From: Halorubrum sp. BOL3-1
GTDB lineage: Archaea; Halobacteriota; Halobacteria; Halobacteriales; Haloferacaceae
Assembly: GCF_004114375.1 (NCBI RefSeq)
Contig: NZ_CP034692.1
Span: 1,178,001 to 1,242,000 of the forward strand
Length of the DNA stretch: 64,000 bases
Direction of reading: 5' to 3'
The notes under the pieces are model-generated. The model had not been told where the DNA came from, ran no database searches, and saw only the letters and a program-made list of their open reading frames with translations. Of this stretch, positions 1 to 64,000 are shown one piece after another. Each line of letters starts with the position of its first letter. Position 1 is the first letter of the stretch. The position numbers and the translations under genes were made by a program.

Positions 1-519
1 AACGTCTTCGTCGCCGGCGACTCCGGGAAGATCTACTACAGCTTCGAGAACGGCGCGGACCAGACCTGGGACTACGTGACGCCGGGCAGCGGCTCCGCGC
101 TCCCCGCGATCGACTTCCACGGCCCGAAGAGCGGCCACGCGATCGACACGAACGGCCGCGTGTTCGCGACCGACGACGGCGTCACGTGGACGGCGATCGG
201 CATCGAGGACGCCGACGTGACGTTCTACGGGCTCGACAGCGACGCGGAAGACGACATCACCGTCTCCGGCGGCAACGGCTCAGTGTTCACCTACGACGGG
301 GGCCAGTGGACGCCCGACGTCCTCGGTGACGCCGACCTGACCGACGTCGAGACCGACGGGGAATCCGGCCCCACCGTCGGTAACGGCGGCGTGATCCAGG
401 AACTGACCTCAGAGGACCGGTACCTGCTCCAGACGCCGACCGGCGAGAACCTGAACGCCGTGGACGTCGACGACAACGCGGTCGTCGTCGGGTCGAGCGG
501 CACCGTCCTCCGCCGATAG
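1..519 (+). CDS. C-terminal part of a BNR/YCF48-type beta-propeller-like protein (5' end outside window)
   Basis: The frame is open from the first base, so the gene begins before the window; the visible 172 codons end at a TAG at 517-519. The protein shows repeated short blades with Gly-Asp-Ser-Gly, 'TDDGVTWTA' and 'YDGGQWTP' patterns, typical of BNR or photosystem-II-stability-factor-like repeats, and ends in a last strand 'VVVGSSGTVLRR'. It is probably secreted or surface-exposed, but the N-terminus that would show a signal is missing. The substrate and role are unknown. An internal GTG at 76 is not a convincing start because the repeat pattern continues upstream of it. Confidence 0.75.
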   Translation, partial: NVFVAGDSGKIYYSFENGADQTWDYVTPGSGSALPAIDFHGPKSGHAIDTNGRVFATDDGVTWTAIGIEDADVTFYGLDSDAEDDITVSGGNGSVFTYDGGQWTPDVLGDADLTDVETDGESGPTVGNGGVIQELTSEDRYLLQTPTGENLNAVDVDDNAVVVGSSGTVLRR

Positions 520-667
520 GCGTCTCGACGTCGGTTCCGACCCGACACCGATCTCGACCCACCTGTGGCATCGACCCGTCGGCGGACCGACTCGCCTGCG
601 AGTCGGCGGATCCCTCTCTTCCGGTTCGACCGCTGGCCTCACTTTTGTCCGACGCGACCGGGAGCGG

Positions 668-1441
668 TCAGTTCGTCGCGTGCTCCTCGGACGGGTCCAC
701 GAACACCTCGTCGTCAAGCGCCTCGCAGACGACGTCCGCGAGCGCCCGGAGGTTCACCGCGTCCTCGCGGTTGTACGAGACGAGCGTCTCCAGGGCCGTC
801 TCGTCCCCGCGCTCGTACTCGCGCCACAGGCGGACCGCGTCGCGACCGGAGATATCGGGGCGGTCGCGCTCGATCCCCAGCTCCGTCTCTATCGGCTTCA
901 GCCCGCCCGAGAGACCGATCCGCTTCGCGGGGTACATCAGATCGAGGTGGGGCGTGTCGATTTCGAGGTCGAAGGAGGTCTCCAGGAAGGGGACATCGAA
1001 GCGCGCGCCGTTGAACGTCGCGAGCAGGCTCGCGTCCGCGAACTGCTCGTTGAGCCGCCGTGCGGTGAGGTCGTCGCCGGCGACGAGCGTCGTCGTCTCT
1101 CCGTCTCGGTGGAAGCTCACCGTCGTCACTCGGTCCCGCCGCTCGTCGAGACCGGTCGTCTCGATGTCGAAAAAGCAGGTCTCCTCGCGGAAGTTCTCGT
1201 AGAGCCGCCAGCGCTCGCCCGAGGGGAACTCCCGGTCGAAGTAGGCGGAGTCGCCGTCGTCGAGCCGCGAGAGCGCCTCCGCGATGAACGACTCGATCCG
1301 GTCCGCGGTCGTCGCGCCCACCCCGGCGACGTCAACCGCGGGATCGAACTCGTCCCACGTCGTGACCCCCCTCTCCCAGAGGCGCCGTTCGGTCGTCTCG
1401 CCCACCCCCTCGACTGGGATGAAGCTGTTCTCGATGCGCAT
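668..1441 (-). CDS. RNase H-fold 3'-5' exonuclease (YprB-like) with N-terminal helix-hairpin-helix
   Basis: 257 aa. The N-terminal 60 residues look like a helix-hairpin-helix DNA-binding segment ('GVGETTERRLW', 'VAGVGATTADRI'). From about residue 88 there is a DEDD exonuclease fold: Asp92 and Glu94 in 'FFDIETTGL', Asp149 in 'FNGARFDVPFL', Asp227 in 'YNREDAVN'. This matches the RNase_H_2/YprB family of predicted nucleases that often accompany helicases. It is a single gene transcribed away from the GDPD gene; the 146-bp divergent spacer holds both promoters. The substrate is unknown; DNA repair or RNA turnover are both possible. Confidence 0.82.
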   Translation of the reverse strand: MRIENSFIPVEGVGETTERRLWERGVTTWDEFDPAVDVAGVGATTADRIESFIAEALSRLDDGDSAYFDREFPSGERWRLYENFREETCFFDIETTGLDERRDRVTTVSFHRDGETTTLVAGDDLTARRLNEQFADASLLATFNGARFDVPFLETSFDLEIDTPHLDLMYPAKRIGLSGGLKPIETELGIERDRPDISGRDAVRLWREYERGDETALETLVSYNREDAVNLRALADVVCEALDDEVFVDPSEEHATN

Positions 1442-1590
1442 GTCCGTCCCCGAGCGACGCTGGGGTAAAAAGTCGGCGGGAGCGACGACTCGGTCGAGAG
1501 CAGGCGAACAGCTAACACGGTCCGGCCCAGAGACGAGGACGTGACCGACCGATCGAGGGAGCGGACCGTGAGCGGGGAAGGGACCGCGTG

Positions 1591-2289
1591 ATGAGCCGAA
1601 AAGCGTCGGACGAAGTCGCGCTGATCGGCCACCGGGGCTGTGCCGGCCAGTACGCCGAGAACACGATCGAGGCGATCGAGCGCGCGTCGCCGCACGTCGA
1701 CGCCGTCGAGATCGACGTGCGCCGGTGCGCGAGCGGCGAACTCGTCGTCTTCCACGACGCGGAACTCGACCGGCTGACCGAGGCCTCCGGCCGCGTCGCG
1801 GACGCCGACTGGGACGAACTGCGGACTCTGACGGTCCCCGATTCCGGCGAGCCGATCCCGCGGCTCGACGAGGTGTTCGCGGTCGCGCCCGACGAGGTCG
1901 ACGTCAACGTCGAGATCAAAGGCCGGAACGTCGCGGTCGACGCGGTCGACGCCGCGAACCGGGCGGCAAACGACGTGTTGTTCTCGTCGTTTCACCCGGA
2001 GGCGCTGGCGACGCTGCGAGACCGCGAGCCGTCGACGGATCGCGCGCTCCTCGTCGCGGACGGGGGCGCCGAGCGAGCGGCCGAGGCGGCGACCGACCTC
2101 GGCTGCGTCGCGGTCCATCCCCCGATCGACCTCGCGACCGAGCCGGGCTTCGTCGAGGCGGCGCGCGAGGCGGGGCTGGCGGTGAACGCGTGGACCGCGG
2201 CCGACCGCGAGGACGTCGAGGCGCTTCTCGCGGCCGGGGTCGACGGGATCGTTGCCGACCGATGGGACCTGCTCCGCGACGTGAGCTGA
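1591..2289 (+). CDS. glycerophosphodiester phosphodiesterase family protein
   Basis: 232 aa from the ATG at 1591; a GTG directly before it (1588) would add one residue. The start 'LIGHRGCAGQYAENT' carries the catalytic His-Arg and the Glu-Asn of the GDPD TIM barrel, and 'AVEIDVRR...LVVFHD' gives the metal-binding Glu/Asp and second catalytic His. The family hydrolyses glycerophosphodiesters to glycerol-3-phosphate and an alcohol; in an archaeon with ether lipids of opposite glycerol stereochemistry the true substrate is uncertain. There is no signal peptide, so it is cytoplasmic. It lies 39 bp before the SRAP gene and may be co-transcribed with it. Confidence 0.88.
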   Translation: MSRKASDEVALIGHRGCAGQYAENTIEAIERASPHVDAVEIDVRRCASGELVVFHDAELDRLTEASGRVADADWDELRTLTVPDSGEPIPRLDEVFAVAPDEVDVNVEIKGRNVAVDAVDAANRAANDVLFSSFHPEALATLRDREPSTDRALLVADGGAERAAEAATDLGCVAVHPPIDLATEPGFVEAAREAGLAVNAWTAADREDVEALLAAGVDGIVADRWDLLRDVS

Positions 2290-2328
2290 CCGGGGCGGAT
2301 TAAGTGGTTCCCGCCCCATCAGGATCGC

Positions 2329-3063
2329 ATGTGTGGCCGCTACACCCTCTTTACGTCTCCCGCCGACCTCGAAGACAGGTTCGACGCCGAGTTCGGCAAC
2401 CACGAGCCGAGCTACAACTGCGCGCCGGGGCAGTCGCTGCCGGTGATCACCGGCGAGGCGCCGACCGAGGCGACGCGGATGGAGTGGGGTCTTACTCCGT
2501 CGTGGGCCGACGAGTCGTTCGACCTCATCAACGCCCGCGCGGAGACGGTCCGGGAGAAGCGAAGCTTCGCCGACGCCTTCGAGCGCCGGCGCTGTCTCGT
2601 CCCCGCCGACGGCTTCTACGAGTGGGTCGACGGCGAGCGCGGTTCCGGGAAGACCCCCTACCGCGTCGCCCTCGACGACGACCGCCCGTTCGCGATGGCC
2701 GGAATCTACGAGCGGTGGGAGCCGCCGACGCCGGAGACGGCCCAGACCGGACTCGGCGCGTTCGGCGGCGGAAACGGAGGCGACGCGGTCGGCGGTGACG
2801 ACGACCCGGACGTGATCGAGACGTTCGCGGTCGTGACCACCGAGCCGAACGATCTCGTCGCTGACCTCCATCACCGGATGGCGGTGATCTTAGACCCCGA
2901 CGCGGGCGAGGAGGAGGCGTGGCTCCGCGGCGACCCCGACGAGGCCGCCGGCCTGCTCGATCCGTATCCGAGCGACGACCTCAGCGCACACCCGGTGTCG
3001 ACGCGGGTGAACTCGCCCGGCGTCGACGCGCCGGAGCTGATCGAGCCGGTCGCCGGCGACTGA
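2329..3063 (+). CDS. SOS response-associated peptidase (SRAP, YedK/HMCES family)
   Basis: 244 aa. It begins MCGRYT, so after Met removal Cys2 becomes the N-terminal nucleophile that makes a thiazolidine crosslink with abasic sites in single-stranded DNA. Other family residues are visible: 'NARAETV', 'GFYEW' and the late His in 'HHRMAVIL'. YedK/HMCES shields abasic sites at stalled forks. A Gly/Asp-rich insertion near residues 143-163 is not part of the usual core and is probably a surface loop. It follows the GDPD gene on the same strand. Confidence 0.93.
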   Translation: MCGRYTLFTSPADLEDRFDAEFGNHEPSYNCAPGQSLPVITGEAPTEATRMEWGLTPSWADESFDLINARAETVREKRSFADAFERRRCLVPADGFYEWVDGERGSGKTPYRVALDDDRPFAMAGIYERWEPPTPETAQTGLGAFGGGNGGDAVGGDDDPDVIETFAVVTTEPNDLVADLHHRMAVILDPDAGEEEAWLRGDPDEAAGLLDPYPSDDLSAHPVSTRVNSPGVDAPELIEPVAGD

Positions 3064-3094
3064 GCCGCCGCGGACCGACCGTCGCTCCGGGGGT

Positions 3095-4570
3095 TCAGGG
3101 CGCGACCAGATCAACGACCGTCTCGTCGTCGACGACGACGTTGTACGCCCCCTCGTCCTCGTTCCAGAGAACCAGCCCGTTCTCGACGAAGAGGACCGAT
3201 CCGTAGTCGGCCTCGCGGAGGTCGCGGTTCAGGGCGGTCTCGCGGGTACACACGAGGTAGTGGTCGGTCGCCTGCGAGCCGTCTCCGACGCGGTAGAGCG
3301 CGTTGTCGCCCTCGCTCAGGTCGTGGCTCAGCTTCACCGCGAGCAGGTTCACGCGGTCGGTGACGTGGCGCTCGGACTCGGCCATGCGCGCGTACCGCTC
3401 CGCGCTCGCCTCGACGTCGACGCGCCGCGTCCCGTCCGAGCGGAGGACCGAGTAGGCGAACTGGACGTCGACGTTGACGAACTCGCCCGGCTCGTCGGTC
3501 TCGCCGCGGGCCGCCGCCTCGTCGAGCCGACGCTGGAACGGCGGGACCGCGAGGTCGGCGGCGACGTCGAACGACCAGCTCGGGTCGGTCGGGACCGCGT
3601 CGGGCCACAGGCGCAGCGTCGGCGAGTAGATGTCGGCGTCCCGGCCCGGGCCGTCGTCGTCGCCGTCGGCCGCGACGAGCGCGCGCTCGATTTCCCGCAG
3701 CCCGATCGCGGTGTTCCGGTCGGCGGGCGCGAACGCGACGATGCTGCCGTCGGGCGCGAGCGCGTCGAGCGCCGCGTCCGCGACCGCGACCGGGTCCGCC
3801 AGCTCGGAGAGGACGTTGCCGAAGAGCACGAGGTCGAAGGGGTCGTCGGTCGCAGGGTTGGGGTCGGCTCCCTCGTCGCCTCCTTCGAGACCGAGGAACG
3901 CCTCGGCGGTCGTCTCGTGGACCGTCGTTCGGAAGTTGCGACCGGTCTCATCTAACAGTCGGTCGAGGACGTCGGTCGCGGCGCTCGGCTCGACGGCGTG
4001 GTAGTCGACGACGGCGTCGTCGGGGAGGTAGTCGTGGAGGCCGAGCGCGGGGCCGCCGACGCCGGCGCCGACGTCGAGGACGCGGAGCGTCCGGTCGAGC
4101 AGGCCGTTCTCGGTCAGGTCGTCGAGAACGCACCCGACCGTCGCGTAGTAGGCCGGGAGGTGGTAAATCGCGTAGCCGAGCGCCGCGACGCGGTCGTACT
4201 CGATCTCGTTCTCGTAGAGGTAGTCGGCCTTCAGCCCGCGGACCCGCTCGCGGAGCGCGTCGCCGGGCTCCCCGCGCTGCCAGTTCGCGCCGTACTCCTC
4301 GACGAGGAGGTCCTCCAAGGCGAACGAGTACGCCTCCGGGAGCGCCTCGGGCGCCCAGTCGGGCGGCCGGACCGGTCCCTCCTCGACGGGGACGAAGGTC
4401 CCGTCGTCGCGCTCGTAGAGTCGGAGGTCGAACGCCTCCTCGCGGAGCGTCTCGCGGACGACCGCCGGGTGCGGCGTCCCCTCGACGTACTCGGCTATCT
4501 CTTCGGGGTCGATCGGTCTGACGTTTCGCAGGTAGTTCGCGTTGTTCCGAACCGCAGTTCTGTCGATCAT
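3095..4570 (-). CDS. SAM-dependent methyltransferase, Rsm22-like small-ribosomal-subunit family
   Basis: 491 aa from the ATG at 4570 (MIDRTAVRNN); the frame is open further upstream but that part is low-complexity and overlaps tyrA. A class I SAM-binding motif 'LRVLDVGAGVGG' lies near residues 162-173, followed by an acidic strand ('YHAVEPS') and the 'LVLFGNVLSEL' strand. Overall length and the region ahead of motif I resemble the Rsm22/METTL17 family that acts on the small ribosomal subunit. I see no obvious iron-sulfur cysteine cluster of the mitochondrial proteins. It lies 26 bp downstream of tyrA. The methylation target is unknown. Confidence 0.72.
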   Translation of the reverse strand: MIDRTAVRNNANYLRNVRPIDPEEIAEYVEGTPHPAVVRETLREEAFDLRLYERDDGTFVPVEEGPVRPPDWAPEALPEAYSFALEDLLVEEYGANWQRGEPGDALRERVRGLKADYLYENEIEYDRVAALGYAIYHLPAYYATVGCVLDDLTENGLLDRTLRVLDVGAGVGGPALGLHDYLPDDAVVDYHAVEPSAATDVLDRLLDETGRNFRTTVHETTAEAFLGLEGGDEGADPNPATDDPFDLVLFGNVLSELADPVAVADAALDALAPDGSIVAFAPADRNTAIGLREIERALVAADGDDDGPGRDADIYSPTLRLWPDAVPTDPSWSFDVAADLAVPPFQRRLDEAAARGETDEPGEFVNVDVQFAYSVLRSDGTRRVDVEASAERYARMAESERHVTDRVNLLAVKLSHDLSEGDNALYRVGDGSQATDHYLVCTRETALNRDLREADYGSVLFVENGLVLWNEDEGAYNVVVDDETVVDLVAP

Positions 4571-4596
4571 GGATGTCTCGTCCGTCTCGCCTCGTC

Positions 4597-5370
4597 TCAC
4601 TCCAGCCTGTCCCGACCCTCGCGGTCGCCGCGGGCGCGCTCGTACAGGTCCGCGAAGGCCCCGTCGTCCGCCGCCGCGATCGCCGCCGCCGCCTCGGCCA
4701 CCTCGTCGGCGCCGTCGAAGGCGCGCTGGATCTCGGCGTACACCGCCGGCGACCCCTCGGTGACGGTGTCGGCGACGTCGTCGAGCGCGGCCGACACCGG
4801 GGTGTGGAACTCCTCGCGGACGTCCTCGCCCGCGAGCCGCCACGCCAGTACCGCCGCGTGCGCCCCCGCCTGAACGGTCTCCATCGCCTCGTCGTGTTCG
4901 TCGGCTGTCGTCTCGAAGACGTCGTTGCCGCCGGCCTCGACGGCGGCCGAGAGGGACTCGACCGTCGGACCGGCCTCGTCGACGACGACCGCGACGTTGC
5001 CCGGAACGCGCGGCGGCGCGAAAAGCGGGTGGTAGCTGGCGCGTTCGAGGTCGGGGGCGTGCTCGCGCATCGCAGCGACCGCGTCGGTCATCTCGCCGGA
5101 GACGTCGACGATCGCCCGCTCCGCGCGCGGCGCGTACGCCGCGACCGCCGCGGGCACGGCCGACATCGGGACCGCGAGACAGACCGCGTCGTGACTGGTG
5201 TCCCCGTCCGCGTCGACCGTCCGCGCGTCTCGGTCGGCCGCGGCGTCCGCGGCGACCGTCGGATCGCGGTCGGTGAACGCGACGCTCGCGTCGATCGGCG
5301 CGTCGTCGGCCGATACGGTGTCGGCGACCCAGCGCCCGATCTCGCCCGCGCCGACGACGAGTACGTCCAT
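4597..5370 (-). CDS. tyrA: prephenate dehydrogenase (tyrosine biosynthesis)
   Basis: 257 aa. An N-terminal Rossmann motif 'VVGAGEIGRW' binds NAD(P), followed by 'FTDRDPTVA' and the loop 'YHPLFAPP', which fits the family's substrate-facing His region. The enzyme oxidatively decarboxylates prephenate to 4-hydroxyphenylpyruvate. It is a short, single-domain version with no chorismate mutase or ACT domain. No other aromatic biosynthesis gene is in the window. It is probably co-transcribed with the methyltransferase gene 26 bp downstream. Confidence 0.85.
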   Translation of the reverse strand: MDVLVVGAGEIGRWVADTVSADDAPIDASVAFTDRDPTVAADAAADRDARTVDADGDTSHDAVCLAVPMSAVPAAVAAYAPRAERAIVDVSGEMTDAVAAMREHAPDLERASYHPLFAPPRVPGNVAVVVDEAGPTVESLSAAVEAGGNDVFETTADEHDEAMETVQAGAHAAVLAWRLAGEDVREEFHTPVSAALDDVADTVTEGSPAVYAEIQRAFDGADEVAEAAAAIAAADDGAFADLYERARGDREGRDRLE

Positions 5371-5455
5371 CGGTTACGAGAGACGAGGCGGCGCGCCGGT
5401 TAAAATGACTCGCCTCGGGGCGGACGGGGTCCGCTCCGTCCGCTCGTCGGTCCGC

Positions 5456-6772
5456 TCACGCCTCCGCGCCGAGCCGTCCGACCAGTCCCGCGCCGGGCGA
5501 GACGGACCTGACCGCCGGCAGCAGCGCGAGCGCGATGGCCAACTCCAACCCGCCGACCGCGAGGAACGCCGGCGTGTAGCCGAAGGCGTCCGTGGCGCCG
5601 CCGCCGATGAGGAACCCGGTCAGGAAGCCGAGCGACCCGAACACGTTGAACAGGCCCATCGCCGCGCCGCGCACCTCCGGCTCGACGAGGTCCGTGACGA
5701 GCGCCATCGTCGCCGGGGCCATCAGCGCGCCGCAGACGCCGACGAGGACCATCAGCGCCGCGGCGACCGGGTACGCCGGCGCGATCCCGACGCCGACCGT
5801 CACGACCCCGTACGCGATCGACCCGGCCACCACGGGGAGGAAGCGACCGATCCGGTCCGAGAGCGCGCCGAAGGGGGACTGAAGCAGCGCGAAGGGGACG
5901 AAAAAGAGCGCGAGCGTCGCGCCCGCGCCCGCCGCCGACAGGCCGAACGTCGCCGGGTCCTGGAAGTAGTACACGCCGACCAGCGCTAAAAAGCCCGCCG
6001 TCAGTCGGTCGACGAAGCCGAACGCGAGCGGGACGAGGAGGCCGGGGGTGGTTCGCGCTCGTGCGAGCACGTCGCGAAAGCCGACCGCCTCCGGCGTCTC
6101 GGTCCCGGCCGCCTCTCCGCTCGAAGCCGTCGCCGCTCGGTCGTCGGCGGTCGCCGCGAGCAGGCCCGCCCCGGCCAGCACGACCGCGCCGGCGTACACG
6201 GGGTACAGCGCGTCGAGGTCGGCCAGCGACCCGCCGACGACCGAGCCGACCGCCGCGCCCAGCCCGATGGCGAGTCCGGCGGTCCCCATGTTGCGGCCGT
6301 TGCCGCCGCGTAAGTCCATCAACAGCGTGATCGAAAGCGAGAACGCGCCGATGGTGAGCGCCCCGCCGACGGCGCGGACGAGCAGCGCGACCTCGAATCC
6401 GAGGCCGAGTCCGGGGAGCGACGCGAGTGCGACGTACGAGGCCGCGCCGCCGAACGCGCCGGCGACGATGAGGGGAACTCGTTTCCCGAGCGCGTCCGAG
6501 AGGGCGCCCCAGACGACCGCAAACGTCACGAACGCGCCGAACTCCGCGACGAGGAACCACATCCCGGCGTCGATGCCGGCGGGCGCACCGAGCGCGGCGA
6601 CCAGGTCCGGCACGCCGGGGTAGAGGAGGACCTGAGAGACCAACACCGCGAGGACGACCGCGCCGAGCCGGCGGCGATCACCGGTGTCGGTCTCGGTCGC
6701 GGCGGAGCCGTCGCCGTCGGCGGCAGTGTCCGTGTCGGCGGAGAAATGGGAGTCCCGTTCGGCTTCGCTCAT
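5456..6772 (-). CDS. MFS transporter, probable drug/metabolite efflux
   Basis: 438 aa. A polar acidic N-terminal tail of about 30 residues is followed by roughly 12 hydrophobic segments. The 'GALSDALGKRVPLIVAG' loop between TM2 and TM3 is the major-facilitator motif A, and a similar 'GALSDRIGRFLPVVAG' occurs in the second half, so the twofold repeat is intact. The overall look fits 12-TM proton-coupled exporters, but substrate cannot be inferred. A TATA-like T-rich stretch lies 24-34 nt before the ATG. Confidence 0.85.
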   Translation of the reverse strand: MSEAERDSHFSADTDTAADGDGSAATETDTGDRRRLGAVVLAVLVSQVLLYPGVPDLVAALGAPAGIDAGMWFLVAEFGAFVTFAVVWGALSDALGKRVPLIVAGAFGGAASYVALASLPGLGLGFEVALLVRAVGGALTIGAFSLSITLLMDLRGGNGRNMGTAGLAIGLGAAVGSVVGGSLADLDALYPVYAGAVVLAGAGLLAATADDRAATASSGEAAGTETPEAVGFRDVLARARTTPGLLVPLAFGFVDRLTAGFLALVGVYYFQDPATFGLSAAGAGATLALFFVPFALLQSPFGALSDRIGRFLPVVAGSIAYGVVTVGVGIAPAYPVAAALMVLVGVCGALMAPATMALVTDLVEPEVRGAAMGLFNVFGSLGFLTGFLIGGGATDAFGYTPAFLAVGGLELAIALALLPAVRSVSPGAGLVGRLGAEA

Positions 6773-6880
6773 CCATTTATAAAACGGGGCGAACGGTCAA
6801 AAGATCGACGCTCCGGGAAACGCGTTCGACGACCACGACGGACTCGTCTTCACCCCCGACCGAGGCTCGTTCCGCAGGCG

Positions 6881-7558
6881 TCAGAGTTCGGCGTCGATCG
6901 CCGCCGCGATCGACTCGGCGGCGTACCCCTCTTCGACGGGGCTGCCGTTGACGAAGATCGTCGGCGTCCCGCTCACGCCCATCGACTCGCCCTCCGACTT
7001 GTCGTCTGCCGACGCCTCTCCGTGGGCCGCAAACCGCGCGTCCGACATCGCCGCACAGGGGTCCGCGCCGGCGGTATCCGCGGCGGCGGCGATCGCCTCC
7101 CCGCCGTAGTTCCCCTGCGACTCGTAGGCGGCCGAGGCGAACTCGAAGAACGCCTCGTCGCCGTGGCGGACGCCGACGCCCCGGGCCGCGCTCGCGACCG
7201 GAACCGCCCACCGTTCGTTCACCGGGAGCGGAAAGTCCCAGTGTTCGTACCGGATCTCACCGGGTCCGATGTACTCCTCGCGGATCGTCGGGAAGTGGTT
7301 GGCCGTGTACCTCGCGCAGTGACCGCAGGTGAAGTCCTCGAACACCTGAACGACGACGTCCGACTCGGTGTCCCCGAGCGTCGGCCGGTAGTCGAGGTCC
7401 GGGTCCGACGGTTCCTCCAGGTCGCAGTCGTACTCGCCCGTGTCGAGTTCGACGCCGCTGAGGTCGAGGCCGGTACCGCCACCGCCGAGACAGCCGACGA
7501 CGCCGACGGCGCCGACCGTCGCTCCGGCCGCGAGCAGGGACCGCCGCGTGCGTTCCAT
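6881..7558 (-). CDS. DsbA-family thiol:disulfide oxidoreductase, Tat-exported lipoprotein
   Basis: 225 aa. The N-terminus 'MERTRRSLLAAG' has twin arginines, then a hydrophobic stretch and a lipobox ending at Cys23 ('VVGC'), as in haloarchaeal Tat lipoproteins. The thioredoxin-fold active site is Cys78-Gly-His-Cys81 in 'FEDFTCGHC', and the cis-Pro loop is 'GVSGTPTIFVNG'. It would act on the outer face of the membrane, forming or rearranging disulfides in exported proteins. A TATA-like box (GGTTAAGT on the minus strand, about 7580-7588) sits about 23 nt upstream. No redox partner is adjacent. Confidence 0.9.
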   Translation of the reverse strand: MERTRRSLLAAGATVGAVGVVGCLGGGGTGLDLSGVELDTGEYDCDLEEPSDPDLDYRPTLGDTESDVVVQVFEDFTCGHCARYTANHFPTIREEYIGPGEIRYEHWDFPLPVNERWAVPVASAARGVGVRHGDEAFFEFASAAYESQGNYGGEAIAAAADTAGADPCAAMSDARFAAHGEASADDKSEGESMGVSGTPTIFVNGSPVEEGYAAESIAAAIDAEL

Positions 7559-7686
7559 ACCGCCGATCGGTCGGGAGCGTACTTAACCGCACCGCGACCG
7601 TCCCGCCGCCGGCCGCGGGAACCGTCGCTCGTGCGCCGCCGTCCCGGCTCCCGAACGCTTTTGCCGCCGCCTGTCGACCCCCACGT

Positions 7687-8034
7687 ATGAGCGACTGGGA
7701 CCTCGACCTGCGGGACGCCGAGGAGAAGATGGACGAGGCGTTCGCGGCCGCCGGCGACGTCGTCCTCGGCGTCTTGGACGGCACGACCGACCCGGAGGAG
7801 CGGGTCCGCAGCGTCGACTACGGGAACACCCTGGTGCTGTCGATAGCGGGCGACCTCAACGAGCTGGCCGCGCCCTTCGCACGCGACGTGAAGGACATGG
7901 GCGGCGAGCTGATGCACTTCCGGGGGTTCCTCGTCGTGACGCCGCCCGGCGTGAGCATCGACACGGACCGACTGAGCGACTCCGGACACGGTGGTGACGA
8001 GAGCGCCGAGGCGGACGACGGCGACGAACGCTGA
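7687..8034 (+). CDS. conserved haloarchaeal protein, possibly DUF5779
   Basis: 115 aa, acidic and soluble, with no signal peptide or membrane segment. The central part 'NTLVLSIAGDLNELAAPFARDVKDMGGELMHF' suggests a small alpha/beta fold, and the C-terminal 25 residues are a disordered Asp/Glu/Ser tail. I recall similar short proteins in many haloarchaea (DUF5779 type), but the family label is from memory and uncertain. Its 3' end converges on the acyl-CoA ligase gene with a 44-bp gap. Confidence 0.7.
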   Translation: MSDWDLDLRDAEEKMDEAFAAAGDVVLGVLDGTTDPEERVRSVDYGNTLVLSIAGDLNELAAPFARDVKDMGGELMHFRGFLVVTPPGVSIDTDRLSDSGHGGDESAEADDGDER

Positions 8035-8078
8035 ACGGTTCTGTTGCGATCCGAGCGACCGGGTCCGAGCCGTGACGG

Positions 8079-9695
8079 CTACCCCTGACCGACCATCCGG
8101 TCTTCCTCGTCCCACTCGCGCTCGCGCAGCTCGTACTTCTGGATCTTCCCGGTCGCGGTCGTCGGGAGGTCGTCGACGAACTCCACCTCGCCGGGGGTCT
8201 TGTAGTCCGCGACGCGCTCGCGGACGAACGCCTTGAGTTCCTCGGGCGTCGCGCCCGCGTTGTCCGGGTCGCCGCTCTCGGGGACGACGAACGCCTTCGG
8301 CGTCTCTCCCCACCGCTCGTCGGGCGCGGGGATGACGGCGACGTCGGAGACGGCGTCGTGTTCGAAGAGAGTGTCCTCCAGCTCGATCGAGGAGATGTTC
8401 TCCCCGCCGGAGATGATGATGTCCTTCTTGCGGTCCTGGATCGAGACGAACCCGTCCCCGTCGACGACGGCCAAGTCGCCCATGTGGTAGTACCCCTCCG
8501 AGCGCTCGGAGAACGCCTCCTCGGTGGCCTCGGGCTTGTTCCAGTAGCGGTCCATCACCTGGTTGCCCCGGACGACGATCTCGCCTATCGTCTCCCCGTC
8601 GGCTGGCACGTCCTCGCCGTCCTCGTCGACGACGCGCACGTCGGTGCCGAGGTAGCCGATCCCCTGCTTCTTTTTGACCGCGAACCGGTCGTCAGCGCCC
8701 GCCTCGAAGTGGCGCTTGGCGTCCGAGGTGGTGATCAGCGGTCCGGTCTCGGTCGCGCCGTAGACGTGTTTGAGGTCCCAGCCGAACTCCTCCTCGACGG
8801 TGCGGATCGTCGCCTCCGGCGGCGCGGCGCCCGCGGTGGCGACCCGGACGTCGTTGGCACCGGTCGTCGCGCCGCCGTGTTCGGCGTGGTGGTCACCCAG
8901 CATGTTGAGTACGGTCGGGGCCGCACAGAAGTACGACACGTCCTGCTCGCGGATCCGATCGAACGTCTCCGCGACGTCGACGCCGCGGGTACAGACGTGA
9001 CGCGCGCCCATCCCCGTGACCGCGTAGATGTGGCCCCACCCGTTGACGTGGAACATCGGGAGCGTCCAGAGGTACACGTCGTCGTCGGTGATCTCCTGGT
9101 GGATCGAGATGAGGTACGCGTGTAGCGTCTCTGCGCGGTGGGTGCGACAGACCCCCTTCGGGTCGCCGGTGGTCCCCGAGGTGTAGTTGATCGTGATCAC
9201 CTCGTCTTCGTCCATCTCCGGGCGCTCGTAGGCGTCGGGGTCCGCCTCGTCGAGCGCGGCGTCGAACGACTCCCAGTCGCCCGCGACCGCGTCGGCGTCG
9301 TTCGTGAGGAACGTCTCGGTCGGCACCTCGTCGCGGACCGCCTCGACGCTCGCCGCGTACTCGGCGTCGGCGTAGACGACGTCGACGCCGGCGTCCGAGA
9401 GCATGTACGAGAAGTCGTCGGGCGTGAGCCGGTAGTTCAGCGGCGTGTGAACCGCACCGACCTGTATGGCGCCGTAGGCGGCCTCCAAGTGATAGTGCGT
9501 GTTCGGGTCCAACACCGCGACCCTGTCGCCCTTTTCCACGCCCCGGTCCTGAAGCGCGGCGGAGAAGCGGTCGGCGCGCTCGCCCAGCTCGGCGTACGTG
9601 TATCGCGTCCCGTCAACCGCGAGGACCGCCTCCTCGTCGGCGTAGTGTCGACGCGCCCGGTCCAAGAAGTCCGTCGTCAACAGCGGCTTGTACAT
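8079..9695 (-). CDS. AMP-dependent acyl-CoA ligase (medium/long-chain type)
   Basis: 538 aa, usual length for the ANL superfamily. The ATP-binding loop is 'YTSGTTGDPKG', the adenylate motif is 'YGATETGP', the hinge region is 'MGDLAVVDGDGF...DRKKDIIISGGENIS', and the catalytic Lys is in 'TATGKIQKYEL'. It would activate a carboxylic acid with ATP and CoA; the 'ISGGENISSIELED' core fits fatty or aryl acid ligases more than acetyl-CoA synthetase. Chain specificity is not predictable here. It stands alone, divergent from the initiator tRNA gene. Confidence 0.9.
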   Translation of the reverse strand: MYKPLLTTDFLDRARRHYADEEAVLAVDGTRYTYAELGERADRFSAALQDRGVEKGDRVAVLDPNTHYHLEAAYGAIQVGAVHTPLNYRLTPDDFSYMLSDAGVDVVYADAEYAASVEAVRDEVPTETFLTNDADAVAGDWESFDAALDEADPDAYERPEMDEDEVITINYTSGTTGDPKGVCRTHRAETLHAYLISIHQEITDDDVYLWTLPMFHVNGWGHIYAVTGMGARHVCTRGVDVAETFDRIREQDVSYFCAAPTVLNMLGDHHAEHGGATTGANDVRVATAGAAPPEATIRTVEEEFGWDLKHVYGATETGPLITTSDAKRHFEAGADDRFAVKKKQGIGYLGTDVRVVDEDGEDVPADGETIGEIVVRGNQVMDRYWNKPEATEEAFSERSEGYYHMGDLAVVDGDGFVSIQDRKKDIIISGGENISSIELEDTLFEHDAVSDVAVIPAPDERWGETPKAFVVPESGDPDNAGATPEELKAFVRERVADYKTPGEVEFVDDLPTTATGKIQKYELREREWDEEDRMVGQG

Positions 9696-9930
9696 CGTCT
9701 ATCACTATCGATGATGAGTGAAATCGTTTGCGGCCGACGCAAGGGACCGCGGTCCGCGGGAGGCTTTTGACGACGCACGACGGAGGGGAGACGAATGACC
9801 GACGAGTCCGGTCGAAGGCTGTAGCCGCGAGGAACGCGGATGACGGGATCGACGCCGAGACAGAGTGATCGGACGGGGCGACGATACCTCGACGCGTGGA
9901 CAAATCGCACACCGGCGTCGGGATCAGAAC

Positions 9931-9938
9931 CCTTAACA
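9931..9938 (+). promoter_or_regulatory. TATA-like box of the initiator tRNA gene
   Basis: CCTTAACA lies 24-31 bp before the tRNA 5' end, the normal archaeal box A spacing. The rest of the 266-bp spacer 9696-9961 holds nothing else I can support. Confidence 0.55.
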
Positions 9939-9961
9939 GTCGCACGCGATTGTGCTACGAT

Positions 9962-10036
9962 AGCGGGATGGGATAGCCAGGAGATTCCGCCGGGCTCATA
10001 ACCCGGAGATCGGTAGTTCAAATCTACTTCCCGCTA
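9962..10036 (+). tRNA. initiator tRNA-Met (CAU)
   Basis: 75 nt, folding as a full cloverleaf. The acceptor stem AGCGGGA/TCCCGCT closes with an A1:U72 pair, and the anticodon stem has three G:C pairs (GGG/CCC) next to the loop CTCATAA; both are initiator hallmarks in archaea and eukaryotes. Anticodon CAT is at loop positions 34-36. The T arm is GGTAG-TTCAAAT-CTACT, ending in a G:U pair at 49:65. There is no intron (haloarchaeal elongator tRNA-Met usually has one) and CCA is not encoded. It closely resembles the Haloferax initiator as I remember it. Confidence 0.95.
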
Positions 10037-10180
10037 TATTCTGTTGATCTCGACTGTGAATTCTGAGCACAGCGAGGCGCGAAGGGCGTCGCCAACGAGG
10101 TAGCCCTGAAGCGGATTCGAACCAAGGGATGGAGCGAGGCGAAGCCGCCATGGTTCGAATCTACCTCGCGCTATTTCTGT
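10014..10180 (+). repeat. att-like scar: imperfect copy of the tRNA 3' end 137 bp downstream, with inverted repeats
   Basis: The last 23 nt of the tRNA and its flank (10014-10044) recur at 10151-10180 with about 26 of 31 positions identical, allowing one gap. Between them lies a strong inverted repeat: GATTCGAACCA (10114-10124) with TGGTTCGAATC (10151-10161), and an outer pair CGAGGTAG (about 10096-10103) with CTACCTCG (10161-10168). A GGC-GAA-GCC mini-hairpin (10138-10146) sits in the loop. This is the pattern left when an element that integrated at a tRNA 3' end is lost, but no integrase is present. Confidence 0.5.
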
Positions 10181-10274
10181 CCGGCTGTTGCTCTCGTAGC
10201 ATTGCCCCCCGTTTTGAGACGTCGCGAATCGCAAACCCGGAAGCGATTTCCGTCGCGCTGTCGTTCTCTCGAGT

Positions 10275-10886
10275 ATGGATTACGAATCGAGTCTCGACCG
10301 CGCGATGGAGGAAGTGCCGGATCTCGGCGGCTCCGACGAGCGGCTGTCGGTTCCGGACCCCGAGACACAGAAGGACGGAGCGTTCACCCGCCTGACGAAC
10401 CTCTCGGGAATTGCTGACGCGTTGAGTCGCGACCCCGAACACGTCCACTCGAAGATCCAGCAGGAGCTCGGGACCGCCGGACAGTACGAGTCGGGCCGCG
10501 CCCGCTACAGCGGAAACTTCCACGATCGCGACTTCCAGGCCGCGATCGACTCGTACATCGAGTCGTACGTCACCTGCTCGGAGTGCGGTCTCCCCGACAC
10601 CCGGTTAGAGACCGAAAACCGGACGCCGATGCTCCGTTGTGAGGCCTGCGGGGCGTTCCGCCCGGTGGCGAAACAGACCACGCAGAACACCCAGCGACAG
10701 GAGGAGGCCGTCGAGTCGGGCAACACCTACGAACTCGAGATCGTCGGCACCGGTCGCAAGGGCGACGGCGTCGCCGAGCGCGGCGAGTACACGATCTTCG
10801 TCCCCGGCGCACAGGAGGGCGAGACCGTGACCGCCTACATCAAGAACGTCTCCGGCAACCTCGCGTTCGCCCGCCGCGAGAACTGA
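10275..10886 (+). CDS. translation initiation factor aIF2 subunit beta, fused to a C-terminal TRAM domain
   Basis: 203 aa. The aIF2-beta core (about residues 30-130) ends in a zinc ribbon with Cys101/Cys104 and Cys122/Cys125. Residues about 149-203 ('YELEIVGTGRKGDGVAERGEYTIFV') form a TRAM RNA-binding domain, an extension I associate with haloarchaeal versions. aIF2 delivers Met-tRNAi to the small ribosomal subunit; beta supports alpha/gamma. The gene follows the initiator tRNA gene by 238 bp, so a factor and its RNA cargo are neighbours on the same strand. Confidence 0.93.
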   Translation: MDYESSLDRAMEEVPDLGGSDERLSVPDPETQKDGAFTRLTNLSGIADALSRDPEHVHSKIQQELGTAGQYESGRARYSGNFHDRDFQAAIDSYIESYVTCSECGLPDTRLETENRTPMLRCEACGAFRPVAKQTTQNTQRQEEAVESGNTYELEIVGTGRKGDGVAERGEYTIFVPGAQEGETVTAYIKNVSGNLAFARREN

Positions 10887-11019
10887 TCCGGCCGGAGCGA
10901 CCGCGACACTAACGTTCTTCCCGAACCGGTTACCGCTCTCGGTGCCGACACCGACCCCGGCGGCGGCACCGGCGTTCCGCTACCCGACCGTTTATCGGCG
11001 CGTTCGCACATCGTGAGGT

Positions 11020-12195
11020 ATGGCCACGCGACTCCCCGAGTCGGCCTTCGAGGACCGGCTCGCCGCGGTCCGAGACCGGCTCGCAGCGACCGACGCCGAC
11101 GCCGCGACGTGGGTCGGCGCGACGTCCATCGAGTACCTCACCGGCTTCCACCATATCCAGACGGAGCGGCCGGTCGTCCTCGCGGTCGCCGACGACCGCG
11201 TCGAGATCACCGTCCCGAGACTGGAGGTCGAACGGGTCTCTCCGAACCCGCGGATCGACGCGGTCCACGACTACTTCGATTACCCCGGCGGCGAGCCGGT
11301 CGCCGTCGCCGTCGAGATGCTCGACGGTCTCGGCGTCGACGCGGTCGCCGCCGACGCCGACGGACCGCCGGGCGTGATGGGGTACGACGGTCCCGCGTTC
11401 TCCGAGTTCCTCGACGTCGAGACGCAGTCGTGGGTCGACCGGCTGCGTTGGGCGAAGTCCGACGCGGAGGTCGATCTGATCCGCGAGTCCGCGAAGTGGG
11501 CGAACCTCGGCCACCGCTACCTCGCGGACTTTTCCGAGCCGGGCGCGCACCCGGCGACCGTCTCCCAGCGGGCGTCGACGGAAGCGTCCCGGGCCATGCT
11601 CGACGCGCTCGGAGATGCCTACAGCGTCCGCGTCCGCGGCGACGGCCCGGTTCACGCGGGCTACATCTCCGGCGAGGAGACCGCGCTCCCGCACGGCCAC
11701 ACTCCGAACGAGCGGCTCTCCGAGGGCGACGTGCTGGTCACCGGCGCGACCGCGAACGTCGACGGGTACCGCTCGGAGTTAGAGCGGACCATGTTCGTCG
11801 GCGACTACTCCGACGAGCAGGAACACTACTTCGAGCTAATGCTGGAGGCGCAGACGCTCGCGATCGACGCGCTCGGACCGGGCGTCCCCGTCTCCGAGGT
11901 CGACCGCGTCGTCTGGGAGTACTTCGAGGAGCAGGGCGTGACCGACTTGGCGCGACACCACGTCGGTCACAACATCGGTCTCGGTGGACACGAGCCGCCG
12001 TACATCGACCGGGGCTGGGGGGAGCGCTACGACGGCGACGACGCGCTGATGCGACCCGGGCACGTGTACACGATCGAACCCGGACTCTACACCGACGAGT
12101 ACGGCTACCGACACTCCGACACGGTGGCGATCACCGAGTCGGGGACGGAACGGCTCACCAACTTCCCGCGAGACATCGACTCGAACGTCGTCTGA
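11020..12195 (+). CDS. M24 (creatinase/aminopeptidase P fold) family protein with altered metal ligands
   Basis: 391 aa: creatinase-type N-domain (1-130) and pita-bread C-domain. Family landmarks are present: 'HHVGHNIGLGGHEP' and 'YTIEPGLY'. Compared with prolidase motifs as I know them (IDLGA...SDITRT and RIEDT), three of five metal ligands differ: the first Asp is Thr in 'VTGATANVDGY', the second is Glu in 'SELERT', and the last Glu is Ser in 'YRHSDTV'. It may be a metal-free hydrolase like creatinase, or an inactive relative, rather than a true Xaa-Pro peptidase. It ends 24 bp before a convergent small gene. Confidence 0.82.
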   Translation: MATRLPESAFEDRLAAVRDRLAATDADAATWVGATSIEYLTGFHHIQTERPVVLAVADDRVEITVPRLEVERVSPNPRIDAVHDYFDYPGGEPVAVAVEMLDGLGVDAVAADADGPPGVMGYDGPAFSEFLDVETQSWVDRLRWAKSDAEVDLIRESAKWANLGHRYLADFSEPGAHPATVSQRASTEASRAMLDALGDAYSVRVRGDGPVHAGYISGEETALPHGHTPNERLSEGDVLVTGATANVDGYRSELERTMFVGDYSDEQEHYFELMLEAQTLAIDALGPGVPVSEVDRVVWEYFEEQGVTDLARHHVGHNIGLGGHEPPYIDRGWGERYDGDDALMRPGHVYTIEPGLYTDEYGYRHSDTVAITESGTERLTNFPRDIDSNVV

Positions 12196-12219
12196 CGGGC
12201 GTTTCCGGTCCCCCGACAG

Positions 12220-12372
12220 TCAGTCGATCCGCTCGACGACCACTCGATGGCGGGTTTCGTCGGCGTGGTCGCGGCCGACCGCGTCCGCGTCGCCCGCGGT
12301 GTCACACAGGCGTTCGAGCCGGCACTCGCGACAGACGAGGTGGTACAGTTCGCTTTTGCCGGCAGCGTTCAT
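12220..12372 (-). CDS. 50-aa Cys/His microprotein, putative zinc-binding
   Basis: An ATG at 12372 opens a 51-codon frame ending TGA at 12220. The product starts MNAAGKSELYHLVCREC and has Cys14, Cys17, Cys23 plus His11, His36 and His42, enough ligands for one zinc site. It is acidic, without hydrophobic segment. The gene fills most of the gap between the M24 and helicase genes and its codons show the local GC-rich third positions, so I consider it real. Small zinc-finger proteins of this kind occur across haloarchaea; function is unknown, with nucleic-acid or protein contact plausible. Confidence 0.68.
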   Translation of the reverse strand: MNAAGKSELYHLVCRECRLERLCDTAGDADAVGRDHADETRHRVVVERID

Positions 12373-12455
12373 ACGTGCCTCAGTCCGTGCGACCACTTAG
12401 TTAGGACCCGCTTACGGCGGATAACGAGTCGTTACCGCGGCGAAACGCGTCGGGT

Positions 12456-14816
12456 TCACTCGCTCGCCGCCGGCCCCGACTCGAACCGGTCGAGCGCGAC
12501 CTCCAGCATGTCCGGACTCACGGGCTGGTACTCCTCGCGCTCGTGTTCGGGCAGGTATTCCCTGACGCCGTTCCACGAGTCGCGGGCGTAGCGAGCGTCG
12601 AGCAGGACGCGGACCCCGCGCTCGTCCGGGCCGCGGATGACTCGGCCGACCGCCTGTCGGGCCTTCCGCACGGCGGGGACGGTGAGCGCCGTCTCGAACC
12701 CCGACTCGAACCGGCGGTCGTAGGCGGTTATCACCGCTCGCGTCCGCGGCTGCGCCGTGTTGATTATCGGGACGCCACAGACGACGGCCGCCGAGAGCCG
12801 GTCGCCGCGGTAGTCGACGCCTTCCGTGAGCGTGCCGCGGAGGCTCGTCACCAGCACCTTCCCGTCGCCGGCGAAGAAGTCGTCTTTCAGCGACTCCGTC
12901 TCGCGGTCGCCGGAGGACTCGTCGAGCAGCACCGGCTTGTCGAGCCGGCCGGAGAGCGCCTGGGCCATCCACGTCGCCTCCGCGTAGCTCGGCGTCCCGA
13001 CGAGGACGTTGCCCTCGCGGCGCGCGACGGCGGCAGTCGCGTCGAGGTGCGCGAGCCGCGTCGGGTTCTCCTCGCCGGGGGCGCCGCGGTTCTGGTGCGT
13101 GAACTTCGGCGCGTCGACCGCGAGGCTCGCGCGGTTCTCTTCGGGGAAGGAGAGGCCGTAGGTGCGCTCGACGACCGGCCGACCGCGCTCCGCGAGGTGA
13201 TCGAGTCCGGTCACCTCGCGGAACACGTCCATCGGCTCCAGGGTCGCGCTCATCAGCACGCCGCCGCCGAACGACGCGAGCCGGTCGCCGATCGGTTCGC
13301 TCGGCAGGCAGTTGTGGAGCGTGAGACGCGCGTTGTACACCCGCCGCCACGAGTCCGGCGGCTCCGTCTCGTCGAACGTGCGTTCGAGTTCGACCGCGCG
13401 GAAGAAGTCGGTGTGGCCCTCGCGGTACCAGGCGTTGAGGGTGCGACCGACGCCCGGCGCGGCGCGCCGCTTGTCCTCCTCCTCCAGCGAGTCGAGGACG
13501 CGCTTCACGACCGCGCCGACCTGCTCGGCGCGCGCCCAGACGCGCTCGCCGTACCCCTCGCGGTCCGCCCACGCCGTGATCTCGTCTTCTCCCGGCTCCT
13601 CCGGGTCGCGGAGGGGGATCGCGTCGTCGTCGAGGTCGCGCATCGACGCGCGCCAGTCGGGGCGTTCGCGGTCGAGATGCGCGGTCACGCGGCGGTCGAG
13701 TTCGCCGCGGAGGTCTGCGTAGAACTCCCGGACCGCCTCGATCTCCTCGACGGTCACGTCCGCGTCCTCCAGTTCGCCGCGGACCAAGGCGGCGTCGTCG
13801 GACTCCGCGCCCGCGGTCTCGAAGGACAGCGGCTGGACGACGCGGGTGAGTTCGTTCTCCGCGTCGCGGAGGCTCGCGTCCGCGACCGCGTCGCTCACGA
13901 GGTCCCGGACGCGCGGTTCGAGCATGTGCGCCTCGTCGCAGACGACGAACGTCGAGTCGTCGAGGAGCGCGCCGGTGAACGTCCCGGTCGTCACGGGGTC
14001 GAACGCGTGGTAGTAGTTGGCGATAACGACCTCGACCTCGGGCACGAGCGCGCCCATGATCGAGTGGGGACACGAGCCGTGGCCCGCCGCGAGCCGGACG
14101 AGTTCGTCGGCGTCGACGTGGCCGAGCTCCGTGACGTCGAACGGGACCGCCTCGGCGGGGTCGCCGTCCTCCGGGAGGTCGTCGAGGAAGCCGGCGTAGA
14201 ACGGACAGAACTCCGTCTCCTCGAACTCCTCGGTGTCCGGTCGGTACGGGGTCGGCCCGCCGTCGACGGAGAGGTAGTCGGCGCCGCCGTCGGGGCCGGA
14301 TTCGGCGGCGTTCCCGGAGTCCATCAGGCCGACCTGCTGACTCCGCGCCTCGTTCACGAGGTTCGAGGTCGTCGTCGCTCCGCCGTCACCGACGAGGTTC
14401 CGGGTGCGCTCGCGGAGCCCCTCGCAGCGCTCGTACACGTTCTCGCGGTCGATCCCGCCGCGATTTTCTCGGGCGTACGGGCAGACGTCCGCCTTGCCGA
14501 CCAGCGTGAGCCCGGAGACGGGGTCGTAGTCGTCCGGGAGGTTCTCGTTCATCGCCCGCAGGTCCGTCTCGAACTGGCGCAGCTGCTGTTTGACGCTGGT
14601 GAGGACGAAAACGCGCTCGAAGCCGGAGTCTGGGTCGCGGACGCGGTCGAGTCCGGCGGTGAGCGCGAGCATCGTCTTTCCCGTCCCGCAGGCGCCCTCA
14701 AGCGCGAGAAAGCCGCCGTCGTCGGCCGCGTCGATGGCGGCGTCGATGCCGTCGGCCTGCTCGGGATAGGGTTCGGGATGGCCGAAGAGGTCGGCCCACG
14801 GGGGCGAGTCGGTCAC
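12456..14816 (-). CDS. XPD/Rad3/DinG-type superfamily 2 DNA helicase with Fe-S cluster
   Basis: 786 aa. Walker A is 'GACGTGKTML' (residues 41-50), Walker B is 'VVCDEAHML', and motif VI is 'QAVGRVIRGPDERG'. Four cysteines lie between motifs I and II ('DVCPYARE', 'YERCEGL', 'EFCPFYAG', 'GSCPHSIMG'), the pattern of the 4Fe-4S domain of XPD helicases. These unwind DNA 5' to 3' in repair or recombination. The product is longer than minimal archaeal XPD (about 550 aa). The long frame on the opposite strand is a composition shadow. The gene stands alone. Confidence 0.93.
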   Translation of the reverse strand: MTDSPPWADLFGHPEPYPEQADGIDAAIDAADDGGFLALEGACGTGKTMLALTAGLDRVRDPDSGFERVFVLTSVKQQLRQFETDLRAMNENLPDDYDPVSGLTLVGKADVCPYARENRGGIDRENVYERCEGLRERTRNLVGDGGATTTSNLVNEARSQQVGLMDSGNAAESGPDGGADYLSVDGGPTPYRPDTEEFEETEFCPFYAGFLDDLPEDGDPAEAVPFDVTELGHVDADELVRLAAGHGSCPHSIMGALVPEVEVVIANYYHAFDPVTTGTFTGALLDDSTFVVCDEAHMLEPRVRDLVSDAVADASLRDAENELTRVVQPLSFETAGAESDDAALVRGELEDADVTVEEIEAVREFYADLRGELDRRVTAHLDRERPDWRASMRDLDDDAIPLRDPEEPGEDEITAWADREGYGERVWARAEQVGAVVKRVLDSLEEEDKRRAAPGVGRTLNAWYREGHTDFFRAVELERTFDETEPPDSWRRVYNARLTLHNCLPSEPIGDRLASFGGGVLMSATLEPMDVFREVTGLDHLAERGRPVVERTYGLSFPEENRASLAVDAPKFTHQNRGAPGEENPTRLAHLDATAAVARREGNVLVGTPSYAEATWMAQALSGRLDKPVLLDESSGDRETESLKDDFFAGDGKVLVTSLRGTLTEGVDYRGDRLSAAVVCGVPIINTAQPRTRAVITAYDRRFESGFETALTVPAVRKARQAVGRVIRGPDERGVRVLLDARYARDSWNGVREYLPEHEREEYQPVSPDMLEVALDRFESGPAASE

Positions 14817-14938
14817 GAGAGCGAGTTACGCGGCATCGGATTTAAGCACTTCATCGTTCGCCCGGCCGTCACGACCGTGACGCACGCCGCCCCGCGGCCG
14901 CGACACGAGGCCGGACCCGGCCGACCGCGTCGCCCTGC

Positions 14939-15595
14939 TCACTCCACGATGTCGTGGAGGTCGGAGAGGTTCTCGATCTCCCAGGTCGGCCAGACGTTCA
15001 GCTCCCAGTCGCGGCGGTGCGGCCGGCGGATGAACGCCGAGTCGATGCCCGCGTTCTCGGCCGCGCGGACGTCGGACTCGTTGTCGCCGACGAACAGCGC
15101 GTCGCTCGCGTCGAGGTCGCCGAGCGCCTGCTCGATGTAGTGGGGGTTCGGCTTGCGGAGCTGGAGCGAGTGGATCGTCGGCTCGCGGCCGTATGCGGCG
15201 CCGATCCGCTCGAATCCGTCGAAGTGACTGACGAGGAAATCGACCGTCGCCTGCTGGTTCGACGAGACGATTCCCATCTCGACGTCGAGGTCCTGAAGCT
15301 CGTCGAGGTCGTTGTACGGGGTCTTCCGGCCCTCGCGGGCCTCCTGCTGTTGGGCCCGCGACACCACGTCGTCGCGCGTTCGCCAGAACGACCCCGGATC
15401 GAGGTCGTACGTCTGACAGACGGTTCCCACGCTGCCGGGGGTCGCGCCGATGGTCATCTGCTCTACGTCGTCCGGATCGGGCTCCTCGACGCCGCACTCC
15501 TCGAACGCGTTCCGGGTCGCATCCCGGAGCACGTCGAAGCGCGTGCGGCCCACGAGGACACCGTCGTTGTCGAACACGACGGTATCGTACGTCAT
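14939..15595 (-). CDS. HAD superfamily hydrolase (phosphoglycolate phosphatase-like)
   Basis: 218 aa. HAD motif I is 'VFDNDGV' with nucleophile Asp9 and acid Asp11; motif II is 'IVSSNQQ'; the motif III Lys is in 'RKPNPHYI'; motif IV is 'FVGDNESDV'. A helical cap lies between motifs I and II, as in subclass IA. It should hydrolyse a small phosphorylated metabolite, but the substrate cannot be read from sequence. It faces the LOG gene divergently. Confidence 0.88.
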   Translation of the reverse strand: MTYDTVVFDNDGVLVGRTRFDVLRDATRNAFEECGVEEPDPDDVEQMTIGATPGSVGTVCQTYDLDPGSFWRTRDDVVSRAQQQEAREGRKTPYNDLDELQDLDVEMGIVSSNQQATVDFLVSHFDGFERIGAAYGREPTIHSLQLRKPNPHYIEQALGDLDASDALFVGDNESDVRAAENAGIDSAFIRRPHRRDWELNVWPTWEIENLSDLHDIVE

Positions 15596-15737
15596 AGCTC
15601 CCGTTCACGACGGGGAGGGATAAGCGTTTCAGTGGGATTCTCGACGCCGAGAACCCACGAAACGGCGGCGACGGCCGCCACGGCCGCCGAACGACGGATT
15701 CGGACGGTTTACCGGCCGCCGACTCGTGGCGTCGTCC

Positions 15738-16193
15738 ATGCGCGTCAGCGTTATCGGCGGCAGTTCGGTCGGTCCGGAGACGGCCGCGGTCGCGGAGGGA
15801 CTCGGGGAACGGCTCGCGAAGCGCGGGCACGTCGTCGTCTGCGGGGGGTTAGGCGGCGTCATGGAGGCGGTCTGTCGCGGCGCCCGCGAGGCCGACGGCG
15901 AGACGATCGGCATCCTCCCGACGGAGCGCCGTGCGGACGCGAACCCGCACGTCACGACGCCGATCGCGACGGGGCTCGGCCACGCGCGCAACGCCCTCGT
16001 CGTGATGAACGGCGACGCCGCGGTCGCGGTCGACGGCGCGGGCGGCACCCTCTCGGAGATCGGACTCGCGCTCGCGCAGGGCCGGCCCGTGGCCGGTCTC
16101 GACACACACGACGTCGACGGCGTCGAGCCGGTCGACTCGCCGGCGGCGGCGGTGGAGTACGTCGAAGAGGCGGTCGTCCGCGACGTCGACTGA
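15738..16193 (+). CDS. LOG/TIGR00725-family nucleotide-binding protein
   Basis: 151 aa from the ATG at 15738; an upstream GTG in frame (15726) is possible. The Rossmann-like motif 'VIGGSSV' and the loops 'CGGLGGVMEAVCRGA' and 'VDGAGGTLSEIGLAL' are those of the LOG/MoCo-carrier superfamily. The second loop has GAGGTLSE where LOG phosphoribohydrolases have PGGxGTxxE, so the TIGR00725 or molybdenum-cofactor-carrier branch is likelier than true LONELY GUY activity. Actual function is unknown. Confidence 0.83.
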   Translation: MRVSVIGGSSVGPETAAVAEGLGERLAKRGHVVVCGGLGGVMEAVCRGAREADGETIGILPTERRADANPHVTTPIATGLGHARNALVVMNGDAAVAVDGAGGTLSEIGLALAQGRPVAGLDTHDVDGVEPVDSPAAAVEYVEEAVVRDVD

Positions 16194-16201
16194 CCGACTC
16201 G

Positions 16202-16432
16202 CGGCCGCCAGGGGTCGTGAACCTCGTGATCGACGGAGGAGAACGGAATCGCGGGCTCGGGGCCACGGTGCTCGACCGGCTCGATGACGTCGCCTACGAG
16301 CGCGGCTGCGGCTACCTCACCGTCGCCTGCGGGTGGGAAAACGAGGGTACGCGGCGGTTCTACCGCGACGCGGGGTTCCGGCCGGAGCGGGTCGACTTCG
16401 CGCGGCCGTCGGAGTGGGGAAAAACTCTCGGG
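16202..16432 (+). pseudogene. remnant of a GNAT N-acetyltransferase (C-terminal half)
   Basis: In frame with the GTG at 16217 there is a clear GNAT C-half: 'VNLVID', the acetyl-CoA loop 'RNRGLGATVLDRL', and 'ENEGTRRFYRDAGFRPE'. The N-terminal strands expected before it are absent, because the LOG gene ends at 16193 only a few codons earlier. After about 16432 the frame runs on antisense inside dph2 until 16561 without family features. I read this as a truncated gene, although a short expressed protein from 16217 cannot be excluded. Confidence 0.6.
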
Positions 16433-16439
16433 GGACCGC

Positions 16440-17483
16440 TCACCAGGTGTCGTGGAACGTGTCGAACTCGATGGAGTCGAGCGGCTTCTCACCGATCGCG
16501 GCCTCGTACTCGCCGGGCGTCAGCATCGGCTTGTGGAACTGCGGGCCGTCGTCGGTCGTGATCCGGGGACAGCCGGTGTTGACGAACGCGTCCATGTCGA
16601 AGTTCCGTAGGCGGTCCGGCGTCACCTCGTCCATTGTGATCAGGTAGGCGTTCTCGTTGTTCTCGACGATCTCTTGGGCCGTCTCCCAGCGTCCCTGCCC
16701 GATCTTCGTACAGAAGATGACGCCCCACTTCTCGGCGTCCATCGCCTTGTGGACCGCGGCGTAGCGCTGTTTGAGGAACTGGTCGTGTTCCGCGACGGAC
16801 ACCGCGTTGTTGACCGGGTCCGCGATGACGACGCGCTTGTCGGGGTGTTCCATCGCCAGCCCGACCGGGTGGAACTTCCCGCCACCGACGTACAGAATCT
16901 GATCGGCGTCGATGTCCGCTGAGGCGTAGTTACAGCCGAGCACCTGCCCCTCCTTCGTGAGGCGGTCGTCGCCGCGGCGCGTGTGGACCTCGTAGCCGCG
17001 CTCTTCGAGCCAGTCGGTCATCTCCTCGAACCGGTTCATGTGTTGGGCCGTCGTGACGAGGCCCACGTCGGCGTCCTCCTCCGGCGACGACAGCTCCTCC
17101 GCCAGCGCGTCCTCCATGATCGGGAACGGGTCGACGTTCGAGAACAGCGGGACGTAGACGATGCTGTCGGACTCCTTCATCGGCGTGTGGCCGAAGTGGA
17201 CGAACACGTCCGTCCGGCGCATCAGGTACGTGTCGAGGTCGCAGGCGCCGTAACACGGCTGTCCCGACAGCATGAACGTCACGTCGTCGGGCGCGACCTC
17301 GCGGAGGTCGTCCGCGACCTTCGGGCCGCGGCGCTTGAGTCCCTCGGGGAACTGGAGCCCGACCTTGGAGGCGTCCCGCTCTTCGATGGCCTCTAAGATC
17401 CGATCGAGTTCGTAGTCCCACTCGCGGTCGTGTTTCAGGGCCATCCCCGTCTTCGTGAGGTCGCCCTCCGTTGAGCCGCTCAT
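16440..17483 (-). CDS. dph2: 2-(3-amino-3-carboxypropyl)histidine synthase (diphthamide step 1)
   Basis: 347 aa. Three cysteines in Dph2 positions bind the 4Fe-4S cluster of this non-canonical radical-SAM enzyme: 'GQPCYGACD', 'VLGCNYAS' and 'NTGCPRI'. It transfers the aminocarboxypropyl group of SAM to a histidine of elongation factor aEF2. Archaea use a single Dph2 homodimer. The 3' end touches the GNAT remnant on the other strand. A second diphthamide gene, dph6, lies 9 kb away; dph5 is not in the window. Confidence 0.95.
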   Translation of the reverse strand: MSGSTEGDLTKTGMALKHDREWDYELDRILEAIEERDASKVGLQFPEGLKRRGPKVADDLREVAPDDVTFMLSGQPCYGACDLDTYLMRRTDVFVHFGHTPMKESDSIVYVPLFSNVDPFPIMEDALAEELSSPEEDADVGLVTTAQHMNRFEEMTDWLEERGYEVHTRRGDDRLTKEGQVLGCNYASADIDADQILYVGGGKFHPVGLAMEHPDKRVVIADPVNNAVSVAEHDQFLKQRYAAVHKAMDAEKWGVIFCTKIGQGRWETAQEIVENNENAYLITMDEVTPDRLRNFDMDAFVNTGCPRITTDDGPQFHKPMLTPGEYEAAIGEKPLDSIEFDTFHDTW

Positions 17484-17585
17484 ATCGAGCGAATTGTGCG
17501 TCAGGACGGTTAAACGGCGCGTTCGACCGTGCGTTTCGTCCCCGACGTTCGTGACGTTCGTAAACGTCGCGTCGCGTCCGACCTC

Positions 17586-18287
17586 TCAGAGGACGTTACC
17601 CGTAAGCAGGCGGGCGATCCACGCCCGCACGCCGGGCAGTACCGCGTCTTCCTCGACCGCGACCGGGTCCCGGTCGATGTCGAGGCGAACGCGATCCGTG
17701 CCCCCGCGTTCGCCGTCCTCGCGAGCCCAGACCAGACTCCCGTCGGAGCCTCCCGCAGGCGCGTCGCCGCGGACCGCCCAGCCGGACTCGGCGGCGACGG
17801 TGAGCCGGTCGGCGCCGAGGTACCGCGACCCCTCGCCGCCGATGACGATCGGGTTCCGGGGGGACGCGGGCGTCAACGGCGTGAAGGTCACGGCGCCGAG
17901 GTGCCGTTCCGTGGCGTTCGGGTCGCGGTACTCGACTAGCAGCACGTTCCCGTCGATTCGGGCGTCGACATCCCTCGGTTCCGCGATCCCGTCTCGAACG
18001 GCGTCCGAGACGACGTCGTGGCGGAGCGACTCGTTGGCCGCGAGCGCGTCGCCGCCGGCCGCGATGTCGACCCGTGCGTTCCACGTCGTCGACCCGTTCC
18101 CGTGAAGCGTGACGGTCAGCGAGCTCTCGCCGGCGACCACGGACGCGCCGTCCGCAGTCGTCCGATCGAGTTCGCAGACGCCACAGACCGGCGTCGGCGG
18201 TGCGCGCGCGTCGACCGGCGACGCGGCGACCACCGCGGTCACACAGAGGAGGAGCGTTACCAGTACGGCGAGGTTTCGAGGACCCAT
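17586..18287 (-). CDS. secreted haloarchaeal protein of unknown function
   Basis: 233 aa from the ATG at 18287 (MGPRNLAV); an in-frame codon 18 residues upstream is less likely because the added part is Arg-rich. Residues 5-25 are hydrophobic, like a Sec signal, followed by a short 'CGVCEL' pair and a beta-rich acidic domain. No clear C-terminal transmembrane segment is visible. I do not recognise a family. The gene is divergent from the carboxylesterase gene and 102 bp downstream of the dph2 promoter side. Confidence 0.7.
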   Translation of the reverse strand: MGPRNLAVLVTLLLCVTAVVAASPVDARAPPTPVCGVCELDRTTADGASVVAGESSLTVTLHGNGSTTWNARVDIAAGGDALAANESLRHDVVSDAVRDGIAEPRDVDARIDGNVLLVEYRDPNATERHLGAVTFTPLTPASPRNPIVIGGEGSRYLGADRLTVAAESGWAVRGDAPAGGSDGSLVWAREDGERGGTDRVRLDIDRDPVAVEEDAVLPGVRAWIARLLTGNVL

Positions 18288-18407
18288 GTTCGGCCCGTGG
18301 GCAGGTTGTAAATTAAATCTACGCCGTCGACGCGGATTCAACCCGCCCGAGACGACGCGCTGCCGCGGCCGACGGACCTAATCCCCGTCCTCGCCAATCG
18401 CATCCCG

Positions 18408-19082
18408 ATGACCGATACGTCTCCCGACGCCGACCTCCCGCTCGAACACGTTCACGTCGCGCCCGGCGAGAAGACCGACGGCCCCGCGCCCGCCGTCTTC
18501 GTCCTCCACGGCCGCGGTGCCGACGAGGAGGACCTGCTCCCGGTCGCCGCCGAACTCCCGGACGGGCTCCACGTCGTCAGCCTCCGCGCGCCGGACCCGC
18601 TCCAGGGCGGGTACACGTGGTACGAACTCGACCTCTCGGCCGGCGGACTGGAGTCGAGCCAGCCCGACGTCGACGACTTCCGGCGGAGCCTCGATCTGAT
18701 CGTCGAGACCGTCGAGGCGGCGGTCGACGCCTACAACCTCGACCCCGACCGGATCGGCCTGCTCGGGTTCAGTCAGGGCGCGATCACGGGCCTCTCGCTC
18801 CTCTTAGCGGAGCCGGACCGCTACGCGTGGGTCGTCGCGCTCCACGGCTACCTCGCGGAGTCGCACGCCGACCTCGATCCGGACGGAATCGAGGGGAAAC
18901 CCGTCTTCGTCGGGGCGGGCGCGGGCGACCGCGTGATCCCCGACTCGCGGTCGAACGCCGCCGTCGACCGACTGGAGGCCGTCGACGCCGCCGTCACCCG
19001 CGGGAGCTTCCCGGGCGGCCACGGCATCGGTCCGCAGGAGCTCGAGGCGGTCGTCGAGTTCGTCGAGTCGCGGGTGCGGTAG
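18408..19082 (+). CDS. alpha/beta hydrolase, phospholipase/carboxylesterase family
   Basis: 224 aa. The oxyanion region 'FVLHGRGADEEDL' and nucleophile Ser122 in 'GFSQGA' are characteristic of the YpfH/acyl-protein thioesterase-like carboxylesterases. The likely acid is Asp in 'GAGDRVIPDSRS' and the His is in 'PGGHGIGPQEL'. It should hydrolyse short acyl esters or thioesters in the cytoplasm. It is the first of several plus-strand genes, 70 bp before ylbF. Confidence 0.9.
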   Translation: MTDTSPDADLPLEHVHVAPGEKTDGPAPAVFVLHGRGADEEDLLPVAAELPDGLHVVSLRAPDPLQGGYTWYELDLSAGGLESSQPDVDDFRRSLDLIVETVEAAVDAYNLDPDRIGLLGFSQGAITGLSLLLAEPDRYAWVVALHGYLAESHADLDPDGIEGKPVFVGAGAGDRVIPDSRSNAAVDRLEAVDAAVTRGSFPGGHGIGPQELEAVVEFVESRVR

Positions 19083-19152
19083 CGGGCGCGGGAATCCGAC
19101 CTCGGGTCCCCGGCTCCGGCAGATTCAAGCGGCTCGGTCACGATATTCGGGC

Positions 19153-19527
19153 ATGAGCGTCGAACAGGCCTCCATCGAGGACCTCGGCCGAGAGCTCGGC
19201 GAACGGATCGCCGAAACCGCGGAGTACGAGCGGTTCGAAGAGGCGAGAGCGGCGGTCCAGCGCGACGAGGAGGTCCAGAGCCGGATCGACGAGTTCGAGC
19301 AGTTGCGCGCGGAGTTCATGCAGGCGCGACAGACCGGACAGGCAACGAACGAGGGGCTTCAGCGCGTCCAAGAGGCGCAGGACGAACTCCACTCGATACC
19401 TGTCATGAGCGAGTACCTCGACGCGCAAGACGAGCTCGAAGACACGCTCGAATCCGTCAACGAGGCCATCTCGGAGCCGCTCGCGGTCGACTTCGGCGGC
19501 GAGGCCGGCGGCTGCTGTCAGGACTGA
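19153..19527 (+). CDS. YlbF/YmcA-family regulatory protein
   Basis: 124 aa, mostly charged helices ('EEVQSRIDEFEQLRAEF'), which matches the YlbF/YmcA fold. In Bacillus this family partners with RNase Y in mRNA maturation; in haloarchaea the partner is unknown. The C-terminus ends 'GGCCQD', a Cys pair reminiscent of the Fe-S-ligating cysteines of YmcA/YlbF, a similarity I infer rather than see proven. A tail after the helices, 'EPLAVDFGGEAGG', looks flexible. Confidence 0.82.
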   Translation: MSVEQASIEDLGRELGERIAETAEYERFEEARAAVQRDEEVQSRIDEFEQLRAEFMQARQTGQATNEGLQRVQEAQDELHSIPVMSEYLDAQDELEDTLESVNEAISEPLAVDFGGEAGGCCQD

Positions 19528-19592
19528 CCGGCGGTCGACGCACGAGCCAGGACCGACCGACGCCCACACCGCACGGCGATCACCCCCGACTC

Positions 19593-19600
19593 CTTATATC
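19593..19600 (+). promoter_or_regulatory. TATA-like box of the minD-like gene
   Basis: CTTATATC lies 22-29 nt before the GTG start at 19622, fitting a leaderless transcript. Confidence 0.55.
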
Positions 19601-19621
19601 GGATAGCGACTCACGCCCTCC

Positions 19622-20320
19622 GTGATAGCCGTCGCCGGCGGCAAGGGTGGGAGCGGAAAGACGACGACTACCCTCGGGCTCGCCCGGGCGCTCTCGCGGC
19701 GCGGGGCCCCGGTTATCGCGGCCGACGCCGACTGGGACCTGCCGAACCTCGCGCGGCTGGCCGCGGAGACCGCGGCCGGTTCCGCGCCGACCGGGTCAAG
19801 ATCGCGGGCCAGTAAAGAGGGCGCGCGGACGGTGCTCGACGCGGCTCGCGGGGACGAGCGGGTGCGTCTCGATCGGTCCGAGCCGACGGTCCTCGCGGCG
19901 CCCGACGCCCCCCGGTCCGTCGACGCGAACGCGGCGCTCGACGGGCTCGACGGCGCGACGCCCGACGCCGCGCCGGTGTTGCTCGACTGTCCGGCCGGCG
20001 CGTCCCCCGACGTGGCAGCGCCCCTGCGAGCGGCGGACCGCGCGCTGATCGCGACGCCGCTCAGGCGCGCCGCGCTCCGGGACGCCGCCAAGACGGCGGC
20101 GATCGCGAGGCGTCTCGACTGCCCGCCGGTCGGCGCGGTCGTGATCGGTGAGACGAACGTTCCCGACAGGGTGGCGACGCTGCTCGGCTGTCCCGTCCTC
20201 GGGGAGATTCCGGACGGCGGAGCCGCGCCGCTCTCCGACTCGAAAGTCCGGAGCGCGTACGACGACCTCGCTCGCCGACTCGGTGGGACGGCGGCGGCGA
20301 CGGGATGGAAAGTCGCGTGA
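19622..20320 (+). CDS. MinD/ParA-family P-loop ATPase
   Basis: 232 aa with GTG start, supported by the TATA-like box just upstream and by the protein beginning exactly at the first strand (MIAVAGGKGGSGKTTTT). This is the deviant Walker A of MinD/ParA ATPases; 'ADADWDLPNL' (A') and 'LLDCPAGASPD' (Walker B) follow. No amphipathic membrane-targeting helix is evident at the C-terminus. It may position or load an unknown cargo. It is followed by the RAD55-like gene on the same strand, so they may work together. Confidence 0.87.
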   Translation: MIAVAGGKGGSGKTTTTLGLARALSRRGAPVIAADADWDLPNLARLAAETAAGSAPTGSRSRASKEGARTVLDAARGDERVRLDRSEPTVLAAPDAPRSVDANAALDGLDGATPDAAPVLLDCPAGASPDVAAPLRAADRALIATPLRRAALRDAAKTAAIARRLDCPPVGAVVIGETNVPDRVATLLGCPVLGEIPDGGAAPLSDSKVRSAYDDLARRLGGTAAATGWKVA

Positions 20321-20424
20321 GGATCGCGGGGACGGGCGGCTCCGGACCGGCAGACGACGGGGCCGTCACCGGTCGAGAGGGCCGTCACCGACAGACCCAA
20401 CCGTCCACGGGCGGCAGCGGTGGT

Positions 20425-21045
20425 ATGGAGACGCTTCCGACCGGAATCTCGGCGCTGGACCGACAGTTCGGCGGCGGGCTCCCGAGCGGTAGCGTCGTCG
20501 TGTTGAAGGCGAACCCCGACAGCCAGTCCGAACTCATTCTGGACCGATTCGCCCGGGTTCGCCGGTGTCGCTACCTGACCACCGTCCGATCGGCCGGAGC
20601 GGTGGAGGCGGCGCTCAGTCTCGAGGGGGACGAGGACACGACCGTCGAGGCCGCGGACGACGCCGGCGACCTCGACGAGGCGGCGTCGTTGACGGAGGAC
20701 CTCTCCGAGGGCGGGACGCTGATCGTGGACTCCGTGGAACCGCTGGAGGCGGCGGCGTCACCGTCGGCGTACGCCGAGTTCCTCGACGGAGTCCGGTCCC
20801 GGGTCGACGACGCCGACGGCGTCGCGCTGCTCCACGCGCTCCGCGGCGGGGAGAATCCCCGAACGAGGCGGGTCACGGAGCAGGTCGCAGACGTCGTGTT
20901 CGACCTCCGTACCACCGTCACCGGAACCGAGATCTCGAACCGCCTCGTCGTCTCCAAGTTCCGCGGCGGCGCCGCCCTCGAAGAGCCGCTGAAGCTGAAG
21001 CTCACCGACGAGGTCGCGGTCGACACGAGCCGCGACATCGCCTGA
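20425..21045 (+). CDS. RAD55/KaiC-like RecA-fold protein lacking a P-loop
   Basis: 206 aa from the ATG at 20425, chosen because the core (METLPTGISALDRQFGGGLPSG) begins there, as in KaiC/RAD55 relatives. An upstream ATG (20305) would overlap minD by 16 nt and add a low-complexity stretch. Where KaiC has GxPGTGKT, this protein reads 'KANPDSQSE', so the ATP-binding Lys/Thr is gone, while a Walker B-like 'LIVDSVEPL' remains. I believe related haloarchaeal proteins share this change. It is likely a regulatory or scaffold homologue, perhaps paired with the upstream ATPase. Confidence 0.78.
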   Translation: METLPTGISALDRQFGGGLPSGSVVVLKANPDSQSELILDRFARVRRCRYLTTVRSAGAVEAALSLEGDEDTTVEAADDAGDLDEAASLTEDLSEGGTLIVDSVEPLEAAASPSAYAEFLDGVRSRVDDADGVALLHALRGGENPRTRRVTEQVADVVFDLRTTVTGTEISNRLVVSKFRGGAALEEPLKLKLTDEVAVDTSRDIA

Positions 21046-21083
21046 GTCCCTCCGGTGTTCCCGCAGCCGACTCGGTTCCCGGT

Positions 21084-21344
21084 TCAGACCGCGACGGCGA
21101 CGACGAGAGCGACGAGGCCCGTGGCGACCGCCGCGACCGCCCAGTTCCGTGCGGTGTCGAGCGCTCCGTACGGGCCGCCCTTCCGCGAGAAGAGGTACAG
21201 CGCGTAGACGGCGAGCGGCGCCATCGCCGGGAGCCGACCGATCGAGACGACGTCGATGAACTTCGACAGCAGCGCGACCGCGACCGTCGCCGCCGCCCCG
21301 CTCGCGGCGACGACCGCGTCTTCGCGTGCCCGTTCGATCTCCAC
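21084..21344 (-). CDS. small membrane protein of unknown function
   Basis: 86 aa using a GTG at 21344 (VEIERAREDAVV); no ATG is in a suitable place. It has three hydrophobic segments with the polar loop 'FSRKGGPYGALDTARNW' between the second and third. It resembles short haloarchaeal membrane proteins without known role. It converges with the RAD55-like gene, 38 bp between stops. Confidence 0.6.
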   Translation of the reverse strand: MEIERAREDAVVAASGAAATVAVALLSKFIDVVSIGRLPAMAPLAVYALYLFSRKGGPYGALDTARNWAVAAVATGLVALVVAVAV

Positions 21345-21496
21345 GTCCGGTGTGGGCGGGCCGGCGGTCAAAAGAGATCTGTTCGGCGGTCGGGTCGACC
21401 GGTCGAACAACGCTACGCGTAGCGACGACCGAACGCGGTCGCTCTCCGGAGAACAGAAAAAGAGAGAATCCGAACTGCCGAGCGAATCGAGGTCGG

Positions 21497-22426
21497 TTAC
21501 TCCTCGTCGATCTCGTCGACGATCTCGTCGGCGTCGACGTCGACATCTTCGAGCGCCTCCTCGATGTCGACGTCGTCGGCGCCGCCGCCCATGCCGCCCA
21601 TCATGCCGCCGAGACCGCCCATGCCGCCGCCCTCGATGACCTCCTCGACGACCACGCGGTCGAGGTCGAGGCGGCTCATCAGGTCCTGGGCGATCTGCTG
21701 TTTCTGGAACATCCACTGCTGATTCATCTGCATCGCCTGCGTCGCGGTGACGTAGAGGACGTCCTTCTCGACTTCCTCGGTCTCGACGGTCTCCTCGCCG
21801 CCGTCGTCTTCCGTGACGGTCTCCTCTTCCTCGCTGACCGTCTCGACGCGGACCTCGGGGGCCTCCTGAAGGTGCATGCCGAGCATACCGGCGGCCTGCT
21901 CCTCGCGGTCGTCGATCTCCTCGATGATCTCGTACTCGTACTCGAGGTCCTCGCCGGCGAGCGGGTGGTTGAAATCGACGCGGGCGCGGCCGCCGATGAT
22001 CGTTTCGAGGTGACCCTGGCGGTTGTCGATCTGGATCTGCGCGCCGGGGTAGCGGTCGTCCTCGGGGATCTTGTCGGCCTTGACCGTCTCGACCTCGTCT
22101 GGGTCGTACTCACCGAAGGCGTCCTCGGCGGGGACGTCGACGGTGCCGTCGTCCCCGACGGAGCCGCCGAGGAACGTCTCCTCGACGGAGGGGAACACGT
22201 GGCCGGCGCCGAGCGCGATAATGCGCGGCTCGAACTCGTACTCGTCGACGTCGATCTCGGCGTCCTCGGCCGTCTCCTCGTCGGTCGTGTCGATGACGCG
22301 GTCGTCGTCGGCCGTTCGGATCGTGTACGCGACGCGGACGAAGTCGCCGTCCTCGAGTCCGGCGTCGGTCTCGGTCTCGGTCTCCTCGGCCTCGTCGGCC
22401 GCGTCCGCTTGCTCCTGATCGCTCAT
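21497..22426 (-). CDS. FKBP-type peptidyl-prolyl isomerase, SlyD-like
   Basis: 309 aa. After an acidic N-terminal tail, the FKBP core carries 'GDFVRVAYTIRT', an insert-in-flap type region, and 'ALGAGHVFPSVEETFLGG', followed by 'RVDFNHPLAGEDL'. These are SlyD/FKBP landmarks for a PPIase-chaperone. A C-terminal domain (about 200-309) is helical and contains a Gly/Met-rich run near residue 275. It probably acts cytoplasmically in protein folding. The gene is divergent from the CYTH gene. Confidence 0.9.
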   Translation of the reverse strand: MSDQEQADAADEAEETETETDAGLEDGDFVRVAYTIRTADDDRVIDTTDEETAEDAEIDVDEYEFEPRIIALGAGHVFPSVEETFLGGSVGDDGTVDVPAEDAFGEYDPDEVETVKADKIPEDDRYPGAQIQIDNRQGHLETIIGGRARVDFNHPLAGEDLEYEYEIIEEIDDREEQAAGMLGMHLQEAPEVRVETVSEEEETVTEDDGGEETVETEEVEKDVLYVTATQAMQMNQQWMFQKQQIAQDLMSRLDLDRVVVEEVIEGGGMGGLGGMMGGMGGGADDVDIEEALEDVDVDADEIVDEIDEE

Positions 22427-22601
22427 ACCTGAACGTCTCCTGTTACACTCTTAAGAAGCACGGTTCGGCCCGAAGGCCGCCGACGAGGCGGAAACGGCGG
22501 CGGTTCGGGCGCTGACGCGCCGCCGCGTGGGCGCGCCGGTCCGTCTCCGGACGCCGATTCGGTCCCGCGCCCTTTTGAACGCGCCGGACCCACGCACTCG
22601 C

Positions 22602-23180
22602 ATGTACGAAGTCGAGATCAAAGTCCCCGCCGACCTCGACGCGACGCGGGAGCGGCTCCGTGAGGTCAGCGCCGAGCGCGTTGCCGCCCGTCTACAGCGC
22701 GACACCTACTACGACGCGCCGCACCGCGAGTTCTCCGAGACCGACGAGGCGCTCCGTATCCGGCGCGAAACGCCGCTTTCGGACGGCGTGTCGTCGGCCG
22801 AAACCGATCGCGACGCGTCGGCGACGGTCACGTACAAAGGACCGCTCCTCGACGACGCCTCGAAGACGCGCGCCGAACACGAGACGGGCGTCGACGACGG
22901 CGAGGCGCTCGCCGCCGCCCTCTCCGGTCTCGGGTTCGAACCGGCCGCGACGGTGGAAAAGCGCCGAGAGTTCTGGTCGTACGACGGGTTCACGGTCACG
23001 CTCGACGCGGTCACGGGTCTCGACGAGTACGTCGAGATCGAACGCGAGGTCGACGAGGAGCGCGAGGTCGACGCAGCGCGCGAGGCGGCGGTCGAGGCGC
23101 TCGACCGGCTGGGTCTCGACGCGGACGATCAGGTGCGGACCTCCTATCTCGGACTGCTGTTAGCCGGCGAGGACGACTGA
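22602..23180 (+). CDS. CYTH-domain protein (class IV adenylate cyclase/thiamine-triphosphatase fold)
   Basis: 192 aa starting MYEVEIKV, the ExExK signature of CYTH tunnel enzymes at the very N-terminus. 'RLQRDTYYDAP', 'ALRIRRET' and 'ATVTYKGP' supply the alternating basic and acidic tunnel residues that bind triphosphate and metal. The family covers class IV adenylate cyclases and triphosphatases; archaeal members are poorly characterised, so the substrate (ATP, thiamine triphosphate or inorganic triphosphate) is unknown. It converges on maoC with 12 bp between stops. Confidence 0.88.
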   Translation: MYEVEIKVPADLDATRERLREVSAERVAARLQRDTYYDAPHREFSETDEALRIRRETPLSDGVSSAETDRDASATVTYKGPLLDDASKTRAEHETGVDDGEALAAALSGLGFEPAATVEKRREFWSYDGFTVTLDAVTGLDEYVEIEREVDEEREVDAAREAAVEALDRLGLDADDQVRTSYLGLLLAGEDD

Positions 23181-23192
23181 CCGGCGGGCGGC

Positions 23193-23675
23193 TCAGTCGG
23201 CCGACTCGTCGCCGTCCGCCGGGCGCTTCTCGGAGAGCACCGTTCGCTCGAACTCGCAGACGAGGACGTCGTCGTCGCCGTCGACGAGCTTGAACGTCTC
23301 CACGCGCATGGTGACGACGCCGCGCTCGCCGTCGCTCGTCTCCCGCTTGTCGGTGACGGTCGACCGCGCCCGGATCGTGTCGCCGTGGTACACCGGGTTC
23401 GGGTGTTCGACGCCGTCGTACGAGAGGTTCGCGACGATGGTCCCGTCGGTCGTCTCCGGGATGGAGATCCCGACCGCGAGCGACAATGTGTACAGCCCGT
23501 TCACCAGGCGTTCACCGAACTCCGTCTCCCCGGCGAACTCCGCGTCGAGGTGGAGCGGCTGCTGGTTCATCGTCATGTCGCAGAAGCGCTGGTTGTCGGA
23601 CTCGCTTATCGTCCGTCGCTTCGCGTGGTCGATCGGCTCCCCGACCGTGAACTCCTCGTAGTAGCGTCCGGTCAT
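23193..23675 (-). CDS. MaoC-like hotdog-fold dehydratase
   Basis: 160 aa from the ATG at 23675. The hot-dog fold and 'MNQQPLHLDAEFA' place it among MaoC/(R)-specific enoyl-CoA hydratases, where an Asp/His pair is used; here the Asp of the usual 'D.NP.H.D' motif is replaced by Gln-Gln, so catalysis may be atypical. At half the size of mesaconyl-CoA hydratase (two fused hotdogs) it is unlikely to be that enzyme. It is divergent from the citE-like gene, which also acts on CoA esters. Confidence 0.85.
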   Translation of the reverse strand: MTGRYYEEFTVGEPIDHAKRRTISESDNQRFCDMTMNQQPLHLDAEFAGETEFGERLVNGLYTLSLAVGISIPETTDGTIVANLSYDGVEHPNPVYHGDTIRARSTVTDKRETSDGERGVVTMRVETFKLVDGDDDVLVCEFERTVLSEKRPADGDESAD

Positions 23676-23730
23676 GGACCTCCGGTCGCTCGGCGACGTG
23701 AAATCGGTACCGCTCTCGACTGGGCGACTC

Positions 23731-23818
23731 GCGAGGCGGTCGGGCGAGTAGCGAGGCGTTCTGGCGACCCGCGAGGCGACCGGGACGACCCGCGAGGCGA
23801 CCAGAACGCCCCGCGACC
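23731..23818. repeat. tandem repeat, units of 20-21 bp beginning GCGAGGCG
   Basis: Units start at 23731, 23751, 23771 and 23792, with a fifth partial unit (GCGACC) at 23813. Each begins GCGAGGCG, followed by related sequence (CGAC/CGGTCGGG/CCAGAACG). The array sits in the 209-bp divergent spacer between the maoC-like and citE-like genes, upstream of both starts, so it could affect expression of either. Confidence 0.7.
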
Positions 23819-23884
23819 GGACTGTGGCCCGACCGCGGCGCGGCGGCCGGCGGATTTTAGCCGCCCGCCCGCGGATCGCGGGAC

Positions 23885-24784
23885 ATGCCACGCCGAAGCC
23901 TCCTGTTCTCGCCCGGCGACAGCCCCGAACTCATGCGGAAGGCGCCCGCGAGCGGCGCCGACGTGATCTGTTTCGACCTGGAAGACGCCGTCGCCCCGGG
24001 GCGGAAAAACGAGGCGAGGGGGGCGGTTCGGGAGGTCCTCGCGGATTCCGCCTTCGACCCGGACGCAGAGGTGTGCGTCCGGCTGACCGCCGAGTCGCCC
24101 GCGGTCGACCTCGACGGCGTGTTGGAGGGCGACGCGGAGACCGGGAACAACGGGCGGAGAGAATCCGACGAGGGGAGGGAGACCGACGACGTCCGGCTCG
24201 ACGCGGTGATGCTTCCGAAGGTCGAGTCCGCCGACCGCGTCGAGCGGGTCACTGAACTGTGCGCCGAGCGCGGGCGCGGCCCGGCCGTGTTCGCGCTCGT
24301 CGAGACCGCGGCTGGGATCCTCTCGGCCCGGTCGATCGCGGCCGCGAACGCGACCGACGCGCTCGTCTTCGGCGCCGAGGACCTCGCGGCCGACGTCGGC
24401 GCGACCCGGACCGACGAGGGGACGGAGGTGCTGTACGGCCGGGAACACGTCGTCCTCGCGGCGAGCGCGGCCGAGGTCGACGCGCTCGACACGGTGTACA
24501 CGGACTTCTCGGACGACGCCGGACTCCGAGAGGACGCGGCGTTCGCCCGGCGGCTCGGCTACGACGGGAAGCTCGCGGTCCACCCGGCGCAGGTGGCGCC
24601 GATCACGGAGGCGTTCACCCCGGACCGGGACGACGTCGAGTGGGCGGAGCGCGTCCTCGACGCCCGTGACGAAGCGGCGCGGGAGGGAAGAGCCGTCTTC
24701 GAGGTCGACGGGGAGATGATCGACGCGCCGCTGATCGCGCAGGCGGAGCGGATCCTCGACCGAGCGCACGAGAGCGACCGCTAA
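23885..24784 (+). CDS. HpcH/HpaI aldolase, citrate-lyase-beta/malyl-CoA lyase-like
   Basis: 299 aa, starting MPRRSLLFSPGDSPELM, typical of CitE-like CoA-ester lyases. 'ADVICFDLEDAVAPGRK' holds the acidic metal ligands, 'DAVMLPKVES' and 'ALVETAAGI' the Glu and hydrophobic barrel, and 'GAEDLAADVGA' a further acidic site. Such enzymes cleave or hydrolyse malyl-, citramalyl- or methylmalyl-CoA. An extra Glu/Arg-rich segment lies near residues 80-100. It precedes a glutamate dehydrogenase gene by 72 bp and may be co-expressed with it. Confidence 0.85.
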   Translation: MPRRSLLFSPGDSPELMRKAPASGADVICFDLEDAVAPGRKNEARGAVREVLADSAFDPDAEVCVRLTAESPAVDLDGVLEGDAETGNNGRRESDEGRETDDVRLDAVMLPKVESADRVERVTELCAERGRGPAVFALVETAAGILSARSIAAANATDALVFGAEDLAADVGATRTDEGTEVLYGREHVVLAASAAEVDALDTVYTDFSDDAGLREDAAFARRLGYDGKLAVHPAQVAPITEAFTPDRDDVEWAERVLDARDEAAREGRAVFEVDGEMIDAPLIAQAERILDRAHESDR

Positions 24785-24824
24785 CGACGGCGTTCGATCC
24801 GGAGACCCCCGCGACCGTCCGTCA

Positions 24825-24831
24825 CAATTAA
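24825..24831 (+). promoter_or_regulatory. TATA-like box of the glutamate dehydrogenase gene
   Basis: CAATTAA lies 26-32 nt before the ATG at 24857, suggesting the gene has its own promoter besides read-through from the lyase gene. Confidence 0.4.
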
Positions 24832-24856
24832 CCCCCGGCCACCAGCACGTGGGAGT

Positions 24857-26110
24857 ATGTCTTCGGAGGCGAACCCGTTCGAGAGTCTACGAGAGCAGGT
24901 GGACGACGCCGCGGCGGTCGTCGACGCCGATCCGGGCGTTATCGAGCGCCTGAAGAACCCGGAACGGGTGTTAGAAACGAACCTGACGTTCGAACGCGAC
25001 GACGGCTCGTTGGAGACCGTCCGCGCGTACCGCTCGCAGTTCAACGGCGACCGCGGTCCCTACAAGGGCGGAATCCGCTATCATCCGGGCGTCACTCGCG
25101 ACGAGGTGAAGGCGCTGTCCGGCTGGATGGCGTACAAGTGCGCCGTCGTCGACATCCCGTACGGCGGCGGCAAGGGCGGGATCGCGATCGACCCGACGGA
25201 CTACTCCGCGAGCGAGTTGGAGCGCATCACCCGCGCGTTCGCGACCGAGCTGCGGCCACTGATCGGGGAGGACCGCGACATCCCCGCGCCGGACGTCAAC
25301 ACCGGACAGCGGGAGATGAACTGGATCAAAGACACCTACGAGACCTTAGAGAACACCACCGCACCCGGGGTCATCACGGGGAAGGCGGTCGACTCCGGCG
25401 GCAGCGAGGGGCGTGTCAGGGCGACCGGGCGCTCGGTGGCGCTGTCCGTGCGTGAGGCGTTCGACTGGCTCGGCCGCGACGTCGCGGGCGCCACCGTCGC
25501 GGTACAGGGGTACGGCAACGCCGGGTCGGTCGCGGCGGCGCTGATCGACGACCTCGACGCCGACGTGGTCGCCGTCTCGGACTCCTCCGGCGGCATCCAC
25601 AATCCCGACGGACTCGACCCCCGCGACGTGAAGGCCCACAAGTCCGAGACCGGCTCGGTGATCGGCTACCCCGGCGCGGAGGAGATCACGAACGAGGAGC
25701 TGCTCACGCTCGACATCGACTGCCTCGTCCCGGCCGCGCTGGAGAACGCGGTCGACGGCGACCTCGCCGCCGACGTGCGTGCGGACCTGATCGTCGAGGC
25801 GGCCAACGGGCCGCTGACGCCCGACGCCGACGACGTGCTGGCCGAGCGCGACATCTACGTCGTCCCCGATATCCTCGCGAACGCGGGCGGCGTCACCGTC
25901 TCCTACTTCGAGTGGGTCCAGAATCGACAGCGGTTCGGTTGGACCGAGGAGCGCGTCAACGAGGAACTGGAGCGCGTGATCACGGACGCGTTCGACACCT
26001 TGGCCGAGACCTACGAGTCGAACGAGGTTCACAGGCTCCGAACCGCCGCGTACGTCGTCGGTATCGGCCGGATCGTGGACGCGTACGATCAGGCCGGTAG
26101 CTGGCCGTAG
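24857..26110 (+). CDS. Glu/Leu/Phe/Val dehydrogenase (glutamate dehydrogenase)
   Basis: 417 aa, full length for the hexameric family. The catalytic Lys is in '[12 protein letters not shown]', the substrate Lys in 'GWMAYKCAV', and the Rossmann loop is '[14 protein letters not shown]'. It interconverts glutamate and 2-oxoglutarate plus ammonia using NAD(P). Several paralogues are common in haloarchaea, so cofactor preference cannot be stated. It follows a citE-like gene. Confidence 0.93.
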
Positions 26111-26144
26111 CGGCGGTATCCGGACCGTACGACCATTTCGGCGC

Positions 26145-26858
26145 CTACTCCAGCCGCGCGTCCCTGATCTCGACGTGGCCGCGGTCGCCCTCCCAGACCG
26201 CGTCGTACGTCATGTCGATGCGGCGGTCCATGTGCGGGCCGTCGACCACGTACGTCTCGAACTCGCCGCCCTCCCCGAGCGGGTGGACGCCGTACTCCTC
26301 GCGGAGCGCGAGCAGGTCGTCGAGCGCGTCGGTGTCGTAGCGCCGCCCGAGCCACGACTCGTCGAGTCCGTGCGCCGCCACCTGAACGATCCGGATCTCG
26401 AAGCCGGCGTCGAACATCGCCGCCGCGAGTTCGACCGGGTCCCGCTGCCACAGCGGCGCGAACAGGTCGATCTCCAGGCGGTCGCACATCGCCCGAATGC
26501 GACTGGTCTGGAACTCGCTCTCGACCGCGCCGGCGGTGACGCCCGCGAGATCAACGTCGTTCTCGGCGGCGGTCTCCCGGAGCGCCGCCTCCATCGGCTC
26601 CAGTTCGGCGTCGCCCTGCGCGCCCGCGTCGTCGACATCGTCGGTACCGAAGTCGTCGGGCGACACCTCGACGAGGTTGATCCCGACGCTCTCGGCCGCG
26701 AGCGCGGCGAGCTCCGTCGCCGGCGTGTGGTACATGTACGAGTCGCCGGCGGGGTGGACCGTCAACAGCCGCGAGACATCGAGTCCCTCCTCCAGCGCGC
26801 GGTACAACGCCCACGAAGAGTCTTTTCCGCCGGAAAAGAGGCTCACCCAGTCGGTCAT
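26145..26858 (-). CDS. dph6: diphthine--ammonia ligase (diphthamide last step)
   Basis: 237 aa from the ATG at 26858. The PP-loop 'SLFSGGKDSSWAL' at the N-terminus is that of N-type ATP pyrophosphatases, and 'GEGGEFETYV' near the C-terminus is a Dph6 signature (GExGEyET). It amidates diphthine on aEF2 to give diphthamide. With dph2 at 16.4 kb the window carries the first and last enzymes of the pathway. Confidence 0.93.
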   Translation of the reverse strand: MTDWVSLFSGGKDSSWALYRALEEGLDVSRLLTVHPAGDSYMYHTPATELAALAAESVGINLVEVSPDDFGTDDVDDAGAQGDAELEPMEAALRETAAENDVDLAGVTAGAVESEFQTSRIRAMCDRLEIDLFAPLWQRDPVELAAAMFDAGFEIRIVQVAAHGLDESWLGRRYDTDALDDLLALREEYGVHPLGEGGEFETYVVDGPHMDRRIDMTYDAVWEGDRGHVEIRDARLE

Positions 26859-26958
26859 GACCGAGAGGGAGGGTCGCGCGGATAAAGGGTCGGCGGTCGG
26901 ACGGCGTCGGGGCCGATACGGCGGGCGCGAGCCGTGACACACGCGCCGACGCGCCGCT

Positions 26959-27528
26959 TCAGTCCGAGATGAACTCGTTGTCGCGCCAGTTGACGCCGCC
27001 GTCGCCCTCGCCGGCGCCCTGGGGGCTCTCGACGACCTCGATGCTCGCGGGGCGCCGCTCCCCCTCGACGATCCGGGTCGCTTCGAGTTCGCCGTCCTCC
27101 TCGGTGATCGCCGTCAGCGTTCCTTTCTCCGAGCGGGTCGCGATCTCACGGAGCACTAAGAACATGGGATACTGGAGCGCGGAGTTCTGGAGGACGGTCT
27201 CGCGGTCACCTTTGAAACAGGCGAACTCGACCAGCTCCGAGGGGATCTCTTCCTCCTCGTCGTCCATCCACTGCGGGCCGCCGGCGCGCGGCGGCTCCTC
27301 CTCCCACACGCGTGTCTCCGTGACCGACGCCTTCAGCTGGGCGGTCGGCGTGTACTTGCTGATCGACTCGTCGTCGGACAGGGCCTTGATTATGAGTGTG
27401 TTGTTTCGACGCGTGATGTCGATGTCTTCGATCTCCGGTGGTAGGTCGGTATCTTCGTCGAAGTACGTCTCTACGTCTTCGAGTGGCAGTTCGAGCGTCG
27501 AATGAAGTCTGAACACGCGGCCTGTCAT
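26959..27528 (-). CDS. conserved acidic haloarchaeal protein of unknown function
   Basis: 189 aa, no signal or membrane segment. The N-terminal half has alternating strand patterns ('RRNNTLIIKALSDDES'); the middle is Glu-rich and the C-terminal half contains 'CFKGDRETVLQNSALQYPMFLVLREIA'. Similar proteins occur in many haloarchaea; I cannot give a family name with confidence. A TATA-like stretch (CCATATAAACC on the minus strand, about 27609-27619) lies about 82 nt before the start, so this transcript may carry a short leader. Confidence 0.75.
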   Translation of the reverse strand: MTGRVFRLHSTLELPLEDVETYFDEDTDLPPEIEDIDITRRNNTLIIKALSDDESISKYTPTAQLKASVTETRVWEEEPPRAGGPQWMDDEEEEIPSELVEFACFKGDRETVLQNSALQYPMFLVLREIATRSEKGTLTAITEEDGELEATRIVEGERRPASIEVVESPQGAGEGDGGVNWRDNEFISD

Positions 27529-27710
27529 TGTTTGTGGAATGCGGTGGAGTCGGACCGGTCGTCACGGCGGCAGCGGCAGCGGCTGCGTCTACTCTTAGTA
27601 GGCACCGTGGGTTTATATGGCCTGCCCTTCGATGGATTCGGATCGGCGTGGCACTCGCGACCGTTGGGTCGCGAACTCGGCGCCAGAAGCGAATTCACTC
27701 GGCACCGGAC

Positions 27711-28055
27711 TCACTCGGCGCCCAGCTCGGCGGCGAGCTCGCCGCGCTCGTCGAGTTCGGAGAGCACGTCGCTCCCGCCGACGAACTCGCCGTCAACGAA
27801 CGTCTGCGGGATCGTCTCCCAGCCGCTGTGCGACTCCAGCGCCTCGCGGTACTGCGGCAGCGCGGGCAGCACGTCGACCGTCTCGAACTCCTCAACGTGC
27901 TGTGAGAGTAGCTCGACGGCGCGCTTCGAGTAGCCGCACTGCGGCATCAGGCGGTTCCCCTTCATGAAAAGCACGACGTCGCTGTCGGCGAGGACCGTCT
28001 CGACGCGCTGTTCGATCTCCTCGGAGTCGGCGTCGGTTTCGGGGCTGAACGTCAT
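27711..28055 (-). CDS. monothiol glutaredoxin-like protein
   Basis: 114 aa from the ATG at 28055. The site Cys40-Gly-Tyr-Ser ('PQCGYSKRA') replaces CGFS of monothiol glutaredoxins; 'WETIPQTFVDGEFVGGSD' carries the TVP-like cis-Pro and the glycine pair that bind the thiol cofactor. Haloarchaea use gamma-glutamylcysteine rather than glutathione, so the partner thiol is likely that. Possible roles are disulfide reduction or Fe-S cluster carriage. Confidence 0.88.
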   Translation of the reverse strand: MTFSPETDADSEEIEQRVETVLADSDVVLFMKGNRLMPQCGYSKRAVELLSQHVEEFETVDVLPALPQYREALESHSGWETIPQTFVDGEFVGGSDVLSELDERGELAAELGAE

Positions 28056-28174
28056 GAAGGCAAGTATGCGACGCCGAGTCAAAGAGGTTCCGCACGGGAA
28101 CCGGAACGAGAGCAGAGGCGAAACGGGCCGATCGGGAAGGCGGCGACCTGCTCTCCGCGGTCGACGCGGACGAC

Positions 28175-28810
28175 CTATTCCTCGCGGTCGACGCGGACGA
28201 CATCGACGAGCGAGTACACCGGTACCCCGTCGATGTCGTCGTACCCCCTCTTGTCGACTAACACGACGCACGCGACGGGCTCGCCGCCCTGTTCGCGGAT
28301 CGCGTCGATCGACTCCCGCATCGTCGTCCCCGAGGTGATGATGTCGTCGACGACGTAGCAGTCGCGGTTCCGGATGGCCGCGAAGTTCCGCGAGAAGCCG
28401 CCTCCCTGCTCGTCGATATCGCCCTCGTTCCACTGATGTTTCGCGGGGGCGTACGTGCCCAGATCGGTGTCGAGCCGGTCCGCGACCGCGGTCGCGAGCG
28501 GCGCGCCGGCCTTCTCGATACCGACGGTGAGATCGACCTCTTCGCCCTGCTTCGCCAGGAGGTCCGCCATCGCGCTCGCCGCGTAGCCGAGCCGGGTGGA
28601 GTCGCGGCCGAGGGCCGACCAGTCGACGTGGATGTCGGCGGACGCGGTCGTCCCCGAGGCCGCGTCGGCGACATCGGAGCCGCCGCCGCGCTCAACGAGC
28701 CAGCTCGCGGTCTCCCGGGAGACGTTCAGTTCGTCGGCGATCTCTCCCTTCGAGAGACCGTGTTCCGCGAGCTCGGCGGCACTGTCTATCAGGTCGTCAA
28801 CGTTCTTCAT
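28175..28810 (-). CDS. gfcR: GfcR-family transcriptional regulator (HTH plus PRPP-transferase-like domain)
   Basis: 211 aa. An N-terminal HTH (about 18-40, 'LSKGEIADELNVSRETASWLV') is joined to an orotate-phosphoribosyltransferase-like domain with the PRPP loop 'VVDDIITSGTT' (153-163). This is the architecture of PyrE-like GfcR, which in Haloferax volcanii activates sugar-degradation genes of the semiphosphorylative Entner-Doudoroff pathway. The start overlaps the end of the glucose dehydrogenase gene by 14 nt, so both are made from one transcript. The enzyme-like domain probably senses a metabolite. Confidence 0.88.
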   Translation of the reverse strand: MKNVDDLIDSAAELAEHGLSKGEIADELNVSRETASWLVERGGGSDVADAASGTTASADIHVDWSALGRDSTRLGYAASAMADLLAKQGEEVDLTVGIEKAGAPLATAVADRLDTDLGTYAPAKHQWNEGDIDEQGGGFSRNFAAIRNRDCYVVDDIITSGTTMRESIDAIREQGGEPVACVVLVDKRGYDDIDGVPVYSLVDVVRVDREE

Positions 28811-29867
28811 ACGCGGCGAATTCGACCGCCGTTTTAATAGTCGTGTCGTCATCCGCGAACGCGGCCTCGAACTCGTCCAGCCCGTGGACGCCGGTCACCA
28901 GATCGTCGAGGAACGCGTCTGAGAACTCCGATATCGAATCGATCGCGGACTCGAAGTGCTCGTAGCCGGAGTTGACGCTGCCGACGAGCGCCTTGTTGTG
29001 GAGGACGAGTTCGCGGTGGAGCCGGCCGCCCTCGATCTCGAACTCCCAGTCGCCCGGGACGCCGAGGAGCGCGCCGACGCCGTTGGGCGCGAGCGCCTCT
29101 ATCGTCTCGAAGGCGTGGGGCGCGTAGCCGGTCGCCTCGAAGGCGAGGTCCATCGGCTCGTACGCCTCGGGGACCTCGGGGACCGGCGTCTCGTTCGAGT
29201 TCACGTACGTCGCCCCCAGCGACTCGATGATGTCGATCGTCGGGTCGGGACGCTCGCGCCGCCCGAGACAGTAGATCCGGTCGAACTCCTCGTCGAGGGT
29301 CGCGACCGCGAGCAGCCCCAGCGAGCCGTTTCCGAGCACGAACGCGGACTCGGGGTCCCAGTGGAACGCCGACCGGCTGGCGTACGCGTGCTCAATCGCC
29401 TTCTCCGCGATCGAGACCGGCTCGACGAGGAAGCCCCACTCCGCGAGTTCCGGCGGGATCTCGACGAGGAACTCCGCAGGGCTGGTAAAGTACTCCGCCA
29501 TGAAGCCGTGCGCACCGACGATCCCGCGCTCGTGGTACTCGCCGTCCGGCGCCATGTCGGGTTCGCCGCGCGCGAAATACTCGTTGGCGCCGTTGGGAGG
29601 GCGTCGCACCGTCGGGACGACGACGTCGCCGGCCTCGAACGGCGTGTCGTTCGGGTCCTCGACCACGCCGACCGCCTCGTGGCCCAGCACGAGGTGGTCA
29701 TCGCCCGCGGGCGTTCCCCCGTGTCCGCCGGCGATGACCTCGTGATCGGTCCCGTCGACGCCGACTCGGAGCGTTCGGACCAGCGCCTCCCCGGGTGCGG
29801 GCTCCGGTCGCGGCTTCTCCGTCACGACCGGTTCGTCTGCGTCCTCGTACACGGCGATGGCGTTCAT
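28797..29867 (-). CDS. gdh: glucose 1-dehydrogenase (MDR family)
   Basis: 356 aa from the ATG at 29867. It is a medium-chain dehydrogenase: 'GHEAVGVVE' near residue 68 and a Rossmann motif 'VLGNGSLGLLAV' follow the archaeal glucose dehydrogenase pattern, with 'RVGVDGTDHEVIAGGHG' in the catalytic N-domain. It oxidises glucose to gluconolactone with NADP, the first step of the semiphosphorylative Entner-Doudoroff route. The 14-nt overlap with gfcR gives an enzyme-regulator pair, the arrangement I recall in Haloferax. Confidence 0.9.
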   Translation of the reverse strand: MNAIAVYEDADEPVVTEKPRPEPAPGEALVRTLRVGVDGTDHEVIAGGHGGTPAGDDHLVLGHEAVGVVEDPNDTPFEAGDVVVPTVRRPPNGANEYFARGEPDMAPDGEYHERGIVGAHGFMAEYFTSPAEFLVEIPPELAEWGFLVEPVSIAEKAIEHAYASRSAFHWDPESAFVLGNGSLGLLAVATLDEEFDRIYCLGRRERPDPTIDIIESLGATYVNSNETPVPEVPEAYEPMDLAFEATGYAPHAFETIEALAPNGVGALLGVPGDWEFEIEGGRLHRELVLHNKALVGSVNSGYEHFESAIDSISEFSDAFLDDLVTGVHGLDEFEAAFADDDTTIKTAVEFAAYEER

Positions 29868-29890
29868 GCGCTCTGGTACGCGACGACCCG

Positions 29891-29906
29891 ATAAAAGATT
29901 TCTTTT
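29891..29906 (-). promoter_or_regulatory. gdh promoter: T/A-rich box with 6-bp palindromic arms
   Basis: AAAAGA (29893-29898) and TCTTTT (29901-29906) form a perfect inverted repeat with a TT spacer, 26-39 nt before the gdh ATG. The minus-strand box ATCTTTTAT (29891-29899) is in TATA position. An operator overlapping the TATA box would allow control of the gdh-gfcR unit, possibly by GfcR itself; that is inference. Confidence 0.5.
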
Positions 29907-29971
29907 GTTATGAGTAAACTGTTGGTACGCCGACCGGGGAGCTTTCACCGCGGTCGGCCGTACGTGCGACC

Positions 29972-30742
29972 ATGTGTACGCTGACGCTCGCGTGGCGGAC
30001 GTTCGCGGACGGGCCCGTCGCGCTCGCGGCCACCCGGGACGAGGCGCTCGACCGCCCCAGCGAGCCGCCCGCCCTTCGGGGCGGTGACGTCCGATACGTG
30101 GCTCCGCGCGACGCCGAGGCGGGCGGGACGTGGATCGGCGTCTCGGAGGGCGGACTCGCCGTCGCCGTCACGAACCGGTGGCTCGACGCCGACCGCGAGG
30201 GCGACCGGTCGCGGGGGCTGCTCGTCCGGGACTGCCTGACGGCCGCCTCCGCCGAGGACGCCGTGCGAGCGGTCGAGCGCGAGCTCGACGAGCGCGCGTA
30301 CGACGGGTTCAACCTCGTGCTCGCAGACGCCCGAGCGGCGTTCCTGCTCGCGTACGACGGCGGTCTCGTCGTGACTCGACTCGACCCCGGCGTCCACGTC
30401 GTGGGCAACGTCGGCGGCGTGGTCAACGGCGCGGAGCGGTTCGAGATCCCGGAGCGGCGTCGGGCGTCCGGCGAGGAGCGCGCCGACAGCGCCGGGCGAA
30501 TCGCGGCCGCGCTCGCGCCCGAGCCGGGAGAGTCCGGGGCGTCGTGGCTCGACCGGGCGAGCGACGCCCTCGCGGACCACGAGTACGGCGCCTGTCTCCA
30601 CGGCGACGACTTCGGCACGCGGTCGTTCACCCGAATTCGGACGGGCGACGACCCCGCCGTCGCGTACGCCGACGGTCAGCCCTGCGAGACGCCCGCCGGA
30701 CCGGTGTCGCTGCCGGCCGGCTTCGCGCTCTCCCGCGGGTGA
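29972..30742 (+). CDS. NRDE/TANGO2-family protein
   Basis: 256 aa starting MCTLTLAW, with Cys2 exposed as N-terminal nucleophile as in the NRDE family. 'AATRDEALDRPSEPP' holds the signature Asn/Arg-Asp-Glu (here TRDE), followed by 'GGTWIGVSEGGLAVAVTN'. The fold is related to N-terminal nucleophile hydrolases; eukaryotic TANGO2 is linked to heme or lipid handling. The reaction is not established. The gene diverges from gdh. Confidence 0.9.
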   Translation: MCTLTLAWRTFADGPVALAATRDEALDRPSEPPALRGGDVRYVAPRDAEAGGTWIGVSEGGLAVAVTNRWLDADREGDRSRGLLVRDCLTAASAEDAVRAVERELDERAYDGFNLVLADARAAFLLAYDGGLVVTRLDPGVHVVGNVGGVVNGAERFEIPERRRASGEERADSAGRIAAALAPEPGESGASWLDRASDALADHEYGACLHGDDFGTRSFTRIRTGDDPAVAYADGQPCETPAGPVSLPAGFALSRG

Positions 30743-30782
30743 GGCGGTACGGCAATCGCGACGCGTCCGACCGGAAAGCCAG

Positions 30783-30789
30783 TTTTAAG
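30783..30789 (+). promoter_or_regulatory. TATA-like box of the wHTH gene
   Basis: TTTTAAG lies 24-30 nt before the ATG at 30813, giving a leaderless transcript. Confidence 0.5.
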
Positions 30790-30812
30790 CGATTCGGGAG
30801 GCGTGTGAAACC

Positions 30813-31166
30813 ATGAGCGCGTCCGAAATCGAGTCCGAGCTGTCGGCGGACGAGCGCGGCGGTCTCGAACTCATCCGCGAGACCGGCGGGATCCACCAGA
30901 GCGACTTCTGGAAGGAACTCGACGTCTCCTCGCGGAAGGGGAGCCGCATCGCCGAGGCCTTAGAGGAGTCCGGAGTCATCCGGCGCGAGGGCACCGTCTA
31001 CGACGGCCACAACACCTACTACTTGGAGCCGGCGCCGCGCGACCTGGACTTCTCGCTACTGATGGCCGGCGACATGCTCTCGCCGTTCATCGGCGAGGAG
31101 GAGGTCGACGCGCAGGCCGACGCCTTCTCGCAGTGGATGATGAACCTCGCGTACGAGGAGTACTGA
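30813..31166 (+). CDS. winged helix-turn-helix regulator
   Basis: 117 aa. The N-terminal 70 residues ('GLELIRETGGIHQSDFWKELDVSSRKGSRIAEALEESGVIRRE') form a winged-helix of MarR/Lrp-like type, with a helix pair and a wing 'GTVYDGHNTYYLEP'. The short C-terminal tail may mediate dimerisation. There is no ligand domain. It precedes the convergent end of the Mrp operon by 58 bp; regulation of that operon is possible but not shown by position alone. Confidence 0.82.
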   Translation: MSASEIESELSADERGGLELIRETGGIHQSDFWKELDVSSRKGSRIAEALEESGVIRREGTVYDGHNTYYLEPAPRDLDFSLLMAGDMLSPFIGEEEVDAQADAFSQWMMNLAYEEY

Positions 31167-31224
31167 ACTCCGCCCGGCGTCGGGACGGATGCGCCCGACG
31201 CCCGGCGTCGACGTGCTCGTAGTC

Positions 31225-33003
31225 TCACACGGCGAACAGCACGAGGAGCCCGACGGCAGTGACCACCGCCAGCACGAGCACGCTCCGGCCGATTCCGAAC
31301 CTGATATCGACGTCGGAGCCGGCCCGCTGGACCGCGGCCTGCGGGTCTGTGGCGGTCCCCATCGTCACTCGGGTAAGCTCGACCACGGCGCGGTCGACCG
31401 CGGCGTACAGCTCGGTGACCGCGACGACGAGCGCGCGGGTCCCGTAGAACACCGCTGGGTTGTACAGCGAGTCGACGTCCGGCACGCGTCCGAGCTTCGA
31501 GAGCGGCTTCTTCGTCACGGCGAACCCGATCAGCCCGAGGACGGCGAGCGCCACTCCCTCGACGACGTGGTCGGTCGTGTAGGTGACGTACTCGTGGGAG
31601 ACGACCGCGTCCGTGGTTACGTCGAACGGGAGGATGGAGAACAGCGCGCCGTCGAAGACGCCGAAGGCCACGCAGAGCGCGGCGACGCTCACCATCGCCA
31701 CGCTCTGACCGCGATTCGCGTCCGCCACGGTCGCGTCCGAGGTCCCGTGGAAGAAGGCGTAGTAGCCGAACTTGATAAAGGACATGAACGTTCCGACCCC
31801 GCCGATCAGAAGCAGCCATTCGAGCGTCGTCCGCCCCCCGAGCGCGAGCGGGCCGCCCGCGAAGTCGTAGTGGCTCGCGGAGATGACGATACCCTTGCTC
31901 ACGAACCCGTTGAACCCGGGGAATCCGGCGATCGATAGCGCGGCAACGGTGAACGCGGCCGCCGTCAGCGGCATCTCGCGGGCCAGCCCGCCGAGCTTCT
32001 TCAGGTTCTCCTCACCGGTCCGGTAGATCACGACGCCGGCCGTCATAAACAGGAGCCCCTTGTAGAGGATGTGGTTGAACACGTGGGCGAAGGCGCCGGC
32101 CTGCGACAGCGCCGTTCCGATCCCGACGCCGGCGATCATGTAGCCGACCTGCGACTGGATGTGGTACGAGAGCAGCCGCCGCATGTCGTTCTGGAACAGC
32201 GCGAACGTCGCGCCGAAGACGGCCATCCCGCCGCCCATGTACGCGATCGCGAGGTGACCATCGGGGAACGCCCTGTACATCCCGTAGACGCCGGTCTTCG
32301 TGGTAAATACGCAGAGGAAGACGCTCGCGGCGATGTGCGGACGCGGGTAGGTGTCGGGTAGCCACGCGTGGAGGCCGATGAATCCGACGTTGACGCCGAT
32401 CCCGATCGCGGCGAGCGCGGCCGGCAGCCCCGCGACGATCCCGGCGGTCTCCGGGCCGCCCGGCACGCTCTCGAACAGGAAGGTGTCCTTCGCGACGTAG
32501 TTGCCGAGGACCGCGGCCATCAACAGCGTCCCGCCGAGGCCGTGGAGCAGCGCGTACCGGAAGCCGGCCCGCACCGCTTCGCCCCGGTAGTGCCAGACGA
32601 GCAGCGTGCTGGTGACGGCCATCAGCTCCCAGAAGAACAGTAGCGTGAGCCAGTCGCCGGCGAACACCGCGCCGAAGCTCGTCGCGACGTACGAGAACGC
32701 GAACGCGGTCTGGACGCTCTCGGCCTCGCTCGCGTACGAGTACAGGACCGCGACGACGCCGATAATCGCGAATATCAGCCCCATCAGCCGCGAGAACTCG
32801 TCGACGTTGAGCAGGACGGCCTCGAAGCCGAGGAACGTCGCTCGGACGTGTGCCCCCGCCGGGACGGTCCACGCCCACGCGACCGCCGCCCCGGAAGCGA
32901 AGATTCCGAGCGCGTGACCGGCGCGCCGGGACGTCAGCGCGATCAGGACGGCGACTGTAAGGAGGACCGGCCCGGGCGGGACGAGAGTCAGGACGCTCGT
33001 CAT
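31225..33003 (-). CDS. Mrp-type Na+/H+ antiporter, NuoL/MrpA-like membrane subunit (last gene of operon)
   Basis: 592 aa, about 14 hydrophobic segments. The proton-translocating residues of this fold are present: Glu in 'LLFFWELMAV' (TM5) and Lys in 'FTTKTGVYGMY', with 'HAWLPDTYP' and 'LFQNDMRRLLSYHIQSQVGY'. It is one of three NuoL/M/N-like subunits in the operon. Its start codon shares one base with the stop of the upstream gene (TGATG). The C-terminal 130 residues add extra helices, as in MrpA, but the domains of full MrpA are split over other genes. Confidence 0.85.
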   Translation of the reverse strand: MTSVLTLVPPGPVLLTVAVLIALTSRRAGHALGIFASGAAVAWAWTVPAGAHVRATFLGFEAVLLNVDEFSRLMGLIFAIIGVVAVLYSYASEAESVQTAFAFSYVATSFGAVFAGDWLTLLFFWELMAVTSTLLVWHYRGEAVRAGFRYALLHGLGGTLLMAAVLGNYVAKDTFLFESVPGGPETAGIVAGLPAALAAIGIGVNVGFIGLHAWLPDTYPRPHIAASVFLCVFTTKTGVYGMYRAFPDGHLAIAYMGGGMAVFGATFALFQNDMRRLLSYHIQSQVGYMIAGVGIGTALSQAGAFAHVFNHILYKGLLFMTAGVVIYRTGEENLKKLGGLAREMPLTAAAFTVAALSIAGFPGFNGFVSKGIVISASHYDFAGGPLALGGRTTLEWLLLIGGVGTFMSFIKFGYYAFFHGTSDATVADANRGQSVAMVSVAALCVAFGVFDGALFSILPFDVTTDAVVSHEYVTYTTDHVVEGVALAVLGLIGFAVTKKPLSKLGRVPDVDSLYNPAVFYGTRALVVAVTELYAAVDRAVVELTRVTMGTATDPQAAVQRAGSDVDIRFGIGRSVLVLAVVTAVGLLVLFAV

Positions 33004-34721
33004 CAGCCCACCACCCCCGGAAGCGATTCGACGGCGGTCTCGACGATCCTGAGGAAGACGACGGTCCGCGGGACGACCCCGAGCAGGACCGCCAGACTCG
33101 CCGCCGTCAAGATCGGGCCGAGCATGAACCACGTGCTTTCCGCGCCTCGCCAGCCGCGCACCTCCCAGCCGCCGGTCGGCGGGCCGCCGTGGTGCCCGTC
33201 GTGAGCGTCATCGTCGGGATTGTCGTGCCCGTCGTGAGCGTCATCGTCGGGGTTGTCGTGCCCGTCGTGAGCGTCGACGTCGTGGGCGTCGTGGGCCCCG
33301 CCTTCGGCGGTAGCGACGCTACCCCCGTCGGCCCGCGGGCCGCCTCGGCCGCCGATCGGCGCGGTCACGAGCGGCTTCTCGTCGTGGCCCTCGGGCGACT
33401 CGAAGTACGCCTGGTAGACTATCGGCCAGAAGTACGCGATGTTGAGGACGCCGGAGACCAGCAGCGCGGCGGCGAAGACGAGGCCGCCGCCGTCCAGCGC
33501 GCCGATGACGATGTACCACTTGCTGACGAACCCGGCGACCAGGGGTATCCCCGCCATCCCCGCGGCGGCGACGGCGAAGGCGGCCATCGTCAGCGGCATC
33601 CGGTCGCCGATGCCGGCCATGTCGCTGATGTCGTCCGTGTGGGTCTCGACGTGGATGGCGCCCGCACAGAAGAACAGCGTGAGCTTCATGAACGCGTGGG
33701 CGGGGATGTGGAGCAGCCCGCCGACGAGCGCGTCGCCCTTGAGCAGGGCGAGACCGAGGACGATGTACGACAGTTGGCTGATCGTCGAGTACGCCAGCCG
33801 CCGCTTGAGGTTGTCCTGTCTGAGCGCGATGACGCTCGCGGTCAGGAGCGTGATCGCGGCGACGGCCGCGAGCGGCAGCGCCACGCCCAGTTCCGCCATC
33901 GTCTCCGTCCCAAACACGTCGAGGACGACGCGAGCGATCCCGAACACGCCGCTCTTGACGACCGCGACCGCGTGGAGCAGCCCCGAGACCGGCGTCGGCG
34001 CGACCATCGCGTCCGGGAGCCACGAGTGGACTGGCATCAGCGCCGCCTTGACGCCGAACCCCCCGGCCAACAGGACGAACACCGCCCGCGCCAACGTCGG
34101 GTCCGCGGTCGCGAGCGCCTCAATGCCGCCCGGCGTGAACGCCGTGGTACCCGTCAGGACGTAGACGAGCGCCGTCCCGCCGAGGACGGCGACCCCGCCC
34201 CCGAAGGTGTAGGTCAGGTACTTCCGGCCGGCTGCGCGCGCCTCGTCGCTCTCGTCGTGTGTCACCAGCGGGTACGTCGACACCGTCAGCAGTTCGTAGA
34301 AGATGAACAGGGTCACCAGATTCGCTCCGAAGGCGACCCCGACGGCGGAGGCGAGGCTGGCCGCGAAGGAGGCGAAGTAGCGGGTCTGTGCGTGTTCGTC
34401 CAACCCTCGCATGTACCCGATCGAGTAGAAGCTCGTGACGATCCACAGCAGGCTCGCGAGCAGCGCGAACAGGAGTCCGAGGGCGTCCGCGCGGAGCGCG
34501 ATCGAGACGCCGTCGCCGAACTCGCCGATCCGGGTGACGTAGGTGGTGCCCGCGAGGACGCCGGGCACCATGCTCGCCACGAGCGCGAACTTCGTCGCGG
34601 CCACGACCACGGTGACGCCCTCCCGGACGTTCGGTCGCGACCGCAACGAGAGGATAACGGGGATGGCTACGGCCGACACGAGCACGGCGAACAACGGTCG
34701 AAGGGAGGCGACGTCAGTCAT
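33003..34721 (-). CDS. Mrp antiporter, NuoM/MrpD-like subunit with His/Asp-rich repeat loop
   Basis: 572 aa with about 14 membrane segments. Glu in 'LFIFYELLTV' and Lys in 'VVKSGVFGIARVV' are the conserved charges of the antiporter-like fold, with 'HSWLPDAMVAPTPVSG'. Near residues 480-512, between the last two helices, a loop of DAHDGHDNPDD repeats is rich in His and Asp, unusual for the family, and is likely cytoplasmic or surface-exposed and metal-binding. Overlaps its neighbours by 4 and 1 nt. Confidence 0.85.
   Translation of the reverse strand: MTDVASLRPLFAVLVSAVAIPVILSLRSRPNVREGVTVVVAATKFALVASMVPGVLAGTTYVTRIGEFGDGVSIALRADALGLLFALLASLLWIVTSFYSIGYMRGLDEHAQTRYFASFAASLASAVGVAFGANLVTLFIFYELLTVSTYPLVTHDESDEARAAGRKYLTYTFGGGVAVLGGTALVYVLTGTTAFTPGGIEALATADPTLARAVFVLLAGGFGVKAALMPVHSWLPDAMVAPTPVSGLLHAVAVVKSGVFGIARVVLDVFGTETMAELGVALPLAAVAAITLLTASVIALRQDNLKRRLAYSTISQLSYIVLGLALLKGDALVGGLLHIPAHAFMKLTLFFCAGAIHVETHTDDISDMAGIGDRMPLTMAAFAVAAAGMAGIPLVAGFVSKWYIVIGALDGGGLVFAAALLVSGVLNIAYFWPIVYQAYFESPEGHDEKPLVTAPIGGRGGPRADGGSVATAEGGAHDAHDVDAHDGHDNPDDDAHDGHDNPDDDAHDGHHGGPPTGGWEVRGWRGAESTWFMLGPILTAASLAVLLGVVPRTVVFLRIVETAVESLPGVVG
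33192..33275 (-). repeat. 33-bp tandem repeat inside the MrpD-like gene, 2.5 copies
   Basis: Units 33192-33224 and 33225-33257 differ at one base; a partial third runs to 33275. On the minus strand they encode 11-residue repeats of the DAHDGHDNPDD type. The near-identity indicates recent copying, so copy number may vary between strains. Confidence 0.85.
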
Positions 34722-36199
34722 TGGGTGATCAACTCGAACACGGTGATATCAAGCAGCTGTTCGACCGCGGGGACGGCGGCGGTGAGCCCGACCGCGAGGA
34801 CGGCGGCGACGACGACGACCGCTATCATGCCCGTCGAGACGCTCTCGCCGCCGTCGGTGGCGGGAGTCGTCTCCGCCGCGATCGTCGGCTCGGCGAAGTA
34901 GAGCCGCTCTCCGACCCGCGCGAAGTACGCCAGCGTCAACAGCGTGCTCGCGAGCAGCACGACCACCACCGGCCACACCCCGGCGTTGACGGCGCCGAGG
35001 ACGATCTGCCACTTCCCGGCGAACCCCACGGCGGGCGGAACGCCGACCATCGCGAGCGCCAACACGGTGAAGACGCCGGCGGCGACGGGGACGCGGCCGC
35101 CCATCCCGGCGTAGCCGCGGACCGTCGTCGCGCCCGTCTCGCGCTCGATGATCCCGGTGACGGCGAAGAGGCCGCCCTTCATGACCGCGTGGCCGACGAG
35201 GTGGACCGTGGCGCCGACGACGGCCAGCGGCGTCGCGACCGCGAACCCGGCGATCACGAGGCCGAACTGCGACACCGACGAGTACGCCAACATGCGCTGA
35301 ACGTCGGACTGGGCGACCGCGAGGACGCTCCCGGCGACGATGCTGACGCAGGCGACGCCCACGAGCGCCCAGCGCGCGACGGGGACCGCCTCGAGAAAGT
35401 CGACCGTGAACACCGAAAACAGCACGCGGGCCAGCGCGTACGCGGAGACCGTCGAGACGAGCGCCGAGATGAACGCGCTCACGCTGTCTGGCGAGTCGGC
35501 GTACGCGTCCGGCTGCCAGGTGTGTAGCGGGAACAGCGCGACCTTCACCGTCAGTCCGGCGACGATCAGTCCGAAGGCGGTCAACACGAGCGTCGAGTCG
35601 TAGCCGACCTCGGCGAGCTTACGGCTCAGGTCGGCCATGTTCAGCGTTCCCGTGGCGGCGAGCGCGTAGCCGACGCCGAGCAGGTACAGCGACGCGCCGA
35701 TGGTCCCGACGACGAGGTACTTCAGGGCCGCGACGGCGGAGCGCGCTCCGCGACCGCTCGCGACGAGCCCGTACGCCGCGAGCCCCGTGATTTCGAGGAA
35801 GACGTACAGGTTGAACACGTCGCCGGTCACGGTCATCCCGGACAGCCCGGCGACGAGCAGGAGGAACTGCGAGTAAAACGAGTTCCTGTGCGGCCCGGCG
35901 TGACGGGCGTACGCGAGGACGCCGAGTGAGACGGCGCCGATGAGAACGACGAGCAGGACCGTCAGCCCGTCGGCGACGAGTTCGATCCCGTAAGGGGCGG
36001 CGAACCCGCCGACCGCGTACCGCACGACCCCGTCGGTCCAGACGCTCCAAGCGAGGAGACCAGCGAGAGCGGCGTGGACGACCGTCGTCACCGCCGCGAT
36101 CGCCCAGCCGACGCGATCGTAGCGAAGGCTGGCCAGCGGCGGCACGGCGGCGCCGAGGATCGGAAGCACGACCAACAGGACGACGAGGTGATCAATCAT
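34718..36199 (-). CDS. mnhD: Mrp antiporter subunit D (NuoN-like)
   Basis: 493 aa, about 14 membrane segments. 'VYVFLEITGLAAYGLV' has the TM5 Glu. The region expected to hold the TM7/8 Lys (usual ...LLTKVGVYA) reads 'SALVSTVSAYALARV', where Ser replaces Lys, and WLPDA becomes WQPDA, so one half-channel charge is missing. It is the middle of three NuoL/M/N-like subunits. It overlaps mnhC by 8 nt and the next gene by 4 nt. Confidence 0.88.
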   Translation of the reverse strand: MIDHLVVLLVVLPILGAAVPPLASLRYDRVGWAIAAVTTVVHAALAGLLAWSVWTDGVVRYAVGGFAAPYGIELVADGLTVLLVVLIGAVSLGVLAYARHAGPHRNSFYSQFLLLVAGLSGMTVTGDVFNLYVFLEITGLAAYGLVASGRGARSAVAALKYLVVGTIGASLYLLGVGYALAATGTLNMADLSRKLAEVGYDSTLVLTAFGLIVAGLTVKVALFPLHTWQPDAYADSPDSVSAFISALVSTVSAYALARVLFSVFTVDFLEAVPVARWALVGVACVSIVAGSVLAVAQSDVQRMLAYSSVSQFGLVIAGFAVATPLAVVGATVHLVGHAVMKGGLFAVTGIIERETGATTVRGYAGMGGRVPVAAGVFTVLALAMVGVPPAVGFAGKWQIVLGAVNAGVWPVVVVLLASTLLTLAYFARVGERLYFAEPTIAAETTPATDGGESVSTGMIAVVVVAAVLAVGLTAAVPAVEQLLDITVFELITQ

Positions 36200-36551
36200 G
36201 GTAGAGTCGCTCTAAGTTGTCTTCATTGAGCGTGCCGTACTCGGAGTAGATGCGCACGATCAGGGCCAGCGCCACCGCCGTCAGGCTCACCCCGACGACG
36301 ATGGCGGTCAAGATTAGCACGTGCGGCAGCGGACTGACGTACGGTCCGGCGCCCTCGCTGATGACCGGCGGGCTCCCGCCGGTGCGGAACGCGAGGGTGA
36401 CGAAAAACAGGAATATCCCCGTCTGGAAGATATTCAGTCCGATGACCTTCTTCACGAGGTTTCGGGATTCGATGACGGTGTACAGCCCGATCCCGAGCAG
36501 TAGGACGGTCGCGTAGTAGTTGTAGTGAGTCGTTATCAGATCGAGTGTCAT
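36192..36551 (-). CDS. mnhC: Mrp antiporter subunit C (NuoK-like)
   Basis: 119 aa with three hydrophobic segments. 'LGIGLYTVIESRNLVKKVIGLNIFQTGIFLFFV' carries the Glu and Lys seen in MrpC/NuoK, and 'PLPHVLILTAIVVGVSLTAVALAL' the third helix. It would help form the ion path together with the MnhD proteins. Overlaps both neighbours (8 and 4 nt). Confidence 0.9.
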   Translation of the reverse strand: MTLDLITTHYNYYATVLLLGIGLYTVIESRNLVKKVIGLNIFQTGIFLFFVTLAFRTGGSPPVISEGAGPYVSPLPHVLILTAIVVGVSLTAVALALIVRIYSEYGTLNEDNLERLYHD

Positions 36552-37075
36552 GACGAGTCCTCCTCGGTGACGTGGTCGAAGCCGTTCGCGAGCAGGAAGA
36601 AGAGCCCGATCGCGACGCCGGCGACGATGGCGCCGATACTGAGTTCGACGAGTTCGATGGCGTACTTACTCGCGTGACTGAGCAGCGGCTCGTACTCCCC
36701 GTACTGGAGGAACCGCCCGCCGAGCGCCATCGCCCCGAGACCGATTCCGACGAACGCGAACACGCCGCCGGAGGCCAGCGCCGCGATCATGCGAACGTCG
36801 AGCCACCGTCGGGCCGAGTCGATACCGTAAGCGAACGCGAGCATCATCACGACCGACCCGGCGATGACGCCGCCCTGGAACCCGCCCCCGGGGGAGTCGG
36901 CTCCGTGGAACATGATGAACAGCGCGAACGTGAGGATAAACGGCGCGACCAACCGGACCGTCGTCATGATGATCGTCGACTCGACGTACAGTCCGGTTCC
37001 GCCGTCGTCGTCCGCACTGACCGGGTTCCGGTTACCGTCGTCGTCCGCGATCGGCTCCGATTCGGGAGAACTCAC
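36548..37075 (-). CDS. mnhB: Mrp antiporter subunit B (MnhB domain)
   Basis: 175 aa. After a polar tail, 'VRLVAPFILTFALFIMFHGADSPGGGFQGGVIAG' is the MnhB signature (His-Gly..SPGGGFQGG). Four hydrophobic segments follow. MnhB is needed for complex assembly and activity. Overlaps of 4 nt on both sides couple its translation to the neighbours. Confidence 0.92.
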   Translation of the reverse strand: MSSPESEPIADDDGNRNPVSADDDGGTGLYVESTIIMTTVRLVAPFILTFALFIMFHGADSPGGGFQGGVIAGSVVMMLAFAYGIDSARRWLDVRMIAALASGGVFAFVGIGLGAMALGGRFLQYGEYEPLLSHASKYAIELVELSIGAIVAGVAIGLFFLLANGFDHVTEEDSS

Positions 37076-37611
37076 GCCACCACCTCCCGACGGAGCACGG
37101 AGAGCGTGACGACCACCGCGGCGAAGACGACCACGCCCTCACCGAGCGTGTCGAAGCCGCGGTAGGCCGCTAGAACCGCCGTCACGGCGTTTTTGACTTC
37201 AGTTTCGGCGTAGGCGTTCTCGATGTAGTACTGCGTCACCTCGCCGCCGACGACCGCGGAGTTGGGATCGCCGATCGCCGGCAGCGCCGGAACCGTCACG
37301 CCGATCAACAGGACGAATCCGGCGACGAGGGCCACGGTCCGCCACCGGATCGGCTCGAACAGCCGGTTGACGTCGGATGAACTGGTGTTCGACAGCGCCA
37401 GCAGGAACAGCAGGGTCATGATGCCGGCGCCGACGGCCGCCTCTGTCAGCCCCACGTCGGGCGCTTGAAGAATGAGCCAGAGCACGGAGACGCCCAGGCT
37501 GTACGCCGCGAAGGCCATCACCGCCGCGAGGGTGTCCTTCAGCAGAGCCGAGCCGAGAGCGCAACCGACGACGAACAGCAGTAACGCTGCTTCAATGGTC
37601 GTGAGTGTCAT
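37072..37611 (-). CDS. DUF4040 protein, MbhD/MbhE-like subunit of the antiporter
   Basis: 179 aa with about five membrane segments. 'LLFVVGCALGSALLKDTLAAVMAFAAYSLGVSVLW' is the DUF4040/MbhD core, 'APDVGLTEAAVGAGIMTLLFL' a strongly conserved helix, and the C-terminal third ('TEVKNAVTAVLAAYRGFDTLGEG') is MbhE-like. In bacterial MrpA these parts form the C-terminus; here they are a separate gene, so MrpA is split. Confidence 0.88.
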   Translation of the reverse strand: MTLTTIEAALLLFVVGCALGSALLKDTLAAVMAFAAYSLGVSVLWLILQAPDVGLTEAAVGAGIMTLLFLLALSNTSSSDVNRLFEPIRWRTVALVAGFVLLIGVTVPALPAIGDPNSAVVGGEVTQYYIENAYAETEVKNAVTAVLAAYRGFDTLGEGVVVFAAVVVTLSVLRREVVA

Positions 37612-37925
37612 GAGTCGTCACCTTCGTCCGCGGTCCACGGTTCGATGCCCTGGTCGTGTGCGGCGCGAGCGACGGCGTGTGCGGCCGTCGGGTTCGTGAC
37701 GAACAGGAACACCAACAGGAACACCGACTTCGTCGTCGAGAGCCCAGACTGGAGCGCGATGGCGGCGGCGGCGATCGTGAGCACGGCCCCGAGCGTGTCG
37801 GTCTTCGAGGCCGCGTGCGCCCGGGTGTAGACGTCGGGGAACCGGACGAGGCCGACCGCCGCGACGCCGGCGAAGAAGGCGCCGCCGAGCGCGAGGGCGA
37901 CGATCGCCCACTCGGCGGGCGTCAC
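37608..37925 (-). CDS. mnhG: Mrp antiporter subunit G
   Basis: 105 aa, three hydrophobic segments. 'VGLVRFPDVYTRAHAASKTDTLGAVLTI' is the MnhG/PhaG motif (RFPDvYtR.HA..K.dTLG). It is an accessory membrane subunit. Overlaps of 4 nt on each side with mnhF and the DUF4040 gene. Confidence 0.93.
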   Translation of the reverse strand: MTPAEWAIVALALGGAFFAGVAAVGLVRFPDVYTRAHAASKTDTLGAVLTIAAAAIALQSGLSTTKSVFLLVFLFVTNPTAAHAVARAAHDQGIEPWTADEGDDS

Positions 37926-38197
37926 AGCACCCCCCCGCGTTCGACGTTGAACTTCGAGAACGCTATCGACAGCAGGAAGTTCAACAGGGCGTACACCAGC
38001 GCCACGTCGAGAAACGCCGACTGCTGGAACGCCGCCGCGACCAGCGCGATGGCGACGACGGTGTTCGTCCCGGCGACGTTTACCGCGATGACGCGATCGT
38101 GGGTCGTCGGACCGACGTACACTCGATACAGTGCCACGATACCGAAGAGAACGAACGCCGCCGCGATGGCCAGCAGGGCCGTCTCGAACTCAACCAT
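37922..38197 (-). CDS. mnhF: Mrp antiporter subunit F
   Basis: 91 aa from the ATG at 38197, which overlaps the upstream stop by 8 nt; a longer in-frame extension is Arg-rich and unlikely. Three hydrophobic segments with 'LYRVYVGPTTHDRVIAVNVAGTNTV' (rGPt..DRviA) and 'FLDVALVYALLNFLLSIAFSKF' mark MnhF/PhaF. Confidence 0.92.
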   Translation of the reverse strand: MVEFETALLAIAAAFVLFGIVALYRVYVGPTTHDRVIAVNVAGTNTVVAIALVAAAFQQSAFLDVALVYALLNFLLSIAFSKFNVERGGVL

Positions 38198-39341
38198 CCC
38201 GCCCCTCCTCGATGTCGCCGCGCTCGCGGGGCGTCGGTATCCGGGCCGCGACCCGGCCGTAGAAGACGAACCGAACCGCACGCTCTAACCCGCCGTCGAA
38301 GAGGTCGGCACGGGCGCTGCCGGTCAGCGAATGAATCTCGAACGAGCGCTCGGAGACGCTGACGCTCAACGTTCCGGGCGTGAGCGTGATGCTGTTCGCG
38401 AGCGTCGTCACCGCGGCGTCGTCCCACACCGCCGCCCGTAACCGGACGAACTTCGGATCGATCGGCATGTCCGGATGGAGGACGACGTAGGCGATCTCGA
38501 GGTTCGCGATCGCGATCTCCTTGAGCAGATACGGGACGTACACCATCAGTCGGACGAGCCGTCGGAGCGTCCGGCCGGCCGGAGCGGTGCGGTTCGCGAC
38601 GACGGGTGCGAGAACGACCGAGACGAGCGACGCCGTCACGAACCCGGTCAGGAAATCGAGGGGTTTCCACGCGCTCAACGACAGGTAAAACAGGTACGAC
38701 GCGACGAACACGGAGAGGTACTTCGACGCCGACGCCGCCCGAGCGAGCACGGGAGTCTCCGTCGGCCGTTCGACCGGTGCCGTCTCGACCGACAAGTCAC
38801 CGCGAGCCAACTCCACCGCTATCGGCCGCAGCATCGGCGCGGTACCGCCGGGACTGTACTCAGGATCGATCACGACCCTGTCGATGTCCGCCTCGGCCGC
38901 GTATTCGAGGAGCGCGTCCGCGTAGTCTCCCGGACTGAACAGGTACCGGTCGGCCCCGACGACGTCGGTAACGACGGAGAACGGATCGGGCCGGTCTGCG
39001 GTCGACTCGTCGGTCGGACCGGCACGCAGGTCCCCGGCGTCGGTAGCCGTCCCGCTGTCGCCCGCCGCGTTCGTCTCGGCGTCCCGCTCGGCGGTCGCCG
39101 CGTCGGCCGTCTCCTCTTCGATCCAGAGGGCGACGCGTTCGAGCCGTTCGCGTGCGGTGCCGAGTTCCTCGGGCGCGTCCGGATTGACCGACTGCGTCCG
39201 GGCCGCGACGACGGCGTGGACTTCGACCGGCCGGTCGGCCGCCGCCGCGGTCGCCTGCTCGACGACGTACGATGCCGTGTCTCGGAGGGTCGCGGAGTCG
39301 CCGACGGGGACGAGTATACGGTGGACGTCTGTGTCTGACAT
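38190..39341 (-). CDS. mnhE: Mrp antiporter subunit E with N-terminal universal-stress-like domain (first gene of operon)
   Basis: 383 aa from the ATG at 39341. Residues 1-195 resemble a UspA-like fold ('RILVPVGDSATLRDTASYVVEQA', 'DIDRVVIDPEYSPGG') interrupted by an acidic insert. Residues about 210-365 are MnhE ('FVASYLFYLSLSAWKPLDF', 'ANLEIAYVVLHPDMPIDPKFV', 'NSITLTPGTLSVSV'). The soluble domain may bind nucleotide and gate the antiporter by energy state. The promoter box lies just upstream. Confidence 0.9.
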   Translation of the reverse strand: MSDTDVHRILVPVGDSATLRDTASYVVEQATAAAADRPVEVHAVVAARTQSVNPDAPEELGTARERLERVALWIEEETADAATAERDAETNAAGDSGTATDAGDLRAGPTDESTADRPDPFSVVTDVVGADRYLFSPGDYADALLEYAAEADIDRVVIDPEYSPGGTAPMLRPIAVELARGDLSVETAPVERPTETPVLARAASASKYLSVFVASYLFYLSLSAWKPLDFLTGFVTASLVSVVLAPVVANRTAPAGRTLRRLVRLMVYVPYLLKEIAIANLEIAYVVLHPDMPIDPKFVRLRAAVWDDAAVTTLANSITLTPGTLSVSVSERSFEIHSLTGSARADLFDGGLERAVRFVFYGRVAARIPTPRERGDIEEGRDG

Positions 39342-39364
39342 GTGTGAACTGTTTTTCGCGTTTC

Positions 39365-39372
39365 GCATAAGA
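39365..39372 (-). promoter_or_regulatory. TATA-like box of the nine-gene Mrp operon
   Basis: CTTATGCG on the minus strand lies 24-31 nt before the first ATG (39341); the spacer 39342-39424 is the only gap from which the whole overlapping operon can be transcribed. Confidence 0.5.
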
Positions 39373-39424
39373 GCCGCGAGACTATCCATCGGAGTAAAAC
39401 GATGGCAAACTCAAAACTATTTCG

Positions 39425-40603
39425 CTATGACTCGGTTGCGTTGTCGGATCCCCGGAGCACGTCGGCGAGTTTTTCGGCGACGCGAGTCCCGAGACCGCCC
39501 TTGTCGCCGACGTACTCGCGCGGTTCGCCACGGTCGACGAGGTGTGCGCGAGTCTCGGCGTCGCCCATCACGCTCGCGTCGTTCGCGACGACGAACGCCA
39601 GTCCGACCCGGTCGCGGATCCGCTCGGCCTCCGCGACCATCGCCGCGTCGTCGCCCGACGTCTCGGCTTTGAACCCGACGATTGGGAGGTCGGGGTACGC
39701 CTCGCGCACCGAGTCGATAAGCTTCGGCGTCGGCTCCAGATCGACCGACAGCGGCGATCCGGACCGGATCTTCTCGTCGACGGCCTCCGCGGTGAAATCG
39801 GAGATGGCGGCCGCGGACACCAGCGCGTCCGCGGTCGCCGCCGTCCGACGACAGGCCGCCATCATCTCGTCGGCCGTTTCGACCGCGATCACGTCGGCGT
39901 AGGGGACCTCGGGGCCGTCGTGGACGAGCGTCACCCGCGCGCCGCGAGCGTACAGCGCACGGGCGACCGCTCGCCCGGTCTTCCCCGACGCGCGGTTCGT
40001 CAAGATTCGGATCGGGTCGATCCGCTCTTTCGTCGCGCCGGCGGTGACGACGACGTGCGTCCCGGAGAGGGTCTGTGGCGTCGTCGCTCGCGCGACCTCG
40101 GTGACGATGTCGTCCTCCGCGGCGACCTTCGCCTTCCCCTCCTCTATCCGGGGGTCCGCGAAGCGGACGCCCCACGACTCCAGGCGGTCGAGCGCGTCGA
40201 GGACGCCCGGGTGGTCGTACATCGGCTCGTGCATCGCGGGCGCCATCACGACCGGCACGTCCGCGCCGAGCGCGGTCGTCGCGCAGGTGGTGACGGGGGT
40301 GTCGTCGACCGCGGCCGCGATCTTCCCCGCGGTGTTCGCCGTCGCGGGCGCCAGGAGCAGGACGTCGGCCCAGCCGTCGCGGCCGCATAGCTCGACGTGT
40401 TCCACGCTCCCGGTGATCTCCGTGACGACCGGCTCGTCCGTCGCGAAGTCGACCGCCCACGGGTGGACGATGTTCGTCGCCGCCGGGGACATGACGGCGC
40501 GGACGCGCGCGCCCTGCCGGCGCAGTTCGTGGGCGAGTTCGACGACCTTCACCGCCGCGATGCTCCCCGAGACGCCCAGCGCGACGTTGACCCCGTCCAG
40601 CAT
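39425..40603 (-). CDS. coaBC: bifunctional phosphopantothenoylcysteine decarboxylase/phosphopantothenate--cysteine ligase
   Basis: 392 aa. The CoaC half (1-180) is a flavoprotein fold: 'GVSGSIAAVK', catalytic His in 'SVEHVELC', 'APAMHEPMY'. The CoaB half (about 185-392) begins 'VVTAGATKERIDPIRILTNRASG' and has 'VSAAAISDF' and the 'FKAETSG' Lys. It makes 4'-phosphopantetheine from phosphopantothenate and cysteine with CTP. A second archaeal CoA gene, the phosphopantoate ligase, lies 2.6 kb upstream. Confidence 0.95.
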   Translation of the reverse strand: MLDGVNVALGVSGSIAAVKVVELAHELRRQGARVRAVMSPAATNIVHPWAVDFATDEPVVTEITGSVEHVELCGRDGWADVLLLAPATANTAGKIAAAVDDTPVTTCATTALGADVPVVMAPAMHEPMYDHPGVLDALDRLESWGVRFADPRIEEGKAKVAAEDDIVTEVARATTPQTLSGTHVVVTAGATKERIDPIRILTNRASGKTGRAVARALYARGARVTLVHDGPEVPYADVIAVETADEMMAACRRTAATADALVSAAAISDFTAEAVDEKIRSGSPLSVDLEPTPKLIDSVREAYPDLPIVGFKAETSGDDAAMVAEAERIRDRVGLAFVVANDASVMGDAETRAHLVDRGEPREYVGDKGGLGTRVAEKLADVLRGSDNATES

Positions 40604-40655
40604 TACCGAGTCCGTTCCGCCCCCGACGGCTTATAACGTGTCGTTGCGGTCTCAG

Positions 40656-41180
40656 TCAGGAGCCGTTCGGCTGCCCGCCCTCCTGCGGCGCGGGGAAATC
40701 GCCAGCGGACAGCAACGCGCTCACCGGGTCGGCCTCCAGCGTGTCGAGCACCGCCGCGGCCGGCCCGCTGACCAGCACGGCTCCCGCCCGCTCGTTGGCC
40801 TCGTCGATCCCGAACCCGTCGACGTCGGCCGCGTACGACTCCAAGTCGTCGACCGCGGCCGAGACGATCTCTCTCTGTGCTTCGAGCAGTTCGGACTGCG
40901 CGTCCTCCTGCGAGAGGTTCCCCTCCTCGACGCGCGTCCCGATCTCCTCTCGGGCGGCCTGAATCTCCGCCTGAACGTCCAGCGCGACCGTCGCCCGGGC
41001 GCCGTCGCCGTCGAATCCGCTCCCGGTCTCGCCGCCGTCTCCGGTCTCGGAGCCGTTCCCGTCGTCGGTCTGTCCGGCCGCCTCGCCGTCCGATCCGGCG
41101 AGATCGCCGCACCCGGCGAGACCGAGCGTCGATCCCGTCGCCGCGGCCGCCAGCACGCGTCGTCGCGGTGTGTCCGTCAC
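40656..41180 (-). CDS. Tat-exported lipoprotein of unknown function
   Basis: 174 aa using a GTG at 41180 (VTDTPRRRVLAAAA); a 16-residue upstream extension from 41228 would push the signal inward. The signal has an Arg-Arg-Arg core, hydrophobic stretch and lipobox 'GLAGC'. A Gly/Asp/Ser linker follows, then a helical domain (about residues 60-140) and a Gly/Pro-rich tail. It may be a haloarchaeal-specific surface protein; no family recognised. Confidence 0.75.
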   Translation of the reverse strand: MTDTPRRRVLAAAATGSTLGLAGCGDLAGSDGEAAGQTDDGNGSETGDGGETGSGFDGDGARATVALDVQAEIQAAREEIGTRVEEGNLSQEDAQSELLEAQREIVSAAVDDLESYAADVDGFGIDEANERAGAVLVSGPAAAVLDTLEADPVSALLSAGDFPAPQEGGQPNGS

Positions 41181-41237
41181 GCTCGCCTTCGACGCCCGGG
41201 TCACTTGTCGGTTCCGTAAAACCCTCACCAGTCGAGA

Positions 41238-41350
41238 GACCGCACGGCCTCGCGCCTCCCCAGCCTCGGCGAGCGGGCCGCGCGGACGACGCCGCGCGGC
41301 CCGCTCGCCTCCCTCGCGTTCGCGTCGCGCTCTCGCGAGAGCACGACGCG
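41238..41350 (-). repeat. dispersed structured element, copy A (minus orientation)
   Basis: Read on the minus strand: a 15-bp palindromic stem (41321-41350, one G-U wobble in this orientation), a linker with GCGAGGGAGG, a perfect 18-bp hairpin with 6-nt loop (arms 41268-41285 and 41292-41309), then the conserved CGAGGCTGGGGAGG (41255-41268), GCGAGG and GTGCGGT. It lacks the third hairpin and tail of copies B-D. It sits in the 219-bp gap between the DUF63 gene and the lipoprotein gene. Confidence 0.75.
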
Positions 41351-41399
41351 GCGCGCCGTTCGGCTTGTCGAATCGCTCTCGTGAGTTCAGTTCGGCCGC

Positions 41400-42632
<1,233 letters not shown>

Positions 42633-43082
42633 TTATAATGGCGGCCCGGACTGCTCGTAGTCGGTCCCGAGGATGACCATCGTCTGCGACCGGGAGAACC
42701 CCTCCATCTCCGCAATCCGCTCGAACATCAGCTCTCGGATCCGATCGGTGTCGGCCGCGACGACCCGGAGGATGACGTCCCACTCGCCGGTGGTGAGGTG
42801 GATCTCGCGGACGCCGTCGATGCCGCGGAGCCGTTCGAGCGCGTCCTCCCCGCGGCCCTGCTCGACGCGTAGGCCGACGAACGCGCCGACGCCGTACCCG
42901 ACCGCCTTCGGGTCGATATCGGCGTGGTACCCCTGAATGACGCCCGCCTCTTCGAGGCGGCTGACCCGGTCGTGGACGGTCGCGCTGGACATGTCGATCC
43001 GGCGAGCGACCTCCGAGAACGGGGTCCGTGCGTCCTCCTGGAGAATCCGCAGGATCGCCCGGTCCGTCTCGTCGAGTTCCAT
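42633..43082 (-). CDS. Lrp/AsnC-family transcriptional regulator
   Basis: 149 aa. The N-terminal HTH ('LDETDRAILRILQEDARTPFSEVARRIDMSSATVHDRVSRLEEAGVI') and the C-terminal RAM-type alpha/beta domain ('GAFVGLRVEQGRGEDALERLRGIDGVREIHLTTGEWDVIL') are the complete Lrp architecture. Such proteins bind palindromic DNA and sense amino acids. The regulated genes are unknown; the neighbouring CoA genes are candidates. Confidence 0.92.
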   Translation of the reverse strand: MELDETDRAILRILQEDARTPFSEVARRIDMSSATVHDRVSRLEEAGVIQGYHADIDPKAVGYGVGAFVGLRVEQGRGEDALERLRGIDGVREIHLTTGEWDVILRVVAADTDRIRELMFERIAEMEGFSRSQTMVILGTDYEQSGPPL

Positions 43083-43206
43083 GTCGTTCGGTAGGGGCGG
43101 CGGACGCTTTTGCCTTCCGGCGGCGTAAAAGACGATTTTCGGCCCCGAACGGAGTCGGACGAACCGCTCGCGCGGAATTCGACTCGGCCGCGCCGTCGAC
43201 GACGCG

Positions 43207-43974
43207 CTACTCGCCGTCGTCGGGGGTCTCGAACGACCCGCCGCGAATCGCCGCCTCGGCCGCGTCGAGCGCGGCGTCGGCGTCGAACTCGTCGACGATC
43301 TCAGCCAACTCCGCGGGCGTCGCGTCAGCGAGGTCCCGCGCGTGAGCGGTCACGTTCGGTACCGCGCGGATCAGGTTGTCGACGATCGGCACGTCGGCGG
43401 TCCGCGGCGACCGGCTTCCGGGGTTGAGGTCGACGACGATCTCCGTCTTTCCCATCGCGTCGAGCGCGGCCGCGCGGTCGCCGTCCTCCAAGGGGACCAC
43501 GACGACGTCGGCCGCCTCGATACCGTCGGCGTCGACGACGCCGCGCGCGTGGTCGATTCCGGGGATCTCGCCGTCGCCGGCGAGTCCCTTCACCCCGGTC
43601 GCGCCGTGGTCGCGGAGGTGGTCCGCGATCCGACGGACGCGCTCGTCGGTGTGGTTGAACAGGTTCACCTCGAGGTCGGCGTCGACCGCCGCCGCGAGTT
43701 CGACCGTCTCGCTCGGCGCGAGCGCCGCGACGTTGCCGTTCACCGAGATCACCGGGTGGTCGGCAGAGAGTAGCGTCGCCGCCGCCGCGCGCGCCGCATC
43801 GTCCGCGCTCGGGAGGGTCCGCTCGCCGAGGAGGTAGTCGAACGCCTCGCCGCGCCCCTGCGCGATCAGGCCCTGTTTCGAGGTGATCCCCCGATCGACG
43901 CCCGACTCGATCCGGTGGCGCGTCACGAGCGACGCGTAGCGCGGGTGGTCCTCGGGGACCTCCGTCTCCGTCAT
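43207..43974 (-). CDS. 4-phosphopantoate--beta-alanine ligase (archaeal phosphopantothenate synthetase)
   Basis: 255 aa from the ATG at 43974. The family signature is visible: 'HPRYASLVTRHRIESGVDRGITSKQGLIAQGRGEAFDYLLGE' at the N-terminus, 'VISVNGNVAALAP' and 'NLFNHTDERV'. It condenses 4-phosphopantoate with beta-alanine and ATP, the archaeal replacement for pantothenate synthetase plus kinase. CoaBC is nearby on the same strand; the companion pantoate kinase is not in the window. Confidence 0.93.
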   Translation of the reverse strand: MTETEVPEDHPRYASLVTRHRIESGVDRGITSKQGLIAQGRGEAFDYLLGERTLPSADDAARAAAATLLSADHPVISVNGNVAALAPSETVELAAAVDADLEVNLFNHTDERVRRIADHLRDHGATGVKGLAGDGEIPGIDHARGVVDADGIEAADVVVVPLEDGDRAAALDAMGKTEIVVDLNPGSRSPRTADVPIVDNLIRAVPNVTAHARDLADATPAELAEIVDEFDADAALDAAEAAIRGGSFETPDDGE

Positions 43975-44026
43975 ACCCGAGCGAGGCGACGCGCCGATTA
44001 AAATGGAGCGTTCGCGATCACCCTGT

Positions 44027-44057
44027 GTACCATTGGTACCATACCGCACAAATATTA
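44027..44057 (+). promoter_or_regulatory. palindromic operator-like site plus TATA box upstream of the 78-aa gene
   Basis: GTACCA-T-TGGTAC (44027-44039) is a perfect 6-bp inverted repeat around one base. AAATATTA follows at 44050-44057, a good TATA box 30-37 nt before the ATG at 44087. A palindrome about 10 bp upstream of the TATA box is the usual position for an activator or a repressor that touches the promoter. Confidence 0.6.
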
Positions 44058-44086
44058 ATGAACGTCGACACGTAGCGCAGATCGAG

Positions 44087-44323
44087 ATGGACCGTACCGG
44101 CAAATACACCGTCGTCGACGCGTGTAACGACCACGGAGCGATCACCCTCCGAGAATATCCCCGGAACGAGACGCTGTACGTCGTCGAGTACGACGATCCG
44201 GACGTGGAGGCCGAGCTGTCGGAACTGGACGTCGGATCCGTCGTCGAACTCGACCTCCGGCGCGCGGGCCGCCGGGGCAACGCGTGGTGCGCGGAGTCCG
44301 CTCGGGCGGTCGACACGGCGTGA
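44087..44323 (+). CDS. small conserved haloarchaeal protein of unknown function
   Basis: 78 aa from the ATG at 44087, supported by the strong TATA box upstream. It starts MDRTGKYTVVDACNDHGAITLREYP and reads as a compact beta-strand domain: 'ETLYVVEYDDPDVEAEL', 'VGSVVELDLRRAGRRGNAWCAES'. It is acidic, without signal or membrane segment. It may be an OB-like or similar small domain; no family is recognised. Unlike its neighbours it is preceded by a clear operator-like palindrome. Confidence 0.75.
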   Translation: MDRTGKYTVVDACNDHGAITLREYPRNETLYVVEYDDPDVEAELSELDVGSVVELDLRRAGRRGNAWCAESARAVDTA

Positions 44324-44365
44324 CGCGCGGCCGGTCCCTCTCCGACTTTCGCGTTTTTCACTCGG

Positions 44366-46066
<1,701 letters not shown>

Positions 46067-46089
46067 GGTTCGCCGTAGCTGCCCGCGAT

Positions 46090-46096
46090 CTATAAA
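46090..46096 (-). promoter_or_regulatory. TATA-like box of the methylmalonyl-CoA mutase gene
   Basis: TTTATAG on the minus strand (plus strand CTATAAA) lies 24-30 nt before the ATG at 46066. Confidence 0.6.
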
Positions 46097-46228
46097 GATT
46101 GTTTATGAACGTTACGGTCGCGACGATGATTGCGTCCCGGGTCGGCAGGTGCGGGGGTCGGTAGTCTCTCTCCTCCCCCACCGGTTCTCGGTCACGGGTC
46201 ACGGGAATCGCGGCCGACCCCCGACGGG

Positions 46229-46669
46229 TCACTCGCCGGCTTCCTCGCGCGGAAGCGCCACGACGGGGACGGGTGCGCCGGTCGCGAGCTTCGTGGACAG
46301 GTCGCCGGAGAGGAACCGCATGAGTCGGTTCCCGCCGCGGGCCCGATAGACGACCGCGGTCGCGTCGACGGCGTCGACCGCTTCGAATATTTCCGCGGCG
46401 ACGTCCCGGCCGTACGCGGTGTGTTCGTCGGCGTCGGGGAAGACGGTCAGCACCGCGGCGTACGACTCCGCGGCCAGCTCCTCGGACTGTTCGACCGGCG
46501 TCTTGTCCGGGACGCCCTCGCCCTTCTCGACGACGTGGAGCGCGGTCACGCGCTCGGGGTCGTACGGTTCGAGCGCCCGCGCCGTCGCCAGCGCGTCCCC
46601 CTCGTTCGCGACCGGGAGGAGCACGCGGCCGAGCAGGTCGGCGGCCTCGCCGTCGGCGGATGAGCTCAT
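46229..46669 (-). CDS. UspA-like universal stress protein
   Basis: 146 aa. 'GRVLLPVANEGDALATARAL' and the late 'GGNRLMRFLSGDLSTKLATGAPVPVVALPRE' fit the UspA fold; the usual ATP-binding G-2x-G-9x-G(S/T) is only partly matched (GGN...SGDLS), so nucleotide binding is uncertain. It is the last gene after trkH on this strand, 91 bp behind it; Usp proteins of this kind often bind and regulate ion transporters, which fits its place. Confidence 0.82.
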   Translation of the reverse strand: MSSSADGEAADLLGRVLLPVANEGDALATARALEPYDPERVTALHVVEKGEGVPDKTPVEQSEELAAESYAAVLTVFPDADEHTAYGRDVAAEIFEAVDAVDATAVVYRARGGNRLMRFLSGDLSTKLATGAPVPVVALPREEAGE

Positions 46670-46760
46670 ACGCGACCGTTCGGCGCCGCGGGTTAAGAAG
46701 GTGACCGGCCCGAGCGTCCCGGCCGGCGTATCAGTCGAGACCGACCGCGACCGATCCGTC

Positions 46761-48299
46761 TCACCGGTCGTCGAACCCGGCGACGAACAGCGCGAGGACG
46801 GGGACGACCTCCAGCCGACCGATCCACATCAGCCCGATCATCAGAAGCTTCGTCGTGTCCGGGAGGAACTCGTAGCTCCCGAACGGCCCCAGCGGACCGA
46901 GTCCGGGGCCGACGTTCCCGATCGTCGCGAGCGACGCCGCGAACGCCTCCGTCCCGGCGAGCGCCTCTCCGGCTCGGGTCGTGTCGATCTCGATGAAGAC
47001 GGCCGCGAGCGCGAAAATAAGGATATACAGCAGCGTGAACACTATGATCCCGCGGACCACGTCCTCGTCGACGACCTCCCCGCCGAGCCGGACCGGTCGG
47101 ACTACCTCCGGGTTCGCGGTGGTGTACAGCTCGCGGTACAGCGCCTTCGCGACAATCAGCCAGCGGATCACCTTGATGCCCCCGCCGGTCGACCCCGCGG
47201 AGCCGCCGACGAACATCACGAACAGCAGGAAAAGGCGCGTGTGGGTGTCCCACTGGGCGAAGTCGGCGGTCGCGAACCCGGTCGAGTTCATCAGCGACGC
47301 GACCTGGAAGACGCCCTGTCTGAGCGCGTTCTCCGTCGCTCCATCGGTGACGCCGCCGATTCCGGTCGCGGGAGCGCCTCCGTAGAACAGCCCGACCGCG
47401 AGGACGGCCGCGAATCCGGTGACGAGCCCGAGGTAGACACGGAACTCGGTGTTGTCGAACATCCGCCGGGGCTCGTCGCGCAGGAGGAACCAGAACAGCG
47501 CGAAGTTCACGCCCGCGACGACCATGAACGGGACGAAGACCCACTGCGCGACCGGGGAGAAGGCCGCGATGCTCTCGGCCTGCGGCGAGAACCCGCCGGT
47601 CGGCAGCGTCGAGAACCCGTGGGCGACGGCGTTGTACAGGTTCATCTCCGGCGCGAGACCGGTGACGCCGAGCGCGAACAGGATCGCGACGAACGCGACG
47701 GTGAACCCGAGGTAGATGAGCCAGAGCGCCCGCGCCGTCTCCGCGATCCGCGGCGTGAGCTTCTGGAGGCCCGGCCCGGGCGCCTCGGATTTCATCAGCT
47801 CCGCGCCGTTGACCGCGAGCTGCGGGAGGATCGCGACCATCAGCACGATGATCCCCATCCCGCCGAGCCACTGGGTGAGTTGACGCCACATCAACACCGC
47901 GTGCGAATGCTGCTCGAAACTGATCTCCCCGGTCGCGGTCGCGCCCGTCGTCGTGAAGCCGCTCATCGACTCGAACAGCGCGTTCACCGGATGCGCGAGC
48001 GCGGAGGACGTCCCGTACCCGGCGATCACGTACGGGATCGCGCCGACGGCTGCCGCCACGAACCACGCGAGCGAGACGACCGCAAGCGCGTCACGGGGGC
48101 CGAGGTCGGGGTCGTCGTCGAGCCGTTCGAGGCCCGCCCCGACCGCGACGGCGACCGTCATCGAGACCGCGAACGCGAGCGCGTCCTCGCCGTAGATCAG
48201 CCCCACGACGAGCGGGACGCTCATCGACGCCGAGAGGATCTTGACGACTGTCCCGGTGTAGCTGAGCGTCGCCCGTAGATCGATAGTCGTTCGTGTCAT
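46761..48299 (-). CDS. TrkH-family potassium uptake protein (copy 1)
   Basis: 512 aa. Four Ktr/Trk-type repeats of helix-pore-helix; pore-like loops include 'SMSGFTTTGATATGEI', 'GFSTLPTGGFSPQ', 'MNSTGFATADFAQW' and 'IGNVGPGLGPLG'. Glycines in each loop form the K+ filter. It would need the TrkA/RCK partner, encoded 2.1 kb upstream. It is a paralogue of the next gene on the same strand and the 596-bp gap between them holds a repeat element. Confidence 0.92.
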   Translation of the reverse strand: MTRTTIDLRATLSYTGTVVKILSASMSVPLVVGLIYGEDALAFAVSMTVAVAVGAGLERLDDDPDLGPRDALAVVSLAWFVAAAVGAIPYVIAGYGTSSALAHPVNALFESMSGFTTTGATATGEISFEQHSHAVLMWRQLTQWLGGMGIIVLMVAILPQLAVNGAELMKSEAPGPGLQKLTPRIAETARALWLIYLGFTVAFVAILFALGVTGLAPEMNLYNAVAHGFSTLPTGGFSPQAESIAAFSPVAQWVFVPFMVVAGVNFALFWFLLRDEPRRMFDNTEFRVYLGLVTGFAAVLAVGLFYGGAPATGIGGVTDGATENALRQGVFQVASLMNSTGFATADFAQWDTHTRLFLLFVMFVGGSAGSTGGGIKVIRWLIVAKALYRELYTTANPEVVRPVRLGGEVVDEDVVRGIIVFTLLYILIFALAAVFIEIDTTRAGEALAGTEAFAASLATIGNVGPGLGPLGPFGSYEFLPDTTKLLMIGLMWIGRLEVVPVLALFVAGFDDR

Positions 48300-48895
48300 G
48301 GATGCCCCTCGGAGGTTCCGATGTACGCCGTACCCCTCCGTTGCGACAAGAAGTCGTCGGTAACACTCTCGGGGCTCGTTGAACTCTGCCGTGGCGAGAT
48401 ACCCGGACGGGGGCGATCGTGGATGAGTACGAGTGTCACGATTCTATGTAAATGGCTGTGCGGTGGTGCGTGACTGCGAGCGGCCGGCAGGCCGCGAGCA
48501 GCACGCGCGAGGGAGTCGAGCGGTCGGAGCGAAGCGGAGACCGATCGACGAGGCTGGGGAGGCGTGAGGTGCGGTGCTTCGCGGTGAGGGGCGGGACTCG
48601 AAGCCCCAGCCGCGAGGCGGTGTCCGTGTCGGATCTCGATTTATAAACGAAACCACGATCGCACAGCCGATCGCAGGGGTCGTAGAGGAGTTCGCCGCGG
48701 CACCGTCGATCACGGACGAACGGCCGCCACCAGCGCTCCGTGTTCGGTTATAAATGACGGGCCAACAGGTCCGCGTCGCGCGTTCCGGCCATCGGTCGAG
48801 AGCCGGTCGTCGACGAGCAGACGTTCACTTCGAGAACCGTCCGAAGGGAGTCCCCGCCACCGAACGGCGAGTCCGAGACCCGACCGTCGAGGGCG
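48300..48895. other. 596-bp intergenic stretch between two trkH genes
   Basis: No gene is supported here. It contains structured repeat copy B (48464-48623) and two TATA-like sites (TTTATAAAC at 48640-48648, GTTATAAATG at 48747-48756) far from any start codon. Nothing else with coding bias or tRNA structure is visible in the remainder. Confidence 0.6.
48464..48623 (+). repeat. dispersed structured element, copy B (plus orientation)
   Basis: Hairpin P1 48468-48506: 5-bp stem, 1-nt bulge, 4-bp stem CTGC/GCAG, tandem GA/GA internal loop, 6-bp stem GCGGCC/GGCCGC with GGCA loop. Linker GCGAGGGA. P2 48515-48549: GTCGA/TCGAC and CGGTC/GACCG arms around a GGA/GGA loop and a GCGAAGC mini-hairpin. Linker CGAGGCTGGGGAGG and GTGAGGTGCGG. 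P3: GCGG/CCGC and GGGGC/GCCCC (48581-48613) with GGGACTCGAA in its loop. Confidence 0.78.
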
Positions 48896-50404
48896 TCACG
48901 ACGTCCAGAACCCCTTCGTGAACAGCACGAGCACCGGGATGATCTCGATCCGCCCGATCCACATCAGGACGATCATCACGGCCCGCGTCGTCATCGGGAA
49001 GGTCGCGAACGTCCCGTATGGTCCCGCGTCGCCGAACGCCGGACCGATGTTGAGGAACGTCGTCGCCGCGGCGCCGAGCGCCTCGAACTCGGTGACCGGG
49101 GCGTCGCCGCGCTCGGCGTCGACGACGATCACGACGGCGAGCAGGAAGAAGATGACGAGGCTGAGGAGGAGGTACGCGTAGATGTCGCGGATCGCCTCCT
49201 CGTCGATCGGCTTCCCCGAGATCCGGACCGGCCGCACCGCCTCCGGGTGGGAGGCGGTGTAGAGGTTCCGCCGGAACGACTTCAGCGCGACCAGCCACCG
49301 CAGCGACTTGATCGAACAGGTGGTCGACCCGACCATCCCGCCGATGAACATCCCCATGAACAGCATGTGCTTGGCCGCGGGCGCCCACTGCACGTAGTCG
49401 GTGCTGGCGTACCCGGTCGTCGTCACGAACGAGGCGACGTTGAAGACGGCGTGGCGTATCGTCCCCTCGGCGCCGAAGGTGCTTCCCGGGTCGAGGAACA
49501 GGCCGACCGCGACGATCGACGCGAGCGCCCCCATCGCGCCGAGGTAGAAGTGGAACTCCTCGTTGCGGAGGAGCCGCATCGGCTCGCCGTTGATGGCGAA
49601 GTAAATGAGGACGAAGCTCGTCGACCCGATCACCATGAACGGGACGACCGCCCACTGGATGAGCGGGTGAAAGGCGCCGACCGAGAGCGGCTCCGGCGAG
49701 AAGCCGGCGGTCGCGACCGACGTGAACGCGTGGGCGACCGCGTTGTACAGGTCCATCTGCGGGTCGACGGCCAGCCCGAGACCGAAGTACACGAGGACCG
49801 CGAGCGCCGTGAGACCGACGTAGATCCCCCAGATGAGCCGGGCGGTCTGTGAGATCTTCGGCGTGAGCTTGTCGATGTCCCGCGTCTGCGTCTCCGACTC
49901 CATCAGCTGTGCGCCGCCGACCCCGATCTCCGAGAGGACCGCCGTCGCCAGGATGAGAATTCCCAGTCCGCCGAGCCACTGGATCACCTGACGCCACATC
50001 AGCACGGACCGCGAGTGGAGCGAGAAGTCACGTAGGACGGTCGCGCCCGTGGTCGTCAGGCCGCTCATCGACTCGAACATCGCGTTGACGGGGTGCGCGA
50101 CGGTGCCCACGCCGGCGACGACGAACGGGATCGCGCCCACCCCGGCGACGAGCAGCCAGATGAGCGCCACCGCGAGGAACGCCTCGCGCGGGCCGAGGTT
50201 CACCTCGGGGTCTTGGACCCGTTGAAACCCGGCACCGACCGCGAGCGTGACGCCGACGGCGACGAGGAAGGGGAGCGGCGACTCGCCGTAGTAGAACGAC
50301 AGGAGGAGCGGGAACGACAGCGGGACGGCGAGGTACGTGAGGACGTCGCCGGTGAGTCCGAGGCTGGCCTGCCAGCCGACCCGTATCCGCGTTCGCCCGG
50401 ACAT
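48896..50404 (-). CDS. TrkH-family potassium uptake protein (copy 2)
   Basis: 502 aa, paralogous to the product of 46761-48299, with matching pore loops 'SMSGLTTTGATVLRDF', 'FTSVATAGFSPE', 'FVTTTGYASTDYVQW' and 'FLNIGPAFGDAG'. Its start is 1 nt after the trkA stop, so it is the direct operon partner of trkA. The TrkH membrane channel imports K+ under control of TrkA; two copies with diverged loops may have different affinity. Confidence 0.93.
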   Translation of the reverse strand: MSGRTRIRVGWQASLGLTGDVLTYLAVPLSFPLLLSFYYGESPLPFLVAVGVTLAVGAGFQRVQDPEVNLGPREAFLAVALIWLLVAGVGAIPFVVAGVGTVAHPVNAMFESMSGLTTTGATVLRDFSLHSRSVLMWRQVIQWLGGLGILILATAVLSEIGVGGAQLMESETQTRDIDKLTPKISQTARLIWGIYVGLTALAVLVYFGLGLAVDPQMDLYNAVAHAFTSVATAGFSPEPLSVGAFHPLIQWAVVPFMVIGSTSFVLIYFAINGEPMRLLRNEEFHFYLGAMGALASIVAVGLFLDPGSTFGAEGTIRHAVFNVASFVTTTGYASTDYVQWAPAAKHMLFMGMFIGGMVGSTTCSIKSLRWLVALKSFRRNLYTASHPEAVRPVRISGKPIDEEAIRDIYAYLLLSLVIFFLLAVVIVVDAERGDAPVTEFEALGAAATTFLNIGPAFGDAGPYGTFATFPMTTRAVMIVLMWIGRIEIIPVLVLFTKGFWTS

Positions 50405-50405
50405 C

Positions 50406-51743
50406 TCAGGCCATCGACGCGATCGCGCTCACCGAGTCGGACTCGACGAGGAGGATGACGTGATCGCCCGGTCGTAACACGGTGTCTCCGCGGGGCGTGA
50501 CGAGCGCGTGGTCGCGGGTGATCGCCCCGATGACGAACCGCACGTCGGTGCCCGCGACTAGCTCCGAAATGGGTCGCCCGACGAGTCCGCAGCCCTCGGT
50601 GAGCTCGAGTTCGAGCACCTCCGCCTGGTCGTTCTCCAGCACGGCGATGTTCTCCGCGACGCTCTCGTAGGTGAACCGCGTGATCTCCTCGGCGGTCAAC
50701 GTGCGGGGGTTGACCGCGATGTCGATGCCGATCTCCTCGAACACCGTGACGTAGTCGTAACTGTCGACGACCGCGATCACGCGGTCGACGCCGAGCCGCT
50801 TGGCGAGCACGGAGATGAGGAGGTTCTTTTCGTCGGAGCGGAGCGCGGTGACGACGATGTCGGCCTCGTCGACGTGCTCGCGCGAGAGGAACTCAGTGTC
50901 GGTCGGGTCGTGTTCCATCACGACGGTGTTCGGGAGGTTCTCCGCGAGCCACCGGGCGCGCTCCGCGTCCCGCTCTATCAGCCGCGGCTTGAAGTTGCGC
51001 TCTTCGAGCAGCCGAGCCGTCTGGTAGCCGATCTCGCTGCCGCCGACGATCGCGATCTCGTCGGCCCGGTCCGGTGTCGTCTCCGGCGCCACGTCGGTCG
51101 CGAACGCCTGAACGCTCTCCGGGCTGCCGACCACCACCGCGCGGTCGCCGACCCTGATATCGGTGTCGCCGCGCGGGATCGTCATCTCGTCGTCGCGGAA
51201 CAGCCCGACGAAGGTGAGCGACTCGAATCGGTCCGCCTCCGAGACCGTCTGTCCCGCGACGGGGCTTTCCGCCGCGATCTCGAACTCGGCCATCTGGACG
51301 AGCCCGCTAGCGAACGGGTCGACGTCGATCGCCGCCGGCAGCCCGATGACCCGGACGATGTTCTCCGCGGTCAAGAGGTCCGTACACACCATGAAGTCGA
51401 CGCCGAACGCGCCCTCGTTCCCCTCCCACGTGCGGAGGAAGTCGGTGCTTTTCACCCGGGCGATGGTGAACCCGTCGCCGAGCGTCTTCGCGGTGCCGCA
51501 GGCGACGAGGTTCGTCTGGTCGTTGTCGGTACAGGCGATGAGCATGTCCGCGTCGCCCACCTTCGCGTCCGTCTGAACGGTCGACGTGGTCCCGTCGCCG
51601 GCGATCGTGAGCACGTCGTAGTCGTACTTGATCTGTTCGGCCCGGTCCGGGTCGATGTCGATCACGACGACCTCGTGGTCCGGCGCGAGGCTGCCCGCGA
51701 TGCTGGTTCCGACCTCGCCGGCGCCGATGATGACCACGCGCAT
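50406..51743 (-). CDS. trkA: Trk potassium transporter regulatory subunit TrkA
   Basis: 445 aa from the ATG at 51743 (MRVVIIGAGEVG); an extension of four residues from an upstream ATG at 51755 is less likely. Two RCK units, each with a Rossmann fold ('IIGAGEVGTSIAGSL', 'IVGGSEIGYQTARLL') and a C-terminal RCK_C domain ('LVQMAEFEIAAESPVAGQTV', 'EVLELELTEGCGLVGRPI'). TrkA binds NAD(H)/ATP and gates TrkH. Followed at 1 nt by trkH. Confidence 0.95.
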   Translation of the reverse strand: MRVVIIGAGEVGTSIAGSLAPDHEVVVIDIDPDRAEQIKYDYDVLTIAGDGTTSTVQTDAKVGDADMLIACTDNDQTNLVACGTAKTLGDGFTIARVKSTDFLRTWEGNEGAFGVDFMVCTDLLTAENIVRVIGLPAAIDVDPFASGLVQMAEFEIAAESPVAGQTVSEADRFESLTFVGLFRDDEMTIPRGDTDIRVGDRAVVVGSPESVQAFATDVAPETTPDRADEIAIVGGSEIGYQTARLLEERNFKPRLIERDAERARWLAENLPNTVVMEHDPTDTEFLSREHVDEADIVVTALRSDEKNLLISVLAKRLGVDRVIAVVDSYDYVTVFEEIGIDIAVNPRTLTAEEITRFTYESVAENIAVLENDQAEVLELELTEGCGLVGRPISELVAGTDVRFVIGAITRDHALVTPRGDTVLRPGDHVILLVESDSVSAIASMA

Positions 51744-51811
51744 GGGGCTATCCATCGGGCGAACCCACAAGTGGGTTACTATCCGAGGTCTTCGAGGCGG
51801 TCGCGTTCGGC

Positions 51812-52705
51812 CTACGGCTCCCCGCCGAACGACGAGGGATCGGTCCACTCGTTCCGTCCCGAGACGGTGCGTTGCGGGAACGGGATCGAGATCCCCTCCT
51901 CGTCGAACCGCGCCTTGACCGCCTTCACGTAGTCGGCGCGCGCCTTCACGAAGTCCGCCCGCGAGGGGTCGTCGATCCAGATCCGCGACTGGAGTCCGAC
52001 GTACGAGTCGGCCAGCTCGGTCAGTCGGACCGACGGCGCGGGGTCGTCGAGAATCGCGTCGCTCTTTTCGGCCTCCTCGACGATGATCTCGCTCGCCTTC
52101 TCGACGTCGTCCTCGTAATCGATCCCGAAGACGAACTTCAGCCGGAGCGTCCCCTTCGCGACCGGGTTCTTCACCACGTCGCTCGTCAGGACGTGGTTCG
52201 GCACCGTGAGCAGCTCGTTGTCGAACGTCCGGACGCGGGTGACCCGGAGCGAGATTTCCTCGACGACCCCCGAGTTCCCCTGCCACTCGATCCAGTCGCC
52301 GATGCGGAACGGCTTGTCCGTGTAGATGAAGACACCGGCGACGAAGTTCTTTATGACGTCCTGTAACGCGAAGCCGATCGCGAGCGTCGCCGCGGCGGCG
52401 ATCGTCGCCAGCGAGCGGAGGAACCCCTGATACCCCGCCGCGCCGAACGCGACCGTGACGCCGGCGAACAACACGAGGAACGCGACGATCTTCTGGAGTG
52501 GCTGCCGCGCGTGCTCGTCGAGCCCCTGCCTGTCGAACAGCCGCCCCATCAGCGGGGCGATGACCGTTTTGTGAAGGAGGTACGCCGCGACGACGATGAC
52601 GAGGAAGATCGCGGCGTCGACGGCGAAACCGGTCAGCGGGCCGAGGTACGGTTCCAGCGTGCCCGCGACCGCGACGGTTCCGAACGCCCCCGCGTGCGCA
52701 CCCAT
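51812..52705 (-). CDS. MscS-family small-conductance mechanosensitive channel
   Basis: 297 aa from the ATG at 52705. Three N-terminal hydrophobic segments; the third, 'AAATLAIGFALQDVIKNFVAG', is the pore helix with small residues. The beta domain follows ('FRIGDWIEWQGNSGVVEEISLRVTRVRTFDNELLTVPNH'). It releases solutes on hypo-osmotic shock. The start shares one base with the stop of the RNA-binding gene upstream (TGATG). Confidence 0.93.
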   Translation of the reverse strand: MGAHAGAFGTVAVAGTLEPYLGPLTGFAVDAAIFLVIVVAAYLLHKTVIAPLMGRLFDRQGLDEHARQPLQKIVAFLVLFAGVTVAFGAAGYQGFLRSLATIAAAATLAIGFALQDVIKNFVAGVFIYTDKPFRIGDWIEWQGNSGVVEEISLRVTRVRTFDNELLTVPNHVLTSDVVKNPVAKGTLRLKFVFGIDYEDDVEKASEIIVEEAEKSDAILDDPAPSVRLTELADSYVGLQSRIWIDDPSRADFVKARADYVKAVKARFDEEGISIPFPQRTVSGRNEWTDPSSFGGEP

Positions 52706-52950
52706 CAGTGAAGCACTGCCGTGTTCCCGCGCGTCTCGATCAGGTCGGCGCCGGCCGCGTCGGCCAGTTCGTCGGCCAGTTCGTCGGTCGAGGTCCCGCC
52801 GCGGGCCGCCCGCAGAAACTTCACTTTCACCAGCTTCCGATCGTCGAGCTGGTCGGCCGTCTCGTCGACGACCGAGTCGATACCGTGCTTTCCGACCCAG
52901 ACGGTGACGTCGAGGTCGTGCGCCTCTTTCCGGAGCTCCTGGTCGCTCAT
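52705..52950 (-). CDS. YhbY/CRM-domain RNA-binding protein
   Basis: 81 aa from the ATG at 52950. It is a single CRM/YhbY domain; the GxxG loop that binds RNA appears as 'VWVGKHGID', and 'VKVKFLRAA...GNTAVLH' forms the rest of the fold. Bacterial YhbY associates with pre-50S ribosome. Coupling to a mechanosensitive channel by stop/start overlap is functionally odd, but such neighbours can simply share transcription. Confidence 0.9.
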   Translation of the reverse strand: MSDQELRKEAHDLDVTVWVGKHGIDSVVDETADQLDDRKLVKVKFLRAARGGTSTDELADELADAAGADLIETRGNTAVLH

Positions 52951-53055
52951 ACGCGGTTGAGTCGGCGGGGCGCATTGAAGCTTGAGGTTCGGCGGCGCCG
53001 CCGTTCGAACCGCCGGTCCGGTGATTCGCCGCTTCGGCGCTTCGCCGCTCCGCAA

Positions 53056-53493
53056 TCAGCGTTCGCGTTCGGTCTCTCGCCCCGTCCGCTCGCGCTCGAC
53101 CCACTCGGCCGCGTCCTCCGGCGTCTCCGTCTCCAGTAGCCGGTCGAGCTTCCGCTCGAACTGCTCGTCGGTGAGGTCGCCCTCGGCGTACCGAGTCCGC
53201 AGCCGTTCGAGCGCGTCGGTCGTGTCGTCGGCTCCGGACCCCTCGCTCGACCCTCCGTGTTCCACGCGGACCGAGCCGGACTCCGACTCGACGTAGACCG
53301 ACTCGGACTCCTCCTCATCGTCGAACAACATCGAGACGACGGGGATGATGACGATATACCCGAACAACATGAACGGGAGCCACCAGCCGAAGTCGGCGAG
53401 GAGGGCCGCGAGCCAGATACCGGTCACGGTCGTCGCGGCGATGCCGCTCGCGTTGTGGCGGAACCGCTCGCGGAGGGTCTCGTCGTCGGCCAT
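53056..53493 (-). CDS. membrane protein with C-terminal SHOCT domain
   Basis: 145 aa. Two hydrophobic helices (about 17-56) are followed by an acidic linker rich in Glu/Ser and a SHOCT motif 'DALERLRTRYAEGDLTDEQFERKLDRLL'. SHOCT domains are short oligomerisation elements in membrane proteins. Role unknown; the gene stands alone between the RNA-binding and DUF5797-like genes. Confidence 0.85.
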   Translation of the reverse strand: MADDETLRERFRHNASGIAATTVTGIWLAALLADFGWWLPFMLFGYIVIIPVVSMLFDDEEESESVYVESESGSVRVEHGGSSEGSGADDTTDALERLRTRYAEGDLTDEQFERKLDRLLETETPEDAAEWVERERTGRETERER

Positions 53494-53578
53494 CGGCTGA
53501 ACGGTTTCGGGCTCGGTACAAAATCGTGTCGGCGGCCGGATGTCGCGGACGACCTCGACGACGGCGACCGCGAGGGCC

Positions 53579-54085
53579 CTACTCGCTGATCTCGACAGTA
53601 ATCTCGTCGCGCTCGACCGCCAGCCGGAACGTGGGCACGGTCCGGTAGACGACCTCGACGACGTTCTTCCGTTCGAGGCTGCGGAGCGCGCGCCGCACAG
53701 CGCCGACCTCGGGGTCGACCTCGAACGCCTCGCGGAGCGCGTCGAGCACGCTGACGACGGACTGCGAGCGCTCCGCCGGACCGGCGAGCACGTCGACGAC
53801 CCGCGCTTCCGGCTCCGGGACGCGAATCGTCTCGGGCACGCCCCCCTTCGCGACCGCGTCGGGTTCGACGCCCGGCTCGACGTCGACGAGGTCGTTCGCC
53901 TCCGCGGTCGTGCGGATCAGGCTGTCGTCGTCGCGGTAGTAGTACTCTTTCAGGTGGCCTTCGAGGTAGCCGTGGACCTCGCTGCCGCTCTCCAGCTCCC
54001 ACGCGTCCTGAAGCTCGCCGTTCTTCGTCGGCTGGAGGCGGACTACGTCCGCGAGCCGACTCCGCTCCTCGTCGGTCAGGCTCAT
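53579..54085 (-). CDS. conserved haloarchaeal protein, possibly DUF5797
   Basis: 168 aa, mostly helical, with a winged-helix look at both ends ('EERSRLADVVRLQPTKNGELQDAWELESGSEVHGYLEGHLKEYYYRDDDSL', 'EVDPEVGAVRRALRSLERKNVVEVVYR'). It may be a DNA-binding or regulatory protein. The start overlaps the end of gatA by 4 nt (ATGA), so it is translated with the GatCA unit. The DUF number is from memory. Confidence 0.72.
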   Translation of the reverse strand: MSLTDEERSRLADVVRLQPTKNGELQDAWELESGSEVHGYLEGHLKEYYYRDDDSLIRTTAEANDLVDVEPGVEPDAVAKGGVPETIRVPEPEARVVDVLAGPAERSQSVVSVLDALREAFEVDPEVGAVRRALRSLERKNVVEVVYRTVPTFRLAVERDEITVEISE

Positions 54086-55392
54086 TCGTCCTCGACCGCG
54101 CTCGCGGCGCGGACGATTGTCTCCTCGTCGAACTTCGGCCCGACGAGCTGGAGTCCGACGGGTAGTCCGTCGGCCTCGCCGGCGGGCACCGAGACCGCCG
54201 GGAGGTTCGCGAGGTTCACCGGCGTCGTGTTGGCGTCCGCGAGGTACATCCGCAGCGGGTCGTCGAGGCTCTCCCCGAGTTCGAAGGGGAGGACCGGCAT
54301 CGTCGGGGAGGCGATCACGTCGACGTCGTCGAAGGCGTCCTCGAAGTCCCGCCGGACCCAGGCGCGGGCGTCCTGCGCCTTCTCGTAGTACTTGTCGTGA
54401 TAGCCGGCGGAGAGCGCGTACGTGCCGAGCAGGATCCGGCGTTTGACCTCCGCGCCGAACCCCTCGTCGCGCGTCTCCGCGAACGACTCGTTCCAGTTAC
54501 CGTCCGACTCGCTCCGGTGGCCGTACCGGACGCCGTCGAACCGGGCGAGGTTCGAGGACGCCTCCGCCATGGCGATCACGTAGTACGCCTGGACCGCGTG
54601 CTCGACGGAGGGCAGCGAGATCTCGGTCGTCTCGGCGCCCTGTGCCTCCAAGTCCGCGAGCGCGTCCTCTACCGTCTCGACGACGCGCTCGTCGGCGCCC
54701 TCGAACAGCTCCGTCGGGACGCCGACGGTCATCCCCTCGACGTCGCCGTCGGCGGCGGCGGCGTAGCTCGCGTCCGGGTCGGCGCCCTCGACCTCGCTCA
54801 GGTCGCGGGTCGTCCCGTCGTTCGGGTCCGGCCCGGCCATGACGTCGAGCGCGGCGGCCGCCTCCTCGACGGTGCCCGCGATCGGGCCGATCTGTTCGAG
54901 GGAGTTCGCGTACGCGACGAGTCCGTACCGCGAGACCAGCCCGTAGGTGGGCTTGATCCCGACGACGCCGCAGAAGGCGGCCGGACACCGCACCGATCCG
55001 CCCGTGTCGGAGCCGAGCGCGATGTCGGCCTCGCCCGCCGCGACCGCGGCCGCGGAGCCGCCGGAGGACCCGCCCGGCACGCGGTCGGTGTCGACGGGGT
55101 TCCGGGTGGGACCGAACGCGGATGTCTCCGTCGTCGTCCCCATCCCGAACTGGTCCATGTTCGTCTTCCCGACCACCGTCGCGCCCGCCTCGGTCAGGCG
55201 GTCGACGACGGTCGCGGAGTAGGGCGGCACGTAGTCGGCCAGCATCTCCGACCCGCAGGTCGTCCGGATCCCCGCGGTGGAGATGTTGTCCTTGACCGCG
55301 AGGGTCACGTCCGCGAGGGGGGCGTCGTCCCCCTCGGCGTCCCCGCCCTCGATCGTCTCCTCGGTGATGAAGATGTTGAGGTCGGCCGCCAT
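54082..55392 (-). CDS. gatA: aspartyl/glutamyl-tRNA amidotransferase subunit A
   Basis: 436 aa, somewhat shorter than bacterial GatA. The amidase signature contains the Lys-Ser-Ser triad: Lys in 'AVKDNI', Ser in 'PGGSSGGSAAAVAAGEADIALGSDTGGS' and the downstream 'GIKPTYGLVS'. It delivers ammonia from glutamine to GatB for Asp-tRNA(Asn) (in haloarchaea GatDE makes Gln-tRNA). Directly adjacent to gatC; gatB is elsewhere. Confidence 0.95.
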   Translation of the reverse strand: MAADLNIFITEETIEGGDAEGDDAPLADVTLAVKDNISTAGIRTTCGSEMLADYVPPYSATVVDRLTEAGATVVGKTNMDQFGMGTTTETSAFGPTRNPVDTDRVPGGSSGGSAAAVAAGEADIALGSDTGGSVRCPAAFCGVVGIKPTYGLVSRYGLVAYANSLEQIGPIAGTVEEAAAALDVMAGPDPNDGTTRDLSEVEGADPDASYAAAADGDVEGMTVGVPTELFEGADERVVETVEDALADLEAQGAETTEISLPSVEHAVQAYYVIAMAEASSNLARFDGVRYGHRSESDGNWNESFAETRDEGFGAEVKRRILLGTYALSAGYHDKYYEKAQDARAWVRRDFEDAFDDVDVIASPTMPVLPFELGESLDDPLRMYLADANTTPVNLANLPAVSVPAGEADGLPVGLQLVGPKFDEETIVRAASAVEDE

Positions 55393-55698
55393 CTACGACA
55401 CCTTCGGGCCGACGAAAAATCCGTCCTCGGTCTCGTCGGCGTTGCGGAGCGCCGCCTCCTGCGAGAGGCCCTCCTCGATCTCGTCGGGGCGCATCACGTT
55501 GACCAGCTCCTCCTCGCGCTCGGTCTCGGGGACCTCGTCGAGCGCCTCGAAGTACTCCAAGATGTCGCCGAACTGCGCCGCGAACTCGTCGACCTCGTCG
55601 TCGTCGAGCCGCACTCGCGCCAGCTCCGCGACGTGTCTGACCTCCTCGGCGTCGACGGCGGGACCGTCGCCGTCGTCGGACGCTGCGGTGTCGCTCAT
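55393..55698 (-). CDS. gatC: aspartyl/glutamyl-tRNA amidotransferase subunit C
   Basis: 101 aa from the ATG at 55698. 'EEVRHVAELARVRLDDDEVDEFAAQFGDILEYFEALDEV' is the GatC helical pattern, and 'VMRPDEIEEGLSQEAALRNADETEDGFFVGP' the C-terminal part that wraps GatA/GatB. It stabilises the complex. The stop ends immediately before the gatA ATG. Confidence 0.95.
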   Translation of the reverse strand: MSDTAASDDGDGPAVDAEEVRHVAELARVRLDDDEVDEFAAQFGDILEYFEALDEVPETEREEELVNVMRPDEIEEGLSQEAALRNADETEDGFFVGPKVS

Positions 55699-55807
55699 AC
55701 CCGAACGTACCACGCGGGCGGCGAGTAAGCGTTTCGGAAGGGGGCCGACGGCGGACCGACCACGTCGGTGAGGGCGGTCCGCGCGCGCAGATCCGGGACC
55801 GGCCGCG

Positions 55808-56236
55808 TCACCGGACCCGGTCGACGAACGCGAGCCAGCGCTCGCGGCCCGCCAGCGCATCGGCGTGGTGCTCGTCCGCGAAGCTCGGGTGCCGGATCGT
55901 CGACAGCGCGTTCAGCGCGCGGTCGATGCCGACGACCTCTTCAGCGAGCGTCTCCGCGGTCTCGCGGTCGATCGGGTCGTCCTCCAGGCGCTCGACGCGC
56001 CGCTCCCGCTCGGCGCGGAGGGCCGCTCGGGTCGACGCCACCTTCCGTTCCATCGCCGGCGGGATCGCGTCGACCTTCCGGCACTCGACGATAAATGTCG
56101 AGAGGTCGACGGCGGTCCCGTCGATTTCGATCTCGTCCGGCACGCTCGCCCCGACCGTCGCGCTCTGATCGTTCACGCGGTCGAGCAGCGCCTCGCGCTC
56201 CGCGTCGGTGATGCCGGTCCCGTCGGTGTCGCCCAT
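55808..56236 (-). CDS. conserved haloarchaeal protein, possibly DUF5788
   Basis: 142 aa, helical and charged. The middle 'VDLSTFIVECRKVDAIPPAMERKVASTRAALRAERERRVERLED' looks amphipathic. There is no motif that shows enzymatic function. Family name is from memory and uncertain. It is between gatC and the aminotransferase gene on the same strand, about 90-110 bp from each. Confidence 0.7.
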   Translation of the reverse strand: MGDTDGTGITDAEREALLDRVNDQSATVGASVPDEIEIDGTAVDLSTFIVECRKVDAIPPAMERKVASTRAALRAERERRVERLEDDPIDRETAETLAEEVVGIDRALNALSTIRHPSFADEHHADALAGRERWLAFVDRVR

Positions 56237-56324
56237 ACGCCCGGTACGCCGCGGAGCGCCAAAAACCGTCTCCGATTCGGTCGGGTCGCGCCGGGTCCGT
56301 TTGAATGATGTCGTTCGCGACGAC

Positions 56325-57479
56325 CTACAGCAGGTCGTTCGCGACGAGCCGGTCGACCGCCTCGCGCAGGCGCTCCTCGCTCGCGGCGTAGGAGATACGG
56401 GCGTAGCCGGGGGCGTTGAACGCGCTCCCGGGGACGCAGGCGACGGACGCCTCCTCGATGGCGGCCTCGCACCACGCCTGGTCGTCGTCCGCGACGGGGA
56501 TCATCATATAAAAAGCGCCGTCGCCGACGTCGACGTCGACGCCGTGCTCGTCGAACAGGTCCACGAGCAGGTCGCGGCGGTCCGCGAAGGCGTCGCGCAT
56601 CTCCTCGACGGCCGCCTCGGTGTTTTCGAGCGCCTCGATCCCCGCCCGCTGGACGAAGTTCGTCGCACAGGAGACCGAGTGGGAGTGGAGCTTGCCGGCC
56701 TCACCGACGAACTCGTCGGTGGCGTGGAGGTAGCCGAGCCGCCAGCCGGTCATCGAGTACGCCTTCGAGAAGCCGTTGATCGTCACCGTGCGGTCGGCCA
56801 TCCCGCCGAGGCTCGCGAGCGAGACGTGGTCGGCGTCGTAGACGACCCGCTCGTAGATCTCGTCGGAGATGACCGCGACGTCGTGTTCGACCGCCAGGTC
56901 GCGGACGCCCTCCAGTGCGGCCTCCGAGAAGACCGCGCCCGTGGGGTTCGAGGGGGAGTTGACCACGAGCAGCTCGGTGTCGTCGGAGACCGTCTCCGCG
57001 AGGTCGTCGAGGGCGGGTTCGAGCTGGAAGCCGTGGGGCGCGAGGTCGACCCGAGAGGGGTCCGCGCCCGCGAGCTTCGCCATCGCCTCGTAGGAGACCC
57101 ACGCCGGGTCGAGCAGGACGACCTCGTCGCCCTGGTCTATCAGGGTCTGGAACGTCTCGTACAGCGCCTGCTTGCCGCCGGGCGTGACGATCACCTCGTC
57201 GGCGTCGGCGTCGATCCCGGTCTCGCCGAGCTTGTCCGCGATCGCCTCCTTCAGCGCCGGGACCCCGTTCGAGGAGGTGTACCCGGTGTGGCCCGCGTCG
57301 AGGGCCGCCTTCCCGGCCTCGACGACGTTTTCCGGCGTGTCGAAGTCGGGCTCGCCGACCGAGAGGTCGACGATGTCGGCGCCCTCAGCCTCCTTTTCCG
57401 CCGCCAGGTTCGATATCGCCAGCGTCGCGCTGGGTTCTACGCGTCCGATCCGCTCAGAGAAGTCGTATGCGTCGGTCAT
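56325..57479 (-). CDS. class I/II pyridoxal-phosphate aminotransferase
   Basis: 384 aa. PLP-binding Lys is in 'NGFSKAYSMTGWRLGYL' and other fold-type I marks are 'NSPSNPTGAVFSEAAL', 'VISDEIYERVVYD' and 'VACVPGSAFNAPGYARISYA'. It could be an aspartate or aromatic aminotransferase; 'SVGEPDFDTPENV' near the N-terminus fits the AspC/AspB group. It follows ribH by 37 bp and may share its transcript. Confidence 0.92.
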   Translation of the reverse strand: MTDAYDFSERIGRVEPSATLAISNLAAEKEAEGADIVDLSVGEPDFDTPENVVEAGKAALDAGHTGYTSSNGVPALKEAIADKLGETGIDADADEVIVTPGGKQALYETFQTLIDQGDEVVLLDPAWVSYEAMAKLAGADPSRVDLAPHGFQLEPALDDLAETVSDDTELLVVNSPSNPTGAVFSEAALEGVRDLAVEHDVAVISDEIYERVVYDADHVSLASLGGMADRTVTINGFSKAYSMTGWRLGYLHATDEFVGEAGKLHSHSVSCATNFVQRAGIEALENTEAAVEEMRDAFADRRDLLVDLFDEHGVDVDVGDGAFYMMIPVADDDQAWCEAAIEEASVACVPGSAFNAPGYARISYAASEERLREAVDRLVANDLL

Positions 57480-57516
57480 TGTCGTGTTCGGTGAGTTCGT
57501 TCGGTCGCCGGCCCCG

Positions 57517-57921
57517 TCAGTCGAGTTCCTCCGCGAGGTCGATCGCGGCCTCGGCCGCCTTCGCGCCCTTGTCGATCCGCTCGCGCGCCTCCGCGCCGGA
57601 CATTCCGGGACCGCTCACGCCGAAGGCGACCGGGGTGTCCCGATCGAGGCTCACGTCGGTGAGCTTCTCGGCGGTCGCGGTCGCGATGACGCGGTCGTGG
57701 TCGGTGTCGCCGGTGACGATGGCGCCGACGACCGCGACGCCGTCGACGTCGTCGCGGCGCGCGAGCCGGTCGGCGGCCAGCGGGCTGTCGTACGCGCCCG
57801 GCACGCTCAGCTCGTCGACGACGACGGCGTCGCGGTCGGCGGCCGCCTCCCGGGCGGCCTCGGCCATCGGCTCCGTCACGGAGTCGTTGAACCGCGCCAC
57901 CACCAGTCCCAGCGAGACCAT
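57517..57921 (-). CDS. ribH: 6,7-dimethyl-8-ribityllumazine synthase
   Basis: 134 aa. 'LGLVVARFNDSVTEPMAE' is the substrate-binding N-terminus, 'VPGAYDSPLAADRLA' the phosphate loop, and His75 in 'VTGDTDHDRV' the catalytic His. It joins the pyrimidine and dihydroxybutanone phosphate in riboflavin synthesis. No other riboflavin gene is nearby. Confidence 0.93.
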   Translation of the reverse strand: MVSLGLVVARFNDSVTEPMAEAAREAAADRDAVVVDELSVPGAYDSPLAADRLARRDDVDGVAVVGAIVTGDTDHDRVIATATAEKLTDVSLDRDTPVAFGVSGPGMSGAEARERIDKGAKAAEAAIDLAEELD

Positions 57922-58037
57922 ATCTGACCTGACGCGGGCGGCGGCAAAGGTCTACCGTTCGACCGCAGGGTTGCCGGACGAACGCGTTCGGGAAGAGATT
58001 TGAACGAGCTAACGATTAATGAGCAACCGAGGCGGGG

Positions 58038-58360
58038 GCGCGTGCCTCCGAGCGTGCCGCCGAAGGCGGCCGCGAGGAGCGCGCGCGAGGGAGTCGCAAG
58101 CGATTGGGCGACCGAAGGGAGCCCGGAGCGAGCGACGAGGCTGGGGAGGTGTGAGGTGCGGTCGCGGTGCGGGGTGGGATTCGAAGGGGCAGTCGCGAGG
58201 ACGACGCAGGCGACACAAGCACCGCAGGGAGTGAGCGAAGCGAACGACCGAGGAGCACAGCGAGTGTGCGTCGTCCTCGCGGCTGGGGCTTCGGCGGTCT
58301 CGGTCACAGAGCCACTTCCGGCGGAAAAATCACGTACAGCCGAGCGACCGGGGCTTCGGC
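58038..58360 (+). repeat. dispersed structured element, copy C (plus orientation, with nested insertion)
   Basis: P1 58040-58084: GCGTG/CGCGC with one G-U, bulged C, CTCC/GGAG, tandem GA/GA, then a 9-bp stem with one bulge and GAA loop. Linker GCGAGGGAG. P2 58093-58136: GTCGC/GCGAC outer stem and GGGC-ga-CC-gaa-GG-ga-GCCC inside. Linker CGAGGCTGGGGAGG at 58137-58150. P3 region with GGGATTCGAAG. The tail CGTACAGCCGAGCG...GGCTTCGGC (58333-58360) matches copy D at 26 of 28 bases. A hairpin-bounded insert lies at 58194-58281. Confidence 0.78.
58194..58281 (+). repeat. nested hairpin-bounded insertion inside copy C
   Basis: CGCGAGGACGACGCA (58194-58208) and TGCGTCGTCCTCGCG (58267-58281) form a perfect 15-bp inverted repeat around 58 nt that contains another GCGAAGC. 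Copy D lacks this stretch and reads straight from CCGCGAGG into the GGCTTCG tail, so it looks like an insertion of a mini-element into copy C. Confidence 0.7.
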
Positions 58361-58471
58361 CGCAGTCGCGGTGATCGGCTAGTTATAGACACCGACGCGA
58401 GAATCGATCTCGGGTCCGCTCACATCCTTCGCCGCGCGTCATTAATACGTCTGCGACGCCAACAGTGACGC

Positions 58472-59011
58472 ATGACAGACACCGAAACCGCGACGGTCGG
58501 CGGCGGCTGCTTCTGGTGCGTCGAGGCCGCGTTCAAGGAACTCGACGGCGTCGAGAGCGTCACCTCCGGCTACGCCGGCGGCCACGCCGACGATCCGAGC
58601 TACCGCGAGGTCTGTTCCGGCAACACCGGCCACGCCGAGGTCGTTCAGGTCGAGTACGACCCCCAGGCGCTCTCCTACGAGGACATTCTGGAGATATTCT
58701 TCACCGTCCACGACCCGACGCAGCTCGACCGGCAGGGTCCTGACATCGGTAGCCAGTACCGCTCTGTCGTCCTGACCCACGACGACGAGCAGCGCCGGCT
58801 CGCCGAGGAGTACGTCGCGGCGCTCGACGAGGAGGGCGGCTACGACGACGCGGTCGTCACCGAGGTCGAACGCCTCGAAACGTTCTACCGCGCCGGGGAG
58901 AAACACCAGAACTACTTCGAAAGGAACCCGGCGGACGCCTACTGTACGATGCACGCCCAACCGAAGGTCGACAAGGTCCGCGAGCGGTTCCGCGAGAAGG
59001 TGTCGGCATAA
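58472..59011 (+). CDS. msrA: peptide-methionine (S)-S-oxide reductase MsrA
   Basis: 179 aa. 'VGGGCFWCVEAAF' holds the catalytic Cys13 of the GCFW motif; 'GYAGGHADDPSYREVCSGNTGHAEVVQVEYDP' is the family's substrate region. The resolving Cys may be Cys16 or one near the C-terminus ('AYCTMHAQP'). It repairs oxidised methionine. The gene lies between two inverted repeat copies (C and D) whose tails face it. Confidence 0.95.
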   Translation: MTDTETATVGGGCFWCVEAAFKELDGVESVTSGYAGGHADDPSYREVCSGNTGHAEVVQVEYDPQALSYEDILEIFFTVHDPTQLDRQGPDIGSQYRSVVLTHDDEQRRLAEEYVAALDEEGGYDDAVVTEVERLETFYRAGEKHQNYFERNPADAYCTMHAQPKVDKVRERFREKVSA

Positions 59012-59403
59012 TTGCTTCTCATTCGGTATCGGCGGCGCGAATTGGCTCGTCGCTGACGCGGTGAACGGCGCCGAAGCCCCGGCCGCTCGGCCGTACGCGA
59101 CTGTTCTCGTCACGACCCAGACCGTCGAAGCTCCGGCCGCCTCGCGGCTGCCCCTTCGAGTCCAACCCCTACAGCACCGCAGCCTCACGCCTCCCCAGCC
59201 TCGCGGTTCACGCTCTTCGAGCGCTCACCGCGTCCCTCGCGCGTGCTCCTCGGCCGCGGGGCGGCCTCGGAGGCACGCGCCATCGCACCGCGGGCCGTTT
59301 TTACTGTATCGGCCGATTCCGAAGGACGACGCGAGCCCGCCACCCGTCCCGTAGCACCCCCTCGGCACAACCTATTCCCTCCCGCCGATCCAACGCTCCA
59401 CCG
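59012..59403. other. 392-bp intergenic stretch carrying repeat copy D
   Basis: Holds the structured element (59070-59279) and, beyond it, a spacer with no recognisable gene before the metallophosphoesterase start at 59404. An open frame through the repeat (59061-59354) has no family resemblance. Confidence 0.6.
59070..59279 (-). repeat. dispersed structured element, copy D (minus orientation)
   Basis: In minus-strand orientation: P1 59241-59278 is GCGTG-c-CTCC-ga-GGCCGC, CCC loop, and the matching arms. Linker GCGCGAGGGA. P2 59202-59232 is CGCGGT/ACCGCG, GAG/TGA internal loop, CGCTC/GAGCG with GAA triloop. Linker CGAGGCTGGGGAGG at about 59190-59203. P3: GCGG-tg-CTG pairing with CAG-CCGC, GGACTCGAAG in the loop. 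The tail (59070-59097) equals that of copy C but for two bases. Confidence 0.78.
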
Positions 59404-60084
59404 ATGAAGATCGGTCTCATCTCGGACGTCCACGCGAACCTCCCGGCGCTGGAGACGGTCCTCGACGACATGCCCGCGGTCGACCGGGTCTACTGCGCGG
59501 GCGACGTGGTCGGCTACAACCCCTGGCCCGCCGAGTGCGTCGAGCGCGTGCGCGAGGTCGCGGCCGCGACGGTGCGCGGGAACCATGACCGAACCGTCGA
59601 GACCCCCGAGCGCTACCGCGCCAACCGGATGGCCGAGGCCGGACTCGAACACGCGAAGGCGTCGCTGTCGGCCGAGCAGCGCGAGTGGGTGGGGGGCCTC
59701 CCGCGGGCCGAGACGCTCGCGGGCGACCGCTGTCTGCTCGTCCACTCGCACCCCGCCGCCGAACGCGAGGACGCCTACGTCTACCCGGAGGAGTTCCCCA
59801 ATCTCGACCGCCACATGGGCGAGTACGGCGGGATCGTCCTCGGCCACACCCACGTTCAAGGGGTCCGCGGGGTGGCGGGCGGCTTCGTGCTCAACCCGGG
59901 CAGCGTCGGCCAGCCGCGCGACGGCGACCCGCGGGCGGGCTACGCGGTCCTCGACACGACGGCCGACGGGACCGACGCGGTCGAGACGCGCCGCGTGAGC
60001 TACGACGTCGACCGCGTCGCCGCGGCGGTTCGCGAGGCCGATCTCCCGGAGCGGACCGCGGAGCGGCTCTACGACGGCGCGTAG
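59404..60084 (+). CDS. metallophosphoesterase (YfcE/diadenosine-tetraphosphatase-like)
   Basis: 226 aa. The five-motif calcineurin-like site is intact: 'ISDVHANL', 'GDVVGYNPWP', 'VRGNHDR', 'LVHSHPA' and 'GHTHVQG'. 'NPGSVGQPRDGDPRAGYAVLD' follows. The family cleaves phosphodiesters using two metals; substrate unknown. It converges with the oligopeptidase gene, leaving one base between stops. Confidence 0.92.
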   Translation: MKIGLISDVHANLPALETVLDDMPAVDRVYCAGDVVGYNPWPAECVERVREVAAATVRGNHDRTVETPERYRANRMAEAGLEHAKASLSAEQREWVGGLPRAETLAGDRCLLVHSHPAAEREDAYVYPEEFPNLDRHMGEYGGIVLGHTHVQGVRGVAGGFVLNPGSVGQPRDGDPRAGYAVLDTTADGTDAVETRRVSYDVDRVAAAVREADLPERTAERLYDGA

Positions 60085-60085
60085 C

Positions 60086-62281
60086 TCATTCGCCGTCGCC
60101 CTCGACTTCGACCCCCAACTGCTCGTAGAGAAACGCCCAGGAGTCCGTCTGCTCGTCGACGACCATCGAGGCGGGCTTGCCGACGCCGTGGCCGGTCTCG
60201 GGCTTCGTCCGCAACAGGAAGGGGCCGCCCGCGGCCTCGGTCTGGAGCCGCGCCGTCATCTTCCGGGCGTGCGAGGGGTGGACGCGCGTGTCGCTCGCGG
60301 CCGTGGTGAAGTACACCGGCGGATGCGTCGCGTCCGGGTCGACGTTGTGGTACGGCGAGTACTCCCGGAGGTACGCGAACGCCTCCGGGTCCTCCGGGTG
60401 GCCGTACTCCGTCGTCCACGACTCCCCGAGGAGGAAGCGGTGGAACCGCAGCATGTCCAAGAGCGGGACCGCACACTGCGCGGCCGCCCACAGCTCCGGT
60501 CGCTGCGTGACGACCGCGCCGACGGAGAGTCCCCCGTTCGATCCTCCGGCGACGGCGAGCCGGTCCGTGTCGGTTAGTTCCGACTCGCAGAGCGCCTCGC
60601 CGGCCGCGACGAAGTCGTCGAAGGTGTGCTGTTTCTCCGCCAGCATGCCGGCCTCGTGCCACGGCTCGCCGTACTCGTACCCGCCGCGGGCGCACACCGC
60701 CGCGAACGCGCCGCCGTCCGCGAGGAACGGCAGGCGGAACCGACCGAACGAGGGCGTGATACTGCTCCGGAACCCGCCGTAGCCGTACAGCAGGGTCGGT
60801 CTCGACCCGTCGACGTCGACGCCCTCGCGGTAGCAGACGAACACCGGGACCTCGGCGCCGTCCGTCGAGTCGACGAACCGCTGCTCGACGACGAGGTCGT
60901 CGGGAACCGACAGGTCGGCCGAGTCGACCTCGGTCGGCTCGGCAGGGGCGGAATCGCCTTCGTCCGCATCAGCGTCCGCTTCGCCGGCCAGATCGAGTCC
61001 GCGGACCGCCGGCGGAAGGTCGAACCCCGTCACGCCGAAGAACGCCTCGGGCGCGTCGCGGGCCGCGGAGACCCACGTGACGGAGCGGTAGCCGGGCAGC
61101 GACACGTCGCGCAGGTGCGTCCCGTCGCGGTCGTGGACCGAGAGCCGCGAGTGCGCGTCGCGCCGGCGGTGAACGAGGAGGTGCTCGGGGGTCGGCACCG
61201 CCGACCGGAGGATCCCCTCGCCCTCCGGGAGCACCTCCCGACACTCGTCAAAGGAGAGGTCGCCCTCGCGGAACCGGTCGATGGAGCAGGCGAGCAACCG
61301 CCGCCGTGGCGCGTCGTGGTCGGTCGAGACGAACGCGGTCCCGCCGTGGAACCGGACCGAGGTCTCTGCGTCCCCGCCGGTCAGGACGGGGCGGAGCTCG
61401 TCGTCGACGCGGACGTACCACTCCGTCCCCCCGACCATCTCGGAGAAGGCGACCGCGAGCAGCCCCGAGTCGGGGTCGACGGTCACCCGCGGCCAGACGT
61501 GCTGATCGTCGTGGCGGAGCAGCACGGCCTCGTCGTCGGGACCGTCCGCGAGCCGGAACCGGCGGATCTCCTTGTCCATCTGCGCGCCGTCGGCCGCGCC
61601 GCCGGTGGCGACGTAGACGAACCCCCCGTCGTCCGCCTCCCAGGCGAGGCTTCCCGCGTTGACGCGGCCGCGCTCGGGGAGGACGGCGACCTCCTCGACG
61701 CCGGCGCCGAAGCCGGCGGCCGCGTCGGAGGCCGACTCGGTCGCAGACGCCGTTGCGTCGTCCGGCACGGCCGACGCCGGATCGGGCACCGAGAGCACCC
61801 GAACGTCGTAGTTCTCGTCGCCGCCCTCGGTGACGCCGACCGCGACGCGCCCGCCGTCGTGGGACGGGACGTACCACGCCATCGACCGGGGCGACCGGTC
61901 GTCGTCGCGGTTCGCCGCCCACGCGTTCGGGTCGACGAGGACGCGGTCCTCGCCGTCCGGCGCGTCGCGGACGACGAGGCGTGCGTGGTCCGCTCCGGGT
62001 TCGCGAACGGTCGCGAAGTACCGACCCCCTCGGACGGAGATCGAGCCGTAGTCGGCCAGCTCGACGAGGCCCTCGAATCGGGGCCGAAGCCGGTCTCGTA
62101 ACGGGTCGTCGAGCGCGGCGTCGACGTTGGCGTTCTGCGCGTCGACCCACTCGTCGACCGCCTCGTCGTCGCCTTCGAGCCACCGGTACGGGTCGTCGAT
62201 GTCGACGCCATGGAGGGTCTCGGTGACGACCTCGCGTTTCGTCTCCGGCACCGAGGGAGCCGGGTTCGATCGCCGTGACAT
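60086..62281 (-). CDS. prolyl oligopeptidase family serine peptidase
   Basis: 731 aa. An N-terminal beta-propeller (about 1-440) precedes an alpha/beta-hydrolase domain with the nucleophile in 'AGGSNGGLSVG', Asp in 'SDTRVHPSHARKM' and His in 'ETGHGVGK'. 'DDPYRWLEGDDEAV' near the N-terminus is the family start. It cleaves short peptides, usually after proline. No signal peptide. The N-terminus has an Asp/Glu-rich segment near residue 430 that is a flexible haloarchaeal insertion. Confidence 0.93.
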   Translation of the reverse strand: MSRRSNPAPSVPETKREVVTETLHGVDIDDPYRWLEGDDEAVDEWVDAQNANVDAALDDPLRDRLRPRFEGLVELADYGSISVRGGRYFATVREPGADHARLVVRDAPDGEDRVLVDPNAWAANRDDDRSPRSMAWYVPSHDGGRVAVGVTEGGDENYDVRVLSVPDPASAVPDDATASATESASDAAAGFGAGVEEVAVLPERGRVNAGSLAWEADDGGFVYVATGGAADGAQMDKEIRRFRLADGPDDEAVLLRHDDQHVWPRVTVDPDSGLLAVAFSEMVGGTEWYVRVDDELRPVLTGGDAETSVRFHGGTAFVSTDHDAPRRRLLACSIDRFREGDLSFDECREVLPEGEGILRSAVPTPEHLLVHRRRDAHSRLSVHDRDGTHLRDVSLPGYRSVTWVSAARDAPEAFFGVTGFDLPPAVRGLDLAGEADADADEGDSAPAEPTEVDSADLSVPDDLVVEQRFVDSTDGAEVPVFVCYREGVDVDGSRPTLLYGYGGFRSSITPSFGRFRLPFLADGGAFAAVCARGGYEYGEPWHEAGMLAEKQHTFDDFVAAGEALCESELTDTDRLAVAGGSNGGLSVGAVVTQRPELWAAAQCAVPLLDMLRFHRFLLGESWTTEYGHPEDPEAFAYLREYSPYHNVDPDATHPPVYFTTAASDTRVHPSHARKMTARLQTEAAGGPFLLRTKPETGHGVGKPASMVVDEQTDSWAFLYEQLGVEVEGDGE

Positions 62282-62389
62282 ACGATCGCCTGTCGCCGGC
62301 GACGCAAAATCGCTGGGGTCGCGGCGGTCGAGACCGAGAGGGAACGGGCGGCCGGAGCGGCCGAGACGGCCGGCGACCGACGACGAGCG

Positions 62390-62707
62390 CTACGGCCACA
62401 GACCGGCGAGAAACAGGAGGTTACGCGCGGCGACCGCAAGCGAGAGGACGCCGACGCCCGCGCACATCAGGGTCGCGACGAACCGCCGCGTTCCGCCCGC
62501 GACCGCGACCGGGATCCCGATGAGCGCCATCCCGGCGACCTTCGTGAGGAACATCCCGCGGAGGAGGCCGAACCGATCGATGAACAGACTGCCCACGGGC
62601 GACCCCTCGACGTACTCGCTCCCCGAGAGCGCGACGTACGTCGTCCCCACGTCGGCGGTGGCGCCGACGAGCAGGAGGCAGACGGCGAGGACGAGACGAG
62701 CTGGCAC
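62390..62707 (-). CDS. small membrane protein, possibly DUF5658
   Basis: 105 aa with three to four hydrophobic segments. 'VGATADVGTTYVALSGSEYVEGSPVGSLFIDRFG' resembles the DUF5658 core (D..TT...l..G..E.NP), an archaeal and bacterial membrane family without known role; the label is uncertain. It is preceded by a 108-bp gap from the oligopeptidase gene. Confidence 0.78.
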   Translation of the reverse strand: MPARLVLAVCLLLVGATADVGTTYVALSGSEYVEGSPVGSLFIDRFGLLRGMFLTKVAGMALIGIPVAVAGGTRRFVATLMCAGVGVLSLAVAARNLLFLAGLWP

Positions 62708-62889
62708 TGCCTCGGCGAACGAGGTACGATCCTATAAACGTCCGGACAGGCGGTCGGAGGGCGGTGACAATCGAGACTCGGGAGTCGGCCGCGCTTCGAT
62801 CCGAATCGACGCGACTCACGGTCCGACTCGATATAGTCCACGACCTGAGCCGACGTGGCTGGTCGACGGGCGCGCACACCACGGGGTCA

Positions 62890-62895
62890 TTTAAA
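62890..62895 (+). promoter_or_regulatory. TATA-like box of the flavoprotein gene
   Basis: TTTAAA lies 25-30 nt before the ATG at 62920, which supports that start over in-frame codons 150 nt upstream. Confidence 0.6.
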
Positions 62896-62919
62896 CCGCC
62901 GGGACGCGTACGATCGGTA

Positions 62920-63993
62920 ATGAGTTCGTCCGACGACGAGTACGAGATCGCGGTGGTCGGCGGCGGGCCGGCCGGACTGACGACCGCGCTGTACGGCGCT
63001 CGACTGGGCCACGAAACGGTGCTGATCGACCGCGGCGGCGGGCGCGCGGCGATGATGGCCGACACGCACAACGTGATCGGTATCACCGAGGAGACCTCCG
63101 GTAACGAGCTCCTCCAGACCGGTCGCGAGCAGGTACGGTCGTACGGCGGGACCTTCGAGCGCGGCTTCGTCACCGACGTCGAGAGCACCGACGACCGCTT
63201 CCGCCTCTCTACGAACGATACCGATATCCTCGCGGACCGCGTCGTCCTCGCCACCGGATTCTCCGACGAGCGTCCCGATCCGCCGCTGCCGCGGAACGCC
63301 AAGGGGCTTCACTGGTGTCTCCACTGCGACGCGTACATGTTCGTCGACGAGCCGGTGTACGTGATGGGCCACGGAGAGGCCGCCGCGCACGTCGCGATGA
63401 TCATGTTGAACATGACCGACGACGTGGACGTCCTGACCCGCGGCGCGGAGCCGACGTGGAGCGAGGAGACGGCCGAGCAGTTGGCCGCGCACCCGGTCGA
63501 CGTGGTCCACGAGGACGTTGCCGGCATCGAGAACGACCCGGACTCCGGCTGGCTGGAGGCGATGGAGTTCGAGGACGGCGCCCGCCGCGAGTACCGCGGC
63601 GGCTTCCCGATGTACGGCTCCGACTACAACACCGCGCTCGCTGAGGGGCTCGGCTGCGACCTGACGGAGGGCGGCGAGATCGACGTCGACGACCACGGCC
63701 GCACCAGCGAGGACGGCGTGTTCGCGGTCGGTGACATCACGCCCGGTCACAACCAGGTCCCGGTCGCCATGGGGCAGGGCGCGAAGGCGGGTATCGCGAC
63801 CCACAAGAGCCTCCGCGAGTTCCCGCGCTCGACCGAGGAGATCGAGGCCGACGGTCCCGTCGACGCCGACGCGGTGCCCGCCATCTCGCCGGACCTCATG
63901 GCGACGGCCGTCGCCCACGAGGGCCACGCCGGCGGCCCGCGCGAGGACACCAACGAAAAAAGCGTCAAGCCGCCCGCCGCAGACGACGACTGA
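62920..63993 (+). CDS. thioredoxin-reductase-like NAD(P)/FAD-dependent oxidoreductase
   Basis: 357 aa from the ATG at 62920, where 'IAVVGGGPAGL' (FAD loop) begins close to the N-terminus. A dithiol Cys133-Leu-His-Cys136 in 'HWCLHCDAYMF' stands where thioredoxin reductase has CATC, and 'VMGHGEAAAHVAM' and 'VFAVGDITPGH' are the NAD(P) and FAD-end motifs. It probably reduces a small thiol protein, but the CLHC pair and His-Trp before it are unusual. Ends with an acidic C-terminal tail of about 40 residues. Confidence 0.9.
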   Translation: MSSSDDEYEIAVVGGGPAGLTTALYGARLGHETVLIDRGGGRAAMMADTHNVIGITEETSGNELLQTGREQVRSYGGTFERGFVTDVESTDDRFRLSTNDTDILADRVVLATGFSDERPDPPLPRNAKGLHWCLHCDAYMFVDEPVYVMGHGEAAAHVAMIMLNMTDDVDVLTRGAEPTWSEETAEQLAAHPVDVVHEDVAGIENDPDSGWLEAMEFEDGARREYRGGFPMYGSDYNTALAEGLGCDLTEGGEIDVDDHGRTSEDGVFAVGDITPGHNQVPVAMGQGAKAGIATHKSLREFPRSTEEIEADGPVDADAVPAISPDLMATAVAHEGHAGGPREDTNEKSVKPPAADDD

Positions 63994-64000
63994 CCGCCAG

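Follow-up and report, generated by a model that had tools for sequence, protein, structure and literature searches.

A GCGAAGC mini-hairpin in an abundant intergenic repeat of Halorubrum with variable hairpins and a conserved G-rich core

Repeat copies in the window and around msrA

The window analysed here is a stretch of 64,000 nucleotides from the genome of Halorubrum sp. BOL3-1. It holds copies, designated A to D, of a dispersed non-coding repeat that measures roughly 150-450 nt and has no gene inside (Table 1). The P2 hairpin of copy B reads directly as GTCGAGCGGTC-GGA-GC-GAA-GC-GGA-GACCGATCGAC; the GCGAAGC mini-hairpin to which the preliminary description drew attention is present exactly, and the GAA caps that it gave for copies C and D, GGGC-GA-CC-GAA-GG-GA-GCCC and CGCTC-GAA-GAGCG, are likewise as described. 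Folded as single-stranded DNA, P2 of copy B reaches -10 kcal/mol (z -2.8), against -7.6 kcal/mol (z -1.7) for the reverse strand. The 3' module of this copy, GGGACTCGAAGCCCCAGCCGCGAGG, stands where most copies have GACTCGAAGGGGCAG, and by comparison of the letters it appears to be a P3 that was shortened or flipped. Of 30 genomes, 5 have an element at the place of copy B, with position and orientation always the same. Copy A (41248-41309) and the copies at 1299467 and 1971614 of the same genome form a subtype with a P2 of the form GGCG...CGCC, and the usual 3' part is absent from copy A and from the copy at 1971614.

Table 1. Features of the repeat copies and of msrA, in coordinates of the window
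Feature	Position	Strand	Basis and details
Core, copy A	41248-41267	-	Core match
P2, copy A	41268-41309	-	Plain GC hairpin; no GAA, no G-A loops
Left end and P0/P1 hairpin, copy B	48460-48508	+	Fold; 5' end GCGGTGG at 48460
Outer helix P0, copy B	48466-48508	+	Fold
Inner helix P1, copy B	48480-48495	+	Fold; GA/GA on its sides
P2 hairpin, copy B	48515-48549	+	GCGAAGC mini-hairpin 48529-48535 within GGA/GGA internal loop
Conserved G-rich core, copy B, GAGGCTGGGGAGGCGTGAGG	48550-48569	+	Core matches
3' module, copy B, GGGACTCGAAGCCCCAGCCGCGAGG	48593-48617	+	Compared with other copies
TTTATAAAC in right-hand tail, copy B	48640-48648	+	Reading and tail units
Left end, P0/P1 and P2, copy C	58032-58136	+	P2 58093-58136, GAA cap 58114-58116
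Core, copy C	58137-58156	+	Core match
P3 module, copy C, GAAGGGGCAGTCGCGAGGACGACGC ... GCGTCGTCCTCGCGGCTGGGGCTTCGG	58182-58294	+	Right-end motif 58281-58294
msrA (peptide methionine sulfoxide reductase)	58474-59010	+	Named from reading frame, not family search
Copy D, core to right-end motif	59071-59202	-	Core match; core 59183-59202, right-end motif 59071-59084
P2 and left part, copy D	59203-59281	-	P2 59203-59232, CGCTC-GAA-GAGCG

The gene msrA lies between copies C and D, which point towards it from both sides, and the same converging pair occurs in 15 other Halorubrum genomes. In three of these 15 (L235, L238, and L240), the adjoining flank is inverted with respect to msrA, and the breakpoint falls at an element; the flank on the other side has no match, so that these arrangements fall short of proving a simple inversion between the two msrA copies. 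Both P2 hairpins of the converging pair are identical to each other in L238, and the same is true of L240. In seven genomes the joint from the upstream flank to msrA comprises 70-100 nt and the element is absent, these element-free sites being too diverged in the relatives for exact placement of the junction. The elements near msrA are 73% identical although msrA itself is 93-96% identical. At trkH, where genomes G010 and G022 share about 99% identity, the elements of the two are the same.

Distribution, layout, and the G-rich core

Within the 3.67-Mb genome itself, 117 cores were recovered at no more than one mismatch, against none with a reversed-pattern control, and the 20-nt core gave 8-193 matches in each of 51 other Halorubrum genomes, again with reversed controls at zero; the element is thus found in all 52 Halorubrum genomes searched. 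Across haloarchaea, 12 of 86 genera carry any copy, and the named core matches come mostly from Halorubrum and also from Haloparvum, Halorussus, Halosimplex, and Halobellus. Exact matches to the core were absent from the viral sequences of IMG/VR, and 2 of 72,556 plasmid records contain it; the 92 exact 13-mer cores of the genome all lie on its main contig and none on the other three. No exact core lies in a stretch of about 380 kb (G000:C3:2929044-3309368), for which the expectation is about ten. The detailed copy set comprises 101 copies at up to three mismatches from about one third of the genome. Where gene context was available from a simple gene caller, 97 of 98 copies proved intergenic, and these 98 show no strong orientation relative to gene direction.

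What is conserved in the family is the G-rich core GAGGCTGGGGAGGYGTGAGG together with a layout of hairpins, which runs from a left end GCGGTGGCGCGYGCC through the P0/P1 hairpin, a variable P2, and the near-invariant core to P3, a long hairpin that ends in GGCTGGGGCTTCGG and is often followed by tandem tails of 51-69 nt. The left boundary is sharp: over 81 aligned copies the information content climbs from 0.16 bit to 1.15 bit on entering the first base, and no conserved bases adjoin the boundary in the aligned copies. Neither the shared terminal inverted repeats nor the usual target duplication that characterise MITEs were seen on inspection of the aligned ends. The right-end motif also occurs in tandem, as five 51-nt units at G000:C3:1417646 and as five 57-nt units in another species (L273, 1040-1268). 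TATA-like hexamers are enriched eightfold (17% of copies of the genome against 2.1%) at a distance of about 13-15 nt upstream of the left end; a similar TTTATAAAC is present in the tails, and the TATA-like sequence perhaps reflects a target preference. A two-hairpin insert with the linker TCGTCAT(C/T)(A/C)CGA and variable stems occurs 9 times in the 1.24 Mb that were examined, each time inside the element (G000:C3 near 75726, 845887, 1511170, 1573973, 1687613, 1696531, 2022650, 2777133, and 2794387), at fixed points that mostly lie 145 nt past the start of the core.

When copies were located from their 5' ends without use of the core, 114 of 120 contained it with at most two mismatches; each G position is unchanged throughout these 114 copies or deviates in no more than a few, and variation is mainly confined to positions 5, 14-16, and 18. 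Constraint on the G-rich core is the most likely account of this pattern, and the core could equally well be a protein site in RNA or in double-stranded DNA. A G-A motif at the base of P1 was recorded in 120 of 125 parsed copies, a parse that itself demands something near the motif, and it is commoner there than in P2.

Caps, stems, and homogenisation

The oligonucleotide d(GCGAAGC) is an exceptionally stable and nuclease-resistant DNA mini-hairpin with a Tm of about 78 C, and GNA and GNNA loops closed by G-C pairs have similar stability as DNA (PMC4686876); the unusual stability attributed to the mini-hairpin of copy B is therefore backed by the literature. The further statement that its relatives keep the GAA cap fared less well. 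Copy A has neither GAA nor G-A loops, and among 189 parsed P2 hairpins (83 from this genome and 106 from other haloarchaea, chiefly Halorubrum) 77 (41%) fold with a GAA cap and 117 (62%) with a GNA cap, and 61 (32%) contain the complete GCGAAGC; most of these were gathered via the core from related copies, so the counts are not independent. The remaining caps include AAC, GAC, ATC, TATA, TTTA, and more, and the G-A internal loop is missing from many P2 hairpins, for example GTCGGCTCGGCGCTTATAAGCGCCGAGCCGAC. The free variation at caps and G-A loops that the preliminary description named as speaking against its reading is largely what is observed, 59% of the hairpins being without GAA. Random triplets would yield 1.6% GAA and 6% GNA, far below what is found, and the preference is real, yet it does not amount to a constraint. 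We infer that GAA is a favoured DNA cap and not a letter of a recognition code.

The composition of the loops also bears on the nucleic acid that folds. The 178 distinct P2 hairpins contain 184 loops, 141 of them of 3 nt, with 104 GNA, 67 GAA, 7 GNNA, and 3 GNRA. Stem cells of the element number 1301 Watson-Crick, 26 G.T, and 11 A.C, giving 97% Watson-Crick and 1.9% G.T of 1338, a low level of wobble that could partly reflect a GC-rich genome. Because the loops are mostly 3-nt GNA and there is little G.T pairing, single-stranded DNA is favoured over RNA, and the balance, to which the lack of strong orientation to genes and of an Rfam match adds, is an indirect one. The leaning of the preliminary description toward a single-stranded DNA stage thus gains indirect support.

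Stem sequences turn over fast and base pairing is kept. In a 35-nt class of P2, the share of paired cells is 96%, compared with 82% upon shuffling, and 7 of 11 pairs have two-sided changes. This turnover takes place at shared positions: of 33 loci in other species for which both flanks were found here, 24 show a copy in the corresponding gap, a share inflated by the choice of regions that carry copies, and 21 of these have the same orientation and 3 the opposite, an agreement that the choice does not inflate. The elements at matching places are nevertheless no more alike (67.1% identity) than unmatched ones (67.4%, p 0.59), and the types of P1 and P2 are independent of each other (p 0.66). A diagnostic base, G in CTCGAAGG and A in CTCAAAGG, stands at 65:2 here and ranges from 1:79 to 97:4 elsewhere, with a variance 24 times binomial; its near fixation in each genome is a signature of concerted evolution. 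Taken together, shared places, unmatched identity, per-genome fixation, and uncorrelated P1 and P2 point to concerted evolution with swapping of hairpins. Haloarchaea are known to undergo gene conversion (PMC4056108). One duplicated pair aside, identity between nearest paralogues within the genome does not exceed about 95%, and its median is about 87%. The copies at G000:C3:602955 and 735103 are identical over 210 nt and alike upstream, which suggests a larger recent duplication.

Explanations, related elements, and significance

The reading that we favour, and to which we give about an even chance, is that P2 of copy B is an interchangeable hairpin module of a largely resident, transposase-free hairpin mosaic resembling the palindrome-associated transposable elements (PATEs), in which hairpins are exchanged between copies. 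The G-rich strand would fold as single-stranded DNA, whether during replication, during repair, or by extrusion, and hairpins with stable GNA triloop caps would display the unpaired core for a protein of the host. Copies would exchange whole hairpins by ectopic recombination or gene conversion, with homology supplied by the conserved linkers, and the arms would in this way stay complementary. The element would then behave as an old transposase-free element, of the PATE type, that by now mostly stays in place.

Repeated insertion in a fixed orientation at preferred sites could mimic such conservation of place, and a somewhat unlikely alternative is that the element is still mobile and re-inserts at preferred intergenic positions, with matching places holding unrelated copies. 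The seven msrA junctions that lack the element, the filling of the place of copy B in a minority of genomes, always in one position and orientation, the patchy presence across genera, and the enriched TATA-like sequence just upstream are all consistent with it, but no target duplication or conserved junction was seen in the aligned ends, and the distance between nearest paralogues argues against recent bursts. It is unlikely, too, that the element is first of all a chromosomal single-stranded DNA structure of fixed place, in which the core between stable DNA hairpins would be bound by a haloarchaeal protein, possibly as a two-tetrad G-quadruplex in molar potassium, with stems swapped by gene conversion and a role in recombination, replication, or chromosome organisation.

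A structured non-coding RNA, with each copy transcribed, the G-rich core binding a protein or acting catalytically, and the stems varying by compensation, appears distinctly unlikely. Compensatory changes in stems around an invariant unpaired core are a classic RNA pattern, and the excess of G.T over A.C cells gives a weak strand asymmetry in wobble; against this, triloops dominate and GNRA loops are rare, the copies have no strong orientation to genes, and the upstream TATA-like motif, besides being confined to 17% of copies, would place the start within P0. At gathering score the sole Rfam match in the window is to tRNA, and at E<=5 the best that copies C and D offer is a chance match to CRISPR-DR36 (E 4.6). 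A promoter at the 5' end of the element was rejected on the frequency and distance of the TATA-like motif. GCGGTGGCGCGTGCCTG bears a likeness to the beginning of human 7SL RNA/Alu, which was set aside as coincidence, since no SRP family was found.

We regard as improbable an upkeep of palindromes free of selection, in which template switching during replication would repair hairpin arms in a functionless repeat: the near-perfect Watson-Crick arms, and the flipping of hairpin tips and inner parts of P3 in some copies (1041889, 2640016), accord with it, but it leaves the invariant unpaired G core in nearly all copies unexplained. Least likely, and for a Y1 enzyme resident in the genome largely refuted, is movement of the REP/RAYT or IS200/IS605 kind, in which a Y1 HUH transposase recognises a single-stranded hairpin; hairpins near the ends, unseen terminal inverted repeats, DNA-type loops, and TnpB-type genes of IS605-like elements in every congener would suit it, but, contrary to the earlier expectation that HUH/RAYT genes follow the repeat in number, Y1_Tnp and copy numbers are uncorrelated over 52 genomes (rho -0.04, p 0.79), as are those of TnpB (rho 0.02), 11 genomes without detected Y1_Tnp nevertheless carry 15-127 copies, no conserved bases adjoin the left end, and the repeat ends border none of 20 TnpB/Y1 loci in a non-exhaustive sample of five genomes. 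A search for IS91-type Y2_Tnp gave no match and carries no weight, as control genomes were silent too. An origin from an IS605/TnpB guide RNA was likewise rejected, TnpB and repeat numbers being unrelated.

The family shares features with several known classes of repeats. REP and REPIN sequences with their RAYT transposases are high-copy hairpin repeats that lie almost solely between genes, and high copy number and intergenic hairpins are found here as well; unlike them, the element is several times longer, does not conserve its hairpin sequence, and has copies unlinked to Y1 number. The RU/ERIC-type repeats of enterobacteria are fairly uniform in sequence, whereas this element keeps only its core and layout. 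The RU/ERIC-type repeats are intergenic and structured, about 100-170 bp long, and regarded as small mobile sequences (PMC2759123). Non-coding, mostly intergenic, and scattered hairpins with no known enzyme are also seen in the double-hairpin and repetitive hairpin-forming elements of mitochondria (PMC10085805, PMC2800124). Neighbouring hairpins, intergenic location, and scattered presence or absence would fit these double-hairpin elements, a likeness in architecture and distribution; they are organellar and smaller, whereas the repeat is a larger mosaic of archaeal chromosomes with a conserved core.

The transposase-free mosaic that we favour comes closest to the PATEs and SMRs of Haloquadratum walsbyi, which have palindromes near their ends and unseen terminal inverted repeats; the ends of PATEs are similar to IS605-type transposons in the genome that carries them (PMC3119063). 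The Halorubrum element is, like them, haloarchaeal, without terminal inverted repeats on inspection of its aligned ends, too short for a transposase, palindromic near its ends, heterogeneous in sequence, and a target of small nested inserts. Unlike PATEs, its ends have no IS605-type match at the 20 loci compared, and it has an invariant G-rich core, genus-wide shared places, and lineage-wide homogenisation.

The GCGAAGC hairpin of copy B thus leads to an abundant intergenic repeat family of Halorubrum, of which text searches of the literature, for the core sequence or for such repeats in this genus, found no description, and whose members are located at rearrangement breakpoints around msrA. 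Should a protein bind the core, the element would represent a new class of structure site in archaeal chromosomes. More generally, shared positions combined with near-complete turnover of stems and genome-wide homogenisation would allow ectopic gene conversion to be read naturally from the roughly one hundred loci per genome of these polyploid haloarchaea.
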